A DNA stretch of 59,730 nucleotides from Herbinix sp. (GTDB taxonomy: Bacteria > Bacillota > Clostridia > Lachnospirales > Lachnospiraceae), in the NCBI GenBank assembly GCA_028691795.1, contig JAQUYQ010000003.1:1-59730 (forward strand). The letters are read 5' to 3'. The notes beneath the pieces are model-generated. The model saw only the letters and a program-made list of their open reading frames with translations. It did no database searches and had not been told where the DNA came from. Made by a program: the position numbers and the translations under genes. Of the stretch, positions 1 through 59,730 are shown piece by piece (the first letter of the stretch is position 1; every line of letters begins with the position of its first letter).

Positions 1-523
1 TCCAAGCATTATTCAAAACGGTATCGGTCACCGCTCTCCCGTTTACTGTCATAACATAATAATTCGGACTAATGATATACGCAAATGCATCTTTTATTTT
101 CTTTTTATTTAGAAAAAGCTTGCTTCGAAACCACAATGTATTCTGATTCATCTGTGACGATCCCATCCACATTGCCTTCCAAGATTTTTTCTCCATAATA
201 CCAGTTATAAATAGACCGACATCACTTAGATACTCATTCATTTGATTATCAATTATTTTAACCTGGTAATAATATCTTTCCGCTGTCTCAAGAGCCTCTC
301 CGCCATAAGTAATATTCGTAGATAAATCTGATAACACGGTGCCAGAATCCCAGATAGCCATACTACTATCCTCAAAAGGATCTTTATGCTTACTCACGAT
401 CAGCCTATAGGAAAGTTGTTTCACACCCTCCAAGGCTCCAATCCCTTGCCAAGAAAATCTAGGCCGTTCAAGATCAATACCAATAGGATTTTCTAAATAC
501 TCACAAAATATTTTTATCCTCAT
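1..523 (-). CDS. Alpha-L-rhamnosidase (GH78), N-terminal part, cut by window edge
   Basis: The first 174 codons of a gene that runs off the left edge, open throughout. The N-terminus carries the signature ENPIGID (residues 11-17) and PRFSW (21-25), typical of the N-terminal beta-sandwich region of bacterial alpha-L-rhamnosidases. Further on are AIWDSG and a segment around NYYVMTVNGRAV, which resembles the rhamnosidase N domain. The family releases terminal L-rhamnose from plant glycans. No signal peptide is visible, so a cytoplasmic enzyme is likely. The start is an ATG preceded by AAGGTG at about 11 nt. The catalytic (alpha/alpha)6 barrel lies outside the window, so activity cannot be judged. 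It has its own predicted promoter upstream. Confidence 0.85.
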   Translation of the reverse strand, partial: MRIKIFCEYLENPIGIDLERPRFSWQGIGALEGVKQLSYRLIVSKHKDPFEDSSMAIWDSGTVLSDLSTNITYGGEALETAERYYYQVKIIDNQMNEYLSDVGLFITGIMEKKSWKAMWMGSSQMNQNTLWFRSKLFLNKKKIKDAFAYIISPNYYVMTVNGRAVTDTVLNNAW

Positions 524-674
524 TCTTTTCTAATCACCTTTTTACTTTCAAATATTTTTAAATTAAATTTAGTCAAATATATTACTTATATAATTTACAT
601 ATTTTTATAACTCTAACTAGTTTAATTGTGCACAACGTTCTTTAGTTGGGTTATTAAACAATGTTTATAGTATA

Positions 675-703
675 TTTATACCATTACCTTTCTATTATGT
701 CAA
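675..703 (-). promoter_or_regulatory. Sigma-A type promoter for the rhamnosidase gene
   Basis: On the minus strand TTGACA (703-698) is followed after exactly 17 bp by TATAAA (680-675). This is near-consensus and would give a leader of roughly 145 nt before the ATG at 523. The rest of 541-950 is AT-rich with no convincing gene. Confidence 0.6.
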
Positions 704-951
704 TAGTTTTAACAGATATTTTTAAGTAAATTACTGTGCTATTTTTACTAAATATAGTTGATTAATATTTACCTAAATTAGATTAAAATAATATCTATAA
801 ATCGCTTCATATTTCTTTTTTTATCAGAATATTATTCTTTAGCAGCATTAAATTTAGTATAAAAACATTCATTGTTTCTTAATTTATGGCAAAAAAAACA
901 CTCATCATGAAATAAACGAGTGCGCGCTATCCCCTTCATATTCAATTTACC

Positions 952-1041
952 TTTATCTATTACATTACATTTATCTATTACATTGCATTTATCTGTTACA
1001 TTGCATTTATCTGTTACATTGCATCTATCTGTTACAATGCA
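952..1041. repeat. Five tandem 18-bp repeats overlapping the end of the GDPD gene
   Basis: Five near-identical units of the form TTTATCTGTTACATTGCA run head to tail at 952, 970, 988, 1006 and 1024. The unit at 1024-1041 supplies the last codons and the TAG stop of the glycerophosphodiesterase; the other four lie just downstream. Another frame stays open through the array and encodes a CNVTDK repeat, but that ORF has no credible ribosome site. Confidence 0.85.
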
Positions 1042-1780
1042 TTTTCTGTTCATATTCATCCACTACGTTACGTCCTATATCAGGATAATTGGTAATCATC
1101 ACATCGATCCCGTTTTCGCAAATCCTCTTCATATCATTTAATTTGTTTACAGTCCAAACCCGTATCCCTATTCCGCGCAACTTACAATCCTTAATAAAGT
1201 CCGGATACTGCAGATTATATAATGCTGGGTGCAATGCTTCTACATGATATTTCAAAGCGTAATCAGGCATATTTATATATCCATCCTCATACAAAAACCC
1301 TGTTTGTACACAAGAATCTAATTCTTTTAATTTCATCACAGAATAATGATTAAAGGAAGAATAAATGATACGGTCCTGAAGCCCATATCTGTTTGTCAAG
1401 TCCATTACTCTTTCTTCCAGCTTTTCATAAAATACCACTCCATTTTTTAGCTCTACATTCAGTGATAAGTTTGTATCTTTTAGTAGGAGATATACCTCTT
1501 CCAGAGTAGGAATCCTAACCTTTCCGTACTCAGGAAACTTCTTGTTCACGTTCAGCTTAGATAATTCTTCATATGTAAAATCTTTTATCCAGCCACTTGC
1601 GTCACTCACTCGGTTAACGGTTTCATCATGGATAATTACAAGCTGATTATCTTTTGTCATCTGTACATCCAACTCTACGCCATCTGCACCCATCTCGATC
1701 GCTTTTTGAAATGCTTCTATTGTATTTTCCGGAGCGTATCCGCTTGCACCTCGATGCGCCCATACCTGTGTTCTTTTCAT
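1025..1780 (-). CDS. Glycerophosphodiester phosphodiesterase
   Basis: A 251-residue cytosolic GDPD-family enzyme that hydrolyses glycerophosphodiesters to glycerol-3-phosphate and an alcohol. Visible are the catalytic HRG motif (H9-R10) followed by GYAPENT, the metal-binding VELDVQ (E37, D39), and HD at 51-52 for the second catalytic histidine. WTVN and DVMITNYPD occur near the C-terminus, as in UgpQ-like proteins. No signal peptide is present, so it resembles cytoplasmic UgpQ more than periplasmic GlpQ. The start has GAAAGGAG 7 nt upstream. The C-terminal residues (HCNR) come from the first unit of an 18-bp tandem repeat, so the natural C-terminus may have been altered by repeat expansion. 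Confidence 0.92.
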   Translation of the reverse strand: MKRTQVWAHRGASGYAPENTIEAFQKAIEMGADGVELDVQMTKDNQLVIIHDETVNRVSDASGWIKDFTYEELSKLNVNKKFPEYGKVRIPTLEEVYLLLKDTNLSLNVELKNGVVFYEKLEERVMDLTNRYGLQDRIIYSSFNHYSVMKLKELDSCVQTGFLYEDGYINMPDYALKYHVEALHPALYNLQYPDFIKDCKLRGIGIRVWTVNKLNDMKRICENGIDVMITNYPDIGRNVVDEYEQKMHCNR

Positions 1781-1850
1781 ATTCCGCTCCTTTCAAGAGT
1801 TATTTCTTTGTAATATATAAAATCTTACTAATTCCTTACTTATTTGCTAT

Positions 1851-2807
1851 TTAAAAAAATATATTTTGCTCATCATCAATCTCCTGTTCCAAAAATAGAT
1901 TTGTAACTGCTCTCTCATAATCACATAATTTCTCTGATTTTTTTATTTTCTTATGGTACTTTTCATGATTAGTGAATACTCTTATCATATAAAACCAGAT
2001 TTCCTTCATCTTAAATAATACATTCCTATCCCCAAAAAGAATTTTTTGATAATCTTCCAGAATTCTATCATGAAATTCTTTTAGTAATGCCTTATCTAAC
2101 TTGGCATTTAATTCAATATTTCCGATTAATCCAGGATTAGCCAATAGTCCCCGTCCGACCATAATCGAATCTATACCAGGGAAATCAGTGATAAATTCAT
2201 TATAATCTGTAGCAGTGAAAAGATTTCCATTATAACAGACATGGTTTTTGCTTAAACTCATTGCATCTCGAAACACCTTTCGGTTTGGTATGTTTTTATA
2301 AAAATCCTTTTGAACTCTGGGGTGTATAATCAGTTCCTCCATCGGATATTTATTGAATATCTCAATGAGCTCATAAAATTCCTCCGGCTGTTCCTTCCCA
2401 ATCCTTGTTTTAACTGAAATTTTTGTTATCGACGCAGAGAAAATTTCCTCTAAAAATGCATCCAATTCTTCTTTTTTTGATAGGAAACCGGATCCCATGT
2501 TTTTTGAAACCACTGTTCCTGAAGGACATCCCAGATTCAGATTGATTTCGCCATAACCCAGTTGCTCTATAATCTTTGAGGTCTGAATAAAATCCTTTGC
2601 TTGATTCGTTAGTATTTGCGGAACCAGCATCAGTCCTTGATTATTCTCAGGTAAAATATCTTTCATTTCTTTGGATTTCAGATTTTGATTATGTTTACCC
2701 GCTATAAATGGCGAAAAGTATTTATCTATGCTATGGAAATAAGCATTATGGGCATTTCGATAAATGTAGCCTGTAATTCCTTCCATAGGTGCAAAGTAAA
2801 TGTTCAA
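1851..2807 (-). CDS. tRNA-dihydrouridine synthase family protein
   Basis: An FMN-dependent Dus family protein that reduces uridines in the tRNA D-loop. The N-terminus NIYFAPMEGIT is the conserved start of the TIM barrel. PQILTN (63-68) and NLGCPSG with the catalytic cysteine at residue 94 follow, then IHPR and VGRGLLANPGL. I chose a TTG start at 2807 because AAGGAG sits 9 nt upstream and homologues begin at this methionine. A longer in-frame TTG at 2852 lacks a ribosome site and would add 15 residues unlike the family. The resulting length (318 residues) is normal. It stands alone, without an adjacent nifR3-type partner. Confidence 0.88.
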   Translation of the reverse strand: MNIYFAPMEGITGYIYRNAHNAYFHSIDKYFSPFIAGKHNQNLKSKEMKDILPENNQGLMLVPQILTNQAKDFIQTSKIIEQLGYGEINLNLGCPSGTVVSKNMGSGFLSKKEELDAFLEEIFSASITKISVKTRIGKEQPEEFYELIEIFNKYPMEELIIHPRVQKDFYKNIPNRKVFRDAMSLSKNHVCYNGNLFTATDYNEFITDFPGIDSIMVGRGLLANPGLIGNIELNAKLDKALLKEFHDRILEDYQKILFGDRNVLFKMKEIWFYMIRVFTNHEKYHKKIKKSEKLCDYERAVTNLFLEQEIDDEQNIFF

Positions 2808-3161
2808 GTTCCATATCTCCTTATTCTCAACAAATTTCAAATAATGACTCAATCAATTAAATTTACATTTCATTTTCACCATTATAAAACATATTAATCT
2901 GAATATCAAAGATAATATCATTTTGCAAGGATATCTATGTAATCTAAATTTTCATAATATGTAAGATCTTGACTATCAGTATATTTGAGCATTTCTGGTT
3001 GACACTGTGAAATAAACTAGTTATTATTAACAGGAATTGAGAATTCCATACGTAACCTTGCATTGTGCAATGGTTATTTACTTGCCGACCTATTCGTTCA
3101 AAATTTCCCCCTTGGCATATTAAATTTTGGAGTTGCTTTTATCCATGAAAAATTCAATACA
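2808..3161. other. Intergenic, no gene recognised
   Basis: About 350 bp upstream of the dihydrouridine synthase. All six frames are broken, and no conserved fragment or strong dyad was seen apart from a small GGAATT/AATTCC palindrome near 3040. Confidence 0.5.
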
Positions 3162-3162
3162 G

Positions 3163-3218
3163 AAAAAGATGTTCTGTAAACATTCCTTCGAATAATAAAC
3201 GAATGTATCAGAACATCT
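3163..3218 (-). terminator. Rho-independent terminator of the esterase gene
   Basis: A ten-base perfect stem (AGATGTTCTG paired with CAGAACATCT, 3167-3176 and 3209-3218) extends inward through ACATTCG/CGAAGGAATGT. On the minus strand it is followed by TTTTTC. It lies 17 bp past the esterase stop. Confidence 0.85.
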
Positions 3219-3234
3219 AATTTTTGTTATATAA

Positions 3235-4095
3235 TTATACCGACCGTGTCGTTTTAAGCCATTGGAGAGCCATTGTCATCCAGTTAGGTACATTTCCAAG
3301 TTTTCTGATCTTCTCCATCCCATAGCCCACAGTATGATTTCCCAGCGACAGACCATGATCACCTTTCTGAAAGATGTGCAATTCATAAGGAATATGATAA
3401 ACTGCTAATGACTTTATGAAATCCATGATTTCCTCCATATCAGCATAGTTATCCTCTGCAGTTGTCCAAAGAAAGGTAGGTGGCATGTTCGATGTTATTT
3501 GATTTATTATATTCCATTCATCAATTTGAGAATTTTTTGGATTCAATGTTCCATAAATATAAGTAAACATCATCTCAATCAGTGTTCTCATTTCAGATGA
3601 GGTATCTTCATGCTTCATTTTAAAACGTTTAAAATCTAATATCGGATATCCTAAAATCAATGCATCTGGCTTAAACAAAGTATGATCTGCATTTAACGCT
3701 TTTGCGAACAATTCATTCTGCCAGGATACCGCGAAAGCAGATGCCACATGTCCGCCAGTTGAAAAGCCGGAGATGCAGATATTATTCGGATGTATTCCCC
3801 ATTTTGAAGCATTGGAACGTATCATCATTACCGCTCTTGCTAAATCAATAAAGGGTGAGGGGAATCTTGCCATTTCTCCAATGGAATATCTCAATATAAA
3901 TGCGGCATAGCCCTCGGAGATAAATTTTAATGCAACCGGTTCAGCCTCTTTCTCCGTAATTCCAAGATACGCACCACCTGGACAAATAATAACCGCGGGT
4001 TTTAATAACTGATGTTCCGGAAATGAATTCGGAATATATGCAGCTAACGAGGCATTCGAAAGACCTTCCTGCAAATGTATAACATCCAATATCAT
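3235..4095 (-). CDS. Alpha/beta-hydrolase esterase (acetyl-ester hydrolase type)
   Basis: A 286-residue cytosolic alpha/beta hydrolase of the Aes/BD-FAE group. The oxyanion-hole motif CPGGAYLG is at about 38-45. The nucleophile elbow GFSTGG carries the catalytic serine near residue 112. The likely acid is the aspartate in AEDN (about 215) and the histidine is in GDHGLS (about 247). Members deacetylate sugars or oligosaccharides, which would suit a plant-glycan user, but the substrate cannot be read from sequence. The start is ATG at 4095 because GGAGAGGAG sits 7 nt upstream; the in-frame TTG at 4134 has no ribosome site. A terminator follows. Confidence 0.85.
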   Translation of the reverse strand: MILDVIHLQEGLSNASLAAYIPNSFPEHQLLKPAVIICPGGAYLGITEKEAEPVALKFISEGYAAFILRYSIGEMARFPSPFIDLARAVMMIRSNASKWGIHPNNICISGFSTGGHVASAFAVSWQNELFAKALNADHTLFKPDALILGYPILDFKRFKMKHEDTSSEMRTLIEMMFTYIYGTLNPKNSQIDEWNIINQITSNMPPTFLWTTAEDNYADMEEIMDFIKSLAVYHIPYELHIFQKGDHGLSLGNHTVGYGMEKIRKLGNVPNWMTMALQWLKTTRSV

Positions 4096-4168
4096 ATGAT
4101 CGCTCCTCTCCAAATCTTTTAATAGATTATCCAATGTTTCAAAAATATATCAGTTATGTATACGAAAT

Positions 4169-4206
4169 AGGGCTCCTTAAGTAAATGAATCTACTTAAAG
4201 AACCCT
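4169..4206 (-). terminator. Terminator after the NSS transporter small subunit
   Basis: An inverted repeat with arms AGGGCTCCTTAAGTA (4169-4183) and TACTTAAAGAACCCT (4192-4206), 19 bp beyond the small ORF stop. The tail is only moderately T-rich (ATTTCG). Confidence 0.6.
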
Positions 4207-4225
4207 ATCGTCAGGTATTCTTAGC

Positions 4226-4351
4226 TTATTGTTTCTCAGCTTTCATCTTATTCTTCTTTTCAACGGAAAGCGCGATAACGATTGTAACAATTGCCCCACC
4301 CCATACTGTTCCTAATCCAACGATCATCATAATAATAGCACTTGTCGACAT
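4226..4351 (-). CDS. metS: MetS-family NSS transporter small subunit (41 aa)
   Basis: A 41-codon gene with an excellent ribosome site (TTGGAGG 7 nt before ATG). The product begins MSTSAIIMMIVGLGTVWGG, continues as one transmembrane helix and ends in a basic, charged tail (VEKKNKMKAEKQ). This matches the methionine/alanine importer small-subunit family, which accompanies NSS-type transporters such as MetP of Corynebacterium. It starts 19 bp after the stop of the 500-residue NSS transporter and is followed by a hairpin, so the pair is a clear operon. The protein is expected to sit in the membrane and be needed for transporter function. It is too short for routine gene callers. Confidence 0.88.
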   Translation of the reverse strand: MSTSAIIMMIVGLGTVWGGAIVTIVIALSVEKKNKMKAEKQ

Positions 4352-4369
4352 AGGTTATTCCTCCAATTA

Positions 4370-5872
4370 TTATTGAGCATTTGTTGTCCATTTTTTCTTG
4401 TAGAACATGATAGAAGTACCGATCATAATTACAACCGTTCCCCATCCATAAATAATATTGGAGATTACTCCAATTTTGTCCATGCTTGATAATCCGGTAA
4501 CAATATTAATAATATTTGTGACTACAACCGCACCCAGAAGTAAAGGTGTAAAGTATCGAAGTAAATAATCCCACCACTTACCAACCTTAAAGTCCGAGTA
4601 CTCATTTGCTTCCTTCCTAAGTTCTTTGGTTCCGTAGATATAACTGATTGCAACAACCTCAACCAAACCTAAACCTGCGATAACAATATTTCCTACATAA
4701 GCATCAACGATATCCAAAATATAATTAAAGCCAGCATAACTTGCAAAGCAAGCACTACCGATGAACCCAATGATTGAAATAATCGTAATTAGTTTCTTTC
4801 TGGGAATATTGAATTTATCCAGTGCTGCAGTTGCGAAGGACTCAAGCATTGAGATACTTGACGAAATACCTGCAATAAATAAGCAGAAGAAGAAAACAAA
4901 TCCCAATAATCCTTGAACTACAACATTACTTGACATGGTTGATATGGCAATGGGAAAGGCGATAAATGCAACACCTGCCCCTGTACCAAAGGATGTAAAT
5001 TCAACATTCATAGAATTAACCAAATAGCCTAACGTTGAAAACACTAAAACACCTGCGATAAGGTCAAAACTGGAGTTTGCAAATACGGTGATAAAAGCAC
5101 TATTAACAACATCTGCTTTTTCATGTAAATAGGAACCATATGCAATCATAACACCAACCGCTAAGGTAGTTGAGAAAAATACCTGCGCATAGGCAGAAAC
5201 CCAGATACCGGGATCTAATATTTTAGAAAAATCAGGTTTAAACAGAGCTTCCAATCCAATAGAAGCACCATTCAGGCGAACGGCATTAATCATAAAAACC
5301 AGCATTAATATCATTAACATTGGTGTAAAAATATTAGACATTTTCTCAATTCCGCCGGAAATGCCTTTCTTTACTATTAGCCAATTCGCAAGCCATACAA
5401 AAACCACAGCAATTAAAATATAAATACTTATTCCTGCACCCAGATCCATCGCATTTTCTGCACTACCGGTAACCATCCCCATGATGGGACCAGGGTCAGA
5501 AAGCCAGTTTATAATTCCAAACGCATGACCAAGTGAATAAACCATAAAAATTACAGATACAGCGATAATGGCCGAATAATAGGTCATTACTATAATCGGT
5601 ACCATTACTTGAACCCAACCAATAATCTCGAGTTTCTTTTTTAATTTAGAAAATGCTTTAACCGATCCACCACGAATTTTCCGTCCATAAGCATACTCCA
5701 TAATCATCAATGGAATAGCACAGGTAATCAGGGCAACAAAATAAGGTAACAGAAATGCTCCACCACCATTCTTATATGCCTGAAACGGGAATCTCCAAAG
5801 ATTTCCCAAACCAATCGCAGCACCTGCTGCAGCAAAGATAAACCCTTTTCTGCTTTGCCAATTTTCTCTCAT
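4370..5872 (-). CDS. Sodium-dependent NSS (SLC6/LeuT-fold) amino-acid transporter
   Basis: A 500-residue multi-pass membrane protein of the neurotransmitter:sodium symporter family. The hallmark GLGNLWRFPF (21-30) in helix 1 and KNGGGAFLLPYF in the following segment form the sodium and substrate sites. About eleven to twelve hydrophobic helices follow. The gene lies downstream of tryptophanase and upstream of a MetS-like subunit. Tryptophan (or another aromatic substrate of the lyase) is therefore the most likely cargo, by analogy with Tyt1/tnaA arrangements; this is inference from context. The start has GGGAGG 7 nt upstream. Confidence 0.9.
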   Translation of the reverse strand: MRENWQSRKGFIFAAAGAAIGLGNLWRFPFQAYKNGGGAFLLPYFVALITCAIPLMIMEYAYGRKIRGGSVKAFSKLKKKLEIIGWVQVMVPIIVMTYYSAIIAVSVIFMVYSLGHAFGIINWLSDPGPIMGMVTGSAENAMDLGAGISIYILIAVVFVWLANWLIVKKGISGGIEKMSNIFTPMLMILMLVFMINAVRLNGASIGLEALFKPDFSKILDPGIWVSAYAQVFFSTTLAVGVMIAYGSYLHEKADVVNSAFITVFANSSFDLIAGVLVFSTLGYLVNSMNVEFTSFGTGAGVAFIAFPIAISTMSSNVVVQGLLGFVFFFCLFIAGISSSISMLESFATAALDKFNIPRKKLITIISIIGFIGSACFASYAGFNYILDIVDAYVGNIVIAGLGLVEVVAISYIYGTKELRKEANEYSDFKVGKWWDYLLRYFTPLLLGAVVVTNIINIVTGLSSMDKIGVISNIIYGWGTVVIMIGTSIMFYKKKWTTNAQ

Positions 5873-5969
5873 GATTGTACCTCCCCAGGATACTATATAG
5901 TTATCATTTATTTGTTGAGAAGATTTAATATCGTTGTCACTTATTTTATTCCATTCTTGATTAAAGTAT

Positions 5970-5986
5970 AAGCACCTTCGGTGCTT
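5970..5986 (-). terminator. Small hairpin between tryptophanase and the transporter
   Basis: AAGCACC and GGTGCTT flank a three-base loop in the 280-bp gap after tnaA. There is no strong T-run on either strand, so it may be a weak terminator or a processing site. An imperfect ATTGCTAT/ATAGTAAT stem lies just beyond it (around 6005-6035). Confidence 0.35.
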
Positions 5987-6152
5987 TCCGGATACAATAC
6001 ATTGCTATAGCTGGTTTACCGGCATAGTAATATATTGCATCTAGAAATGTGATTAACACCTTTTAACACCTTAATCTTCTTTATAAAAACTGCAGTTTTA
6101 AATCTATGAGAATTGTTTGAGAAACTATAATACTATTAAAGTTTTGTACATA

Positions 6153-7541
6153 TTATTTATTCAATGGTCTTAATCTCGCTAAGAAATGTCTTAACACCGG
6201 TGGCTCATAGTCAAAGGTTAACCCAACTAAGCTATCCTTCTGTTCCATTACTTTTCGGAATCCTTCAACAATTTCATCCATATGGCTTTGAGTGTAAACT
6301 CTTCTTGGAATTGTTAATCGAACCAATTCCAACGGTGCCGGTTCCTGTATTCCTGTTAGAGGATTTCTTCCTAAAAGGAAAGATCCAATCTCTACCGCAC
6401 GAACACCGGATGCCAGATATAGCGCATTACATAATGCTTGAGCCGGGAACTCATCTCCAGGAATGTTAGGCAGTATTTTTCTAGCATCAACAAAAACTGC
6501 ATGGCCACCAGTAGGATATTGAATCGGTATACCAATTTCCATTAATTTGTCACCAAGATACTTAATCTGTCCCAGACGATACCTCAGATAATCCTCATCG
6601 ATACCTTCATAAAGACCTCTGGCTAATGCTTCCATATCTCTTCCAGATAAACCTCCGTAAGTTGCGAAGCCTTCCATTGGTACACATCTTGCTTGAGCAC
6701 CTTTGTATATTTCCTCCTCCCTTTTAATTGCAATCATTCCACCCATATTTACGATAGCATCTTTTTTTGCACTCATCGTTAAAACATCTGCATAAGAATA
6801 CATTTCTTTTATAATATCTTTTATAGCAACATTCTCATATCCTGCTTCTCTTAGCTTAATAAACATTGCGTTTTCAGCAAATCTTGCAGAATCCATTACG
6901 ATTCGTTTTCCATACTTATCAGCAACTCTTTTTAATTCTTTCATATTAGCCATTGAAACAGGTTGCCCGCCTGCTGAATTATTTGTTACTGTCATAATGA
7001 AGAATGCTATGTTATCTTCACCAACTTCTGTTATAAATGCTTCCAAAGCCGGTATGTTAAAATTACCTTTGAAATCATAATAAGTACCTGTATCGGTTGC
7101 CTCCGGAATCAAAAAATTCTTAGCTTTCGCTCCTGATAATTCCACATGTGCTTTTGTTGTATCAAAATGAAAATTACTGCATACATATTGGCCCTGTTTT
7201 AATAATAATGGGAATAATACCTGTTCTGCACCTCTTCCTTGATGAGTTGGTACAACAAAATCATAATCAAAAATATCTTTTACAGCGTTACAGATATTAT
7301 AGTAGTTTTTACTTCCAGCATAAGCTTCATCACCAAGCATAATACCCGCCCACTGATTATCACTCATTGCTCCGGTACCACTATCCGTAAGAAGATCAAT
7401 ATAAACATCTTTTGATTTTAATAGAAAGGGGTTGTATCCCGCTTCTTCTAGTGCCTTTTTTCTTTCTTCTTCCGATATAATATGAAGCGGTTCTACCATT
7501 TTAATTTTAAACGGCTCTGCTGGATGCTTTGCGTTAGTCAT
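6153..7541 (-). CDS. tnaA: Tryptophanase (L-tryptophan indole-lyase)
   Basis: A 462-residue PLP enzyme of the tryptophanase/tyrosine phenol-lyase family, which splits tryptophan to indole, pyruvate and ammonia. The PLP lysine lies in MSAKKD (about K259), with THQGRG and DSARFAENA in expected positions. The segment [14 protein letters not shown] follows tryptophanase; tyrosine phenol-lyases have RSMERG here, so tryptophanase is favoured. The N-terminal part ([19 protein letters not shown]) looks more TPL-like, as in several clostridial enzymes. The start is ATG at 7541 with AGGAGG 7 nt upstream; an upstream in-frame TTG is discarded. No Trp-containing leader peptide was found. Confidence 0.92.
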
Positions 7542-7573
7542 TTGAATTCCTCCTACCAATTATTTATTATATT

Positions 7574-7590
7574 GATAATAAATTATTATC
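7574..7590. promoter_or_regulatory. 17-bp palindrome upstream of tnaA, candidate operator
   Basis: GATAATAAATTATTATC is a perfect dyad centred about 40 bp before the tnaA start and close to its ribosome site. It could be the binding site of the YheO-type regulator encoded next door. This is inference from position, and AT-rich palindromes can arise by chance. Confidence 0.3.
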
Positions 7591-7678
7591 ATGATGTTAT
7601 TGTATACTTTTTTCAATACTTTGTCAATATCATCATCAAAAATATACATAATAAATAAACAGGTAAATATTTCTTTGT

Positions 7679-7724
7679 TAAAAAAGCCATGATAATGTGG
7701 ATTTAGTCACAAAATCATGGCTTT
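7679..7724 (-). terminator. Rho-independent terminator of the YheO-type regulator gene
   Basis: An eleven-base perfect stem (AAAGCCATGAT with ATCATGGCTTT, 7683-7693 and 7714-7724) is followed on the minus strand by a run of T. It lies 77 bp past the regulator stop. Confidence 0.85.
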
Positions 7725-7800
7725 GTATTAGTATGAATTCTTACTGTGATAAAATTATATCAGCAAATTATTATACTATAACAATTACTTAAACTATTAC

Positions 7801-8460
7801 TTAAACTCTTTTTATCTTGCTTAAATAACGATAAACGGTTGCTTCTGAAATTCCTAATACTTCTGAAACTTCACTGACTGCACCTTTAATCAAAAAGAAC
7901 TTTTCCATATTTAAACGTTTTACTATTTCAACTTTTTCTTCAACCGAAAGACGATCGATCGATATCTCACCGGAATTTGTTACCTCATTGATAATTCCTT
8001 GAATCATATCTCTTGGTGAGGAGTGAAAAGCTTCAATATTATTATCCTTTTCAATGGGCTTAACGTTAGGGATAAAGGCCAACTTTTGGAGTAATTCTGC
8101 AGCCTGTTGGTATTTTGAAACATCGATATTAATGCTAAGCATGCCTTTGGGATTACCATTCTTATCCAATATAAAAAAACTATTTGATTTCAACGATGTA
8201 TTGTTTTTTGATAATCCTAAATAATTTAAATAGTAAGGTGGTCCTTCTTTTCCTTTATCCTTTAGTTTTGACAAAGCAAAACTAGTTAAAGGGTCTCCAA
8301 TTGTTCTTCCACTTATATGACCATTATGTATCGCAATAATGGAATGATTAATATCTCTAAAGTCATATAGAACAACTTCCGTATTCTCACCAAAGCATGC
8401 TCCTAAAAAATCAACAAGCTGTATATACGACGAAAAATCGAAATCTGAACTGATAATCAT
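7801..8460 (-). CDS. YheO/DauR-type transcriptional regulator (PAS-like plus HTH)
   Basis: About 219 residues. The N-terminal two thirds match the YheO-like PAS domain (FLGACFGENTEVVLYDF, then a FFILDKNGNPKGMLSINID segment). The C-terminus is a DauR-like helix-turn-helix (VSEVLGISEATVYRYLSKIK). Such proteins regulate amino-acid catabolism, for example D-arginine use by DauR. The divergence in function, the adjacency to tnaA and the shared orientation suggest control of tryptophan breakdown. The start is ambiguous: a GTG at 8463 and an ATG at 8460 overlap the AAGAGGTG sequence, leaving an unusually short ribosome spacing for both. Confidence 0.8.
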   Translation of the reverse strand: MIISSDFDFSSYIQLVDFLGACFGENTEVVLYDFRDINHSIIAIHNGHISGRTIGDPLTSFALSKLKDKGKEGPPYYLNYLGLSKNNTSLKSNSFFILDKNGNPKGMLSINIDVSKYQQAAELLQKLAFIPNVKPIEKDNNIEAFHSSPRDMIQGIINEVTNSGEISIDRLSVEEKVEIVKRLNMEKFFLIKGAVSEVSEVLGISEATVYRYLSKIKRV

Positions 8461-8512
8461 CACCTCTTAATTTTATTATATTAAGAATATTTTATCACCG
8501 TACTAATAATTG

Positions 8513-9346
8513 TCAATCCATAAATAATCCTTTTAACATAGCAATCTCCTTTGCATAACCATCCAGCTCATTTGGTGTCTCTAAAAACATTGGTAAATTT
8601 CGGAGTTTGGGATGATTTATTATATGTTCAAAGGTACTTAAACCAAGACTACCTTCTCCGATTTTCTCATGCCTGTCCTTGTGACTGGAAAAAGGATTTT
8701 TACTGTCATTTAGATGAATCGCACATAACATTTCAAGTCCAATAATTCGATCAAATTCTTCCAATACCATATCTAAATTATTAACAATATCATAACCAGC
8801 GTCATAAATATGGCAGGTATCCAGGCAAATTCCCATTTTATCAGAAGATTTCACCCCATTTAGGATTTGTTTGAGTTCCTCAAATGTACCTCCGATTTCA
8901 CTGCCTTTTCCTGACATTGTTTCTAACAGTATCGTTGTCGTCTGATCCTCCCGAATGATGTCGTTAAGCAAATCGATAATATAAGTAATACCGATTTCTA
9001 CCCCTTGTCCAACATGACTACCCGGATGAAAATTATAGTAATTACCAGGCAGATATTCCATCCTTCTTAAGTCATCTTCCATCACAATTTTTGCAAACTC
9101 TCTCGTTTCAGCTTTATCTGAACAAGGATTTAATGTATAAGGCGCATGTGCCAATAGTTTTGCAAAATTTTTCTCTTCCATTATAATTAATAGTTTCTCA
9201 ATATCCTGAGGCTGAATGTTTTTTGCCTTACTGCCTCTCGGATTTCGAGTAAAAAATTGAAAGGTATTCGCACCTATCATCAAAGCATTCTTACCCATTG
9301 CTTCATAACCCTTTGATGTTGATAAATGACACCCGATCTTTATCAT
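8513..9346 (-). CDS. nfo: Endonuclease IV (apurinic/apyrimidinic endonuclease)
   Basis: A 277-residue TIM-barrel zinc endonuclease of base-excision repair that nicks DNA 5' of abasic sites. All signature segments are present in order: [10 protein letters not shown] at the start, [60 protein letters not shown] and FLETPNE. They supply the trinuclear zinc ligands (H, E, D). The length is normal for the family. The start has GGAGG 6 nt upstream. It is a single gene between the tryptophanase regulator and an RNA helicase. Confidence 0.95.
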
Positions 9347-9485
9347 TTCGTTCCTCCATTCCCTATATCCTTTTATGCACCAACTCCAAGCGGATGTTTA
9401 CCCGGTATCGATTTCCTTCCAGGATGTGTAAACTGTATTTTATTATCTGATAGTAGCATATAAGTGAATAAATTTCTTGCTACTA

Positions 9486-10988
9486 TTATCTACCCTTCTT
9501 AGTAAACTTGAGAAAACTCCTTTTTTCTTTCAGCGTTCCATCTGCTGTCATTCGGTACTTTTTCTTAGGAGCTGCAACTAATTTTTGAGTTGCTTTTTGT
9601 GAGGATACTTTTTGAGTTGTTGCTTTTTGTGTTGTTTTTTGTGTTGCTACTTTTTGTTTAGGTGTTTTCTGTGTGGTCATTTTTTGTGTTGGTGCCTTTT
9701 GTGTGGCTGTAGATAATGCTGCATTCTTTGTCGATGAGGCAGGTTTTAAAGATGGTTTTCGTGATGAAGAGGTTTTGGATGCTGCTTCCGATGAAGTCCC
9801 TTTTCTTGGCTGTGTAGTTTTTATTGCCGGAAAATTGTTCATCAAAGGGTAAGGATGATCTTTCACCTCATTTAATCGTTTACCGATCAAATTTTCTATC
9901 GCAGTCAGTTGCTCTTTCTCATCAAAATCACAGAAAGAAATCGCTATACCTCCAAACCCGGCACGGCCAGTCCGTCCAATTCGATGGACATAAGTTTCCG
10001 GTACATCAGGTAAATCATAATTAATTACATGAGATAACTCATCTATGTCAATCCCTCTTGCAGCAATATCCGTAGCAATCAATATCCTTAACTTTTTATC
10101 TTTAAAATTATTTAAAGCATTTTGCCTGGCTCCTTGTGATTTATCTCCATGTATCGCTTGAGCTGCCACATTTTCTTTTGCTAATTGCCTAACCAAACGA
10201 TCTGCTCCATGTTTGGTTCGGGTAAATACCAATGCAGATACAACGGTTTTATCTTTTAATATTGATAAAAGTAAGTCCTTCTTATTCGTTTTGTCAACGT
10301 AATACAAATACTGTTCGATTGTATCCACTGTGGACGAAACCGGTGTTATTTCGATTTTTACGGGATTTTTCAAAAAATCATTTGATAGCTTTGCGATGTC
10401 AGGCGGCATGGTTGCTGAAAATAACAATGTCTGTTTATTCACTGGTGTTTTAGATAAAATCTTTTTTACATCATTAATGAATCCCATATCTAACATACGG
10501 TCAGCTTCATCTAGAATAAAAATTTTAATATATTTTAAATCAACATGCTTCTGATTCAGTAAGTCATTTAGTCTACCCGGTGTTGCTACAAGAATATCAA
10601 CCCCTTGCTGCAATTTCTCCTCTTGTGGTTTTTGAGATACTCCTCCAAAAATCACACAACATTTTAATTTTGTATATTTTCCATAGGTGCAAAAGCTTTC
10701 ATATATCTGAAGCGCTAACTCTCTAGTTGGAGTAACGATTAAAGCCTTTATTTTTTTTTCCTTAACTTCATTTGCTTTATCTTTACTAAGCAGTTGTAAT
10801 GTCGGTATTGCAAATGCAGCCGTTTTGCCGGTTCCAGTCTGTGCGCATCCCAGTAAATCCCTTCCACTTAAAATAATGGGAATCGCCTCCTCCTGTATCG
10901 GTGTTGGATCCGTATAATTTTCCTTTTCTAAAGCCTTTATGATTGCAGGTATTACATTTAATTCTTTAAATTGCATATTTATACCCAT
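9486..10988 (-). CDS. DEAD-box ATP-dependent RNA helicase with a TQK-repeat tail
   Basis: A 500-residue RhlE/DeaD-like helicase. Motifs in order are the Q motif (PTPIQEEAI), AQTGTGKT (49-56), PTRELA, TPGR, DEAD (160-163), SAT (191-193), ARGIDI and HRIGRTGRAG. Beyond about residue 400 is a low-complexity tail with many (T/A)TQK units and a basic end, probably for RNA binding. RNA remodelling or cold adaptation is the family role. Two starts are possible (10988 and 10976). Neither has ideal spacing, and homologues favour the second (MQFKELN). A hairpin (9450-9457 with 9479-9486) begins at the stop codon but has a poor T-tail. Confidence 0.9.
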   Translation of the reverse strand: MGINMQFKELNVIPAIIKALEKENYTDPTPIQEEAIPIILSGRDLLGCAQTGTGKTAAFAIPTLQLLSKDKANEVKEKKIKALIVTPTRELALQIYESFCTYGKYTKLKCCVIFGGVSQKPQEEKLQQGVDILVATPGRLNDLLNQKHVDLKYIKIFILDEADRMLDMGFINDVKKILSKTPVNKQTLLFSATMPPDIAKLSNDFLKNPVKIEITPVSSTVDTIEQYLYYVDKTNKKDLLLSILKDKTVVSALVFTRTKHGADRLVRQLAKENVAAQAIHGDKSQGARQNALNNFKDKKLRILIATDIAARGIDIDELSHVINYDLPDVPETYVHRIGRTGRAGFGGIAISFCDFDEKEQLTAIENLIGKRLNEVKDHPYPLMNNFPAIKTTQPRKGTSSEAASKTSSSRKPSLKPASSTKNAALSTATQKAPTQKMTTQKTPKQKVATQKTTQKATTQKVSSQKATQKLVAAPKKKYRMTADGTLKEKRSFLKFTKKGR

Positions 10989-11038
10989 GCCTTTCTATTT
11001 TTGACGACCTATTCAAAAATAGAATAGGCCCAAATAAG

Positions 11039-11076
11039 TAAGGATGAAAGTGGTTTTCTTTCAGCCTTTCTCCTTA
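11039..11076 (-). terminator. Hairpin after the DUF1456 gene
   Basis: Nested arms TAAGGA...CTGAAAG and CTTTCATCCTTA form a hairpin 6 bp past the DUF1456 stop. The T-tail is weak. A second perfect hairpin (CCTATTC/GAATAGG) at about 11010-11030 lies just upstream of the helicase and may sit in its leader. Confidence 0.5.
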
Positions 11077-11081
11077 TAATT

Positions 11082-11609
11082 TCATTGTATATTCCTATAT
11101 TTAATTGCTAATCCCTTTAGGAAATGTCTGGTATAACGGTCTCCACATTCCTTATAATTCCGTTGTCCTTCTCTTCGTAAAACTGCACTTAATTCACTGT
11201 TTGACAAATTAACTCCTGCGATATTAAAAATATCAAGCATGTCCTCACTTGTAAGTGAAAGGGCTATTTTTAGTTTTTTAAGCATAACGTTATTTACAGC
11301 TTTATTGTCTTTTATCAAAAATATATCTTTCTTAGGCTCACTTAGGTTTGATTCTTGTTTACCCCTTTTAAAAACAATAAACCCATTAAGGAAGGACTCA
11401 AGCATATAGTTATTACATTTCTTCATACCTTCATCCGCAATAAACTCATCCTCATCCGAATCACTGATATTAGTTTTTGATTTTAATAACATCATCTGCA
11501 ACTCTTCTTTCGTTAATGTAATGCCGCCCAGTTTAAATATTGTTATCATATCTATGTCCTTAATATCCAATGCATATCTTAATCTTATCAATATATCGTT
11601 GTTATTCAT
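11082..11609 (-). CDS. DUF1456 (YehS-like) protein
   Basis: A 175-residue soluble protein with two copies of the DUF1456 motif. Repeat 1 is residues 1-45 (NNNDILIRLRYALDIKDIDM) and repeat 2 is about 105-160 (NNVMLKKLKIALSLTSEDM). Each is followed by an LTKEELQ/LSNSELS segment. The spacer is acidic (DSDEDE). Its role is unknown; E. coli YehS is the type member. Both repeats are intact and the length is close to the family norm (about 155), with the extra residues in the linker. The start has TGGAGG 7 nt upstream. Confidence 0.85.
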   Translation of the reverse strand: MNNNDILIRLRYALDIKDIDMITIFKLGGITLTKEELQMMLLKSKTNISDSDEDEFIADEGMKKCNNYMLESFLNGFIVFKRGKQESNLSEPKKDIFLIKDNKAVNNVMLKKLKIALSLTSEDMLDIFNIAGVNLSNSELSAVLRREGQRNYKECGDRYTRHFLKGLAIKYRNIQ

Positions 11610-11778
11610 AGTATCCTCCAGTCTGTTTCATTTTAGTTCATTTCTTCAGTGAAAATTGCTCTTGCAAATCATTATACCACTAATTTTAACTTTATTATCA
11701 TTTTTCTTTTTGTTATGCTCTATAATCATAGTAAGAATGTAAATTACTCCATAACATTAGTATGAAAACAGTAAAAAG

Positions 11779-11960
11779 CTACATGCTGAAGGGAATACCG
11801 TGCATTTCAATAGCAAAGGCGATAACAAATGCAAGATAGGTGCCCTGAGGCTTTTTATCTATTTTTCTGTAAAATGGAAGAAAAAAAGCACCACACTATA
11901 CAATACGATAAAGAACAATACACCAAACCAATTAAAAAAATGACTCTCCAATGATTCCAT
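11779..11960 (-). pseudogene. Remnant of an isoprenylcysteine-methyltransferase-family membrane protein
   Basis: A good ribosome site (AGGAGA, 8 nt spacing) precedes an ATG at 11960. The first frame reads a hydrophobic N-terminus (HFFNWFGVLFFIVLYSVVL) and stops at 11859. Shifting frame inside the homopolymer T-run continues as LPFYRKIDKKPQGTYLAFV and then AIEMHGIPFSM before a TAG at 11779. That combined sequence is how ICMT/NnrU-like methyltransferases of anaerobes begin. The remaining catalytic part is absent. So the gene is a frameshifted, truncated relic. The first 33 codons alone could still make a small membrane peptide. It sits behind a TTAAGG box array shared with the serine hydrolase. 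Confidence 0.75.
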
Positions 11961-12022
11961 GATACAATCTCTCCTTTATTAAAATAATCTGAATTAATTT
12001 ATATTCATCATATCAAATGAAC

Positions 12023-12061
12023 CTTAAATCCAGCTTTTTTTAATCTTAAATCATCCTTAAA
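12023..12061 (-). promoter_or_regulatory. Three TTAAGG-type boxes, predicted response-regulator operator
   Basis: Reading the minus strand: TTAAGG (12061-12056), TTAAGA (12050-12045) 11 bp on, and TTAAGG (12028-12023) 22 bp further. The first box overlaps the stop codon of the sensor kinase. The array precedes the decayed methyltransferase gene. The same half-sites with the same helical phasing stand before the serine hydrolase, so both are probably bound by the OmpR-type regulator between them. Confidence 0.6.
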
Positions 12062-13463
12062 TCATAGGGAGAGAAATTAAAAAAGTACATCCTTTATTTA
12101 TATCTGTATTTAACTCAAGATTTCCTCCATGTGCCAAAACTATTTTATGAGCGATGGAAAGTCCCAAACCCGTTCCACCAGTTTTGGAATTACGTGAATC
12201 TTCAACTCTTACAAATGGCTTTAAAACATATTTAGCTACTTCAGCAGGAATGCCAATTCCATTATCCTGAAATTGAATGTATATTTTATCTACTTCTTCA
12301 TATAAACTGATCATAACCGTGATACCTTCTGAATTGTATCGGATGACATTATCAGCAAGATTATGGAAAACCCGGCTCATTTGTTCCGTATCAATCAATA
12401 CAAATATTGATTTATCCGGTATATCAAAATCATATGCAAAACCAGCCTGCTCCAATGCCGGCAAAATGTCCCCGCACGTTTGCCTGAGATATTCACAGAT
12501 GTCTGTTTTAATCAGCCTAAGTGTAAATTCAGGGCTTTCCAACTTTGACAATTCAAAAAGTTCGTTTAAGAGGCGATTTGCTCTTTGGCTATTCTTATAA
12601 ATAATCTGAAGATACTTGATTTGTTCTTCATCATAAGCATCTGCTTTCTTTAAGCAAAGCTCAGCATATCCGGTCACACTTGCCAAAGGATTTTTTAGAT
12701 CATGAGAAATATCAAGAATGAGCTGCTTACGGTCGTCCTCAGACTGCCTTCTTAAGGCATTTTCCCTTTCAATTTTATCCGCCATGGAGTTAAAGGTATC
12801 CTGCAACTCGGCAAATTCATTTATCAAGTGAAGGTCTACCCGGACAGAGTAATCACCTTCCCGTAAACGTTTTGTACCTTCACTTAGCTTTCTGAGAGGG
12901 TTAGTAATTCGTAAGGCAGTAATTTTTGAAAAAATGGCAGCAAATAAAGCTAGTAAAAGTAAATAAAAGATAATAACTGCAACTAATGTGCCAACCACAT
13001 TTTTCATATCCCTGGAGGCGGCTTCTTTATTATATACTAGGGAAAAGTCCAACCGGATTGATGTCGGAAAAGTCACAATCAGCCAGAACTTTCCCTGTGG
13101 GTTATAAACGATATCATAGTGATAGGGAATTCCCTTGCTTTTACTCTGAACCAGGAATTCTGTGAATTGACTTACCGTAAGATTCTTAGTTCCAAGCGTA
13201 TTGATGCCGGTTGAATATACCACTTCATACTGATCGCTGACAATCTGAACCCCTCCCCCGTTTTGAACGATGGGAGCTGTGTCTATTTCCGTGTAGTCAT
13301 CCTCCATGATCATACTCGCAGGATATATACTCTTTACCAACGTTTTTGAGATGATGTCATTCGCAAATGACATCATCAATAATGCAAAAAATGCTGCAGC
13401 AATCGACAATAAAAATACGATCAAATAATGAATCATAAACTGATTGGATATTTTTCTTCTCAT
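12057..13463 (-). CDS. Membrane sensor histidine kinase
   Basis: A 468-residue two-component sensor. TM1 spans about 12-34, an extracytoplasmic domain of about 120 residues follows, TM2 spans about 156-178, and a HAMP linker about 180-232. The HisKA domain has H254 in DISHDLKNPLASVTGY. The HATPase domain has N, G1 and G2 boxes (NLADNVIRYN, QDNGIGIP, TGGTGLGLSI). It is translationally coupled to the response regulator by an ATGA overlap. The stimulus is unknown. The neighbouring serine hydrolase, with its penicillin-recognising fold, hints at cell-envelope sensing (inference). Confidence 0.92.
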   Translation of the reverse strand: MRRKISNQFMIHYLIVFLLSIAAAFFALLMMSFANDIISKTLVKSIYPASMIMEDDYTEIDTAPIVQNGGGVQIVSDQYEVVYSTGINTLGTKNLTVSQFTEFLVQSKSKGIPYHYDIVYNPQGKFWLIVTFPTSIRLDFSLVYNKEAASRDMKNVVGTLVAVIIFYLLLLALFAAIFSKITALRITNPLRKLSEGTKRLREGDYSVRVDLHLINEFAELQDTFNSMADKIERENALRRQSEDDRKQLILDISHDLKNPLASVTGYAELCLKKADAYDEEQIKYLQIIYKNSQRANRLLNELFELSKLESPEFTLRLIKTDICEYLRQTCGDILPALEQAGFAYDFDIPDKSIFVLIDTEQMSRVFHNLADNVIRYNSEGITVMISLYEEVDKIYIQFQDNGIGIPAEVAKYVLKPFVRVEDSRNSKTGGTGLGLSIAHKIVLAHGGNLELNTDINKGCTFLISLPMI

Positions 13464-14161
13464 TTACTGTCACCTATCCTATGAAGCTTATAGCCAATTC
13501 CTCTTATGGTCTTGATGTATTCAGGATTTTGCGGATCGGACTCTATTTTATTTCGCAGGTGACTGATATGAACCATAATCGTGTTATCATCATAATAATA
13601 GTCCTCATCCCACACCGCATGGTAAAGTTGTTTTTTCGTAAAAACTCTTTCTGGATTCTCCATAAATAAAAGCAAGAGTTTATATTCCTTAGCATTAAGT
13701 TCTACAGCCTCGTCATTTACATAAGCACAGCAGCTGTCTTTGTCAATACAAAGCCTTCCGTACTGTAGAAATGATTCCTCCTTTTGTATTATAGGAAGAT
13801 ACTCATGGATTCTTCTCAGATGTGCTTTGATTCGCGCAAGCAGCTCATTCATGGAAAAAGGCTTAGTCAGGTAATCATCTGCACCCATTCCCAGTCCTAG
13901 TACCTTATCCATATCTTCTGTCCTTGCTGTCAGAAAAATAACAGGTATCGTACTGGTTTCCCGAATTTTTCTTAATAAATTAAACCCATCCAGCCGGGGC
14001 ATCATTACATCTAAAACAGTCAGTTGAATGGATTCCTTTTTCATAATTTCAAAAGCTGCTATTCCGTCGTTTGCCGCATAAACCTGATATCCTTCTTCCT
14101 CCAGATTAATTTTCAATAGGTTTCTAATATCCGCTTCATCCTCAGCAACCAATATATTCAA
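13460..14161 (-). CDS. OmpR/PhoB-family response regulator
   Basis: 233 residues. The receiver domain has phospho-acceptor D51 in VLDVMMPRLDG, the acidic pair at 8-9 and K in YLTKPF near 101. The C-terminal winged helix has the usual SHLRNKIE and TIRGIGYKL segments. Translation starts at TTG (14161-14159) with GAGGTGATTAG just upstream. It forms an operon with the downstream histidine kinase. The most plausible targets are the TTAAGG direct repeats on both sides of the system (before 14524 and at 12023-12061). Confidence 0.93.
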   Translation of the reverse strand: MNILVAEDEADIRNLLKINLEEEGYQVYAANDGIAAFEIMKKESIQLTVLDVMMPRLDGFNLLRKIRETSTIPVIFLTARTEDMDKVLGLGMGADDYLTKPFSMNELLARIKAHLRRIHEYLPIIQKEESFLQYGRLCIDKDSCCAYVNDEAVELNAKEYKLLLLFMENPERVFTKKQLYHAVWDEDYYYDDNTIMVHISHLRNKIESDPQNPEYIKTIRGIGYKLHRIGDSK

Positions 14162-14261
14162 CTAATCACCTCATTTCAAAATCGTATTCCCACCTTATTA
14201 CTCCAATCGTATTCGCAAGCAAGCTTGTTGTGCGAGTGTTTTTCTCGCACTGTACTCTATT

Positions 14262-14402
14262 CCGCTTTCATTATATCGTGGAAATAAGCGGATTAAGCTT
14301 GCTCACGCTGCGCTTATTCATGGATACCCTGGCATCTGCTCGTGCAAGCACGGCATCTACCCGGATTTCATGAATTAATCCGCTTACCGCTTTCATTATA
14401 TC
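14262..14402. repeat. Structured intergenic element: 12-bp inverted repeat flanked by 16-bp direct repeats
   Basis: TAAGCGGATTAA (14285-14296) is inverted at 14375-14386, enclosing about 78 bp with a CGTGC/GCACG hairpin and two GGCATCT copies. The direct repeat CCGCTTTCATTATATC occurs at 14262-14277 and again at 14387-14402, immediately abutting the right inverted repeat. A further hairpin (GTGCGAG/CTCGCAC) lies just outside, at about 14231-14251. The block is visibly GC-richer than its surroundings. Confidence 0.6.
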
Positions 14403-14414
14403 ATAATATACATA

Positions 14415-14491
14415 TTAAGGAATTTATTTTGGTAGTTTTAAGGAAAATTTAAGGTAAAGTGAAGATGCTTTTCAGGTTGACTCGATATAAT
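14415..14491 (+). promoter_or_regulatory. Response-regulator boxes and -10 of the serine hydrolase gene
   Basis: TTAAGG occurs at 14415, 14438 and 14449, that is with 23-bp and 11-bp spacing, on one face of the helix. A perfect TATAAT lies at 14486-14491, while the -35 region is poor. This is the pattern of a promoter that depends on an activator of the OmpR family. It matches the array at 12023-12061. Confidence 0.6.
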
Positions 14492-14523
14492 ACTCTCATC
14501 AATAAATTTGGAGGGAATTTTAT

Positions 14524-16281
14524 ATGAAATTTTTTAGGCTATGCATAGCAGTACTAATACTTCTGTCCGTAATAGAAACGCCTGCACTTGCTAGGGAAAA
14601 TCATGAAATCAGTAATGAACTAGACAACATGGTTAATAGCGTGATAGAAGCGGGGAATGCGAAGGGAGCTGTCTTATCAATAGTAAAGGATGGCGATACG
14701 ATATTATGCAAAGGATATGGTTTTGCTGATGAATTCCATAATATCGCCGCTGATGGAGAAAAAATAGCCTTCCGAATCGGCTCAGTCTCAAAAACGTTTG
14801 TTGCAGTTGCAGTGCAAATACTACATCAGGAAGGGCATCTGGATTTAAATTGTGATATTTCAACTTACCTGCCACCCGATTTTCCACCTTTTTCATATCC
14901 AGTTAACATGTATCAGCTTCTTACCCATACGGCAGGATTTGAAGAAACCGTAACCGGGATGGCTGTTTACAATATTAGTGATACGGAACCTCTTGCCGAA
15001 AGTATTCGTAACTATGTACCAGCGCAGGCATTTAAGCCAGGTGAAGTAATCTCCTATTCCAACTATGGGATCGCACTTGCTGCGTATGTAGTAGAGTGTA
15101 TTACAAATCAAAGTTTTGCACAGTACTGTCGAGAGCGGATTTTCCTTCCACTAGATATGAATCATACAACCTTTGAACATATGCAGGATACTGCCTATGT
15201 GTCAAAGCCATATTTACCTGACGGTAGCGAAACTCTCGAACCCTATATGAATCTCTACCCTGAGGGATCCGCTGTATCCACAGCCGAGGATATGGCAAAG
15301 TATATGCAGTGGCTCTTAGAAGAACAGGATACACGGATTTTATCTACAACGTCTAAGAAAGAACTGTTCCTCAGGCAATTCTCTATGTCGGAAGACCTGG
15401 AAGGTATCGGTTATGTCTGGAGCAGAAAAACAAGAAACAACAAGTTATATTATGATAAAAAAGGTGAAACACTGCATTTTTATACCAGAATAGCCCTATA
15501 CCCCGAACAGCAAACCGGTATTTTTTTATCCTTCAACACATATCTTCCGGAGGATAAAATAAATGCCATTATGAAGAAAGCGACTGACTTGCTTTATGGG
15601 GAATCGCATCTGACTGATTTCCGGTCCAATGTGGAAAACCTTGATATCAACGGCTTGTATGTAAACAACTGGTCAAGTAATAACACTCCGGAAAAAATAT
15701 TAAGATATCTGATCCCGGGGAAAACACTGAACATCCGTAGAGAAGCGGATGAAACGTATTCAATTCACGGCGAAAAAATGACTTTAATCGGAGAAAATCT
15801 TTATGCTTCGTCGATCGGGATACTGAAGTTCCAAGAAAAAGGTGGGAAAACTTTCATATCAACCGAATCGGCGATCACATATTCAAAGGTTTCATGGTGG
15901 CATCATAGGAATGTTCAAATTTTAATTCCATTACTTTTTTTCGTTTCTATACTTACTTGCTTCCTAAGGGAGCTTTCACTAATTGTCAGAAGACGAAAAA
16001 AGGAATATAACATCATTCCACTTGCCATCTCACTAATACAGATCATTTCATTTTTTGCACTTTGCTTGTTAATATATCTCGGTATCATTCGTTTTTCTCT
16101 ATTAATGTTTGTTCTACCAATGAAAATTTGCGGATGTATCATCCTATCGGCATGTACAACAGAAACTGCGTATCTTATTCGGATCAGATCAACCGATTTC
16201 CGGATAAAATTAATTCCGATATGCGCAAACTTGGCAGGTCTTCTGTTTTGTTTATGGATGTTTTGGTTTCATATACTCTAA
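14524..16281 (+). CDS. Membrane-anchored serine hydrolase, class C beta-lactamase/PBP4* fold
   Basis: A 585-residue protein with a signal peptide (residues 1-23, cleavage near ALA-RE). Its extracytoplasmic catalytic domain has the active-site tetrad SVSK (S87, K90) and the YSN motif (Y178-N180). The third motif is not the usual KTG/HGG but a degenerate KGETLHF. The C-terminus from about residue 460 holds four hydrophobic helices, so the enzyme faces outward and is membrane bound. Such proteins may be D-Ala peptidases or esterases, and substrate is uncertain. The start has TTGGAGG about 8 nt upstream. It is transcribed divergently from the adjacent two-component system and carries that system's presumed operator. 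Confidence 0.88.
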   Translation: MKFFRLCIAVLILLSVIETPALARENHEISNELDNMVNSVIEAGNAKGAVLSIVKDGDTILCKGYGFADEFHNIAADGEKIAFRIGSVSKTFVAVAVQILHQEGHLDLNCDISTYLPPDFPPFSYPVNMYQLLTHTAGFEETVTGMAVYNISDTEPLAESIRNYVPAQAFKPGEVISYSNYGIALAAYVVECITNQSFAQYCRERIFLPLDMNHTTFEHMQDTAYVSKPYLPDGSETLEPYMNLYPEGSAVSTAEDMAKYMQWLLEEQDTRILSTTSKKELFLRQFSMSEDLEGIGYVWSRKTRNNKLYYDKKGETLHFYTRIALYPEQQTGIFLSFNTYLPEDKINAIMKKATDLLYGESHLTDFRSNVENLDINGLYVNNWSSNNTPEKILRYLIPGKTLNIRREADETYSIHGEKMTLIGENLYASSIGILKFQEKGGKTFISTESAITYSKVSWWHHRNVQILIPLLFFVSILTCFLRELSLIVRRRKKEYNIIPLAISLIQIISFFALCLLIYLGIIRFSLLMFVLPMKICGCIILSACTTETAYLIRIRSTDFRIKLIPICANLAGLLFCLWMFWFHIL

Positions 16282-16441
16282 AAAACAATATCCTTCCAGT
16301 TTTCAGTGCTGAAAGAATTTGCTCAAACATACTAAACCATTCCAAACATAACGTTTCGTGTATCTACTCACGATTATTATATGACCGTAATTGTTTGATG
16401 AACAAATCATATAATGTATTAAAAAAGATTTGAGGTTTTAT

Positions 16442-17734
16442 ATGCTAATTCATGTTGTTCAGCCAGGGGATACCATACAATCAATTGCTGATTATTATGG
16501 TATATCCGTAACAAGGTTAATTCAAGAGAATGGATTAGAAAATCCAGATAACTTAGTGATTGGACAATCAATCGTGATATCATATCCGGAACTCGTTTAT
16601 ACAGTAAAAGAAGGGGATTCATTAATAGATATAGCCAACTCTTTTAACGTTACGGTAATACAATTATTAATCAATAACCCGTTTCTCTCTGAAAGAGATT
16701 ATATATATCCGGGCGAGACCATTGTTATTAAATATAAAACAAAAAGAAAAATTATTACCCATGGTAATACAGTTCCATATATAAATAAGGATACTCTCCG
16801 AAAGACGTTACCTTATTTAACCTATCTATCCGTATTAAATTATACCGCAACAACGGAAGGAGATATCATTTCTTATTATGATGATACCGAAATTATTCAA
16901 ATAGCAAAGGATTACGGTGTCATGCCGCTTATGTTATTAACAACATTAACAATTCAGGGAGAGGTGAATATTCGAATTGCATTTGATTTACTGCTAAATG
17001 AAAATTTTCAAAATAATCATGTAGAAAACTTACTTGCTATTTTGAGATCCAAAGGTTATTATGGTGTGAATATCTCTTTTGAATATATTAGCATCTCAAA
17101 TTTACAATTGTATGAGAATTATTTTACCAAAATAGCAAGCAGATTAAGCGAAGAAGGATATCTGGTATTCGTAACGATAAACCCTAACACAATTAATAGT
17201 AGCAATGAAATAAGATTTGAACAAGTTGATTATTCACAATTGAATCAATTAGCTCACAATATTATTTTTATGGATTATCAATGGGCAACTAATATTAATC
17301 CACCTTCACCGATCAGTTCCATCTATAATATTGATGCATTTTTAAATTATGTTAGAGGATACATACCCTCTGACAAAATAATTATTGGCTTAGCAACCAT
17401 AGGTTACGATTGGGAACTTCCATATTACGCAGGCCTTTCCAGTGTTAATTCTTTAAGCCTTAATAGAGCTATTGATTTAGCACGTAGTGTAGGAGCAACG
17501 ATACAATTTGATGACCTATCCCAGACACCCTATTATACGTATAAAGTAGATCGTTACGGTAATCAGATTGAACATATTGTCTGGTTCATAGATGCAAGAA
17601 GTATAAACTCATTATTAAGTTTGGTAGATGCATTTGATTTACTTGGGACTGGTATTTGGAGTATTACACTCTATAATACTCAATTATGGTTAGTCATATA
17701 TTCACAATACGAAATAGAAAAAGTCCCTTTATAA
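16442..17734 (+). CDS. LysM-LysM-GH18 protein, SleL/YaaH-like
   Basis: 430 residues. Two LysM peptidoglycan-binding modules (about 3-46 and 51-95) are followed by a GH18-type barrel. This is the layout of spore-cortex-lytic N-acetylglucosaminidases SleL/YaaH. In the catalytic strand the sequence is GVNISFEY: the glutamate is kept but the aspartates of the DxxDxDxE motif are replaced by N and S. Catalysis is therefore questionable and a binding role is possible. There is no signal peptide, as in spore-associated members. The start is ATG at 16442, with GAGGTTTTAT directly upstream, rather than TTG at 16430. A strong terminator follows. Confidence 0.85.
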   Translation: MLIHVVQPGDTIQSIADYYGISVTRLIQENGLENPDNLVIGQSIVISYPELVYTVKEGDSLIDIANSFNVTVIQLLINNPFLSERDYIYPGETIVIKYKTKRKIITHGNTVPYINKDTLRKTLPYLTYLSVLNYTATTEGDIISYYDDTEIIQIAKDYGVMPLMLLTTLTIQGEVNIRIAFDLLLNENFQNNHVENLLAILRSKGYYGVNISFEYISISNLQLYENYFTKIASRLSEEGYLVFVTINPNTINSSNEIRFEQVDYSQLNQLAHNIIFMDYQWATNINPPSPISSIYNIDAFLNYVRGYIPSDKIIIGLATIGYDWELPYYAGLSSVNSLSLNRAIDLARSVGATIQFDDLSQTPYYTYKVDRYGNQIEHIVWFIDARSINSLLSLVDAFDLLGTGIWSITLYNTQLWLVIYSQYEIEKVPL

Positions 17735-17746
17735 TAAACGCAATAC

Positions 17747-17793
17747 AAAAACAGTTTTTGACGGATGTAACCAGATAGTCAAAAACTGTTTTT
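17747..17793 (+). terminator. Rho-independent terminator after the LysM/GH18 gene
   Basis: A 16-bp perfect stem (AAAAACAGTTTTTGAC with its complement, 17747-17762 and 17778-17793) ends in a T-run. It may serve both strands. Confidence 0.9.
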
Positions 17794-17812
17794 CAGTATC
17801 CACTCCTTTTCT

Positions 17813-18538
17813 TTACTTTACGATGAGATCCCTTCTGCTTTTATCTGTGTTCATATAGATAGCGATAATCACTAGTAATCCAAATACATTTTGTTGCCAA
17901 AATCCATCTACGGCAATTACATTCATCCCATTCTGGATTACTGTGATTAGAGCTACTCCCAATATTGTTAAAAGAACGTTTCCTTTTCCACCGGTCAGTA
18001 ATACACCACCTAAAACCGCTGAAGCAATTGCCATAAGAGTATATTGCCCTCCTACCGTGGGAATTCCGCTTTTTAATTTTACTGCAAAGAATATTCCACC
18101 TAGGGAAGCACTTAACCTAGATAATACAAATGCAAAGAGTTTCGCCTTTGAAACATTGAGTCCGATCAGCCTTGCCGCTTTTTCGTTCGATCCAAGTGCT
18201 AGCATTGTTCGGCCCAACACCATTTTTCTTTGAAACTGATAATAAACCACCATAAGGGCCACGGCTCCTATACATATTAAAGGCAAAAATCCAATACTTA
18301 CTTTTGCCCAATTGATATAAGGCCAAACTTTTGGAACCATGGTCATTGGCATCCCACCTGATATTAAATAAGCAGCACTTTGCCAGATACTCTGTGTACT
18401 TAATGCAACGGTATCTTCTTCCTTCTCACCGCACATATGTATTACCTCAAAACCAAGGTTTTTATAAAATTCTATGGAGTTACTTAACTCTTTCGTAGGA
18501 ATACCAATATGTGCCATTCCATTTACTAAATCTCGCAT
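17813..18538 (-). pseudogene. Chimeric ORF: VOC N-terminus fused to the tail of an RbsC-type permease
   Basis: The frame opens at ATG 18538 (GGAGG, 6 nt spacing) with about 46 residues of a glyoxalase/VOC fold (MAHIGIPTKELSNSIEFYKN). Near 18400 it passes into STQSIWQSAAYL, and the remaining 195 or so residues are the C-terminal part of a ribose-type ABC permease. That part includes GSNEKAARLIGLNVSKAK and IQNGMNVI, with about five membrane helices. Neither half is complete: a VOC protein needs about 120 residues and the permease about 320. The natural reading is an in-frame deletion that joined two genes of one sugar operon. The ATP-binding and solute-binding subunits are missing. Confidence 0.8.
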
Positions 18539-18551
18539 GCTTTCCCTCCAT

Positions 18552-18674
18552 CTATAGATATTCAAAAGGTTGAATGATTTCGCCGATCTCCCTCATCTGC
18601 TCATCATTTATGTCCCACTCGGTAGCCTGTGTATTTTTTTCTAGCTGCTCAATGGTAGATGCACCGCCGATAAT
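18552..18674 (-). pseudogene. C-terminal remnant of an aldo/keto reductase
   Basis: An open stretch of 40 codons reads IIGGASTIEQLEKNTQATEW, then NDEQMREIGEIIQPFEYL and a stop. This is the conserved end of aldo/keto reductases (NADPH site IGGAS...QLEKN). The sequence before it is stopped at once by TAA. The VOC start codon follows 13 bp later, so the two were once a coupled pair. Confidence 0.8.
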
Positions 18675-18772
18675 TTAGATCTATTCTTTATCTTTGATTT
18701 ATTTCATCACGTTCCTTTCTGACAATCTATATAACTACAGGCGGTACCTTCCTGCAACTATTTCATCCACAA

Positions 18773-18786
18773 TGGGACCGTTCCCA
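18773..18786. promoter_or_regulatory. LacI-family operator upstream of the collapsed sugar operon
   Basis: TGGGACCGTTCCCA is a near-perfect dyad with the central CG typical of LacI-family sites, and it also fits a cre-like pattern. It lies in front of the aldo/keto reductase remnant. An almost identical site is found before the LacI gene itself. Confidence 0.6.
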
Positions 18787-18826
18787 TATAGATTAAAAAA
18801 TATAAGCTTCTTATATCTTAACATTT

Positions 18827-18866
18827 ACGACTGTTTAGTTGTAATATGATAATTCTAAACAGTCGT
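18827..18866. terminator. Hairpin downstream of the LacI-family gene
   Basis: Twelve-base arms ACGACTGTTTAG and CTAAACAGTCGT (18827-18838, 18855-18866) lie 19 bp past the LacI stop. The T-rich tail is better on the plus strand. Confidence 0.55.
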
Positions 18867-18885
18867 TTTATATTTTGTTAAGAGT

Positions 18886-19914
18886 TTATATAGCCTTATT
18901 AACCTTTTTTTCAGAGCCTTTCAGCACTAAGCGATATGGCATAACACTAATCGTTCTCTCTTTTGTTGGATTTTCTATCCGGTCAAGCAATAAATTCATA
19001 GCTTTTCTTCCCATTTCAACAGCATCTCTTGTAACACAGCTAAAATTATAATCAATAATATCCAATACTTCAACATGGTCTATTCCAATTGCTGCAATGT
19101 CTCTACCAAGTTTTATCTTGTTTTCTCTTGCAGCCTTAATGAAACCAAGACTTGTAAGATTGTTACAGGTAAAAATAGCATCCGGAATATCACCACTTTC
19201 AAACATCTGTTTACTCAGCTTATAAGCTGTATTGGTTTGAAAATCTCCATGATAGATATGCTTATCATAAACCGGAATGTGATAGTCTTCCATCGCCTGG
19301 CAATATCCTTTAAAACGGTCCCGCGCAATTTTCAAGTTTAAATCTCCGGTAATAATTCCTATCGTTTGATGCCCTTCCTTAATTAGTACCTCGGTGGCAC
19401 AATATGCACTTTGAAAATTCTCATAAAAGACTCCATCCCATTTTGAATTTTCCATATCTCGATCCACAAATACTACAGGAGCATTCAGCTTATTCAACAG
19501 TTCACGGAGCTTTTTTACAACATTAGGTTCCGAATAATCAATGGCAGGCGTAAGTATCATTCCTCGAACTCTCTGACCTGCTAACATTTTCAATGCCTTT
19601 TCTTCTTTTAATGCATTATTATCTGTATTACAATAGATTAAAGTCAGATCATTACGGTCTACGATTTCAGTAATTCCGCTAAGCACCTCACTGAAAAAAC
19701 TATTTCCTATTTCGGGAACGATAACTCCAATGGTACGGGTTTCTCTTTTCGAAAGATTTCTAGCTGATGCTGAGGGCTGATATCCATATTCTTTCATGAC
19801 ATCTTCGATTTTGCGTTTTGTATCTTCATTTACATAACCACTATCTGTTAATACCCTTGATACTGTAGATTTCGATACCCCAGCGATTCGTGCTATATCT
19901 TTGATTGTGATCAT
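18886..19914 (-). CDS. LacI/GalR-family transcriptional regulator
   Basis: 342 residues. The N-terminal HTH reads TIKDIARIAGVSKSTVSRVL, followed by the hinge helix region (SASARNLSKRETRTIGVIVP) and a periplasmic-binding-protein-like sensor domain. Both are of normal length. The sugar is unknown. Its regulated operon appears to have been the aldo/keto reductase-VOC-RbsC unit immediately downstream, now reduced to fragments. The protein may therefore act on another locus or be a relic. Two matching operators (18773-18786 and 19932-19945) suggest autoregulation. The start has AAAGGAG upstream. Confidence 0.92.
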   Translation of the reverse strand: MITIKDIARIAGVSKSTVSRVLTDSGYVNEDTKRKIEDVMKEYGYQPSASARNLSKRETRTIGVIVPEIGNSFFSEVLSGITEIVDRNDLTLIYCNTDNNALKEEKALKMLAGQRVRGMILTPAIDYSEPNVVKKLRELLNKLNAPVVFVDRDMENSKWDGVFYENFQSAYCATEVLIKEGHQTIGIITGDLNLKIARDRFKGYCQAMEDYHIPVYDKHIYHGDFQTNTAYKLSKQMFESGDIPDAIFTCNNLTSLGFIKAARENKIKLGRDIAAIGIDHVEVLDIIDYNFSCVTRDAVEMGRKAMNLLLDRIENPTKERTISVMPYRLVLKGSEKKVNKAI

Positions 19915-19931
19915 ACTTCGTTTCTCCTTTG

Positions 19932-19945
19932 TGGGAGCGTTCCCT
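19932..19945. promoter_or_regulatory. LacI-family operator upstream of its own gene
   Basis: TGGGAGCGTTCCCT, 18 bp before the LacI start codon. On the minus strand its core GGGAACGCTCCC differs by one base from GGGAACGGTCCC at 18773-18786, which supports autorepression. Confidence 0.6.
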
Positions 19946-20102
19946 CGTCATATTTGCATAATAACATACATTATTTAGCATGTCAAGTGAACAATATGCA
20001 ATAAAATATTATTCTAAAAAGTCTTGCTACCCTCTGAAATGCTTTCCTGAAATGAGTTCACTTAATCAAATAGCGATTATTCTATCCTGATTAGTTAAAT
20101 AA

Positions 20103-20142
20103 ACGCCCCGCAGGTTCATTATTTATAATGAACGCGGGTCTT
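20103..20142 (-). terminator. Terminator whose stem contains the nitroreductase stop codon
   Basis: CCCGC...GTTCATTAT pairs with ATAATGAAC...GCGGG around a two-base loop. The last sense codons and TAA of the nitroreductase form one arm. The tail is GCGTTTATTT. Confidence 0.7.
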
Positions 20143-20610
20143 ATCGTATCGATCCTGCTGATTATCTTCATTTATCGGATATCCGACTGGGATAATTGCA
20201 AATGCATGAAGATGATCCGGAATTCCCAATATATCCTTTACTGACTGCATTCTGTCAACCAGTGGTGCAATACCTATCCATACCGCTCCCAATCCTAGTT
20301 CAACTGCCTCAAGTAGTATATTTTCTGTACATGCGCTCAAATCAATTTCTGCATATTCCGGCATTTCGATATCTTTTCTATAACAATTTACAATTGCCAC
20401 TGGTGCTCCTTTTACACATTTTGCATAAGGACTACAGTTAGACAGTTTATCTATGATATCCTTATCCTTTACAATATAAAATTCCCATGGCTGCTGGTTA
20501 GCAGCAGATGGTGCAGACATAGCGGCTTTCAATAATAATTCAATTTTTTCATTTTCGATTTCCTTATTCTCATACTTTCTGACGCTTGTTCTTTGAAATA
20601 TAGCATTCAT
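20119..20610 (-). CDS. Nitroreductase-family FMN protein
   Basis: A short nitroreductase (163 residues) with the FMN-binding TSVRKYENKEI at the N-terminus, SAPSAANQQPWEFYIV at about 33-48 and GLGAVWIGIAP near 105-116. Members reduce nitro compounds, quinones or flavins with NAD(P)H, and the exact substrate is not predictable. The length fits the compact subfamily. The start has GGAGGG about 8 nt upstream. It is a single-gene unit with a terminator that overlaps its stop codon. Confidence 0.88.
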   Translation of the reverse strand: MNAIFQRTSVRKYENKEIENEKIELLLKAAMSAPSAANQQPWEFYIVKDKDIIDKLSNCSPYAKCVKGAPVAIVNCYRKDIEMPEYAEIDLSACTENILLEAVELGLGAVWIGIAPLVDRMQSVKDILGIPDHLHAFAIIPVGYPINEDNQQDRYDKTRVHYK

Positions 20611-20679
20611 TGTTATATCCCTCCATTAACTTTTAACCTTTTCATAATAGATTTTACTAACGATAAGAAATCTTAGAAG

Positions 20680-21063
20680 TCATTTATTTATTATTTGCAT
20701 AAATACTATAATGATAACTATCCATAGTAAAATAATAGGGACCGCATAGTACCATCTCTTGGGTTTCCCCTCTCTCCATAGTCCATCGGCATCCCTTCGG
20801 CATTCTTCAAATACACTGTCTGGTATTAACTTTATTGTTAATGCAACCAATGCGGGTAGTAGAATAATATCATCCAAATATCCAAGTACCGGTATAAAGT
20901 CAGGAATTAAATCAATCGGAGATAGAGCATATACTATGGTCATTGTGGCTATTGCTTTCGCGTACCATGGAGTAGATTTGATTTTCAAAGCTAAAAAAAC
21001 TGCCGGTATATCTAATTTTAACTTTTTTGCCCTTTGCTTCAAATTATCTTTTATGGCCTTCAC
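20680..21063 (-). CDS. YkvA-like DUF1232 membrane protein
   Basis: 127 residues. The DUF1232 core YALSPIDLIPDFIPVLGYLD is at about 45-64, flanked by hydrophobic helices, and a final helix occupies 103-124. The function of the family is unknown. Translation begins at GTG (21063-21061), immediately after the aroE TAA, so it depends on coupling with aroE. It probably belongs to that transcript, although no functional link to shikimate synthesis is known. Confidence 0.85.
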   Translation of the reverse strand: MKAIKDNLKQRAKKLKLDIPAVFLALKIKSTPWYAKAIATMTIVYALSPIDLIPDFIPVLGYLDDIILLPALVALTIKLIPDSVFEECRRDADGLWREGKPKRWYYAVPIILLWIVIIIVFMQIINK

Positions 21064-21930
21064 TTATTTAATCCCAAACTCCTGTCGTAAGGCATTCTTC
21101 ATCACTTCTACCGGTGCTTCCATACCAGTCCATATCTTAAAACCAATCGCCCCTTGATTTACAAGCATTCCAAGTCCGTCCAATGTCTTAGCTCCTCGCT
21201 TTTTTGCTTCCTCAAGGAACAGGGTGCTAGGCGGGTTTGGAATAACATCACAGACGGTCATTCCGGGTTTTATTGTGTCATAATCAATATCTGCCTTACT
21301 GCTTACGTTTGGATATAAACCAATTGAAGTAGCATTCACAAGTACGTCTGTTCCTTCAGGAATAGAAAATGTTTCATGCCAGCTCGCGTATTTCGCGGTG
21401 CAGTCCGTATTTGAGTTCAGTAGCGCAACAAGCTCCTGGCCTCTTTTTTCATCTCTGTTTACTATAGTGATGTGTTCTGCACCAGCTAATGCAAGTTCAA
21501 CCGTTATTGCTCTTGCTGCACCTCCAGCGCCTAAAACTACAACCTTTTTATGCTTAGGTTCAACATTCGCTTCATTCCTTAATGACATTAGAAAACCTTT
21601 TCCGTCTGTATTCTCACCATAAAGACTACCATTTTTTACATATATTGTATTCACTGCTCCCATAAGCTTGGCATCATCTGCTATTACATCAAGGTATTTC
21701 AGTACTTCGACCTTATGCGGTATTGTCAGGTTAATACCTTTAAAGTTACATGCAAGAATACCTTTTATCGCGGTTTCAAGATCCTGGGGTCTGACTTCGA
21801 TAGTAAGATATCGAAAGTTCAGGTTTAGTGCTTTAAATGCTGCCTCCTGCATAACGATCGTTGGATTTTCTGCTACAGGGCATCCAAAAACTCCTACAAG
21901 CTCCGATTTGTAATTTCTTTCAGACATCAT
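21064..21930 (-). CDS. aroE: Shikimate dehydrogenase
   Basis: A 288-residue NADPH-dependent enzyme that reduces 3-dehydroshikimate to shikimate in aromatic amino-acid synthesis. The substrate lysine and loop are in NLTIPHK (about 63-69), with NTDGKGF at about 108 and the nucleotide site VVLGAGGAARA near 130. NPPSTLFLEEAKKRGA and LVNQGAIGFKIWTG match the C-terminal region. It could instead be a quinate/shikimate dehydrogenase paralogue. Two adjacent ATG codons (21930, 21927) follow GGAGAG; the second has the better spacing. No other aro gene is nearby. Confidence 0.92.
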   Translation of the reverse strand: MMSERNYKSELVGVFGCPVAENPTIVMQEAAFKALNLNFRYLTIEVRPQDLETAIKGILACNFKGINLTIPHKVEVLKYLDVIADDAKLMGAVNTIYVKNGSLYGENTDGKGFLMSLRNEANVEPKHKKVVVLGAGGAARAITVELALAGAEHITIVNRDEKRGQELVALLNSNTDCTAKYASWHETFSIPEGTDVLVNATSIGLYPNVSSKADIDYDTIKPGMTVCDVIPNPPSTLFLEEAKKRGAKTLDGLGMLVNQGAIGFKIWTGMEAPVEVMKNALRQEFGIK

Positions 21931-21975
21931 TAACTCTCCTTTACTGCTTTTCTTATTAAAACATCCTGTTTTTCA

Positions 21976-22026
21976 ATTAAATCTGTTTTTCTATTAAATC
22001 TGTTGTTATATTAAATCTGTTTTTAT
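21976..22026. repeat. Three tandem 17-bp repeats between chrA and aroE
   Basis: ATTAAATCTGTTTTTCT-like units at 21976, 21993 and 22010 differ at one to three bases each. They lie upstream of aroE and downstream of the chromate transporter gene, in otherwise featureless DNA. Confidence 0.7.
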
Positions 22027-22169
22027 ATAAAAATCTTAAAACTAAATTTTTTTCACTTAACTTCGCGTATGTTTCATTTTCATTGTTGTTAGATAGTAAT
22101 AACCATGCTTTCTCAGAGTTTATTATATAACTTTAATTGGTAAATATCAAGGATGGGAGATCTTGGGTA

Positions 22170-23363
22170 TTATTTAATAACAAAGCCTGCAATTAATATA
22201 ATCAGCACGATGAATGGAGCCGGAATTTTTTTTGTAAATAATAATATCACAGTGAATAGTACGACAATAATATTATATAGTGCTAACTCACTCTTTTGCA
22301 TCAATAGGATGGCGGCTACCGCAATTAATCCACCGGCTACCGCATTAAACCCTTTCAAGGATATTTTTATTCCCTTAATCTTCTTCAAGTTTTCCCATAT
22401 TGGATAAATAAAATAGATCAAGAATAAACCTGGCAAGAATATTCCTATTCCACCGGCTACCGCTCCTAATACTTGAAATAAAGCAGAACTACCACGTGCT
22501 GCCATACCTCCGGCATAAGCGCTAAAGCTAAACATTGGCCCTGGAAGCCCTTGTACTAATCCATAACCAATTAAAAATTCCTGATCGGTCATATATCTAT
22601 AAATTTCTACGAGTTCACTATACATAACCGGTACCACCACCTGCCCACCACCAAAAACCAAGTAACCATAGCGGTAGAAGCTGTCAAATAAATGTATAAT
22701 ACGGTTATCCCATATCATTGATAGAATGATACTTCCTATTGCAAAAATTCCAAATGCGATAATATATTTCCATGGTGGATTTAATTTTACACGATTCCAA
22801 ATGTTCTTCTCATTCGATGTGATGATACACACAACTCCACCTATGATTAAAACAAGAGGATAGATCCATGGGTCTCGTATAAAATAAGTAGTAACTGCTC
22901 CCATTAGAAATAAAAACATTGAGATTTTATCTGTTACTACTTTACGTCCAATACGATATGCTGCTACGATAATAAATCCAACTGCCATAGGTCCGATAAA
23001 ACGCAGTCCCTCATTAGAAATATTCATATGGTTTAAAAATTGATATAAAAAGGAAAGTAATGTCATCACGGTAAGCACCGGCAATGCCCATACTAACATA
23101 GTCAGAAATGCTAAAACCGGCCCCCCCATTTTGAAACCAATGGAAACAATGGTCTGAGTACTTGATGGTCCAGGTAAAACACTACATAACCCTATTAATT
23201 CAATTAACTCTTCTTCATTTAAGTATTTTTTCTTTATCACCATCTGATCGGTAAAAACACCGTAATGCGCTTCGGGTCCCCCATAAGAGCCTAGTGAGCA
23301 GATGAATACATCCTTTAAAAAGGTCGTCCATCTTACTTTTTCCATGCTTTTATCATCACTCAT
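22170..23363 (-). CDS. chrA: Chromate transporter, fused two-domain form
   Basis: A 397-residue CHR-family membrane protein with two homologous halves. The first has SLGSYGGPEAHYGVF and LIGLCSVLPGPSSTQ; the second has VFGGGQVVVPVMYSELV and GLVQGLPGPMFSFSAYAGG. Members expel chromate or similar oxyanions. The start is ATG at 23363, with AAGGA 9 nt upstream; the longer ORF from 23405 lacks a site. It is divergent from a PadR regulator, and the shared gap holds a perfect dyad, so PadR control is likely. Confidence 0.9.
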   Translation of the reverse strand: MSDDKSMEKVRWTTFLKDVFICSLGSYGGPEAHYGVFTDQMVIKKKYLNEEELIELIGLCSVLPGPSSTQTIVSIGFKMGGPVLAFLTMLVWALPVLTVMTLLSFLYQFLNHMNISNEGLRFIGPMAVGFIIVAAYRIGRKVVTDKISMFLFLMGAVTTYFIRDPWIYPLVLIIGGVVCIITSNEKNIWNRVKLNPPWKYIIAFGIFAIGSIILSMIWDNRIIHLFDSFYRYGYLVFGGGQVVVPVMYSELVEIYRYMTDQEFLIGYGLVQGLPGPMFSFSAYAGGMAARGSSALFQVLGAVAGGIGIFLPGLFLIYFIYPIWENLKKIKGIKISLKGFNAVAGGLIAVAAILLMQKSELALYNIIVVLFTVILLFTKKIPAPFIVLIILIAGFVIK

Positions 23364-23503
23364 ACTTGCATATCCTTTCTTTATTATCATCCACTCGTTT
23401 AACATCTTATTATACTTTTTTAACTTATCATCTCAAAATAAAATAAAATTTAAATAATATTTTAAAAAATATTGAACAAAGTAAATAATAGTGATATAGT
23501 TAT

Positions 23504-23522
23504 GATATCGCATATCGATATC
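23504..23522. promoter_or_regulatory. Dyad in the chrA/padR divergent promoter region
   Basis: GATATCG and CGATATC flank a 5-bp spacer, giving a perfect 19-bp palindrome. It lies 39 bp before the padR start and about 140 bp before chrA. It is the best candidate for the PadR operator. Confidence 0.5.
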
Positions 23523-23560
23523 GGATTACAATGCTTATTATACATGAGGAGTAAATTAGA

Positions 23561-23866
23561 ATGCAAGATAAAGTTTTAAGAAAGTTTTTCCTTGGGTTTA
23601 TTCAGATTCATATCTTACATCATGCGAAAAAGGAACCATTTTATGGTGCCTGGATGATAGAAGAACTTAGTGAACACGGCTATGATATGAGCCCCGGTAC
23701 CCTCTATCCATTACTTCATAATATGGAAACGGAGGGTCTCCTTGAAAAAAATAATAAAATAGTAGATGGAAAAATTCGAAAATACTATACAATAACAGAA
23801 CTTGGTAATACCGTACTTTTTGAGGCTCAAAAAAAGGCTTATGAATTATTCAAAGAAATTTCATAA
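23561..23866 (+). CDS. PadR-family transcriptional regulator
   Basis: A 101-residue winged-helix repressor. The PadR core is visible as FYGAWMIEELSEHGYDMSPG, TLYPLLHNMETEGLLE and GKIRKYYTITELG. It lacks the long C-terminal dimerisation domain, as in the short PadR_s2 type. GAGGAG stands 9 nt before ATG. Placed head to head with chrA, it probably represses the transporter in response to an unknown ligand or oxyanion stress. Confidence 0.9.
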   Translation: MQDKVLRKFFLGFIQIHILHHAKKEPFYGAWMIEELSEHGYDMSPGTLYPLLHNMETEGLLEKNNKIVDGKIRKYYTITELGNTVLFEAQKKAYELFKEIS

Positions 23867-23953
23867 TTCAAAGCCTGTGAAAACTGGCGGCAGAGCTATT
23901 CGGTCAAATTCAAATTATACAAAGAATCGAAACATCATCCTCCCAGATGATAA

Positions 23954-24457
23954 TTAATACTTCCGGAGTTCATCTGTACCATCATCTTGTGCTTTATCTA
24001 TTTTTCGAATTACAACATCATATTCATATGTATCATTTACTTTTACTCTTACTATGTCATTCACTTTATGGTGAAGCAAAGCTTTTCCGAGGGGTGAATC
24101 AATACTAATTTTACCCTTTAGGGAATTTGCCCTGACGGTAGTAACAATCTTATAGGTTTCTTCTTCCTCAAACTCCGGTATATTAATAGAAACCACATCA
24201 TTCAGACCGACTTCATCCTCTTCCGAAGTCTCTGATATAATATTTGCAGTTTTTATCATTCTTTCCAGGTAACGTATCCTACTCTCATTCTGATTTTTAT
24301 ATTGCTTTGCGGCCTTATACTCAAAGTTTTCGCTTAAATCACCATGCGCCCTTGCTTCTTGTACATCCTGTATTGCCTCTTTTCGAATTACAAGTTTTCG
24401 GTATTCAATCTCTTCTTCCATTCTTTTAACATCTTTTTCTGTTATTTTATCATACAT
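23954..24457 (-). CDS. greA: Transcript cleavage/elongation factor GreA
   Basis: A 167-residue GreA/GreB factor that reactivates backtracked RNA polymerase. The N-terminal coiled coil carries the acidic tip ARAHGDLSENFEYKAAK (about 35-51) with the catalytic D/E residues. The C-terminal FKBP-like domain contains SPLGKALLHHKVNDIVRV. It is slightly longer than usual (about 158) because of a C-terminal extension. It may be a second, accessory Gre copy, since greA often lies with lysS or tRNA genes and here it does not. The start has AAGGATTGGAG upstream. Confidence 0.9.
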   Translation of the reverse strand: MYDKITEKDVKRMEEEIEYRKLVIRKEAIQDVQEARAHGDLSENFEYKAAKQYKNQNESRIRYLERMIKTANIISETSEEDEVGLNDVVSINIPEFEEEETYKIVTTVRANSLKGKISIDSPLGKALLHHKVNDIVRVKVNDTYEYDVVIRKIDKAQDDGTDELRKY

Positions 24458-24644
24458 AATAAATCTCCAATCCTTAATAACTTTTTCGAAAGATGAATAA
24501 TAGAAAATTCACCACAGTTAATTCGTTATCCAAAGATTACCATTTTAATGAACAAATGTCAAACAGTACTCATTAAGTAAGTTCTTTGATCATCTGCACA
24601 AAACACAATGTTAAGATGAAACTTTAAGCTATTTTAAATGTCAT

Positions 24645-24693
24645 GAAGCAAAAAATCCTCCCAGAAAATGTAATGGTCCGAGTTTTTTGCTTC
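24645..24693 (-). terminator. Terminator after the amidase gene
   Basis: Arms GAAGCAAAAAA and TTTTTTGCTTC (24645-24655, 24683-24693) enclose a 27-bp loop, 4 bp past the amidase stop. Confidence 0.6.
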
Positions 24694-24696
24694 TAT

Positions 24697-26055
24697 CTAC
24701 ACTTTTGGTGGAACACGATTACCAATAATTTGCTCTATTCGTAAGGCATTCTTTAATAAATCTGTATCGTTAAACGAAGTCATACTAATTCCATAAGGCA
24801 TGCCATCATTATTTAATCCATGAGGAATGGTTATAATGGGCATTCCGGTATACTGTAAAATCATATTCTCTTTAAAGAAGATACTAACATCATATCCTCT
24901 CAACGCTTCCATCACCGATTTTTTACGATGTTCTCTATCCAGAAGTAATTCCTTATATTCAGACTCACTTAAGTCTCCTATGGTATTCTCTTCTGCATCA
25001 ATTAAAAGGGTCTGACCATACTTTAATGCCTTTTCCCTATTCTGATCATTAAATTCAATTATATCCTTCAGTGAACGGATTGGGTAATTATTTGGTAATT
25101 TACCAAGATAACGATTTAAAGCAAATTTAAACTCATATCGTTCTATTTGTTTTATATTTTCAATAGGCATTGGCTCTATATGAATTCTCTTAAGAGTGAA
25201 TCCTTCCTTTTTTAAAGTTTTTATGATTGCTTCAGCTTTCTTCGCATCCTGTCCACTCAAATCTTTCAGTTCATATTCATTAATACCGATTGTCAACGGA
25301 TTTTGTTCGGCTTGTGAATGATATAGGTTTATTGGAATTCCCGTAAGTTCCATAAAAATAATTGCTGCATCCGATACGGTGCGGGTCATGGGCCCTGCTG
25401 AATCGCAAGTAAAGCTAATCGGAATGATGCCTTTCTGATTCAAAGCTCCTATACTTGGTCGAAAGCCAACAATTCCATTTTTTATGGCAGGTGAAATAAT
25501 GGAACCGGAGGTATCCGTTCCCAGGGATGCAGTACAAAGATTGGCAGTAACAGCAACAGCTGAACCTGTGCTGGAACCGGAAGGGCTCTTTTCCCGATGA
25601 TAAGGAGAATATACCGTTCCCCCTCTCGAACTATATCCGGCCGGCATCCCCTTCGTCATATAGTTAGCAAATTCCGTCATGTTTGTTTTTCCTATTATCA
25701 ATGCCCCTTTTGCCCTTAATCCTTTGACGATTTCAGCATCAGCCAATGCCTTTGAATCTGCTAAAGCCAAAGACCCTGCACTGGTATGCATTTGATCCGC
25801 TGTATCAATATTATCTTTTAATAAAATAGGAATCCCAAATAATATATTTTTATTATTCGTAAGCTGCTCATCCAAGTCTTTTGCTAATTCCATTGCTTCC
25901 GGATTGAGTTCTAAAACACTATTCAAGCCATGTTCACCCTGATCAAAGATTTTAATATGCTTGATATACTCCTGAGTCAACTCTTTTACAGAAATTTCTT
26001 TCTTTTGTAACATCATTGCTACTTCTGCAATTGTAATTTCCTTTAAATCTCTCAT
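24697..26055 (-). CDS. Amidase-signature family hydrolase
   Basis: A 452-residue AS-family amidase. The Ser-cisSer-Lys triad is visible: the lysine in ILLKDNIDT (about K79), the cis-serine in SPSGSSTGSA and the nucleophile serine in TDTSGSI. It is not accompanied by gatC or gatB, so it is not the GatA of the tRNA amidotransferase but a free-standing amidase acting on small amides. No signal peptide is present. The start ATG follows GGTGATCA closely. A hairpin terminator lies directly downstream. Confidence 0.9.
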   Translation of the reverse strand: MRDLKEITIAEVAMMLQKKEISVKELTQEYIKHIKIFDQGEHGLNSVLELNPEAMELAKDLDEQLTNNKNILFGIPILLKDNIDTADQMHTSAGSLALADSKALADAEIVKGLRAKGALIIGKTNMTEFANYMTKGMPAGYSSRGGTVYSPYHREKSPSGSSTGSAVAVTANLCTASLGTDTSGSIISPAIKNGIVGFRPSIGALNQKGIIPISFTCDSAGPMTRTVSDAAIIFMELTGIPINLYHSQAEQNPLTIGINEYELKDLSGQDAKKAEAIIKTLKKEGFTLKRIHIEPMPIENIKQIERYEFKFALNRYLGKLPNNYPIRSLKDIIEFNDQNREKALKYGQTLLIDAEENTIGDLSESEYKELLLDREHRKKSVMEALRGYDVSIFFKENMILQYTGMPIITIPHGLNNDGMPYGISMTSFNDTDLLKNALRIEQIIGNRVPPKV

Positions 26056-26345
26056 TGATCACCATCTCTTTTCGAATTATTATCAAGCATTAAGCAACTT
26101 CCCTAGAGTATCATTTTAAGATACTACTTCATAGCTGAATTGTTTATTGTATCTACATATAGCAGTTGTATTTTAAGCAACTTTATCGTTTTTATGTGGC
26201 ACTTACGTTTTATGAATGACTTCTTTATTATTATTTTTAGCACTTTTTATATTTTTATTTTAAAATCTTTAATATTCATTGTTATGAAGGACGAACCGAT
26301 ATCGATACCCATAAGCATCATGCCCATGCTTGGATGCACAAGAGC
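26056..26345. other. Intergenic, no convincing gene
   Basis: AT-rich gap upstream of the amidase. One plus-strand frame is open for 79 codons but lacks a ribosome site and family resemblance. On the minus strand a short stretch reads MGIDIGSS, recalling the start of ASKHA ATPases, but it is too short to call. Confidence 0.4.
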
Positions 26346-26384
26346 CAAAAAAATCCTCTATTTCCTGAAAAGGAGATAGAGGAT
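26346..26384 (-). terminator. Rho-independent terminator of the DUF4397 gene
   Basis: ATCCTCTATTTCC (26352-26364) pairs with GGAGATAGAGGAT (26372-26384). On the minus strand it ends in a T7 run, about 107 bp past the DUF4397 stop. Confidence 0.85.
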
Positions 26385-26490
26385 CCTTATTGTATTTAAA
26401 TCACGCATATTTTTACGTTGTAACAAGGATAAAATCCATATAAAATCAAACTTGCTTTGAACCAGACATTGCATTTATTAACTATTAATA

Positions 26491-27114
26491 TTATTTACCA
26501 TCCAATAATAATAATGCTTCAAGTTCAGGTTCTTCTCCTGCAAGTCCAATTGCATAAACAGTATAGAATTTATCTGCGGCCAGAATAACATTAGGTACTG
26601 TAAGAACTACATTGGAAGTTCCTGCTACTCTAACTTGTAGTGTATAATTCATCGGGGTAACATCAATATAAGGTGTAATGTGTTTAAAGGAAACGTTACT
26701 GAAAATAACTGTTCCATTTGGCAATGTAATGTCTACTGCAGGAGCATTCGGTGAAAGATGTAAAAATCGAATCATAGCTTGACCTGTCTTTTTAGGCGAA
26801 TTCGCATCAGTAATAGCAAGTAATCCTATTTCACTAAGAGTTCCAACTGCAGCCACAGTTAATATAGAATTCTTATTAACTGTTACCATATTAGCTAAAA
26901 CAGGAGAATTTTTAGTTCCGGCAACATAAAGAGATATTTTATACGTTCCTTCAGGTATATCTAAATAATCTGTATAGTCACCATAGGAAAGATTATTAAT
27001 TATTAATTTATCATTAGCATATATGTCAACATTAGGCGCATCTGGTACTGTGTGTATAACCCGTACATAACCCATTGAATTTTCATTATATCTATATTTT
27101 GTATTATTATACAT
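26491..27114 (-). CDS. DUF4397 protein with two beta-sandwich repeats
   Basis: 207 residues, containing two DUF4397 units. Unit 1 is about 12-105 (YVRVIHTVPDAPNVDIYAND) and unit 2 about 115-205 (MIRFLHLSPNAPAVDITLPN). Each ends with an LAxxxxYTVYAIG-like strand. There is no signal peptide or sortase motif, although many family members are cell-surface proteins, so location is uncertain. The function is unknown. The start is ATG at 27114, with GTGAGG 6 nt upstream, rather than the ATG 15 bp earlier. Confidence 0.82.
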   Translation of the reverse strand: MYNNTKYRYNENSMGYVRVIHTVPDAPNVDIYANDKLIINNLSYGDYTDYLDIPEGTYKISLYVAGTKNSPVLANMVTVNKNSILTVAAVGTLSEIGLLAITDANSPKKTGQAMIRFLHLSPNAPAVDITLPNGTVIFSNVSFKHITPYIDVTPMNYTLQVRVAGTSNVVLTVPNVILAADKFYTVYAIGLAGEEPELEALLLLDGK

Positions 27115-27326
27115 ATTTTTCCTCACCATAAAACTTAATATAATATATTATATGCTTAAATATATCTCTATGTGATATATTTATGTTTGATGAATTTATA
27201 TTACCAATTTATATTTAATTAATTAAAATTATTCATAGAAGCCTAATTGCTACATAAACATCACTTTCATAAATATCAACCATTTGATACTCAATTCTTA
27301 TACTTTAGAATCAGGTAAAATAAGCA

Positions 27327-27369
27327 CAAAAAATAAGGCTAAGCTAGAATTTCTTCTAAGCTACAGCCT
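27327..27369 (-). terminator. Terminator downstream of the recombinase scar and telA-like gene
   Basis: On the minus strand AGGCTGTAGCTTAGAA folds against TTCTAGCTTAGCCT with a GAAA loop, followed by ATTTTTT. Confidence 0.8.
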
Positions 27370-27392
27370 CTTTACTTCTACTGATTAATTTT

Positions 27393-27540
27393 CTATTTCT
27401 TCACTGCCACCAACTCAGCTTCAAACTTTAGTCCATCCTCAAACATAAACACCACATGCTTAGCATCCTTGATCAGAACCTTTCCACATATGTCTTGAAA
27501 ACTCATCGTCAAATTCCTGCAATGCCTCTTTATTCGGCGA
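27393..27540 (-). pseudogene. 3' scar of a large serine recombinase
   Basis: One frame reads SPNKEALQEFDDEF and then runs into a stop. A second frame takes over as KVLIKDAKHVVFMFEDGLKF, ending EAELVAVKK and a stop. Joined, they resemble the extreme C-terminus of transposon/phage large serine recombinases (LxEFDDELF...V..I.V......F.F.DG.E...L). The rest of the gene is absent and a frameshift separates the halves. This is recognition from memory of the family end motif, so confidence is moderate. Confidence 0.55.
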
Positions 27541-27559
27541 CAGACACCCATTTCTGGCA

Positions 27560-28705
27560 TTAACCTCTCATTTCTAATAACTTCTTCTTTAATTCTCCCT
27601 CAATGCGGTTCAGCTCAATTTCAGCTTCTTTTCTTTTCTGTCGGCCTTCGGTTTGAATACGCATTACTTCTTCAAGAGTTGAAATCAATGACTCATTGGT
27701 GATGCGAAGTGTCTCAATATCCACAATACCTCGTTCTGATTCCTTGGCGGTATCTATGGTTGCCATTTTGAGAGTTTCTGCATTTTTTCTTAATAACTCA
27801 TTGGTCATATTCGTCACTTCCCTCTGAGCTTTTGCTGCTTGACCAGAATGAGCAACTCCCAGGGCTAACACCATCTGGCTTTTCCAAAGAGGGATTGTAT
27901 TTACAATCGTGGACTGGATTTTCTCAGCCATCATAGTATCATTTCCTTGAACCAGACGAATCTGTGGTGCCATTTGAATCGATATCATTCTAGTCAATTC
28001 CAGATCATGTATCTTCTTCTCAAAACGATTACAGATCGCAGTCAAATCATTCACCGCCTGCGCATCCTCGGGCAAGCCACTTACTTGGGATTTTTCCATG
28101 AGTAAAGGCAATTCTTCCTTCTGAACTTTTGTAAGCTTCTTCTTACCAGCCAGTATATACATCGAAAGCTCTTTAAAATAAGTTTTATTCAGATCATACA
28201 TTTTATCCAGCATTGCGATATCTTTTAACAGTTGTATCTGATTCGATTCTAGAGCATCACAGATTTTCTTAATATTTACTTCTGCCTTATCATATTTCGC
28301 CTTCAATGCCGTAAGTTTATTCGAGGATTTTTTAAAGAACCCAAAGAGCCCTTTTTCCTCTTCTTCTACATCAAAACTTTTTAATTCCGTCACCACACCA
28401 GAAAGCATTTCACCTATTTCACCCAAATCTTTGGTTTTCACATTGTTGATTGCAGTTTCCGAAAAGTCTGCAATTTTCTTTTGCGCTCCTACACCAAACT
28501 GTAGAATTTGATTTGATTTCTTTAAATCAATTTGACTTGCGAAATCATCCACCATCTTCTTTTCTTCCGGTGTTAAAGTGCTCTCATCATATGCCGGCTT
28601 TTCAATTTGAGTATTTTCCTTTATTGCTATTTCATTGAATGCTTCTCCCGGAGCGGTTCCTTCACGAAAAGGCTCAAATGTTAATGTAGGTACTTCATTA
28701 TTCAT
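27560..28705 (-). CDS. Toxic-anion resistance protein, TelA family
   Basis: A 381-residue soluble, largely alpha-helical protein of the TelA/KlaA family (YaaN in Bacillus). It is associated with tellurite and cell-envelope stress resistance, but its biochemical role is unresolved. Features include the acidic N-terminus PTLTFEPFREG, the IQMAPQIRLVQGND segment and long coiled-coil heptads to the C-terminus. ATG at 28705 is preceded by GGGGGAAG; the ATG at 28732 has no site. It lies downstream of an XpaC-like gene, the usual xpaC-telA pairing, but a MITE-like element now separates the two. Confidence 0.9.
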   Translation of the reverse strand: MNNEVPTLTFEPFREGTAPGEAFNEIAIKENTQIEKPAYDESTLTPEEKKMVDDFASQIDLKKSNQILQFGVGAQKKIADFSETAINNVKTKDLGEIGEMLSGVVTELKSFDVEEEEKGLFGFFKKSSNKLTALKAKYDKAEVNIKKICDALESNQIQLLKDIAMLDKMYDLNKTYFKELSMYILAGKKKLTKVQKEELPLLMEKSQVSGLPEDAQAVNDLTAICNRFEKKIHDLELTRMISIQMAPQIRLVQGNDTMMAEKIQSTIVNTIPLWKSQMVLALGVAHSGQAAKAQREVTNMTNELLRKNAETLKMATIDTAKESERGIVDIETLRITNESLISTLEEVMRIQTEGRQKRKEAEIELNRIEGELKKKLLEMRG

Positions 28706-28773
28706 TATTTTCTTCCCCCATAGTTTTTTCATGACAAGTATATATTTACTGATTTATCTTGTATTAATCAAAC

Positions 28774-28889
28774 GTTACTATTCAGCCACGATCAGTTAAT
28801 CACACTAATCGTTCGGCAAGTGATTTCCGAACTGTTTCGGAAACATTGAATGAACGATCATTCTCTGTATTGACTAGCTGAATAGTGAC
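28774..28889. mobile_element. 116-bp MITE-like element with 13-bp terminal inverted repeats and 8-bp target duplication
   Basis: The ends GTTACTATTCAGC (28774-28786) and GCTGAATAGTGAC (28877-28889) are inverted repeats with one mismatch. Immediately outside, AATCAAAC occurs on both sides (28766-28773 and 28890-28897), an exact 8-bp duplication. Inside are two more nested stems (AATCGTTC/GAACGATC and TTTCCGAA/TTCGGAAA). It has no coding capacity. It sits between the XpaC-like and TelA-like genes. Confidence 0.8.
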
Positions 28890-28908
28890 AATCAAACAAA
28901 CCCTTGTT

Positions 28909-30279
28909 TTAAGTTAAACCTTCCTGCGCAAACATCGTTTCCAGAACAGAAATATCCGTTGATATATCCATTGCTACTTCCTCAAACAGACCATCCAATA
29001 AATTTTCAAATGCAAAATTAATGGTATCCATCGTATCCTCGATCTCTTTCTTTGCAGATGAAATGTTTTCACCTTCCACAGGCTGATATTCGAATTCTCT
29101 GTAAGCATCCAATATTTTTAATGTTGTTGGTAAAAAATATTCTGTAAATTTCTTTATTTCAGGAAACTTTTCAGGATGAATCTCTACATAATCATAGATT
29201 TTTCCAGTTACTTCTTCCAGTCTGTCAAGTTTGCGTGAGATTTCTTCTCCCGGTATTGCAATATTTGCATTTCTTATTTTTTGAACGTATTGACGGCCTT
29301 CATCAACTGCTTTCCTGATTATGGGATCCAATGTATCCTTCTTCTTTTTATTATCTTCCTGCATCTGATCTTGACTCGTCTTTTTCTCTTGAGATTTCGT
29401 CTGCCCGCTATTCTTGTCCTGTTCTTCCATGTCCCTCTTTCTCATATTTTCCTGTAAATTCAGATACTGTTCATAACTTTCTCTATTTAACATGAAACAG
29501 GTCTTTTTTTCGTCAATATGTCCTTCTGGAAACATTCCAATTGCAATCATGTTCTGCAGATCCTTAACCGTATAGTTGTTACTTCGTCCGGTTACGGAAG
29601 AAAAATCCTTAATCAAGCAGTAGTTACGGCCATTCATTTGTGATATATACCTTTGAAATCTCTTTAATCTTTTACGAATTCTACTACCATTTAAAGATAA
29701 AATAAGGCATGCCACAAAGCAAGGCACCAGTCCTAGAACAATAATATGATATAACGCACTGCTTCCAACCAAATATCCAATCACCGCTAATATAATGGAA
29801 GCAATTACAGATGCAGAACTTCCGATGGTACCAAATACCGTTAGAAGTGTTCCTGAAACTTGTCCAACCGGAACCGTGCATTTCATCGGCTTTCGTGCCG
29901 CGGTATTCGGATAATTGTACCTGTAATTTTGATTAACGTTTTTCTGAGAATTGTTTTCCTGGCTGTACTGATTGCTATTTGAATTCCATGTCTGTGAATT
30001 TTTATTATGATTTTGCTGATATTCATTTGAGTTCCACGATGGATTTTTCCATGCAGTATCATTTCTAGTATTATGATTCCATGTATTATTGTTCCATGTA
30101 TTATTCCAATGCTGATGATTTTCCCGCTTTCGTTCCACTGACCTTCTGACCTCATCTAGAGCACCATTAACAACATTTCCAATATCACGGTTTAGTCTAT
30201 TAAAATCCCTATTGTTCAACGCATCTTGAACAATAAAACGAATTTCATCACCTAAATTTAGATTTCCCCGATTATTCAT
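28909..30279 (-). CDS. XpaC-like protein (5-bromo-4-chloroindolyl phosphate hydrolysis family)
   Basis: 456 residues. An N-terminal helical part (about 1-55) leads into an Asn/Gln/Trp-rich low-complexity linker (about 56-125). Then come two membrane helices (about 145-195), a helical domain with TVKDLQNMIAIGMFPEGHID, a charged coiled coil, and the XpaC domain at the C-terminus (EISRKLDRLEEVTGKIYDYV). The classic XpaC is only about 200 residues; the extra N-terminal and linker regions are found in clostridial forms. Start ATG 30279 has GGAGG 5 nt upstream; the longer ORF to 30360 lacks a site. Its usual partner TelA follows. Confidence 0.82.
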   Translation of the reverse strand: MNNRGNLNLGDEIRFIVQDALNNRDFNRLNRDIGNVVNGALDEVRRSVERKRENHQHWNNTWNNNTWNHNTRNDTAWKNPSWNSNEYQQNHNKNSQTWNSNSNQYSQENNSQKNVNQNYRYNYPNTAARKPMKCTVPVGQVSGTLLTVFGTIGSSASVIASIILAVIGYLVGSSALYHIIVLGLVPCFVACLILSLNGSRIRKRLKRFQRYISQMNGRNYCLIKDFSSVTGRSNNYTVKDLQNMIAIGMFPEGHIDEKKTCFMLNRESYEQYLNLQENMRKRDMEEQDKNSGQTKSQEKKTSQDQMQEDNKKKKDTLDPIIRKAVDEGRQYVQKIRNANIAIPGEEISRKLDRLEEVTGKIYDYVEIHPEKFPEIKKFTEYFLPTTLKILDAYREFEYQPVEGENISSAKKEIEDTMDTINFAFENLLDGLFEEVAMDISTDISVLETMFAQEGLT

Positions 30280-30398
30280 ATCCGCCTCCAAGCGATTGTC
30301 TTTAGATAAATTATTTTCTATCATTTTGTAAATCATATCATATCTAATTTTCGAAATCAACTATGATTAAAAGAGGGTTTAAACAATGGTGAAGATAT

Positions 30399-30431
30399 TA
30401 AAAAACTCCTATCTCCAAAGAGATAGAAGTT
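30399..30431 (-). terminator. Rho-independent terminator after the YhcH gene
   Basis: AACTCCTATCTC (30404-30415) pairs with GAGATAGAAGTT (30420-30431), with a T-run on the minus strand, 12 bp past the YhcH stop. Confidence 0.85.
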
Positions 30432-30442
30432 CGTGGTACATA

Positions 30443-30886
30443 TTATTCAGCCGGAAGTTTAATCACGATCTTAGTATAGGACTGAGATTGGCTGACGTGC
30501 CGAACCGGCATGTGTCCATCATGAGGAAATGCTACATAACACATTCCTGACGTCACATGAATGTTATGGTCTGTATTGCCTGAATAAAAGGCCGCATCTT
30601 TTTCTTCGTCATATGCAGTTTCTTCCTTCAAATCAGAAAGATAACCCCATGCAACATCTTCACTGCCATCTACGATAATGTGAATATCCACATACTTTCT
30701 ATGAACTTCAAAGGTTCCCTCATTCATAGGATTTGTTACACCCTGCTGAACCATGAAAAACCCACCTTCAAACTCATATTTGCCAACTTCCATCTTCTCT
30801 AATTTTTTAACAGCTTCTATCGCATTATCCAAATTCTTGATAACCGATTTATAGAAACCCAGATTTGAAAATTTATCTACAATCAT
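30443..30886 (-). CDS. YhcH/YjgK/YiaL (DUF386) cupin-like protein
   Basis: 147 residues. The family signature is visible as FMVQQGVTNP, FEVHRKYVDIHIIVDGSE and the C-terminal histidines in FPHDGHMPVRHV, which form a metal-binding beta barrel. Members occur in sialic-acid, hexuronate and other sugar-acid operons and are thought to act as anomerases or processing enzymes. ATG at 30886 has GGAGG 5 nt upstream. It lies 20 bp after the GntR regulator stop, so the two form an operon. Confidence 0.88.
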   Translation of the reverse strand: MIVDKFSNLGFYKSVIKNLDNAIEAVKKLEKMEVGKYEFEGGFFMVQQGVTNPMNEGTFEVHRKYVDIHIIVDGSEDVAWGYLSDLKEETAYDEEKDAAFYSGNTDHNIHVTSGMCYVAFPHDGHMPVRHVSQSQSYTKIVIKLPAE

Positions 30887-30906
30887 TTTTACCTCCATGA
30901 ACCCAT

Positions 30907-31605
30907 TTATGGTTTGTCGTCCATATAATCTTCAAAATAGTCTTTGTAATATAGTTCAATATGTTGTTTCATACGTGTTATACTATAGGATAAATGCTCT
31001 TTCAGTGAAGCTGTTAATCCTGCTTTATCCTTCTTTTTAATCATTTCAAACAAGTTATTATGATCCTTTATAATTCGAGTAAAATTTGTTTCTGTTTCAA
31101 AATCAAGCATTCGGTATCTGGTATAATGTACCTGAGCCGCCTGCAAAATTTCCCATATTTTTTTCTTTCCGGTAACTTCAAACCATATTTCATGCATCTG
31201 CGAGTCAAGACGGTAAAATTTCTCAGGTGTAAAATCTTTTTCTAAGATAATAGCTTCTTGTTTGCGAATAAAGTGACGTACTTCTTCTAACATCATAGGA
31301 GTTGCAATATCCATAAAATCACATATTACATTCGTTTCTACCGAAATTCTCATATAAATCAATTGTTTTATTTCACTCATATTTAATTTTGTTACATATG
31401 TACCACGATATGGCAATGTTGCAACAAAACCTTGTTCTTGAAGACGCCATAATGCATCTCTTACCGGTGTCCTTGACACTTCAAACTTCTTACATATCTC
31501 ATTCTCACTTAACGCTTGTCCGGGAACCAATTCTAAACTAAGAATTTCACGTTTTAACTCTTCATATACTACATAACTTAGATTTTTCGTCTCATTCTTA
31601 CTCAT
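30907..31605 (-). CDS. GntR-family regulator, FCD subfamily
   Basis: About 232 residues. The N-terminal winged helix carries LSENEICKKFEVSRTPVRDAL, and the all-helical FCD effector domain occupies about 85-220 (ligand histidines in DSQMHEIW and LKEHLSYSI). FCD regulators respond to organic or sugar acids. It is placed between YhcH and a dehydrogenase/TRAP locus and presumably controls it. The start is uncertain: AGGAG is 13 nt before ATG 31605 and only 1 nt before a GTG at 31617. Confidence 0.88.
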   Translation of the reverse strand: MSKNETKNLSYVVYEELKREILSLELVPGQALSENEICKKFEVSRTPVRDALWRLQEQGFVATLPYRGTYVTKLNMSEIKQLIYMRISVETNVICDFMDIATPMMLEEVRHFIRKQEAIILEKDFTPEKFYRLDSQMHEIWFEVTGKKKIWEILQAAQVHYTRYRMLDFETETNFTRIIKDHNNLFEMIKKKDKAGLTASLKEHLSYSITRMKQHIELYYKDYFEDYMDDKP

Positions 31606-31798
31606 ATCTTTATACACACTCCTATCATGCGTATTTTATCACACTCCGTCGCAACGAACAATCACCTTTTCCAAATCAAAATAATAATCATCAAGAATAT
31701 GGTAATAACTTTTATTCCTTTATTTCTTAAAATTTACATATAAGGATAGGAGCAAAGAAATGTCTTATTCTTTACTCCTACCAAGCTATATAAATATA

Positions 31799-32587
31799 TT
31801 ACGAAACGGGTTGTTTTCCTATATAGGCCAAAATGCCACCGTCCACATACAGTACCTGTCCATTTACAAAATTAGATGCATCAGAAGCAAGGAAAACTGC
31901 TGGTCCCATTAAATCTTCCGGTGTTCCCCAACGTCCTGCCGGTGTCTTTGCAATGATGAAATCATTAAATGGGTTTCCTTGGACACGTAACGGTTCCGTT
32001 TGAGGAGTTGCAATATAACCAGGTCCCAGACCATTGCATTGAATATTAAATTCACCATATTCTGAACAAATATTTTTCGTTAACATTTTTAAACCGCCTT
32101 TTGCTGCAGCATAGGCTGATACCGTTTCACGGCCAAGCTCACTCATCATAGAACAAATATTTATAATTTTACCATGACCTTTTTTGATCATACTTGGGAT
32201 TACTGCCTTTGATAAGATAAAAGGTGCATTCAAGTCAACATCAATTACTTGACGGAAATCAGCTGCTGACATCTCGCACATAGGAATTCGTTTGATAATA
32301 CCTGCGTTATTAACCAAAATATCAATAACTCCTACTTCTTCCTCGATTTTTGCGATCATTTCATTCACCATATCTTCATTCGTTACATCACATACGTAAC
32401 CATGCGCTTTAATTCCAATTTCATTATATGAGGCAATACCTTTATCAACAAGCTCCTGTTTGATATCGTTAAAAACAATTGTTGCACCAGCTTTTGCATA
32501 CGCACTTGCTAAAGCAAATCCGATGCCATAGGACGCTCCTGTAACTAATGCAACTTTTCCTTCTAGTGAAAACTGATTTTGTTCCAT
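31799..32587 (-). CDS. SDR oxidoreductase, gluconate 5-dehydrogenase-like
   Basis: A 262-residue short-chain dehydrogenase. The cofactor motif TGASYGIG is at about 17-24, NNAG at about 92-95, and the catalytic serine lies in ICSMMSELG with YAAAK (YxxxK) after it. The end of the chain reads VLYVDGGILAYIGKQ. Overall it is closest to gluconate 5-dehydrogenase / 2-deoxy-D-gluconate 3-dehydrogenase members, which act on sugar acids. With the TRAP subunit upstream and GntR and YhcH downstream, a sugar-acid pathway is likely. The start has AAGGAG 6 nt upstream. Confidence 0.85.
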   Translation of the reverse strand: MEQNQFSLEGKVALVTGASYGIGFALASAYAKAGATIVFNDIKQELVDKGIASYNEIGIKAHGYVCDVTNEDMVNEMIAKIEEEVGVIDILVNNAGIIKRIPMCEMSAADFRQVIDVDLNAPFILSKAVIPSMIKKGHGKIINICSMMSELGRETVSAYAAAKGGLKMLTKNICSEYGEFNIQCNGLGPGYIATPQTEPLRVQGNPFNDFIIAKTPAGRWGTPEDLMGPAVFLASDASNFVNGQVLYVDGGILAYIGKQPVS

Positions 32588-32634
32588 ATTAATCTCCTTT
32601 TGCTCTTAAATCGTCTGTTCCATGTTTTTTGATA

Positions 32635-33942
32635 CTATTTAATTAAACCAAGCATATTAGGAATTGTCATCGACAAAGCCGGTACATAAGTTACCAATAA
32701 TAATAATACTATGGTTATTACAAAGTATGGTATTAATGTCTTAAATACCTCTTCTATTTTTATATTTGCCACCTTACAACCGGTAAAAAGAATTGGCCCA
32801 ACCGGTGGTGTAATGGTTCCAATACAAAGATTAAATACTATCATGATACCAAAATGAACCGGATGCATACCAAAGCTTGTACAAATCGGAAGAAATATCG
32901 GAGTAAAAATTAATACTGCTGGAGTGGGATCCATAAAGGTACCAACAATAAGTAATATCACATTCATAAGTAATAGGATGATGAACTTGTTATCGGTTAG
33001 CCCAATTAAACCATTTGATATAATTGCCGGAATATGAGTAAAGCTCATAACCCAGCTCATGATAGAAGATACCCCTATCATAAAAATTACAATCGCACTC
33101 ATCTTTGCACTATCTAATAAAATTTTACGCAGATCTTTCACTTTCAGTGATCGATAAATAAAACTTAAAATCAAGGAATAAACCACTGCAATCGCCGATC
33201 CTTCCGTTGCAGTAAATACACCTTTTAAAATTCCACCAATTACGATAACAATTAAAAGTAAACTTGGAACCGCCTCGATCAGTGTTTTTAGTGCAACTTT
33301 TAAAGTGAGTTTTTCATTCGCTGTATAACCGCGCTTTGCAGCCATAAAACCTGCAATTACCATAACGCCAAGTCCCCATATAATTCCTGGGAGGTACCCA
33401 GCCATAAATAAAGCAGAAATAGATACACTGCCTGCAACTGTAGAATATACAATCAGTGTATTACTTGGTGGAATTAACATACCTGTTGGTGCAGATGCAA
33501 TATTTACTGCAGCAACATATTCTTTTGAATATCCTTCTTTTTCTTCTAAAGGACCTAACGTACCGCCAATCGCTGCTGCCGCTGCAACTCCAGAACCACT
33601 GATAGCTCCAAAAAGCATATTTGCGACAACATTGGTCTGTGCCAATGAACCGGGCATTCGTCCGCTGATTACCTTCGCACAATTAACGAGCTTTATTGCT
33701 ATACCACCATTATTCATAATGTTACCGGCAAGTATGAAAAACGGGATCGCCAGCAAGGAGAATGAATTTACGCCCGAAAATATTTTTTGTGATGAAGTAG
33801 CCATTGCGTTTTCAAAAGGAAGAATAAATAACATAGATATTGTTGATGCAGCACCGATGCTGATACTAATTGGTAATCCTATTATCAGCATTATGACAAC
33901 GCAGATCAGCATAACGAGACCTATAACTACTGCTTGTTCCAT
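32635..33942 (-). CDS. dctM: TRAP transporter large permease subunit DctM (orphan)
   Basis: 435 residues with about twelve to thirteen hydrophobic segments. The TRAP DctM features GVNSFSLLAIPFFILAGNIM, GAISGSGVAAAAAIGG, PPSNTLIVYSTVAG and GTITPPVGPILF are present. It is the membrane channel of a sodium-driven carboxylate importer. Normally it is encoded with the small subunit DctQ and the binding protein DctP; neither is found on either side, since the gene upstream is the unrelated EIIC-EAL protein. It must use partners encoded elsewhere or be the relic of a deleted operon. The start has AAGGGGG upstream. Confidence 0.9.
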   Translation of the reverse strand: MEQAVVIGLVMLICVVIMLIIGLPISISIGAASTISMLFILPFENAMATSSQKIFSGVNSFSLLAIPFFILAGNIMNNGGIAIKLVNCAKVISGRMPGSLAQTNVVANMLFGAISGSGVAAAAAIGGTLGPLEEKEGYSKEYVAAVNIASAPTGMLIPPSNTLIVYSTVAGSVSISALFMAGYLPGIIWGLGVMVIAGFMAAKRGYTANEKLTLKVALKTLIEAVPSLLLIVIVIGGILKGVFTATEGSAIAVVYSLILSFIYRSLKVKDLRKILLDSAKMSAIVIFMIGVSSIMSWVMSFTHIPAIISNGLIGLTDNKFIILLLMNVILLIVGTFMDPTPAVLIFTPIFLPICTSFGMHPVHFGIMIVFNLCIGTITPPVGPILFTGCKVANIKIEEVFKTLIPYFVITIVLLLLVTYVPALSMTIPNMLGLIK

Positions 33943-33980
33943 AATTATAATCCCCCTTTCACACGAGTCATTTTTAACTC

Positions 33981-34011
33981 ACAAGATGAATTAGCAAGCT
34001 AATTCACTTGT
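33981..34011. promoter_or_regulatory. Extended dyad upstream of dctM, candidate operator
   Basis: The 20-bp palindrome TGAATTAGCAAGCTAATTCA is extended outward by ACAAG/CTTGT with a one-base offset. It lies about 40 bp upstream of the dctM start and just after the preceding terminator. A site for the GntR regulator is plausible. Confidence 0.4.
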
Positions 34012-34013
34012 TA

Positions 34014-34055
34014 TAAAAAAATGCCAACCACCCTATTGATTTACTAAGGTTGTTG
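34014..34055 (-). terminator. Terminator of the EIIC-EAL gene
   Basis: CAACAACC and GGGTGGTTG arms followed by GCATTTTTTT on the minus strand, 35 bp past the stop. Confidence 0.75.
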
Positions 34056-34089
34056 ACATATATTGTTTACTATATTTATTAAATTTATT

Positions 34090-36243
34090 TTAGATTGTTA
34101 TATCAATTCTCTTTTTTATATAATCAATTAATTTATGATAAGGTAAGGCTTCACTATATAAATAGCCCTGATATCTGTCACATCCAATATCGTGCAGAAT
34201 GAGTCTTTGTTCCTCCTGCTCCACGTATTCTGCAATTACAGTATAATTCAGAGATTCACCCAAGGTTACGATTGAAGATATGATATTACGGCAGCTGTTT
34301 TTACTTAGCAGATCACGGACTAATGACCCATCTAATTTGATCGTATCAAATTCATACTCCTTTAAATACATCAAAGAACTATGCCCCATTCCAAAATCAT
34401 CCATAGCAAACTTAATTCCAATTCCCCTCATCTCTTCAATTCTGTCCATGATTTTTTTACCACCGGTTAAAGCCACTTGTTCTGTTATTTCTATTTTAAG
34501 TCGATCCGGTTTAACATGATATTTTTTTATGCTCTCCTTTAGATGTTCCACAAAGTTATCACTATCCAATTGCAGTGCACTTATATTGATTGACATTACA
34601 ATATCCATATCACCGGCGATATTCAACTTTTCAAGATCCATGCATGCGGTATCTATGATCCAATCGCCAAGAATATCAGTATATTGCATCTCTTCCGCAA
34701 GAGCGATCACAAGCGGAGGGTAAATAAACCCGTAGCTGTCATGCTTCCATCGCAGAAGAGCCTCAACACCGAATACTTTGCCTTCGTAGTTCGTTTGGGG
34801 TTGATAATACAATTTAACTTTATCATTCTTAAGATCATGTTCAAGCTCAGATGTTAAAAATCTAGCTATGTTCCCAATCTCATCATGTCTGGTTAAAAGT
34901 GATGAGGAAACGCCTCGTTCTTCGTCCGCCTTATATGCGGAATATAACTTCTTAAGATTATTTGCTGTCTGGGTATTCGCTATTTTTTCTGAAAGTCTTA
35001 CAAAAGGTATGTAACATATTGTCCCAATGCTTAGGTTGAACAATTGCAGCATACTGCCTCTGATTGAGCCAGTTGAAATATATCCGCTAAGGAAAACCGG
35101 GGTTGTCCATTCTACCAGATTTCTCGTATAAGGGACAATTCCAAAATACATAGCTAAGAAGGATATCGCTGTCAATAACAACGGAATAAATAAAAATGGA
35201 ACGACATACACAGGGTTAAGGACAATGGGTATACCGAAAACTATCATTTCATTGATATTGAATACCACCGGAATCAAGGATAATTTGGCATGACTGCGTC
35301 TGTTTTTATGTCTTGCGGAAATAAAAATGGCAAGTATTAAGCATAACGTAGTTCCGCAACCACCCATTAGTACGAAAGTATCAAAAAAAGTTTTTGTATA
35401 TATATTAGGTGGTGTTTGGCCGATACTTATGGCTGTTTGATTTGTATTTAGGGCTGTTACAAACATGTTTTGAGCTACTGGCTCTAATATGTTACTTCCG
35501 TGCATACCCAGGAACCAGAAAATATGTATCAGGAAAACAAACAATATTCCTGTCCAAAAAGTGGAATTTACATTAGAGAAGGCTTTATTTAAAACATCTG
35601 ATAGGAACGTTTGAACATCGTCTATATGAAATAAACTCGCTAATAAATGATCGAATAATGCAAAGACTGTGATTGTTATAATGGCTGGGAAAATTGAGGC
35701 CATAGCATTTTGAAAGGTTGAATCTGCACCGTCTGTAAAAACTCTTATTTTTAGGAATTCGACTGTAGTTAATTTTACAAACAATAGAGACGAAAAAACC
35801 GAAACAACGACAGCGATAAATACACCTTCTGTTCCAATACTCCCAATGGAGAAGCTTTGTTTGCTAATTCCAATGGTTGCTATAAATGAACTCATAGAAA
35901 CTAGTGATACAATCAGGGGATTGATCGCACTTGCATTTTTTTGGTTGTATTCAATCACCATGGAATAACTGATACATAGGACCATGATCAAAGACAAAAT
36001 GTTGAATGTGCTATCCCTTATGAACAGAAATAAATTTTTCCAATCCGGTCCGAAAAATTCAACCATTTTATTTTGATATACTGGTATTGGAATACTGATG
36101 AATACCAACGCAATGGAGCCTAACAGCAAGAAAGGAATCATGTAGGTTAGGCCTTTTCTTATAGAAACCAGGATTGGTATGTTTTCAAGTTTCTCACTAT
36201 TCCTGTAGAAAACTTCGGACATTTTTTCTAAATTTAATTTCAT
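34090..36243 (-). CDS. PTS EIIC membrane domain fused to a c-di-GMP phosphodiesterase (EAL) domain
   Basis: 717 residues. The N-terminal 420 or so residues are a cellobiose-type PTS EIIC permease (about ten helices, with MHGSNILEP and GGCGTTLCL). The C-terminal 240 or so form an EAL domain. Key EAL residues are kept: VEALLRW (EAL variant), NISALQL, EITEQ, the metal-binding DDFG (in AMDDFGMGHSSL), KLDG, and QGYLYSEALP. Only AEYVE departs from the common AEGVE. It should therefore hydrolyse c-di-GMP. No EIIA, EIIB or glycosidase is nearby, so the EIIC part probably senses rather than transports a sugar. The start has GAGGG 5 nt upstream. Confidence 0.88.
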   Translation of the reverse strand: MKLNLEKMSEVFYRNSEKLENIPILVSIRKGLTYMIPFLLLGSIALVFISIPIPVYQNKMVEFFGPDWKNLFLFIRDSTFNILSLIMVLCISYSMVIEYNQKNASAINPLIVSLVSMSSFIATIGISKQSFSIGSIGTEGVFIAVVVSVFSSLLFVKLTTVEFLKIRVFTDGADSTFQNAMASIFPAIITITVFALFDHLLASLFHIDDVQTFLSDVLNKAFSNVNSTFWTGILFVFLIHIFWFLGMHGSNILEPVAQNMFVTALNTNQTAISIGQTPPNIYTKTFFDTFVLMGGCGTTLCLILAIFISARHKNRRSHAKLSLIPVVFNINEMIVFGIPIVLNPVYVVPFLFIPLLLTAISFLAMYFGIVPYTRNLVEWTTPVFLSGYISTGSIRGSMLQLFNLSIGTICYIPFVRLSEKIANTQTANNLKKLYSAYKADEERGVSSSLLTRHDEIGNIARFLTSELEHDLKNDKVKLYYQPQTNYEGKVFGVEALLRWKHDSYGFIYPPLVIALAEEMQYTDILGDWIIDTACMDLEKLNIAGDMDIVMSINISALQLDSDNFVEHLKESIKKYHVKPDRLKIEITEQVALTGGKKIMDRIEEMRGIGIKFAMDDFGMGHSSLMYLKEYEFDTIKLDGSLVRDLLSKNSCRNIISSIVTLGESLNYTVIAEYVEQEEQRLILHDIGCDRYQGYLYSEALPYHKLIDYIKKRIDITI

Positions 36244-36400
36244 TTTATCCCTCTTTTGTATCATCTCTGCTTTATCAGTGCAATTCAAAGAAAAGTTTTG
36301 GTTGAAGACCGGATTTCTACATAAACATACCTAGTAGAAGCTGCATTGCAATTCGTATCTGTCCTGGAAATAAAACTATCACGGGATTTTCTGTTTTTAT

Positions 36401-37345
36401 TTATATTATCTTATGCGTATATTCTCGAATGACTGAAATGGAATGTTTTAATTTCTTTAATTCTTCCGGTGTTAAATGCACTTCCACTATGTCATGCACT
36501 CCATTACGGTTTAAAATTACCGGTACACCACAAAAGACATCATATTCTCCAAACTCACCTTCTAATAGCGTTGAAACCGGTATAACTTTATTCTCATCAT
36601 TCATAACGGCTTTTATAATTCCGACAACGGCAGTTGCGATACCATAACAAGTCGTACCTTTCACTTCTAATATATCAAAACCAACACGAGTTACACGTTT
36701 TACAATTTCGTCCAAATCTATGCTCTTATATTCCTTATTATCCTCAAGTATATCAGTAAAACGTTTACCACCAACAGTTACGTGAGACCAGGGGCACATC
36801 TGGCTGTCACCATGTTCTCCCATCGTATATCCTTGTACACTTCTGGGATCTACTCCGATCAGTTCTCCAATAAAATACTTTAACCTTGCAGAATCCATTG
36901 CGGTGCCGGTACCAATCACTTGATTCTTTGGAAGGCCGGATAATTTATAAACATAATAGGCAATGATATCAACGGGATTTGATACTACGATAAAATGTCC
37001 CCGAAAACCGGATGCCATAATCGGCTCTACAATGGATTTTACAATTTTTGACGATAACTCCAGTGTATCCAACCTGGTCTGTCCCGGTTTCGGAGGTGCT
37101 CCTGCTGTAATTACTACGATATCTGCATCCGCACAATCTTTATATTCTCCTTCCGTTACTTTCACATTACGATTTAAATACTCCACACAATGGCATAAAT
37201 CCATTACCTCACCACGCGCTTTGTTTTTATTTATATCTATAATCATTACTTCATCACAGATACCTTGTGTAATCAAGCTGAATGCCGTAGAAGAACCTAC
37301 TAAGCCAGCTCCTACGATTACTACTTTACTTCGATTGATTGTCAT
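36401..37345 (-). CDS. ldh: L-lactate dehydrogenase
   Basis: A 314-residue NAD-dependent enzyme that reduces pyruvate to L-lactate at the end of fermentation. The Rossmann motif VGAGLVGSS is at about 11-19. The specificity loop PKPGQTRLD has Q rather than R, which marks lactate rather than malate dehydrogenase. GTGTAMDSARL and the catalytic histidine in GEHGDSQMCPWS follow. Allosteric FBP control is common in Firmicute forms but cannot be confirmed here. AAAGGAG stands 7 nt upstream of ATG. It is a monocistronic gene. Confidence 0.94.
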   Translation of the reverse strand: MTINRSKVVIVGAGLVGSSTAFSLITQGICDEVMIIDINKNKARGEVMDLCHCVEYLNRNVKVTEGEYKDCADADIVVITAGAPPKPGQTRLDTLELSSKIVKSIVEPIMASGFRGHFIVVSNPVDIIAYYVYKLSGLPKNQVIGTGTAMDSARLKYFIGELIGVDPRSVQGYTMGEHGDSQMCPWSHVTVGGKRFTDILEDNKEYKSIDLDEIVKRVTRVGFDILEVKGTTCYGIATAVVGIIKAVMNDENKVIPVSTLLEGEFGEYDVFCGVPVILNRNGVHDIVEVHLTPEELKKLKHSISVIREYTHKII

Positions 37346-37514
37346 TGAATTGCTCCTTTCTCACAAAAAAGTTTAGGAACATAGTTGAATAATGTAACTC
37401 AAACTATAGCATAAATAAAATTAAGATTTTTATATCCTACATAATAGCATCTTTTCTAAGATATTACAATTTTTAAATATTAGTTTGACTCATTATTTAG
37501 GAACGTTATTTTAT

Positions 37515-37584
37515 TTATGACATTTTAATTATGACATTTGATTTATGACATTTGATTTATGACATTTGATTTATGACATTTGAT
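37515..37584. repeat. Five tandem 14-bp repeats abutting the UvrA-like stop codon
   Basis: Units of TTATGACATTTGAT begin at 37515, 37529, 37543, 37557 and 37571. The last four are nearly identical and the first is diverged. The array ends exactly at the stop codon (37585-37587) of the UvrA-like gene. Confidence 0.88.
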
Positions 37585-40080
37585 TTACTCTATTAATTCA
37601 GAATTCCATTCCTCAGCATACGATTTTCTTAAAAAATCCGCCGTGATTGTTTCTCCACTGTGCAGCATTTCCGATGGTGTCCCCGCAAATAATACCTTAC
37701 CGCCATTTATACCTCCCTCCGGTCCAAGATCTATGATCCAGTCGGAAGCTCGAATAACCTGTAGGTTATGCTCCACTACAATGACCGTGTTACCAGAATC
37801 AACGATGTGGTTTAAAAGAGTAAGAAAATTTTCTACATCTACCGGATGCAGGCCGGTTGTAGGCTCATCCATCAAATATAAATTATGTTTGCCTGTATTG
37901 TTAATCAGTTCTTTCGCCAATTTTAAGCGCTGTCCTTCACCACCGGATAAGGTCGTCAATGATTGTCCAAGCTCTAGATATCCTAACCCTACGTCTTGAA
38001 GTAACGTCAGAATTCTCATTATTTTGGAATAAGCTTGAAAGGCATACAAAGCATCTTCAACACTCATTTGAAGAATATCTTTGATCGAGTATCCTTTGAA
38101 CTTTACTGATAAGACTTCTTCATTAAATTGCTTTCCACCGCAGACTGGACAGGTTACTTCAATGTTTGTAAAAAACAGCATATTACTGGTGACATACCCT
38201 AGTCCCTCACAATTTTCACAACGGCCACCGGGTGTATTAAAGGAAAAGTGCTTGGCCGTTAGTCCTTTCTCTCCGGCTTCTTTTAACCCACCGAAAATTT
38301 TACGGATTTCTGTATATACGTCAGAATAGGTTGCTATATTGGATCGCTTCATTCTGGCAATTGCAGCTTGCTCTATGGTTACTATTTGGTCAAACTGCTG
38401 GGTACCTGACACATTATTTCCGGAAATATAATTTTCACCTCTTGCCGCAGCAAGCACTTCAAAAACCAATGTAGATTTTCCCGAACCTGATACTCCTGTA
38501 ACGGAAACAAGACAGCCGACCGGAAAACGGACATCAATATTTTTTAAATTATTTAAATTAGCTTTTCTTACTTCGATTACATCACCTGTTCCTATTCTTT
38601 GCAGCGGAGCAACCGGAATATCTTTACGCAAGTACGCTCCTGTCACGGAAGCTAATTGCCTTTTCAGCTTTTCCAATGTCCCTGTTCCGATGATTTCACC
38701 GCCATGTTTTCCTGAGCCAGGGCCAATATCCACGATATAATCGGCTTGTGCCATAACCTCAGGGTCATGCTCAATTACGATAACGGTATTGCCCATATCA
38801 CGCAGCTTTTTGAGTATTGCTAACATTCCTTCCGTATCTTTGGGATGAAGTCCGATCGTTGGTTCATCCATAATATAAATAATCCCGGTTAAATCAGAAT
38901 CCAATGCAGCAGCCAATTTTACTCTTTGCATCTCACCGCCTGACAGGGTAATTGTCTGACGGTCAAGTGCAAGATATCCAAGCCCTACATTTACAATCCT
39001 TTGAATTTTAGTTCTTAAGTCCAATAAATACGCTTCTATGAGTCGACGTTCATTATCGTTCAGTGAACTTTCCAACTTCCGTATCCATTCAAATAATTCT
39101 TCCAAAGTGAGCACAGACAGTTCCGGAAGGCGCGTACCGTTTACCGTTACGCTGCGGCTTAATTCACCTAAGCGATCTCCCATGCAATCCGGGCAAATAT
39201 CAAAATCAAAATACTCATTCAATTGTTTAGCATCTCCGCCCTTATCTGCCATCTTCCTCCAAAGCATAGGTAAAACGCCCTCAAACCTGCCTGCCGCAAC
39301 GGTCTTAGGAGGTTGACTTCCTGGAATCGCACTCTTTACTTCGTCGCTTTCAACACCATAATAAAGAATTAACTTTTGGATATCACTAAAGTTCTCGACT
39401 CTGGTATTCTGCTCCACCGGAATGTTATAGTACCGGAAGGCATTATAGATTGATAAAATTTGATATTCCTTATATTTTTGTTCCCAAAAGGCCACCGCGC
39501 CATTCTCCAATGATAAAGATTCGTGTACTGCGTTTTCTTTATTGATTGTCAGAACCTTTCCCAATCCTTCACAAGTTTTACATGCCCCTTCCCTGGTGTT
39601 ATAGGAATAATGCGTTCTTGTCAGTTTTTCCATCCTGTAAGTACATTGGCTGCAGTACATAAATACGTTAAAATCGCCATTCACCTTTTCCACTTCTTCT
39701 TTGCATTCTGCGGATGATATGACTTCGTGGCAGTGGGGACATTCCCGCATTCCCAGCTTTTCATATACCATTCGCAGGTCTGTATATATATCAGTCAGCG
39801 TACCAACCGTTGATCGTGGGTTTTTATTGGATTCTGTTTGTGTAATTAAGATTGCCGGTGATACATTGCGTATATAGTCAATTTTGGGCTTATGGATTCC
39901 CTGCAGTCCGATTGCCTCTAAATACTGCCTTTGACATTCATTAAAAATAACATCAATTGCCAGTGTGGACTTCCCGGATCCTGATAGTCCCGTAAAAACC
40001 ACTAGCTTATCACGAGGTATTTCCAATGAAATATCCTTTAAATTTCCTTCTTTCACACCACAAAGTTTGATATTAGACAT
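37585..40080 (-). CDS. UvrA-like excinuclease ATPase (UvrA2 type)
   Basis: 831 residues, about 110 shorter than housekeeping UvrA (about 940). It has two ABC modules with Walker A motifs GLSGSGKST (about 31) and GVSGSGKST (about 525). Two ABC signatures (TLSGGEMQR, TLSGGEGQR) and two DEPT motifs are present. Zinc-binding cysteine pairs lie in CPHC/CSQC, CKTCEGLG, CPDCMGD and CENCEGLG/CPVCGG. Its compact form and divergent MerR neighbour suggest a UvrA2/DrrC-like protein for drug or DNA-adduct tolerance rather than the core repair enzyme (inference). uvrB and uvrC are not present. The start has AAGGAGG upstream. Confidence 0.88.
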   Translation of the reverse strand: MSNIKLCGVKEGNLKDISLEIPRDKLVVFTGLSGSGKSTLAIDVIFNECQRQYLEAIGLQGIHKPKIDYIRNVSPAILITQTESNKNPRSTVGTLTDIYTDLRMVYEKLGMRECPHCHEVISSAECKEEVEKVNGDFNVFMYCSQCTYRMEKLTRTHYSYNTREGACKTCEGLGKVLTINKENAVHESLSLENGAVAFWEQKYKEYQILSIYNAFRYYNIPVEQNTRVENFSDIQKLILYYGVESDEVKSAIPGSQPPKTVAAGRFEGVLPMLWRKMADKGGDAKQLNEYFDFDICPDCMGDRLGELSRSVTVNGTRLPELSVLTLEELFEWIRKLESSLNDNERRLIEAYLLDLRTKIQRIVNVGLGYLALDRQTITLSGGEMQRVKLAAALDSDLTGIIYIMDEPTIGLHPKDTEGMLAILKKLRDMGNTVIVIEHDPEVMAQADYIVDIGPGSGKHGGEIIGTGTLEKLKRQLASVTGAYLRKDIPVAPLQRIGTGDVIEVRKANLNNLKNIDVRFPVGCLVSVTGVSGSGKSTLVFEVLAAARGENYISGNNVSGTQQFDQIVTIEQAAIARMKRSNIATYSDVYTEIRKIFGGLKEAGEKGLTAKHFSFNTPGGRCENCEGLGYVTSNMLFFTNIEVTCPVCGGKQFNEEVLSVKFKGYSIKDILQMSVEDALYAFQAYSKIMRILTLLQDVGLGYLELGQSLTTLSGGEGQRLKLAKELINNTGKHNLYLMDEPTTGLHPVDVENFLTLLNHIVDSGNTVIVVEHNLQVIRASDWIIDLGPEGGINGGKVLFAGTPSEMLHSGETITADFLRKSYAEEWNSELIE

Positions 40081-40254
40081 TTTATTCCTCCTTGAAATTA
40101 TCTCAATACTATGTTTTATAATTCAATTATATAACATTAAAGCAATAATGGAACTTTCCCAAAATATAATGTTGGATATTGACTATTTTATACTTTAAAA
40201 GTTTAAAACTATGCTATAATGTTTGTATCATATTAATAGTTGGAGGTAATCGTC

Positions 40255-40980
40255 ATGCGACCGATTGATATTTCACGCAGGCTAAACATCAGTACCACTA
40301 CATTAAGAAACTATGAAGATATGGATATGATTCCAAATGTAACACGTACTGCTTCCGGATATCGAATTTATTCAGAAGAGCATTTTGCTTATTTTATCTG
40401 TATCCGGGAAATGTTGGGCGGCTTTCGTTTGGCTTTTATTTCAAAAGTTTTAAAAGAGGTTATTGCTAAAAAAATAAATTCTGCTTTATGGATGGTGAAC
40501 CAAACCCAAGCAGAATTAAATCGAGAAAAAATCATTTCCAAAAAAATATCATTAAATCTCCTTTGCAAGGCAGTAAGGCCTATAAGCACAAGGCAGGAGC
40601 GGCTGACAATAAATGATGTTAGTCGTGAGTCAGGGATACCAGTTACAACGATCCGATACTGGGATAAGATAGGCCTTCTATCGGCGAAACGTTGTGTAGG
40701 TAACAACTACCGGATTTTTACCTCTGAACATATCCGACAGGCTTTAATCATATATGCATTAAAGCTCTCCTTTCACGCAAATGGTCAGAAACATTATATT
40801 GATAAAATAAAAGAAGGCCTGGTTGACTTTGACTATAATGACAAAAGTAAAATCAAAGATATGACTAAGGGCATTGAACAATATCTCGATCAGACAAATA
40901 GAGACCAAATCAGAGGTATATCGGCTCTCTATCGTTTATGTGTTCAGGTAGAATCCAATCACTTTGACAATCAGATATGA
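40255..40980 (+). CDS. MerR-family regulator with two DNA-binding domains
   Basis: 241 residues. It contains two successive MerR winged helices: 1-70 (IDISRRLNISTTTLRNYEDM) and about 117-180 (LTINDVSRESGIPVTTIRYW). A helical linker joins them and there is a short C-terminal tail. Typical MerR proteins have only one such domain. No cysteine-rich metal loop or drug-binding domain is evident. The gene is divergent from the UvrA-like gene, and a good TATAAT (40215-40220) lies between, so it likely governs both. The start is ATG at 40255 with TTGGAGG 8 nt upstream. Confidence 0.87.
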   Translation: MRPIDISRRLNISTTTLRNYEDMDMIPNVTRTASGYRIYSEEHFAYFICIREMLGGFRLAFISKVLKEVIAKKINSALWMVNQTQAELNREKIISKKISLNLLCKAVRPISTRQERLTINDVSRESGIPVTTIRYWDKIGLLSAKRCVGNNYRIFTSEHIRQALIIYALKLSFHANGQKHYIDKIKEGLVDFDYNDKSKIKDMTKGIEQYLDQTNRDQIRGISALYRLCVQVESNHFDNQI

Positions 40981-41023
40981 AACCTCTTCACCAAAGACAG
41001 CTCCTGGAGCTACAGTTTGCAAT

Positions 41024-41149
41024 CTAATTTAGTTTTGCAAGTATGTAGTACCAAACTTCATGTCCTCTTTTTGTCAATTCCTGAACCACTGGTATGGTTG
41101 GATTTGTGTGACCATACGCAGGAATACAGAAAAATACTATTTTGCTCAT
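41024..41149 (-). pseudogene. N-terminal stub of a macrolide-type UDP-glycosyltransferase
   Basis: AGGAGG stands 6 nt before an ATG. The 41-codon frame reads SKIVFFCIPAYGHTNPTIPV, then VQELTKRGHEVWYY, and stops soon after. This is the conserved N-terminal Rossmann segment of MGT/YjiC-type glycosyltransferases, which inactivate macrolides or modify natural products. The remaining 350 or so residues are absent, so the gene is a truncated relic, though its ribosome site is still intact. Confidence 0.8.
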
Positions 41150-41220
41150 AATAGCCTCCTAATATGTACTTACTTTTTCTTTAAGTTAAACCAATGAACG
41201 ATTAATATGGCAGCATAAAC

Positions 41221-41286
41221 GGGACTGTTGCAAAATATCACACTTCTTGTTTATTAAATAGAAGACATTTATTTTGCGACAGTCCC
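41221..41286. mobile_element. 66-bp inverted-repeat element with IS-like ends
   Basis: GGGACTGTTGCAAAAT (41221-41236) and ATTTTGCGACAGTCCC (41271-41286) are inverted with one mismatch. Ends of the form GGGACTGTCGCAAAA are familiar from IS1182-type elements in Firmicutes. No coding sequence and no flanking duplication were found. It also lies 13 bp after the VOC gene stop and could act as its terminator. Confidence 0.6.
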
Positions 41287-41299
41287 ATCGTAAATTTTA

Positions 41300-41701
41300 T
41301 TACTCTACTGTAAACATCCAATTAACGCCGAACTTATCCTGCAAGTGACCATGAAGTTTTGCAAAAAAAGTTGAATTAAGTTCTAAATATATCTTCCCAC
41401 CATCTTTCAACGTAGCCCATGCTTGATTTACCATTTCTGCATTACTCGACGTTAAGGTAATATACATATTGTTTCCAGACGAGAGAGCTTGTCCACTATC
41501 TGCACACATGATTTCTGTTCCGTCGATCACAATTCTTGAATGTAAAACAAGGTTTAAATCACTTTCGGCTATTGGAAAGTTAGGATTAGGAGGCATATCC
41601 TTATATTTTTGCATTATTATTATTTTTGTATTAAAAGCTTTCTCATATACGTTCAATGCTTCCTCGCAGTTTCTTTGAAACATAAGATAATGACCTAACA
41701 T
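41300..41701 (-). CDS. VOC family protein (PhnB-like)
   Basis: 133 residues with the glyoxalase/bleomycin-resistance fold of PhnB-type proteins. The N-terminus LGHYLMFQRNCEEALNVYEK, the SRIVIDGTEIMCADSG strand and the terminal DKFGVNWMF are typical. No metal triad is convincingly conserved and the substrate is unknown. The start is ATG at 41701 with AGAGGTG 6 nt upstream; the GTG at 41710 is not used. Confidence 0.87.
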   Translation of the reverse strand: MLGHYLMFQRNCEEALNVYEKAFNTKIIIMQKYKDMPPNPNFPIAESDLNLVLHSRIVIDGTEIMCADSGQALSSGNNMYITLTSSNAEMVNQAWATLKDGGKIYLELNSTFFAKLHGHLQDKFGVNWMFTVE

Positions 41702-41911
41702 AATAAACACCTCTCGAATTCTTTTATTTTTGTGAACGTGAATTTCTTACCGTCACTGTAACCAATTAACGTCCAGGACGTCAAGAAAACTATACCTTAG
41801 CATAGAAATATTCACTGATGGTTTTATTATCTACAGTGCCCTAAAATTATCTAGAATATTCTACCTCTTTTGTCCGATTTATTGCGAACAAGAGTAAGTT
41901 TCCCTGGAAAT

Positions 41912-42322
41912 TCACACCTTTCGGGAAGTCTTTCGACTAGACATGTTTAAGTCAATGGCCTCATGGATTAACATCTTTAGAGCCTCATCATCCACCACGT
42001 CATCCTTATGAAAATCGATCGCTCTTCTAGTGTTTCCATCGAGGCTTGAGTTAAATAAATGCGAGGGGTCCTCCAGCGATGCCCCTTTGGCAAATGTCAA
42101 CTTTACGATATTCTTATAAGTCTCCCCGGTACATATCATCCCATTATGAGACCATACAGGGGTCCCTCTCCACTTCCACTCTTCGACTACCTCAGGGTTG
42201 ACCTGCCTGATCAGCTTCCTCATCTTAGAGAGCATTTGGCCCCGCCAATCACCTAGTTCTTCTATTCTCTCATCGATTAATTGGGACGGGGATTTCGTGT
42301 CATTTGTAGCCTGATTCTCCAT
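41912..42322 (-). CDS. DUF1801 domain protein, GC-richer than neighbours
   Basis: 136 residues matching the DUF1801/YdhG-like fold: WRGQMLSKMRKLIRQVNPEV, EEWKWRGTPVWSHNGMICT and VKLTFAKGASLEDP. The function is unknown; the family includes small iron-chaperone-like proteins. The coding sequence is visibly richer in G and C and in CGC/GTC-type codons than the genes around it, suggesting acquisition from elsewhere. It lies 21 bp downstream of a second DUF1801 gene and has its own good ribosome site (GGAG). Confidence 0.82.
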   Translation of the reverse strand: MENQATNDTKSPSQLIDERIEELGDWRGQMLSKMRKLIRQVNPEVVEEWKWRGTPVWSHNGMICTGETYKNIVKLTFAKGASLEDPSHLFNSSLDGNTRRAIDFHKDDVVDDEALKMLIHEAIDLNMSSRKTSRKV

Positions 42323-42343
42323 AGTAATACACTCCTTTCAAAT

Positions 42344-42715
42344 CTATTTCCGCCAAAAAGTTGAACAATCTGATTTGTCCATAATATTAAACTCAATAAT
42401 TTTCTCAAGTAATGAAAAATTAACCGGATAATCCCACCGGATACGTATTAACTCTTTCGTATGATCATAACCTGCCCCAACAATTTCTTCTGAAAAATGA
42501 TTGATACCTACCTTTTCAGGAGCAACCGCAATATGTTGTTTGGCTACACTGAACCCGATAATAAATGTGCCATGATCAGTAAACACTGGCTGATTCCAAG
42601 CGATCTTTGGCATTAGCGTCGGAAATTTCATCGACACCCAATTTAAAATTTCTTCCATTCGGACCCGGTGTTGCTGGTTATCAATATGCGATAAATATTC
42701 CGAAAAAACATCCAT
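42344..42715 (-). CDS. DUF1801 / YdhG-like iron-chaperone family protein
   Basis: 123 residues. Recognisable are MEEILNWVSMKFPTLMPKI, WNQPVFTDHGTFIIGFSV and HIAVAPEK, as in Bacillus YdhG (Fra), a frataxin-like protein involved in iron delivery. Iron binding is known for that homologue and only inferred here. AAGGAGG precedes the ATG. It is upstream of the other DUF1801 gene with a small gap, but the two share little sequence and differ in base composition. Confidence 0.85.
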   Translation of the reverse strand: MDVFSEYLSHIDNQQHRVRMEEILNWVSMKFPTLMPKIAWNQPVFTDHGTFIIGFSVAKQHIAVAPEKVGINHFSEEIVGAGYDHTKELIRIRWDYPVNFSLLEKIIEFNIMDKSDCSTFWRK

Positions 42716-42862
42716 ATTGTTTCCTCCTTATACGATAATAATACATCAAATATAACTATTATTGTACGACAATGTTACTAAGCATATTGTTAATTTAATT
42801 GTAGATGTTTACTGACTAAACTTCAATCTTAACAGAAAAAAGATAAAAAAAGATCAGCGTAA

Positions 42863-44176
42863 TTAATTCCTCAAGATAAATATTTTTCTTTTTGTATTTA
42901 CCATAAGAATGATTATCGTTACAACACTTTCAGTTAAAACAAAAGACAACCATACACCTGTCATTTTAAAGATACTACATAATAACAGCACCAAGGGAAC
43001 AATAATAATACATCCTCGTGCAATGGATATGATAAATGCATCTTTGGCACTCTCGATCGCGCTTAAATACATTGCCATAATGATATTAATACCCGCAAAG
43101 AAAAAACCTATGAAATAAATTCTAATTCCATGCTTAGCAATCTGTGCTATCTTTATATTTTGCTCACTGTTAAAAAGCCCTATGATATTATCAGCATTGT
43201 AAAACACAGTTAAATATATAAGGGAAGCTATGCTGAGTGAAGTAATAATCGCATATTTCATAACTTTTTTTAATATAACATGATTATTCATCCCATACCC
43301 TTTGCTGACAAGAGGTTGTATACCCTGAGCAATTCCAGTAAATATCGAAACCCCTACAAGTGCTATATTCGCAATAATCCCATAGGATGCAACACCTAAA
43401 TTACCTTTAAGTCTGAATATCACTAGATTAAAGGTTATTAAAACAACTGCGGAAGAAACCTCAGTAATAAACGCAGATAATCCCAAACTACATAAATCAT
43501 AAATATACGACCATCTAATACTATTTTTAATTAGTTTAAAGCTATTTATCCGCTTTATAAAATGTATGAATAATATGCAAATGCTAATGATTGGGGCAAG
43601 TCCGGTGGCGAAAGCTGCTCCAAACATACCCATTCCAAGCGGAAACATGAAGATATAATCCAAAATTATATTTGAAAGACTGCCGGTCAGCATCGCAATC
43701 ATAGACAAATTTGGATTATTATCATTACGAACAAAAGCAATAAGAATATTATTCATAATGAAAAATGGAGCAAAAACCAGTATGGTAGTCAGGTATGTTT
43801 GAATCAGAGGCAATGTAGATGCATCCGCACCTAAACGTAACGCTAAAGATTTTGATCCAAATATTCCGATAATTACAAAGAGAACTCCTAAAAAGATGCC
43901 CAATTTCATACTGGTAGAATATACTTCATTAGATTTCTTAACTTCATTCTGAGAATATAATATGCTGTATCTTGAAGCACCACCAATCCCGATCATTAAA
44001 CCAGTTCCATGTATTACACTATAAATAGATATAGAAAAGTTTAGTGCTGCAACGCCGGTTGCTCCCAATGCTTTAGATACAAAATATGTGTCTGCAAGAA
44101 TGTAACAAGAAAGACCTATCATTCCAAGGATATTCAAACTTACATATTTTGCAAAATTCTTAATAATATTTTCCAT
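42863..44176 (-). CDS. MATE-family efflux transporter
   Basis: A 437-residue multidrug/toxin extrusion protein with twelve hydrophobic segments in two related halves. MENIIKNFAKYVSLNILGMIG at the start, GATGVAALNFSI and IGIGGASRYSI, then IAQGIQPLVSKGYGMN, are typical of NorM/MepA-like members. It probably exports cationic compounds in exchange for sodium or protons, with the substrate unknown. The start has AGGAG 6 nt upstream. It is monocistronic; no regulator is adjacent. Confidence 0.9.
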   Translation of the reverse strand: MENIIKNFAKYVSLNILGMIGLSCYILADTYFVSKALGATGVAALNFSISIYSVIHGTGLMIGIGGASRYSILYSQNEVKKSNEVYSTSMKLGIFLGVLFVIIGIFGSKSLALRLGADASTLPLIQTYLTTILVFAPFFIMNNILIAFVRNDNNPNLSMIAMLTGSLSNIILDYIFMFPLGMGMFGAAFATGLAPIISICILFIHFIKRINSFKLIKNSIRWSYIYDLCSLGLSAFITEVSSAVVLITFNLVIFRLKGNLGVASYGIIANIALVGVSIFTGIAQGIQPLVSKGYGMNNHVILKKVMKYAIITSLSIASLIYLTVFYNADNIIGLFNSEQNIKIAQIAKHGIRIYFIGFFFAGINIIMAMYLSAIESAKDAFIISIARGCIIIVPLVLLLCSIFKMTGVWLSFVLTESVVTIIILMVNTKRKIFILRN

Positions 44177-44196
44177 TATTGGCTCCTTCTTAAAAC

Positions 44197-44253
44197 TTAA
44201 AAGGTGTCCTAAAACATTCCTTCTAAGACCTAATGGAATGTTTAGAACACCTT
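44197..44253 (-). terminator. Rho-independent terminator after the secreted paralogue pair
   Basis: A long stem (AAGGTGTCCTAAAACATTCC with GGAATGTTTAGAACACCTT, 44201-44220 and 44235-44253) with a T-rich tail on the minus strand, 87 bp past the stop at 44340. Confidence 0.85.
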
Positions 44254-44339
44254 ATCTGCTTTACCCGGTGGCAAAGCTTCGGTTTATTAATAAAATTAAA
44301 ATATAATGTTATACTAACTTTTACAAGATGTCAATCCTA

Positions 44340-45140
44340 TTAATTATAGACTTCTTCATACGTCGGTACTTTGATCCATCCCTTTTTACCTGATGCATTT
44401 TTAATATATGCATAATCAATATCATTATTTTTCACACTAATTTTATACAAATAGAAATCTTCGTCTTTTTGCAATGTAAACACTTTCTCTTTTCCACCCT
44501 TTGTAGAGTAAGCAACCACTTTCTTAAGCGCTTGAAATTGAGAAATTGCATCCTTATTTAATGAATAAGAGGCTTTCTTTACAAGAACTAGTTTACCGTT
44601 CTTTACTTTGTATGGTAGTTCAATATCATAGGAGCCCAAAAAACACTCCTCGTATGGGCTCGACATCACATAAACAACAGTTCCGTTACTAGATTGTTCT
44701 CTTGATAGCCAAACAAAACGAGATATAGCAACAGCATTCGTTGAACAGTACTGTTCCAGTTCCTTTCCGTTGTATCGATAAAAATTTGCTCCAGAAAACT
44801 GAAAGTTACCTTCTTCTTCTTTCACATAGATTTCCTTGTACTTATCCTTGCTATCAATGTCTATAATTGAAAAGTTTATCCCCTGACCATAGTATTTTTT
44901 TACGGAATATTTTACTTTTTTATTGATTGTGAGACGGATAAGCAACTGTTCTTCATTATAACTTATCGTAGAACATTCTATCTTTTCTGTTTTGCCATCA
45001 CCGTTTAAATCATATTTGTATTCTTTTCCTTCTTCCAATGTTACTACCTTTGTACTTTTAGCCTCCGCCCTATCTGTGTGCATAAGTGCAATCAAGCAGC
45101 CCATTGCAAACATCAATACCATTTTTCTTATGTTTTTCAT
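44340..45140 (-). CDS. Secreted hypothetical protein, paralogue B
   Basis: 266 residues with a signal peptide (about 1-27, cleavage near AEA-KS). I do not recognise the family. It contains a DLNGDGKTEKI segment, resembling a calcium-binding dockerin/VCBS-type loop, a central beta-rich region with DIDSKDKYKEIYVKEEE, and a C-terminal stretch SGKKGWIKVPTYEE like a bacterial SH3 end. It is 36 bp downstream of a paralogue with the same signal peptide and architecture, so the pair arose by tandem duplication. It is probably exported and wall associated. The start has AGAGGGAGAG upstream. Confidence 0.75.
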   Translation of the reverse strand: MKNIRKMVLMFAMGCLIALMHTDRAEAKSTKVVTLEEGKEYKYDLNGDGKTEKIECSTISYNEEQLLIRLTINKKVKYSVKKYYGQGINFSIIDIDSKDKYKEIYVKEEEGNFQFSGANFYRYNGKELEQYCSTNAVAISRFVWLSREQSSNGTVVYVMSSPYEECFLGSYDIELPYKVKNGKLVLVKKASYSLNKDAISQFQALKKVVAYSTKGGKEKVFTLQKDEDFYLYKISVKNNDIDYAYIKNASGKKGWIKVPTYEEVYN

Positions 45141-45176
45141 ATAATTATGCTCTCCCTCTTAATCATTTTATATTTC

Positions 45177-46013
45177 TCAGCCCCATGAATATATTCCACC
45201 ATATGGTGCCATATAAAACTCAGTATCCGGTACTTTTATCCATCCCACTGTACCCGTTGCATCTTTAATTTTGATGTATCTAATTTCACCATCTTTTACA
45301 CTAATTTTAAGCAAGTAGAAGGTATCACCCAGTCTCATTGAAAACGCTTTCTTTTTTCCTCCCATCGTTGTTGATGCAGACAATGTTTTTGTTGCGATAT
45401 ACTCTTTCTTTTGCCAATCAGTACTTACTTCATATGCCCCTTTTTTTACAAGTGCCATCTTCCCATTTTCTACTTTAAACGGTATATATGCATAAAAGCT
45501 GCCAAGGGATCCGGAATAAAAAGGTGCATCCATTACAAAAGTTATTATTCCATTTTGGGTTTTCACAGGATCCAGTTCAAATCTACCAGCCACTTCTCCT
45601 ACATTGTCAGTTGAGCAATATATTTTTAATTTATTTCCCTCGTAACGATAGACATTGCCTTCTATATAATAACCAGTATCACCAACGACCTTCACATATA
45701 ACTCCTTATAATTATCTTTGCTGTCTATATCGATTAAATAAAAACCTGCACCTTCTCCCTCCCCTTCTGAATATGTTTTTATTGCAAGCTTTTTATTAAC
45801 ATTTACATTATATTGAATTCCACCATCCTCCATAATAGTTGATGAATATTTTATTTTCTCTTTTTTACCGTCACCATTCAAATCATAATTATATTCTTTT
45901 CCTTCTTCCAATGTTATTACCTTTGTACTTTTAGCCTCCACCTTATCTGTGTGCATGAATGGTATCAAGCAACACATTGCTAACAGTAAAATAAATTTTT
46001 TTGAATTTCTCAT
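45177..46013 (-). CDS. Secreted hypothetical protein, paralogue A
   Basis: 278 residues with a signal peptide of about 27 residues, LLAMCCLIPFMHTDKVEA. After it comes KSTKVITLEEGKEYNYDLNG, almost identical to the next gene, and the two then diverge. DLNGDGKKEKI, DIDSKDNYKELYVKVVGD and TGTVGWIKVPD are shared landmarks, and the last resembles an SH3-like terminus. The function is unknown. GGAGGG lies upstream of ATG. The conserved N-terminus and diverged middle suggest different binding partners (inference). Confidence 0.75.
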   Translation of the reverse strand: MRNSKKFILLLAMCCLIPFMHTDKVEAKSTKVITLEEGKEYNYDLNGDGKKEKIKYSSTIMEDGGIQYNVNVNKKLAIKTYSEGEGEGAGFYLIDIDSKDNYKELYVKVVGDTGYYIEGNVYRYEGNKLKIYCSTDNVGEVAGRFELDPVKTQNGIITFVMDAPFYSGSLGSFYAYIPFKVENGKMALVKKGAYEVSTDWQKKEYIATKTLSASTTMGGKKKAFSMRLGDTFYLLKISVKDGEIRYIKIKDATGTVGWIKVPDTEFYMAPYGGIYSWG

Positions 46014-46168
46014 GATTTACTACTCCCTCCGTTCACCTGTATTCTATCTGCATTTATTTTAGAAAAATCAAAACAGTTTCTTGAATATTTTACCATGCTA
46101 GACGCCTAAATTCAAATATATTCGACAAGAATGTTTATCTCTGTTTATTTATATTAAAACAACAAAAT

Positions 46169-46230
46169 AAGGGTTTTCCTGCATTGGAACCTCCGCACTA
46201 CTTTGGAAATCCAAATGCCTGAAAACCCTT
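46169..46230. terminator. Terminator downstream of tctA
   Basis: AAGGGTTTTCCTGCATT and its near-complement AATGCCTGAAAACCCTT (46169-46185, 46214-46230) form a stem with T-rich tails in both directions. It ends the long Tct operon. Confidence 0.8.
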
Positions 46231-46245
46231 TTTTTAACTGAACTT

Positions 46246-47715
46246 TTAACTTCTGATAAGATATTTTTTAATGAGTGGTAAAAACAACATTAAAACTGCA
46301 ATGATTAAGAAAACACAGCTGATTGGGCGAGTTACGAAAATACTCCAACTCCCTTTTGACAAAATCAAAGCCCTTCTCATATTAGACTCAACCATTGGTC
46401 CAAGTACTATTGCAATCACCATAGGTGTTAGAGGGAACTTCAGCTTTAACATTAAATAACCAAATATACCGAATATAATCATTAGGAGCGCATCAAAGGT
46501 ATTGTTATTAACTGCATAGGCGCCAATTACACACAAAACTATGAGAACCGGAATCATCACATTAGAAGGCACTTTTGTTACATTTATAAAAGATTTAATT
46601 AAAAACTTACCTTGTACATACATAAATAAATTTACTAATATAAGCCCAAACATAATTGCATACACCCAACTTCTTTGTTCCACGAAAAGTTGTGGCCCCG
46701 GAATAATCCCCTGCATCGTTAAGGCTCCGATCAGAACTGCGGTATTCGTATCCCCCGGAATGCCTAACGTCAAAAGAGGAATTAATGTGGCACCTGTTAC
46801 AGCATTATTTGCTGCTTCTGATGCAACCACCGCTTCTTCTGAACCCCTCCCGAATTCTTCCGGGGTTTTAGATGTTCTTTTTGCTTCGTTATACGCCAAA
46901 AAAGAAGCAATCGCCGCGCCCGTACCTGGAACAGCACCTATAAAAACACCTAATATACTGGATTTCAATAATACCATCTTATACTTAAGCACATCGATAA
47001 ATCGTGTTTTCGTTTTACCCTCTATTTGTATTGGGGTTTCAGAAGTATTGAAAATGTTACGTCCCTTATTTAGTATTTCGGTAATTGCGAACAAACCAAT
47101 GAGTGCTGGTATAATTTTAATACCCCCAAGAAGCTCCGTAATATTACCCGAAAATCTAGGGATACCATCGATAGGATCAAGCCCAATAGTAGAGACAAAC
47201 AAACCGGCCATTCCCATCATTAAACCTTTCAGTATAGAATCACCACCCACACTGGATATAATTGTCAATCCAAAAACACCCAGTGCAAAATACTCTACGG
47301 GACCAAATTTTAAGGCAAAAGAGGCTATTGCCGGAGCTGCAACTAGTAAAACAAATGTACTAAAAAGTCCTCCAACTATTGATGCAGAGAGTGCTGTATG
47401 TAAAGCGCGTCCTGCTTGGCCTTTTTTAGCCATCGCATACCCATCAAGGGCTGTAGCGGCTGATGCCGGTGTTCCGGGTGTATTGATCAATATCGCTGTA
47501 ATTGAACCACCAAATATACCACCACAATAAACCCCAAGTAGCAGTAGCATACTTGTAATAGAATTCATACCATATGTTAAAGGTAATAATAATGCAATAC
47601 ACATGGTACCTGTTAAACCAGGTAATGCACCAACAATAATCCCACTAAATAAACCTACATTTAAAAACAGAAAGTTCATCGGTGTAAATAGTGTTTTTAA
47701 TACTTCCAATATCAT
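46246..47715 (-). CDS. tctA: Tripartite tricarboxylate transporter, large permease TctA
   Basis: 489 residues, about twelve helices. The TctA signatures GALPGLTGTMCIALLLPLTYG, GGSITAILINTPGTPASAAT and the second-half repeat GAVPGTGAAIASFLAYN are evident, with TLGIPGDTNTAVLIGAL later. It forms the membrane channel for a carboxylate delivered by TctC. It is the last gene of the IclR-dehydratase-aldolase-TctCBA operon, 18 bp after tctB. The start has GGGAGGG upstream. Confidence 0.93.
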   Translation of the reverse strand: MILEVLKTLFTPMNFLFLNVGLFSGIIVGALPGLTGTMCIALLLPLTYGMNSITSMLLLLGVYCGGIFGGSITAILINTPGTPASAATALDGYAMAKKGQAGRALHTALSASIVGGLFSTFVLLVAAPAIASFALKFGPVEYFALGVFGLTIISSVGGDSILKGLMMGMAGLFVSTIGLDPIDGIPRFSGNITELLGGIKIIPALIGLFAITEILNKGRNIFNTSETPIQIEGKTKTRFIDVLKYKMVLLKSSILGVFIGAVPGTGAAIASFLAYNEAKRTSKTPEEFGRGSEEAVVASEAANNAVTGATLIPLLTLGIPGDTNTAVLIGALTMQGIIPGPQLFVEQRSWVYAIMFGLILVNLFMYVQGKFLIKSFINVTKVPSNVMIPVLIVLCVIGAYAVNNNTFDALLMIIFGIFGYLMLKLKFPLTPMVIAIVLGPMVESNMRRALILSKGSWSIFVTRPISCVFLIIAVLMLFLPLIKKYLIRS

Positions 47716-47733
47716 AGAGTCCCTCCCTTTCAG

Positions 47734-48219
47734 TTATGGCAGCATCACAAAAAGCAATTTTGTAAAGCCAAGGTAGATTAATGTAATAGAACCATAAACA
47801 GCCAAATAATGATACCATTTATGAACTTTGAACAAAATAAGCGATAAAGTAGAAGCAATAAAAGTAGATGCAAAAAAACCGAGGTTTTCAAATGTCAGAA
47901 CATATAAAAGCATAATGATACCAAGAACAATAACACGAATTTCATCTTTTAACCCTTGAGAACTACACTCTTTGCCATTTTTAATTACATCATCTTTTTC
48001 ATTTGTCTTTTTTGAAGATAATTTGTTGGAAATAAACGTTATCACTAAATGCGCACCACTTAAAAAAACCATAGTATACCCAATGAAATTTGGAAATGCT
48101 CGAGGACCAACTGCAGAGAGATTTCCTTGTTGAATCGTGAATGGTATTGCAAAAAGAAGAACGATACCAAAAAGAAAAAATATTGCACCAGACAGCATAT
48201 TTTTTTGATAGTCACTCAT
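47734..48219 (-). CDS. tctB: Tripartite tricarboxylate transporter, small permease TctB
   Basis: 161 residues with four hydrophobic helices, as in the TctB family. AIFFLFGIVLLFAIPFTI is the first helix, followed by VGPRAFPNFIGYTMV, the usual conserved segment. The start is ATG at 48219 because AAGGAGG lies 8 nt upstream; the ORF extends to 48249 without a site. It lies between tctC and tctA. Confidence 0.88.
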   Translation of the reverse strand: MSDYQKNMLSGAIFFLFGIVLLFAIPFTIQQGNLSAVGPRAFPNFIGYTMVFLSGAHLVITFISNKLSSKKTNEKDDVIKNGKECSSQGLKDEIRVIVLGIIMLLYVLTFENLGFFASTFIASTLSLILFKVHKWYHYLAVYGSITLIYLGFTKLLFVMLP

Positions 48220-48283
48220 ATCTAGAACCTCCTTACAAAGAGTTGCCATTTCTTTAAAAGAAATGGCAAAATTTTTGTTTCAA

Positions 48284-49285
48284 TTATTTAGCTAATAGCT
48301 CTTTATTAACAGCCGCTTCATCCGCTACTTTCTGAATTACTTCTTCCGGTGTATACGGTGTAATCATTAAATTTGAATTATTAGCAAATTCTATAAATTT
48401 TTCATCTGCAATTATTTTACCCATTGTTTCAGTTAAATAAGCTGAAACTTCATCTGGAACATCTTTTGGTATTATTAAGAACTTCCATACACTCATATCA
48501 ATATCATAACCTAATTCTTTGAAAGTTGGAATATTTTTGAATGCTTCTCTGCTGTCACGCTCTTGACTAAAGACACCGATTGGGATCAAATCACCTGATT
48601 CAACATATTGAAGTATTTCACCAGGGTGTGCGGCACCAATATCAATGTGACTCCCAAGAAGAGCCGTCAACGTTGGTGCACTTCCCTCAAATGGAACTCC
48701 TTCTGCTTCTAAACCTGAATCCTGGAAGAATTTCTCCTGTGCTAACTGGGGTAAGCTTCCTGTTCCGGAAAAACCATAACTGATGGAGCGCCCAAGAGCT
48801 TTCATATCATCAATACTTGTAATACCAGACTGTTTTCCGGCAACCATGATAATAGGTTCTGTTGTTAAGCCTATAACCGGCTTGAAGTCATCCATGCTAT
48901 ATTGAACCTCTCTCATAAACGGTTGTGTTGTAAATACACCTACTGCTTCAAGACATATTGTGTATCCATCCGCTTTTGTATTCTTAAATTCGGTTGTGGC
49001 AATCGTACCGCCGGCTCCGTCCTTGTTTACAACATTTACTGCTACTCCAAAATATTCTTTACCTATTTCAGCAATCGCACGAACCATGGAGTCAGAAGAT
49101 CCCCCAGCTGCCCAAGGACAAATGATTGTAATTGGATTTTTGGGGAAATCTAAAGATTTGACTGTTTCCGTTTCCTTAGCCTGCTCTGTGGTTTGAGTAG
49201 AAGGTTCTTTTTCTTTTGTACTGCTACAACCAGCAAGTGCGATTACCATAGTCAATACTAATAATATTGATACTAATTTTTTCAT
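48284..49285 (-). CDS. tctC: Tripartite tricarboxylate transporter, solute-binding lipoprotein TctC
   Basis: 333 residues. A lipoprotein signal peptide ends at the lipobox LAGC (C20), and a Thr/Glu-rich linker follows. The Bug-type receptor domain contains PITIICPWAAGGSSDSMVRA and KDGAGGTIATTEFKNTKADG, the usual ligand-loop region, then GFSGTGSLPQLAQEKF. It captures an organic acid outside the membrane for TctBA. The ligand is presumably the substrate of the IlvD/Edd-type dehydratase in the same operon (inference). AAAGGAG precedes the ATG. Confidence 0.93.
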   Translation of the reverse strand: MKKLVSILLVLTMVIALAGCSSTKEKEPSTQTTEQAKETETVKSLDFPKNPITIICPWAAGGSSDSMVRAIAEIGKEYFGVAVNVVNKDGAGGTIATTEFKNTKADGYTICLEAVGVFTTQPFMREVQYSMDDFKPVIGLTTEPIIMVAGKQSGITSIDDMKALGRSISYGFSGTGSLPQLAQEKFFQDSGLEAEGVPFEGSAPTLTALLGSHIDIGAAHPGEILQYVESGDLIPIGVFSQERDSREAFKNIPTFKELGYDIDMSVWKFLIIPKDVPDEVSAYLTETMGKIIADEKFIEFANNSNLMITPYTPEEVIQKVADEAAVNKELLAK

Positions 49286-49327
49286 GATTTTATTTCTCCT
49301 TTGAATTTAATTTTTAACTTTTAATAA

Positions 49328-50230
49328 TTACAATAAGTCCAATTTAGTAACAGTATCCTTAATACGATTTAATTCCTTCTCATTCAAATTTCTCATTGGA
49401 AAACGTGCCAGCCCCGTGTCAAATCCTCTTAATGAAAGGATCGCTTTATGACTTACAACAGGCATTACACCCCTACATAATTCTCGGATTTTTAATATTT
49501 TTCGTTGTGCTAAATCTGCTTCCTTAATATTACCTTTTTGAAATTCATCCCATATTTTAACGCATAACTCTGGGAAAATCCCTGAAATTGCTATTAGCCC
49601 CCCCGATGCGCCAGCCTGTAATGAGGCAAGTACTTGTGCATCATTTCCTGTAATGATTTCAAAATCAGGGTCATCAAGAATATCCTGGTACTCAAGAATG
49701 GTCATAAAATTCATACTGCTATCTTTTATGCCTGTCACATTTGGACATGTTTTAATAACTTCATTTAGCAATTCTGCTGTGATCGGATTGCCTGTCATTC
49801 CTGACATATTGTAAAGATAAACGGGTAAATCCCCAGCTTTTTCACAACATATTTTAAAATAATCTATCAGTGCCGACTTATCATACTTGTGATAATAGGG
49901 TGTTGTAAACGAAACTGCATCCGCTCCTTCCCTCTGAGCATGTCCGCAAAGTTCAGAAATATCTTTTAGATTCATGGCTGTTGTATTGAACATCACTTTC
50001 GCGCCATTCACTACACTCTTCTTAGCAGATATTAAAAGCTGCTTTCTTTCCTCTATTGTAAGGTTTACAAATTCTCCTGTTGTTCCAGATACAAAAACTC
50101 CATGAACACCATTACTCGTTACAAATGTATTCACTTTCTCAAATTCTTTATAATTAACACTGCCATCTTTGTTGTAGGGTGTTACAACCGGTGCGGCAAT
50201 GCCACTCATTAATCCCTTATTCAATGTCAT
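49328..50230 (-). CDS. Dihydrodipicolinate synthase-superfamily aldolase
   Basis: A 300-residue TIM-barrel class I aldolase of the DapA/NanA superfamily. The Schiff-base lysine is in TGIKDSS (K169), GTTGEF (49-54) binds the pyruvyl carboxylate, and YNMSGMTGNPI carries the catalytic tyrosine (Y140). The family includes DapA, sialate lyase, 2-keto-3-deoxygluconate aldolase and keto-deoxy-arabonate dehydratase. Here it follows a sugar-acid-type dehydratase, so cleavage or dehydration of a 2-keto-3-deoxy acid is more likely than lysine synthesis. The start could be ATG 50230 (AAGGAG only 1 nt away) or TTG 50224 (7 nt spacing, better). Confidence 0.88.
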   Translation of the reverse strand: MTLNKGLMSGIAAPVVTPYNKDGSVNYKEFEKVNTFVTSNGVHGVFVSGTTGEFVNLTIEERKQLLISAKKSVVNGAKVMFNTTAMNLKDISELCGHAQREGADAVSFTTPYYHKYDKSALIDYFKICCEKAGDLPVYLYNMSGMTGNPITAELLNEVIKTCPNVTGIKDSSMNFMTILEYQDILDDPDFEIITGNDAQVLASLQAGASGGLIAISGIFPELCVKIWDEFQKGNIKEADLAQRKILKIRELCRGVMPVVSHKAILSLRGFDTGLARFPMRNLNEKELNRIKDTVTKLDLL

Positions 50231-50245
50231 TCTCCTTCAAGTATT

Positions 50246-51925
50246 CTATTTCAAAATTGCACCCTCATTAGCAGAGGAAACATCTCTTGAATAGCGATAT
50301 AAATATCCCGTGTTTTTGTTCTCAAACTCTTTTAATAGAGCCGTACGGTTAGCAATTTCTTCGTCCGTTAAACGCACATTCAAACTTCTATTCGGAATAT
50401 CAATATCAATAATATCTCCGTCCTTTACTATGGCAATAGGCCCTTTTCTGGAAGTTTCTGGCGAAACATGTCCAATACATGGTCCCCTTGTTGCACCTGA
50501 AAATCTTCCGTCCGTGACCAGCGCTACTGTTTCTGCATATCCTTTCCCCACTAACAAAGCAGTTGCAGTCAACATTTCTCTCATACCCGGACCGCTTTGA
50601 GGTCCTTCATTTTTTATAATTATGACATCGCCGTGCTCAATCTGCCCAGCAGATATGGCTTCAACAGCTTTTTCTTCGTTTTCAAAACAACGTGCTGGAC
50701 CACTATGTTTTAGCATTTGGGGTGCAACGGCAGTTTGCTTAACAACACTTCCCAAAGGTGCTAAGTTTCCCTTTAGGACGGCTAATGATCCTTGCTTGCT
50801 ATAGGCATTTTCAACTGTATGTATAACTTCTTCATTTCTTTCAACAACAGCATAAACATTTTCTCGATGCGTTTTTCCATTAACTGTTATTAAATCCAAA
50901 TTGATAATACCATCTAGTTCTCTCATAACACCACCAACTCCACCGGCATTATCAAGGTCAAGCATGGTATGACTACCGGAAGGTTTAATCTTTGCTAAAT
51001 AGGGTGTTTCCGCACAAATTCGATCAATATCTTCAAGCGTTAGCTTCAATCCTGCCTCAGTAGCAATCGCTGGATAGTGTAGGGTCATATTTGTAGAACC
51101 CCCTACCGCCATCGACACTCGAAGAGATACTTCAAGCATTTCCTGAGTTACAATGTCCCTTGGTAGAATCTGTTCTTCCACTAAACGTACAATCTCCATA
51201 CCGCTTAACTTTGCAACTCGATTCTTTTTACCACTGACTGCATGCGCACAAGCGCTATGCGGCATTGTTAAACCCATTGCTTCAGCAGCAACTGACATAC
51301 TATTCGCTGTTCCCATCATGGAGCAAGAACCGGGACCAGGAGACATGAGCCCCTCCATATATTCATACTCTTCGTAAGAAATCTCACCGTTTTGTAGTTG
51401 TCCAATCATTTCTTTCAATTCATATGAGGCATAACTTTTGCCATTATATACACCAGGCATCATTGGTCCCCCGGTAACTATGATGGCGGGCAAATTAATA
51501 CGAAGGGCAGCCATAATCATAGCCGGTACAATTTTATCGCAGCCACCAATTAAGACAAGACCATCCAAACTATGTGCATTCGAAAAAACTTCAATGGAAT
51601 CTGCGATGACTTCTCTACTTGGTAATACGCTACACATTCCCGAATGGCCCTGGGCAAAACCATCGCAGATTGAAATTGTGTTAACTTCAAAAGGCACACC
51701 TCCTGCAGCTGTTACGCCTTCCTTAACAAATCCGGCAATACGGTTTAGATGAACATGTCCCGGATGCATTTCGTTAAATGTATTAATGACACCAATAAAT
51801 GGTTTAGCCAACTCTTGATTGACATAACCCATACCTCTGAAATGTGCTCTTGGGCCACCCATATTGATACCATTTACGATTCGAGAACTTCTGTATTTGG
51901 GATTCTTATATTCAAAGTTTTCCAT
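50246..51925 (-). CDS. IlvD/Edd-family dehydratase, probably sugar-acid specific
   Basis: A 559-residue [Fe-S] dehydratase. Landmarks are EMHPGHVHL, GGCDK (C129) and GPGSCSMMGTANSM (C201), with C129 and C201 as cluster ligands. GGSTNM, SGPGMREML and TDGRFSGATRGPCIGHVSPE follow. Genuine IlvD has CPTCGSC at the second cysteine site, while this protein has SPGPGSC. Together with the DapA-type partner and Tct transporter, this argues for an aldonic-acid dehydratase rather than valine synthesis. The cluster is likely oxygen sensitive. AAGGAAGAG precedes ATG. The aldolase gene follows after 15 bp. Confidence 0.88.
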   Translation of the reverse strand: MENFEYKNPKYRSSRIVNGINMGGPRAHFRGMGYVNQELAKPFIGVINTFNEMHPGHVHLNRIAGFVKEGVTAAGGVPFEVNTISICDGFAQGHSGMCSVLPSREVIADSIEVFSNAHSLDGLVLIGGCDKIVPAMIMAALRINLPAIIVTGGPMMPGVYNGKSYASYELKEMIGQLQNGEISYEEYEYMEGLMSPGPGSCSMMGTANSMSVAAEAMGLTMPHSACAHAVSGKKNRVAKLSGMEIVRLVEEQILPRDIVTQEMLEVSLRVSMAVGGSTNMTLHYPAIATEAGLKLTLEDIDRICAETPYLAKIKPSGSHTMLDLDNAGGVGGVMRELDGIINLDLITVNGKTHRENVYAVVERNEEVIHTVENAYSKQGSLAVLKGNLAPLGSVVKQTAVAPQMLKHSGPARCFENEEKAVEAISAGQIEHGDVIIIKNEGPQSGPGMREMLTATALLVGKGYAETVALVTDGRFSGATRGPCIGHVSPETSRKGPIAIVKDGDIIDIDIPNRSLNVRLTDEEIANRTALLKEFENKNTGYLYRYSRDVSSANEGAILK

Positions 51926-51944
51926 TTCTCTTCCTTTCTATTAC

Positions 51945-52733
51945 TTATTTGCGATCTGATATCTTTTTTGTAACTAAAGCTGTACTATCAATGATATCTT
52001 TTGAAAACATTAAAGCTTGCTCTAAAGGAAACCGGTATTCAGGTGCTGATATACTCATTGCACTTACTGCTTTTCCTGTGTGGTCTAAAATAGGTGCTGA
52101 GATACATATGATATCAGGATTATGTTCCTTATTATCGATTGCATAGCCTTTTTCTCGAATCAGCTTTAGCTCTTGGAGTAATTCTTGTTTGTCAACTTTC
52201 GTGTTCTGCGTGAACTTCTTTAATTCTGCACTATTGAGATACTCTTCTATCCATTCTTCACTTTGATATGCCATTAATGCCTTACCGCCGCCAGTACAAT
52301 ATAATGGTAATCTTCTTCCAATACGGGATTTCATACCGATCGGGTTTTTCGTATCCAATTTTCCAATATATATTCCCATATGTTCATCCATAGCAATGAG
52401 ATGGATCGTTTCTCTGCTTATTTCGTTTAGCCGCATCATTTCACCCATAGAAATGTCAAGGAGATAATTACTGGCTTTAATACGCATCCCCATAGCTAAA
52501 GCTTCATATCCCAATTTATATTGTTTACTTTCTTCACATTTTGATGCCAAACCACATGCAATCATTTCCTGCAATACTCTATGTACTGTACTGGCGCTAA
52601 GTCCAGTCATCTCAGATATATCTGTTATAGACACACTATCCTCAGATTCAGTTAAATAGTTGAGAATTAATAGTGCCTTCATTGAACTTAAACCTTTCAT
52701 TTTGTCATTGAGCTCTATGACATTTTGGTTCAA
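51945..52733 (-). CDS. IclR-family transcriptional regulator
   Basis: About 262 residues. The N-terminal winged helix has SITDISEMTGLSASTVHRVL, and the C-terminal effector domain is of the GAF-like IclR type (LIAMDEHMGIYIGKLDTKNP, YCTGGGKALMAY). IclR regulators sense small acids and control nearby catabolic operons; it is first in the dehydratase-aldolase-Tct unit, 19 bp from the dehydratase gene. The start chosen is TTG at 52733 with GAGGTG 5 nt upstream. ATG 52751 has no site and lies inside the predicted operator. Confidence 0.9.
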   Translation of the reverse strand: MNQNVIELNDKMKGLSSMKALLILNYLTESEDSVSITDISEMTGLSASTVHRVLQEMIACGLASKCEESKQYKLGYEALAMGMRIKASNYLLDISMGEMMRLNEISRETIHLIAMDEHMGIYIGKLDTKNPIGMKSRIGRRLPLYCTGGGKALMAYQSEEWIEEYLNSAELKKFTQNTKVDKQELLQELKLIREKGYAIDNKEHNPDIICISAPILDHTGKAVSAMSISAPEYRFPLEQALMFSKDIIDSTALVTKKISDRK

Positions 52734-52749
52734 ATTTACACCTCGTTTC

Positions 52750-52917
52750 ATATATGGAATTTTAATTTCATTTATAGAATTTATGCATTTATAATATCAT
52801 AGTGCTATCTCACATTTCAATACACAAACAAAACAATATTATTCTTTGTTTTTTGTGTATTTTCACTAAATTTTAGTGTTTTTTTTATGCATATTCTATA
52901 TATGGAATTCATAGAAT
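52750..52917 (-). promoter_or_regulatory. Two candidate IclR operators
   Basis: Site 1 (52751-52781) has TATATGGAATT and, 14 bp on, TATAGAATTT. Site 2 (52893-52917) has ATTCTATATATGGAATTC followed by ATAGAAT, a near-palindrome around GGAATTC. Both share TATATGGAATT and ATAGAATTT. They bracket the likely promoter of the IclR-led operon. Confidence 0.45.
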
Positions 52918-52947
52918 TTTTGAAGAAGATTTATGTTAATTGATTCC

Positions 52948-52995
52948 AAAAAAAAAGATAGTTATCCTCCAGTCTCTTGACTGTAGGATACTATC
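52948..52995 (-). terminator. Strong rho-independent terminator of the alcohol dehydrogenase gene
   Basis: GATAGTATCCTACAGTC pairs with GACTGGAGGATAACTATC and is followed on the minus strand by a run of nine T. A second smaller hairpin (AAGACAC/GTGTCTCTT, about 53009-53031) precedes it. Confidence 0.92.
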
Positions 52996-53071
52996 TTCAT
53001 CTGGGAATCAAGAGACACCCCCAAGTGTCTTTGATTGTTTCTAACATTTTTACAGCAAATTAGTGTTAGTT

Positions 53072-54250
53072 TTACTTAGCCAGTTTATAAATTTCAAGAA
53101 CATCTTGCCAATACAGCTTTTTCAGGCCGCCAAGGGGATTCTCTGATCCGTATGCTATTCCGGTTGCTTTTTTTGCCATCACTTCTAGCTTACTTTCGTC
53201 GATGCCCAGTTCCGACAAAGTAGAAGGCAGTCCCATCTGTTTAAAGAATTTACGCAAACATTCGATACCCTCCAACACTATGGCATCCGGATCGCGATAA
53301 CAGACATCTACTCCCATAACATTTACCGCAAACTGAACGAACATGTTAATATTGTCCTTATAGACGTACTGCATCCACGCAGGAGTCAATACAGCCAGAC
53401 CTGCACCATGAGCTACATCATAAATAGCGCTGAGTTCATGCTCCATACCGTGGCAGGCCCAATCCTGCTCACGACCAAGTCCCAGCAAGTCATTATGTGC
53501 AATCGTACCTCCAAAACCAACTTGACACCAGGCATCATAGTTTTGGGAAGTGGAATAAACCTTCAATGCGTTTTTCATGATGGTTTTCAGCGTCGTCTCG
53601 CATAAACCGTCGGTTAAATCGGTTTGTAAGGTATTTGTGAAGTAGCGCTCAAAGATATGACTCATCATATCTGCCACACCGTTAGCTACTTGATTTTTCG
53701 GCAGGGTAAAAAACAATTCCGGGTTCATGACACTGATCAAAGGACGCAGATGAATGCTTCCATAAGGTAGCTTCATCTGTTTTTCTTCGTTAGTAACTAC
53801 GGTTCCGTTACTGGATTCGCTGCCTGCTGCCGGGATTGTCAGGACAGTGGCAACCGGTAGTGCTGCTGTAATCGTCTTTTGCTGCTCAAATATATCCCAA
53901 ACATCACCGTCGTAACAAACTCCCATTGCGATGGCTTTTGCCGAGTCAATAACACTGCCCCCACCCACTGCGAGAATCAGGTCAACCCCTTCCTGTCTGC
54001 ATAGTCTAATTCCTTCATGAATTAAGGACAATCGAGGATTTGGAACCACGCCGCCCAATTCAATGAATTCCAAATTGCTTTCTTTTAAGGAAGCAGTTAC
54101 TGCATCATATACGCCGCTTTTTTTAATACTGCTTCCACCGAAGTGAAGCAACACTTTCTTAGCATAAGGCTGCAATAAAGTTCCTATTTGCTTGTGTGTA
54201 TCCCTACCGAATATAATGCGTGTTGGGATGTGTAAATCAAAATTTAACAT
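53072..54250 (-). CDS. Iron-containing alcohol dehydrogenase (YqhD/BdhA type)
   Basis: A 392-residue group III alcohol dehydrogenase. The NAD(P) motif AVGGGSVIDSAK is at about 94-105. Metal ligands are D194 and H198 (VADMMSHIFE), H267/H271 (HGMEHELSAI) and H281 (DVAHGAG). It is closest to NADPH-dependent butanol dehydrogenase/YqhD enzymes that reduce aldehydes. A fermentative or aldehyde-detoxifying role is likely. Its promoter has the 19-bp spacer characteristic of MerR-type activation, pointing to induction by reactive aldehydes. The gene seems GC-richer than its surroundings. AAGGAAC precedes ATG. Confidence 0.93.
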   Translation of the reverse strand: MLNFDLHIPTRIIFGRDTHKQIGTLLQPYAKKVLLHFGGSSIKKSGVYDAVTASLKESNLEFIELGGVVPNPRLSLIHEGIRLCRQEGVDLILAVGGGSVIDSAKAIAMGVCYDGDVWDIFEQQKTITAALPVATVLTIPAAGSESSNGTVVTNEEKQMKLPYGSIHLRPLISVMNPELFFTLPKNQVANGVADMMSHIFERYFTNTLQTDLTDGLCETTLKTIMKNALKVYSTSQNYDAWCQVGFGGTIAHNDLLGLGREQDWACHGMEHELSAIYDVAHGAGLAVLTPAWMQYVYKDNINMFVQFAVNVMGVDVCYRDPDAIVLEGIECLRKFFKQMGLPSTLSELGIDESKLEVMAKKATGIAYGSENPLGGLKKLYWQDVLEIYKLAK

Positions 54251-54381
54251 AATTTATGTTCCTTTCTATGTAAAATATTTTTTAGAATGTACCTGTAGCA
54301 GTATCAATTAGATACCCCAATGTAATACCTTTCTACAGCTGATACGTAAATTTCTCCATTTGATGTATAAGGTATGCTACT

Positions 54382-54412
54382 ATTATAAACCTTAACGTTA
54401 ACTATAAGTCAA
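54382..54412 (-). promoter_or_regulatory. MerR-type promoter of the alcohol dehydrogenase gene (19-bp spacer)
   Basis: On the minus strand TTGACT (54412-54407) and TATAAT (54387-54382) are separated by 19 bp. The spacer contains the partly dyad CTTATAGTTAACGTTAAGG. That is the AdhR/NmlR-like operator pattern (CTTAGAGTTAACTCTAAG) with four mismatches. The elongated spacer requires DNA distortion by a MerR-family activator. No MerR gene is adjacent. Confidence 0.65.
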
Positions 54413-54436
54413 TAGAAAGGCCAAAAATATGTAAAA

Positions 54437-54474
54437 TTAATCCGTAGAACGAGTAGAACGTTAATCCGTAGAAC
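54437..54474. repeat. Direct repeat TTAATCCGTAGAAC, two copies 24 bp apart
   Basis: Exact 14-bp copies at 54437-54450 and 54461-54474, between the alcohol dehydrogenase promoter and the ATP-grasp gene. The rest of 54475-54650 shows no recognisable element. Confidence 0.6.
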
Positions 54475-54666
54475 CGCTTTGTCCGTAAGTTTTAATGCAA
54501 AACTTCTTTTGTCTGTATTTTACATATTTATCCTTTTGATCAAATTTGAAGATGATATGTTTTAATTTATTCCATCATTATTAATCGTTCACTTCTGGAT
54601 TCCTACATCATAAAATATATAGTCAATCAACTATAACCTGTTAGCGTAGATAGAAGGTGTAACAAT

Positions 54667-55893
54667 ATTAAAGCGATTGTATTTATTCACACACAAAAAT
54701 CAGGATCCAGCAGAGAGGCCATTAAAGCTGCAGAGCGTTTAGGCTATTACACCATATTACTTACAAAAAACTCGAAATTTATCTTAAAAAGAAAAGAACT
54801 TCCAGATGTACATTACTTAAAAATATATGATCTAAATAGCATGGAAGAATTGGAGAAAGAAATTCAGTCGCAATATAACAGAGGTATTAATATTTGTGCA
54901 ATTGTAAGTTTTTCAGATCCATATTGCTATACTGCCAGCAAGCTGGCTGAAATGTTTGGAATAAATCAATTCTCAACTGAAGCAATATTTAAAATGCAAA
55001 ATAAAATATATTCACGACAGGTTCTCGCTCAGACTACCTATTCACCTCATTTTGTTATTTTAGATAAGGATTCCGATTTGGACTATGTATATAAAGATAT
55101 GCAATGTTATTTACCATTTGTAATTAAATCTCCTGAATCTGCGGGTTCTAAAGATGTAATTAAAATAAATGATTACAAGGAGTTTAAAAGGGGAGTCAAA
55201 CAATTAATCGAGAAATATCCTGAAATCCCTATCATGGCTGAGGAATTTTTAGATGGTCCCCAATATTTAGTAGAAACTATAGTGTATAAAAAAGAAATAA
55301 GCATAATAGCTATATTTCACCAAGAGGTTACCTTTCAAAAACGTTTCATAATAACTGGATATAACTTGCTTCTCAATAGTTCAAAAGAATTTACGGATCA
55401 CTTGGAACACTCAGTCAGATCTATTATAAATGCCTTTGGCATGGAAACGGGTTCTTGTCATTTGGAAATGCGTTATGTACACGATAAATGGAAATTAATC
55501 GAAATAAATCCCCGTATTTCTGGCTCAGGTATGAACAAAATGATTGAGGCAGCATTCGGTATTAATCTTGTTGAGGAAACACTAAAAATGGCGTTAGGCC
55601 AGGAACCAAACCTGACAACCAAGTATAAAAAACATTTATTTTGCCAACAAGTTACGGTGTCTCAGACCGGGTATTTAGTAAAGGTAACCGGAAAGCACAA
55701 AGCACTTCTATGTCCTGGAATTGTTGAAGTTTATATAAAGCCACGGAAAGGCGCTCTGCTCAGACCCCCATTGTCGATGGGGGATCGCTATGCTTATATA
55801 ATTGCAACTGGTTCCAGCGAGGCAGAGGCGAAAGAAAATGCGAAATATGCTGCTTCCCAAATCAAATTTCATCTAACTGATACTATGCCTTAG
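54667..55893 (+). CDS. ATP-grasp carboxylate-amine ligase, reading frame beginning at ATT
   Basis: The frame encodes 408 residues: a pre-ATP-grasp Rossmann part (KAIVFIHTQKSGSSREAIKA, then AERLGYYTILLTKN) and the ATP-grasp domain. The domain has PFVIKSPESAGSKDVIKI, EEFLDGPQYLVE and the metal site EINPRISGSGM. The family joins an amino group to an acyl phosphate, as in amino-acid ligases. The first ATG (54841) would remove 58 conserved residues. The frame instead opens at ATT (54667), exactly where homologues have ATG, with AGAAGG 9 nt upstream. So ATT is either a rare start codon or a mutated start. The gene precedes the ATP-grasp-Mur fusion by 47 bp. Confidence 0.78.
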   Translation: MKAIVFIHTQKSGSSREAIKAAERLGYYTILLTKNSKFILKRKELPDVHYLKIYDLNSMEELEKEIQSQYNRGINICAIVSFSDPYCYTASKLAEMFGINQFSTEAIFKMQNKIYSRQVLAQTTYSPHFVILDKDSDLDYVYKDMQCYLPFVIKSPESAGSKDVIKINDYKEFKRGVKQLIEKYPEIPIMAEEFLDGPQYLVETIVYKKEISIIAIFHQEVTFQKRFIITGYNLLLNSSKEFTDHLEHSVRSIINAFGMETGSCHLEMRYVHDKWKLIEINPRISGSGMNKMIEAAFGINLVEETLKMALGQEPNLTTKYKKHLFCQQVTVSQTGYLVKVTGKHKALLCPGIVEVYIKPRKGALLRPPLSMGDRYAYIIATGSSEAEAKENAKYAASQIKFHLTDTMP

Positions 55894-55940
55894 CGCTACT
55901 GTTATCTATCATATGAAACAAAGAAAGAGGTGATTTTTCT

Positions 55941-58085
55941 ATGGTTACAGTGGGAATGTTAGATATAAAACATCCCGAGAAAAATCTTAAGGCCTATCCT
56001 TTTGCTTGTGTTGCAAAAGCGGAAGGGATTAATTTTTTTTATTTTATACCTTCTAGTGTTAATTTAGAGTCAAAAACAATACAAGGCTACTTTTATGAAA
56101 ATGGTTGTTGGGTGGTAAAATCAACCACATTTCCTGATGTAATTTATAATTCAAACAGTCAGGCAAAAGCGGAAGAAGATCAAATTATAATTGAAGCATT
56201 AAGATTTCTGATTCCTTTTACCAGCTATCCTGTTGGGAACAAAATAAAAGTATTTGAAATGTTAGGTAAATCAGACACATTCCTTCCTTATCTTCCCGAA
56301 ACAAAAGAAATAGAAAATGTAAACTCCATTATAGATTATATAAATCAAAGAAGGAATATCATATTAAAACCTCGACATGGGCGAAAAGGAAGCGGTATTA
56401 TTTTCATTACATGCAAGGAAGATATGTATGAACTTACCCAGGAAAATAAAACAAGTCAAATATCAAAAAGCGAATTAGGTACTATTATAGAAGAACTCAT
56501 CCCAAAATCATATATTGCTCAACAATATATAAGAAGTATGAATAAAGCCGGGAATGTATATGATTTCAGGCTACATGTACAAAAAGACGGAACGGGTGAA
56601 TGGAAGATCTGCACGATTTACCCGCGTATTGCTCCACATGATAGTATTAAATCTAATATAAGTAGTGGTGGGGCAACCTTGTATTTAGCACCATTTTTAG
56701 AACAAGAGTTTAACGAAGATTATTATAATATGAAGCGATATCTTGAGGTTTTCTCAATCTCTATTGCAAAGGAAATGGATCATATTTATGGAGTAGCATT
56801 TGATGAGCTTGGCATCGATATAGGACTTGATGAAAATAACAAGATCTGGTTATACGAGATTAATTGGCATCCGGGCGTCCCCCCTACATTTTATCTCGAG
56901 TTAAGTGTTGTAAAGACCTCTTTGGAGTATTGCTGTTATCTTGCCAATAAATTTTTGTATCAAGATAATCCGCTTCGTGCTTTTAGACCAGTAATTGCTA
57001 TCACAGGTAGTGCAGGAAAAACCACTACAAAAAGTATGATTGCTTCGGTCTTAAGAGAAAGACTGAACGTTTTTGAATCGAAAGATAATTGCAACACCTC
57101 TGAAAACACAAGGAATCATGTCAACGAAATAACCCCTTTTCATCAGGCTGCTGTTTTGGAATATGCAATGGGGCATGCAGGTGTAATTGCAAGGCATTGC
57201 AATTATATCAAACCACATTTAAGCATTGTAACCAATATCGGTCCCTCCCATATTTCAAATTTTAATAACGACATAAAAGAGATTGCAAAAGCGAAATCAG
57301 AGATTATAAAGGGTATGGATCAAGATGGTATTCTCATTATGAATGGTGATGACCCTAATTCAAAATTCTTAGAAATCGAGCAATTCAAAGGAAAAATTAT
57401 CAAGGTTGGTATAAGTAAGGATTGTCAATTCCAAGCTACCAATATCCAATATGAGATGAATGGAATTTCATTTGATATAGAAATAAAAGGAGAGAAATTA
57501 AACGCTTTTCTACCTGCCTTAGGCAACCACAATCTTTATAACGCCCTATTTGCCATCGCAGCTGGAGTACAGGTCGGTTTAACACCTGCTGAAATATTAA
57601 ATGGATTAAAAAAATATAGGAATCCTAAGGGAAGATTAGAGCTATATCATTTTGATGATGAGATAACGGTGATTGACGATACTTGTCACGCAACCTATGA
57701 GGCTATGAAATCTGCTATTGAAGTTTTGTATCAACAAGCAAAACAGAACAGAAAAAAAATAGCCGTTTTAGGTACTATGCCGGAGTTGGGTACAAAAGTC
57801 ACAGAATACCATAGAGAAATCGGTAAATTATTATACGAAAAGGAAGTTAATATTTTAATTACCTTTGGAACGAATACAGTACATTTCCGAAAAGGAGCAA
57901 TGGAAGCAGGATTTCCACCAGAAAACATTTTTAACTTTTATAATTATGAAAAACTGAATCAGTTTCTTAAAGAAATTGTATGTTCTAACACAGTTTTTCT
58001 GTTTAAGGGTGCTAGAAGAATAAATCTTAGTGAAGTTGCAGAACAATTTATCAATAATCTTAAAAACCAAAGTGGGAGCACTTAA
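55941..58085 (+). CDS. YheC/D-type ATP-grasp fused to a MurF-like ligase
   Basis: 714 residues. Residues 1-340 are a YheC/YheD-like ATP-grasp: VFEMLGK...LPYLPET (about 104-121), KPRHGRKGSG (143-152), and YEINWHPG (305-312) for metal binding. Residues 348-705 are a Mur ligase: P-loop GSAGKTTT (356-363), EYAMGHAG for the second metal, AKAKSEI with the lysine expected to be carbamylated, and the C-terminal glutamate-ligase domain. Cyanophycin synthetase has the same order, ATP-grasp then Mur ligase. The enzyme is probably cytosolic and joins amino acids or a peptidoglycan-like precursor. AAAGAGGTG precedes ATG. Confidence 0.85.
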   Translation: MVTVGMLDIKHPEKNLKAYPFACVAKAEGINFFYFIPSSVNLESKTIQGYFYENGCWVVKSTTFPDVIYNSNSQAKAEEDQIIIEALRFLIPFTSYPVGNKIKVFEMLGKSDTFLPYLPETKEIENVNSIIDYINQRRNIILKPRHGRKGSGIIFITCKEDMYELTQENKTSQISKSELGTIIEELIPKSYIAQQYIRSMNKAGNVYDFRLHVQKDGTGEWKICTIYPRIAPHDSIKSNISSGGATLYLAPFLEQEFNEDYYNMKRYLEVFSISIAKEMDHIYGVAFDELGIDIGLDENNKIWLYEINWHPGVPPTFYLELSVVKTSLEYCCYLANKFLYQDNPLRAFRPVIAITGSAGKTTTKSMIASVLRERLNVFESKDNCNTSENTRNHVNEITPFHQAAVLEYAMGHAGVIARHCNYIKPHLSIVTNIGPSHISNFNNDIKEIAKAKSEIIKGMDQDGILIMNGDDPNSKFLEIEQFKGKIIKVGISKDCQFQATNIQYEMNGISFDIEIKGEKLNAFLPALGNHNLYNALFAIAAGVQVGLTPAEILNGLKKYRNPKGRLELYHFDDEITVIDDTCHATYEAMKSAIEVLYQQAKQNRKKIAVLGTMPELGTKVTEYHREIGKLLYEKEVNILITFGTNTVHFRKGAMEAGFPPENIFNFYNYEKLNQFLKEIVCSNTVFLFKGARRINLSEVAEQFINNLKNQSGST

Positions 58086-58123
58086 TATTTGAAAAAGTGA
58101 GTAATGCAGAAATAGGATTATAT

Positions 58124-58204
58124 GGGGTGTATGTGAGGAACCTTAAGAAGGACAATTTTACCAGTTTCCTTCCCCTTTAAGGCTCTCTCACTTCACCCCT
58201 TTTT
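58124..58204. terminator. Bidirectional terminator between the convergent ligase genes
   Basis: An extended stem: GGGGTG, GTGAG and CCTTAAG on one arm with CTTTAAGG, CTCAC and CACCCC on the other, ending in TTTTT. It separates the plus-strand ATP-grasp-Mur gene from the minus-strand MurF-like gene. Confidence 0.8.
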
Positions 58205-58213
58205 ACTATTAGA

Positions 58214-59596
58214 TTACTGTTGTTTGAGTTTCACCGCCATTTGAGCCATGGATTTATTGAACATGGGACCTTTGATCAATAAAATGCAATCTTTGTGTAG
58301 AATTTTTTTGAGTAGTTCATAGGCTTCATCACAATCCTTCAAGGAATATACTGTTGCTTCTAATCCAATTGTTTTAAAATGCTCAACCATCTGCCCAGTG
58401 ATATCACCAACCGTTACAAGAATGTCAATCCCTTCACTGACTATAATTTCTTCAGCTAATTTATGAATTTTCCAGCTCATTTCACCAAGCGTTTCAATAT
58501 CTGTTAAGAAAAGTACTCTTGTTTTTCCCTGTGCCATCTGGTTTAATACCTTGAGCCCTGCCCTTAAAGAGGTTGTATTAAGACTCCATGTATCATCAAT
58601 GATAGTCGAACCGGAAATTCCTTGCACTATCTCTATATGCCTTTTTAAATTTACGAAAGATTTAAGCCGCTCCCCTGCCTCTTTGATGCCGATTCCTAAC
58701 TCATGGACTGCAGCTATGGCAGCAAGGGCATTATAAACTTGGTGTTCTCCATACCCTGGAACAAATACCGGATACTTCATTTTATGAAATTCTAAGGTGA
58801 ATTTCATGCCATTGTTTTCATAACAGATATTGGAAGCATAGAAATCTGTATCTTTTTTAATACTGAAATAAACCACTCTGCCTTTGTAGTCTGCCAAACT
58901 TATGGTCTTAATCTTTTCATCATCGGCATTTAAAATTAAAATCCCTTCATTATTCAAACCATTTAGCATATCTGCCTTTGCTTGAATATAAGTTTCAATT
59001 GATTTGCAATGATCCAGATGCTCTTCCCCGATATTCGTTATAATCCCTATCATCGGTTTATAATAGCGGCCTGCAATTTTTAAATCGTTTGGAGCCCCTA
59101 CCGCTGTTTCAAAGACTGCCGCATCGGTACTGTCATCGATGCCTAGTAAATAACTTAAATGAAGTAGGCGGGAGTTTTCACTGCTACGGGTCGCTTGTAT
59201 CTTTCGCTCTGCACTGAGAATATGTTTGATCATTTCTTTGGTTGTACTTTTTCCACACGTACCAGTAACTGCAACAACAGGTATATCAAATAATGATCTA
59301 TAATACTGAACAAACTTCCAATAAGCCTTAGTCACATCGTCTACTTTTATAACAATTAACTCACTGAACGACCTAAACTCAGCAAATACCTTATTGGTTA
59401 CTACGACTAAAGGAAGATTTTTAGGAATAGCGCTCCATTCGAATCTTTTATTTTTATAAAAGACAAGAGTATGAGGACTTCTAATATCATCCACATGCCA
59501 AGGGAAAATCACGTTTTTAATCTGAAAATCGGCAGATCCCTGTATAATCTCACCATTCAACAGTTTTTTCATTTGTTCTACGGTAAAAGTTTTCAT
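58214..59596 (-). CDS. MurF-like Mur ligase, stand-alone
   Basis: 460 residues, with all three Mur ligase domains. The N-terminal substrate domain is about 1-100, the ATPase domain has P-loop TGTCGKSTT (111-119), FETAVGAP and IGEEHLDHC, with QAKADML for the carbamyl-lysine region. The C-terminal domain has SGSTIIDDTWSLN and LTDIETLGEMS. It is more like UDP-MurNAc-tripeptide D-Ala-D-Ala ligase than other Mur enzymes, but diverged. It lies in the ATP-grasp cluster rather than in the division/cell-wall cluster, so a dedicated substrate is likely. The start is ATG 59596 with GAGGAG 8 nt upstream. Confidence 0.85.
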   Translation of the reverse strand: MKTFTVEQMKKLLNGEIIQGSADFQIKNVIFPWHVDDIRSPHTLVFYKNKRFEWSAIPKNLPLVVVTNKVFAEFRSFSELIVIKVDDVTKAYWKFVQYYRSLFDIPVVAVTGTCGKSTTKEMIKHILSAERKIQATRSSENSRLLHLSYLLGIDDSTDAAVFETAVGAPNDLKIAGRYYKPMIGIITNIGEEHLDHCKSIETYIQAKADMLNGLNNEGILILNADDEKIKTISLADYKGRVVYFSIKKDTDFYASNICYENNGMKFTLEFHKMKYPVFVPGYGEHQVYNALAAIAAVHELGIGIKEAGERLKSFVNLKRHIEIVQGISGSTIIDDTWSLNTTSLRAGLKVLNQMAQGKTRVLFLTDIETLGEMSWKIHKLAEEIIVSEGIDILVTVGDITGQMVEHFKTIGLEATVYSLKDCDEAYELLKKILHKDCILLIKGPMFNKSMAQMAVKLKQQ

Positions 59597-59730
59597 TTCA
59601 CTCACTCCTCGTATTATAAGTTTATAGACCTCAATCAAAGAGGCTATAGACTTATTTTTTATGATATAGGTATTGGATGAATTGTTGGTCATCCTATCAT
59701 ACCTACATAGTTAATAAGTTACTTTATAGT

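Follow-up and report, generated by a model that had tools for sequence, protein, structure and literature searches.

Three ligase genes in the Herbinix sp. contig

The window, by which we mean the whole stretch of DNA analyzed here (59,730 nt), is an entire contig of Herbinix sp., and three ligase genes lie near its end. Genes 2 and 3 converge on each other. Because the contig stops at position 59730, the DNA past gene 3 cannot be read in this assembly. The features are as follows.

54590..54617, + strand: sigma-K-like promoter preceding gene 1 (CAC, 16 nt, CATAAAATA), score 12.0
54652..54659, + strand: Shine-Dalgarno-like AGAAGGTG, 7 nt ahead of the ATT codon of gene 1
54667..55893, + strand: gene 1, ATP-grasp ligase of the L-amino acid ligase (LAL_C2) type, here LAL; 408 aa counted from ATT
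55941..58085, + strand: gene 2, fusion in which a YheC/D ATP-grasp precedes the middle and C domains of a Mur ligase; 714 aa
56211..56942, + strand: YheC/D ATP-grasp domain of gene 2, residues 91-334; ATPgrasp_YheCD 208.5 bits; metal-site E306-x-N308
57000..57563, + strand: Mur ligase middle domain of gene 2, residues 354-541; Mur_ligase_M 127.7 bits; P-loop GSAGKTT
57630..58016, + strand: Mur ligase C-terminal domain of gene 2, residues 564-692; Mur_ligase_C 42.5 bits
58214..59596, - strand: gene 3, free ligase that resembles MurF but lacks IDSR; likely start 59596, ORF open to 59692

The three genes lie where the sequence-only reading had placed them, and Pfam profile matches confirm the domain content that it had assigned. 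Gene 1 has the domains expected of an L-amino acid ligase, LAL_C2 (67.4 bits, cut-off 29.4) and ATP-grasp_4 (50.5 bits). Its conserved start has no ATG; orthologue alignments begin at a putative ATT start at 54667. Gene 2 belongs to the YheC/D family, with PF14398 scoring far above its cut-off of 26.8, and the Pfam scan found no Mur N domain in its Mur half. Gene 3 matches Mur_ligase_M at 134.7 bits and Mur_ligase_C at 24.8 bits, the latter below that model's cut-off of 28.4. The catalytic motifs, which had been read as intact, are indeed kept: the metal-site E279-x-N281 of gene 1, and both E306-x-N308 and the P-loop T355-T361 of gene 2, occupy alignment columns with at least 97% conservation among the relatives aligned. 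A terminator scan of the region gave no usable signal (one site vs. 3.7 in shuffles).

Conservation of the gene neighborhood

An alignment scan with gene 1 found 267 stretches, and we analyzed the best 80 of these as named loci, within a radius of 5 kb. Among these 80 of 267, a YheC/D gene accompanies the gene 1 relative in 72 loci, a Mur-type ligase in 53, and the same YheC/D–Mur fusion in 23, every one of which also contains a free Mur (23/23). The other 27 loci have no Mur within 5 kb, and some of them end at contig ends. The same parts also occur unfused, as adjacent genes for YheC/D and a Mur that lacks the N domain. This co-occurrence is not what scattered paralogues would give, the outcome that had been named as counting against a three-gene system.

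We also searched for relatives of the fusion itself. Protein patterns based on the fusion of the window matched no relative in genome or viral contigs, a result that we ascribe to the patterns themselves because the gene 1 alignment scan had found 267 stretches. In 98 relatives plus 390 genomes of the class, Herbinix sp.'s own genome apart, matches to the fusion at strict limits covered one half only (G085 twice, G065, and G476), and none of the 140 matching plasmid records has a single place that covers 80% of the fusion. In trees, the window's fused protein has a branch length of 0.76 for its Mur half and 1.14 for its YheC/D half, both long. The data do not show several independent fusion events: the test does not reject placing all fused YheC/D halves in a single clade (p-AU 0.81), and the branch of the window is long. 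Gene 1 and its relatives follow taxonomy in the manner of old core-like genes. Recent horizontal transfer of the cluster is not favored, because by a quick method the gene 1 tree needs three class changes where the least possible is two.

The Mur parts are distinct from MurF

The N-terminal domain of MurF, with its IDSR motif, binds UDP. DSR is present in all three presumed true MurFs, whereas IDSR is absent from all 78 free Murs, gene 3 included (two of the 78 have DSK at that place). Thus, gene 2 differs from MurF in having no N domain, and gene 3 in having the N domain without IDSR. Both score below the MurF cut-off of TIGR01143 (288.6 bits), at 263.2 for gene 2 and 238.1 for gene 3, as do three relatives from loci L044 and L043 (247.9-258.0 bits). 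We also built a Mur tree of 80 rows, for which 39 of the 77 free Murs besides gene 3 were dropped at random for size, and which includes neither L020 (DNA identical to L036) nor the Priestia loci. In this tree, one group (SH-aLRT 99) unites the 24 fused Murs with 12 of the 13 truncated ones, separate from the presumed true MurFs (99) and from the free Murs (80). By sequence, MurF is the closest match of the Mur parts, and for the Mur half of gene 2 it is the closest by fold as well. Elsewhere in the window's genome is a MurF-like gene that does have IDSR, and the gene adjoining it reads like a D-Ala-D-Ala ligase. Judged by these sequence features, the Mur domains do not look like ordinary UDP-MurNAc-tripeptide ligases, the other outcome that would have spoken against the sequence-only reading, and we rejected ordinary murein ligases as an assignment for genes 2 and 3.

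Association with sporulation

SpoIVA is found in all 23 carriers among 279 genomes, compared to 198 of the 279 overall. Another genome-level check found it in 22 of 23 genomes, the window's own included, and gave no match in the LAL-positive MAG L078. Upstream regions were scanned for what we take to be the sigma-K consensus, with weights of our own assignment and 622 other genes of the same loci as control. The motif is enriched ahead of LAL (p = 6e-12), Mur (4e-10), CotZ-like (5e-5), and YheC/D genes (9e-3), with the caveat that the loci are related, the p-values ignore kinship, and one genome is present twice (L020, L036) before thinning. After thinning of near copies, the values are 2e-6 for LAL, 9e-8 for Mur, 2e-5 for CotZ-like, and 1e-3 for YheC/D. 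Against the same 622 genes, sigma-G and sigma-A motifs are not enriched, and a sigma-E motif is enriched for Mur genes only (p = 0.028). Among neighboring families, NlpC/P60 and F7 genes show no sigma-K enrichment. Counting both strands, the 59.7 kb window has seven sigma-K-like sites scoring 12 or more; ahead of genes 2 and 3 there is none scoring at least 10, with about 130 bp existing upstream of gene 3. The YheC/D type of the ATP-grasp had been taken as a hint of a spore role, and this is supported by the sigma-K-like promoters, the co-occurrence with SpoIVA, and the CotZ-like neighbors.

CotZ-like genes lie within 5 kb in 28 of the 80 loci (best 80 of 267) and, with one more in L040, total 29, of which 22 match Pfam CotZ. 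An (I/V)EPKW-type tail (E-x-K) ends 27 of these 29 proteins, or 13 of 15 clusters at 60% identity; the two without it are in L060 and L082. Three of three further LAL-adjacent CotZ proteins also have the tail, bringing the total to 30 of 32, compared to 0 of 26 distant CotZ places (Fisher 2e-14). In LAL-positive genomes, Pfam CotZ is matched in only 10 of 23 and is LAL-adjacent in only three. A scan of the window's genome, a draft 81.6% complete, detected no CotZ (the scan had no positive control), and this genome contains no I-E-[S/P/T/A]-K-W-stop pattern. CotZ-like neighbors are likewise absent from the clostridial-titled loci L023-L026, L028, L030, L036, L039, L042, L078, and L088, so a model based on the tail covers part of the family only. 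A looser form of the tail occurs in 5 of 455 other genes near LAL and in 18 of 847 far from it, and thus no second acceptor is indicated. Genes of the F7 family occur as neighbors in nine loci; in the members scanned, Pfam matched nothing at E 0.05 or better and NCBIfam nothing at 0.1, and F7 proteins have no E-x-K tail.

A candidate spore-surface amide-ligase system

The sequence-only reading had proposed an amide-ligase system, and both outcomes that it named against itself were examined and neither was found. We consider the three genes to be one local version of an amide-ligase system that is conserved in Bacillota and linked to sporulation, timed by sigma-K and serving the spore outer layers by the mechanism below (probability about 0.62). 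The gene set is old and widespread in spore formers and apparently undescribed. Its probable role is to build or attach amide-linked pieces on the outer layers of the spore and not on the cell wall. Among the products that had been suggested (a peptide, a polyamide, or a modified spore component), we favor a spore-surface component.

In the mechanism that we infer, the genes would be transcribed late in the mother cell via sigma-K. The YheC/D ATP-grasp would convert a carboxylate to an acyl phosphate and join it to an amino compound. The attached Mur module, which has no UDP-sugar-binding domain of its own, would then take the product of its ATP-grasp partner and add the next amine. Gene 1 may supply a building block resembling a dipeptide, or form one more amide bond, and the free Mur may add another unit. 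Perhaps this late mother-cell system acts on protein C-termini. In many Bacillales, the acceptor could plausibly be the C-terminal E-x-K-W tail of a CotZ-like crust or exosporium protein, extended or capped by analogy with RimK, LysX/ArgX, or tubulin tyrosine ligase, which act on protein C-termini. Taken further, spore formers may have an old protein-tail ligation machine, in which ATP-grasp and Mur ligases, recruited away from wall synthesis, use a non-ribosomal peptide or polyamide to extend or cap the E-P-K-W tail of dedicated CotZ-like proteins of the crust or exosporium (in clostridia, of some other acceptor); such a covalent, genetically dedicated surface decoration would be new, and we offer this tentatively.

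Other readings fit parts of the evidence. The fusion might work like cyanophycin synthetase, its product being a polyamide or a short non-ribosomal peptide that stays free and is stored in or on the spore; the ATP-grasp would form the backbone, Mur would add the side chains, and gene 1 would supply a dipeptide primer or unit. We regard this as rather unlikely. Cyanophycin synthetase CphA1 does have an ATP-grasp and then a Mur in one chain, as in gene 2, and the predicted structure of gene 2 (pTM 0.59) confirms this order and aligns with CphA1 over both halves, but with an rmsd of about 20 Å, so the domain arrangement differs. Gene 2 scores 77.2 bits against TIGR02068 (cyanophycin synthetase), far from its cut-off of 850, and it differs from CphA1 in its YheC/D-type ATP-grasp, its MurF-like Mur, and its spore context. 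Of the likeness to cyanophycin synthetase in the sequence-only reading, the domain order stands, while the halves resemble other enzymes. The Mur half is nearest MurF; since it fills the rows of the structural match list for the whole fusion, the YheC/D part was modeled separately, and its fold matches those of RimK, LysX/ArgX, and glutathione synthetase equally well, with tubulin tyrosine ligase (TTL) lower. A cyanophycin-like product would also leave the CotZ tail unexplained, and the 27 loci with no Mur within 5 kb count against it.

Modification of peptidoglycan precursors, or of a cortex or germ-cell wall peptide, during sporulation would suit the resemblance of the Mur parts to MurF and the NlpC/P60 peptidase found within 5 kb in 23 of the 80 loci (best 80 of 267). 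This is improbable given the loss of IDSR from the free Murs, the missing N domain in gene 2, the separate IDSR-bearing MurF-like gene, and the lack of sigma-K enrichment at NlpC genes. That the organism of the window carries a degenerate or residual form of the system is quite improbable: the apparent ATT start of gene 1, the long branches of the fused protein, and the draft genome with no CotZ detected point that way, but the three open frames are long, the catalytic columns are kept, and gene 1 is preceded by a good Shine-Dalgarno and a sigma-K-like promoter. Finally, a secreted small-molecule (dipeptide-type) secondary metabolite produced at sporulation would agree with the resemblance of gene 1 to L-amino acid ligases and with a family reading like ABC-transporter ATPases in 22 of the clustered loci. 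However, that family lies at varied places, and the core-like taxonomic pattern of gene 1 and its relatives also makes this highly improbable.

Relation to known systems

Because the ligase set is conserved and comes with a candidate acceptor tail, the covalent maturation of spore outer-layer proteins becomes directly testable by mass spectrometry of spore proteins. The set also shows that MurF-like ligases occur outside ordinary wall synthesis, and its ATP-grasp–Mur order, like that of cyanophycin synthetase but from different parts, may yield new amide-bond enzymes.

The L-amino acid ligases BL00235 (3vot) and 4wd3 share the ATP-grasp and LAL_C2 domains with gene 1, and 3vot is its PDB profile match at 3e-21; they are distant from gene 1, however, which is linked to YheC/D and spore genes. 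RimK, LysX/ArgX with LysW, and tubulin tyrosine ligase differ in that the candidate acceptor proposed here is suggested by the CotZ tail only. YheC and YheD of Bacillus subtilis, which presumably define PF14398, have the same kind of ATP-grasp as gene 2, but the gene 2 subfamily has LAL and Mur as its partners, with sigma-K-like promoters, whereas yheD is under sigma-E control. Iyer and colleagues (2009) reportedly predicted that YheC/D-type ATP-grasps modify spore-wall or capsular proteins, and we take the Pfam entry to make the same prediction.

Among the matches listed in our literature search, no title or abstract opening describes a LAL/YheC-D/Mur cluster, and no paper with both YheC and a Mur ligase was found. 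One study describes B. subtilis YheD as coating the spore, with its function unknown (PMC7911427). Another reports that P. megaterium strains without plasmid pBM600 have lost the exosporium, a requirement for pBM500 not being excluded (PMC4674009). In our analysis, pBM600 carries a LAL and YheC/D pair.

Three ligase genes at the contig end

The sequence-only reading claimed three ligase genes at the end of the window, and they are confirmed at those positions. The features are as follows.

54590-54617: sigma-K-like site upstream of gene 1 (score 12; the 59.7 kb hold 7 such sites, both strands counted)
54667-55893, plus strand: gene 1, ATP-grasp ligase with a C-terminal L-amino acid ligase domain (LAL_C2, 67.4 bits)
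55941-58085, plus strand: gene 2 (714 aa), YheC/D ATP-grasp (208.5 bits), then Mur middle and C domains
58214-59596, minus strand: gene 3, MurF-like, convergent

An ATG is missing from the conserved start of gene 1. The apparent start is ATT (window 54667), a rare start codon 7 nt downstream of AGAAGGTG, a strong Shine-Dalgarno sequence; orthologues align from this point onward, and most of them use one of the common start codons here. The window makes up an entire contig of a draft genome (3.05 Mb, 272 contigs, 81.6% complete) and ends 134 bases past the likely gene 3 start. Elsewhere in the window (46246-52751, minus strand), translations read as tripartite tricarboxylate transporter, DapA-like and dihydroxy-acid-dehydratase-like genes and an IclR-like regulator.

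A conserved neighborhood in fused and split forms

Across 98 relatives and 390 class genomes, the window's own genome apart, matches to the gene 2 fusion at the limits used extended over just one of its halves. The fusion thus initially looked rare, but YheC/D genes adjoin gene 1 relatives (44-57% identical) in genomes G085, G525 and G829 and on the Priestia plasmids pBM300 and pBM600. G525 has most of the genes seen in the window, with the fusion split: YheC/D, a Mur without the N domain that begins at the base right after the YheC/D stop codon, a second such Mur, and then the gene 1 orthologue.

Using an alignment of seven gene 1 orthologues (A1), a scan of genome_contigs gave 267 related stretches, of which we analyzed the best 80, picked for their resemblance to gene 1 and its orthologues; many of these are close kin. 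Within 5 kb of the L-amino-acid-ligase-type gene (LAL; gene 1 or a relative), these 80 loci encode YheC/D in 72 cases and any Mur in 53; by type, 23 have a YheC/D-Mur fusion, 11 a truncated Mur (unfused, without the N domain) and 47 a free Mur, which is also present in all 23 fusion loci. Eight loci have no YheC/D in that range; in five of them (L029, L050, L052, L068, L099) LAL lies close to where the contig or locus stops, which is not the case in L047, L072 and L091. Several extra YheC/D-type genes, some of ~700 aa or longer, occur near the system in L087, L092 and L076.

The Mur proteins group apart from presumed MurF

In an 80-row Mur tree, built by a quick method and with long branches flagged, the 24 fused Murs fall together with all but one of the 13 truncated Murs (SH-aLRT 99), and three presumed true MurF form a separate group (SH-aLRT 99). 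The free Murs and one truncated row make up a third group with an SH-aLRT of only 80. Gene 3 falls within a subgroup (support 95) made up of 15 free Murs and, among them, one truncated Mur; many of its members adjoin LAL. The IDSR motif in the N domain of MurF binds the UDP part. Its DSR is absent from all 78 free Murs (two have DSK), while the three presumed MurFs keep it. None of five members scored reached the MurF cut-off.

Association with sporulation

We scored 150 bp upstream regions for the consensus patterns of four sigma factors, using promoter weights of our own choosing and taking 622 other genes from these loci as the background. Sigma-K is enriched upstream of LAL (79 regions, p 6e-12), Mur (53, p 4e-10), CotZ-like genes (22, p 5e-5) and YheC/D (82, p 0.009), and with near copies removed the values are 2e-6, 9e-8, 2e-5 and 1e-3, respectively. 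Against the same 622 genes, sigma-K is not enriched upstream of the small neighbor family F7 (9 regions) or NlpC/P60 (29 regions), sigma-G and sigma-A show no enrichment, and the one sigma-E signal is that for Mur (p 0.028). Genes 2 and 3 in the window have no sigma-K-like site scoring 10 or more.

In an even sample of 279 genomes from G829's class, 23 have a gene 1 relative (E 1e-100 or better); we take this class to be Bacilli because SpoIVA coordinates in G951 are those of the Brevibacillus dissolubilis genome (L038). All 23 carriers encode SpoIVA, versus 198 of the 279 overall (hypergeometric p 2.5e-4, uncorrected for kinship). SpoIVA was also found in 22 of 23 individually searched genomes, including the window's own; the sole exception, without a match, is the L078 MAG. 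LAL and YheC/D also occur in MAGs titled Acholeplasmataceae, Acholeplasmatales, Haloplasmataceae and Haloplasma (L085, L086, L099, L048), with Mur in three of the four. SpoIVA is present in these MAGs, so genes for sporulation extend into lineages whose titles mark them as kin of wall-less bacteria.

A CotZ-like neighbor with a conserved tail

A family of ~145 aa recurs beside the system, with 29 members, and lies within 5 kb in 28 of the best 80 of 267 loci; one further tail-bearing member, in L040, falls outside the 29 from gene picking. Pfam Spore-coat_CotZ matches 22 of the 29 with E-values no higher than 0.01 (best 1e-20). The C-terminus is E-x-K plus 0-2 residues in 27 of 29, most often IEPKW, and this ending is absent in the members of L060 and L082. 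A KW ending occurs in 21 of 1640 picked genes, all 21 CotZ-like. The strict tail form is found in 25 of 29 members versus 0 of 1611 other genes of the loci, 38 of which have the loose form.

Among 50 genomes of G829's class (23 LAL-positive, 27 LAL-negative), CotZ matches occur in 22, including 10 of the LAL-positive ones. With adjacency judged from coordinates, all three LAL-adjacent places (L139, L140, L141) among the 29 listed have the tail, versus none of the 26 that do not adjoin LAL. The tail contrast gives Fisher p 1.7e-14, and after clustering at 60% identity the tail is present in 13 of 15 clusters. No CotZ-like neighbor was found at loci titled as clostridial, and a search without a positive control detected no CotZ in the window's own genome.

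In both clostridia and bacilli, F7, a small Cys-containing family of ~145 aa, is encoded close to YheC/D, Mur or LAL (L023 8842-9808; L025 9348-9797; also L040, L044, L052, L071, L095, L096, L100). It has no convincing Pfam or NCBIfam match and is a possible candidate for a second structural partner.

Proposed function

The best reading is a late mother-cell system in which ATP-grasp and Mur modules would add amide-linked units in series to a spore-surface acceptor, a candidate chemistry. The existence of both fused and adjacent split forms argues that the YheC/D and Mur steps may handle one intermediate. Were the tail the acceptor, one would expect the LAL/YheC-D core to be the first to act on it, because tail-bearing CotZ-like genes occur at loci with LAL and YheC/D and no Mur nearby (L049, L054, L087, L092). 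L060 has the same gene content, with a CotZ-like protein that lacks the tail.

The component families are already known; the gene set was not found described in open-access literature among the matches listed. In an excerpt of PMC7911427, YheD surrounds the B. subtilis spore and self-interacts, with no known function. As excerpted from PMC4674009, the exosporium was lost in P. megaterium strains lacking pBM600, and the authors could not rule out that pBM500 is needed; this loss agrees with a role of the pBM600 LAL and YheC/D pair but does not test it. Such a pair is divergent in Priestia megaterium both on pBM600 (L009 6627-9032) and on pBM300 (L017 3525-5952), where it is close to a collagen-like gene and a Spo0E-type gene.
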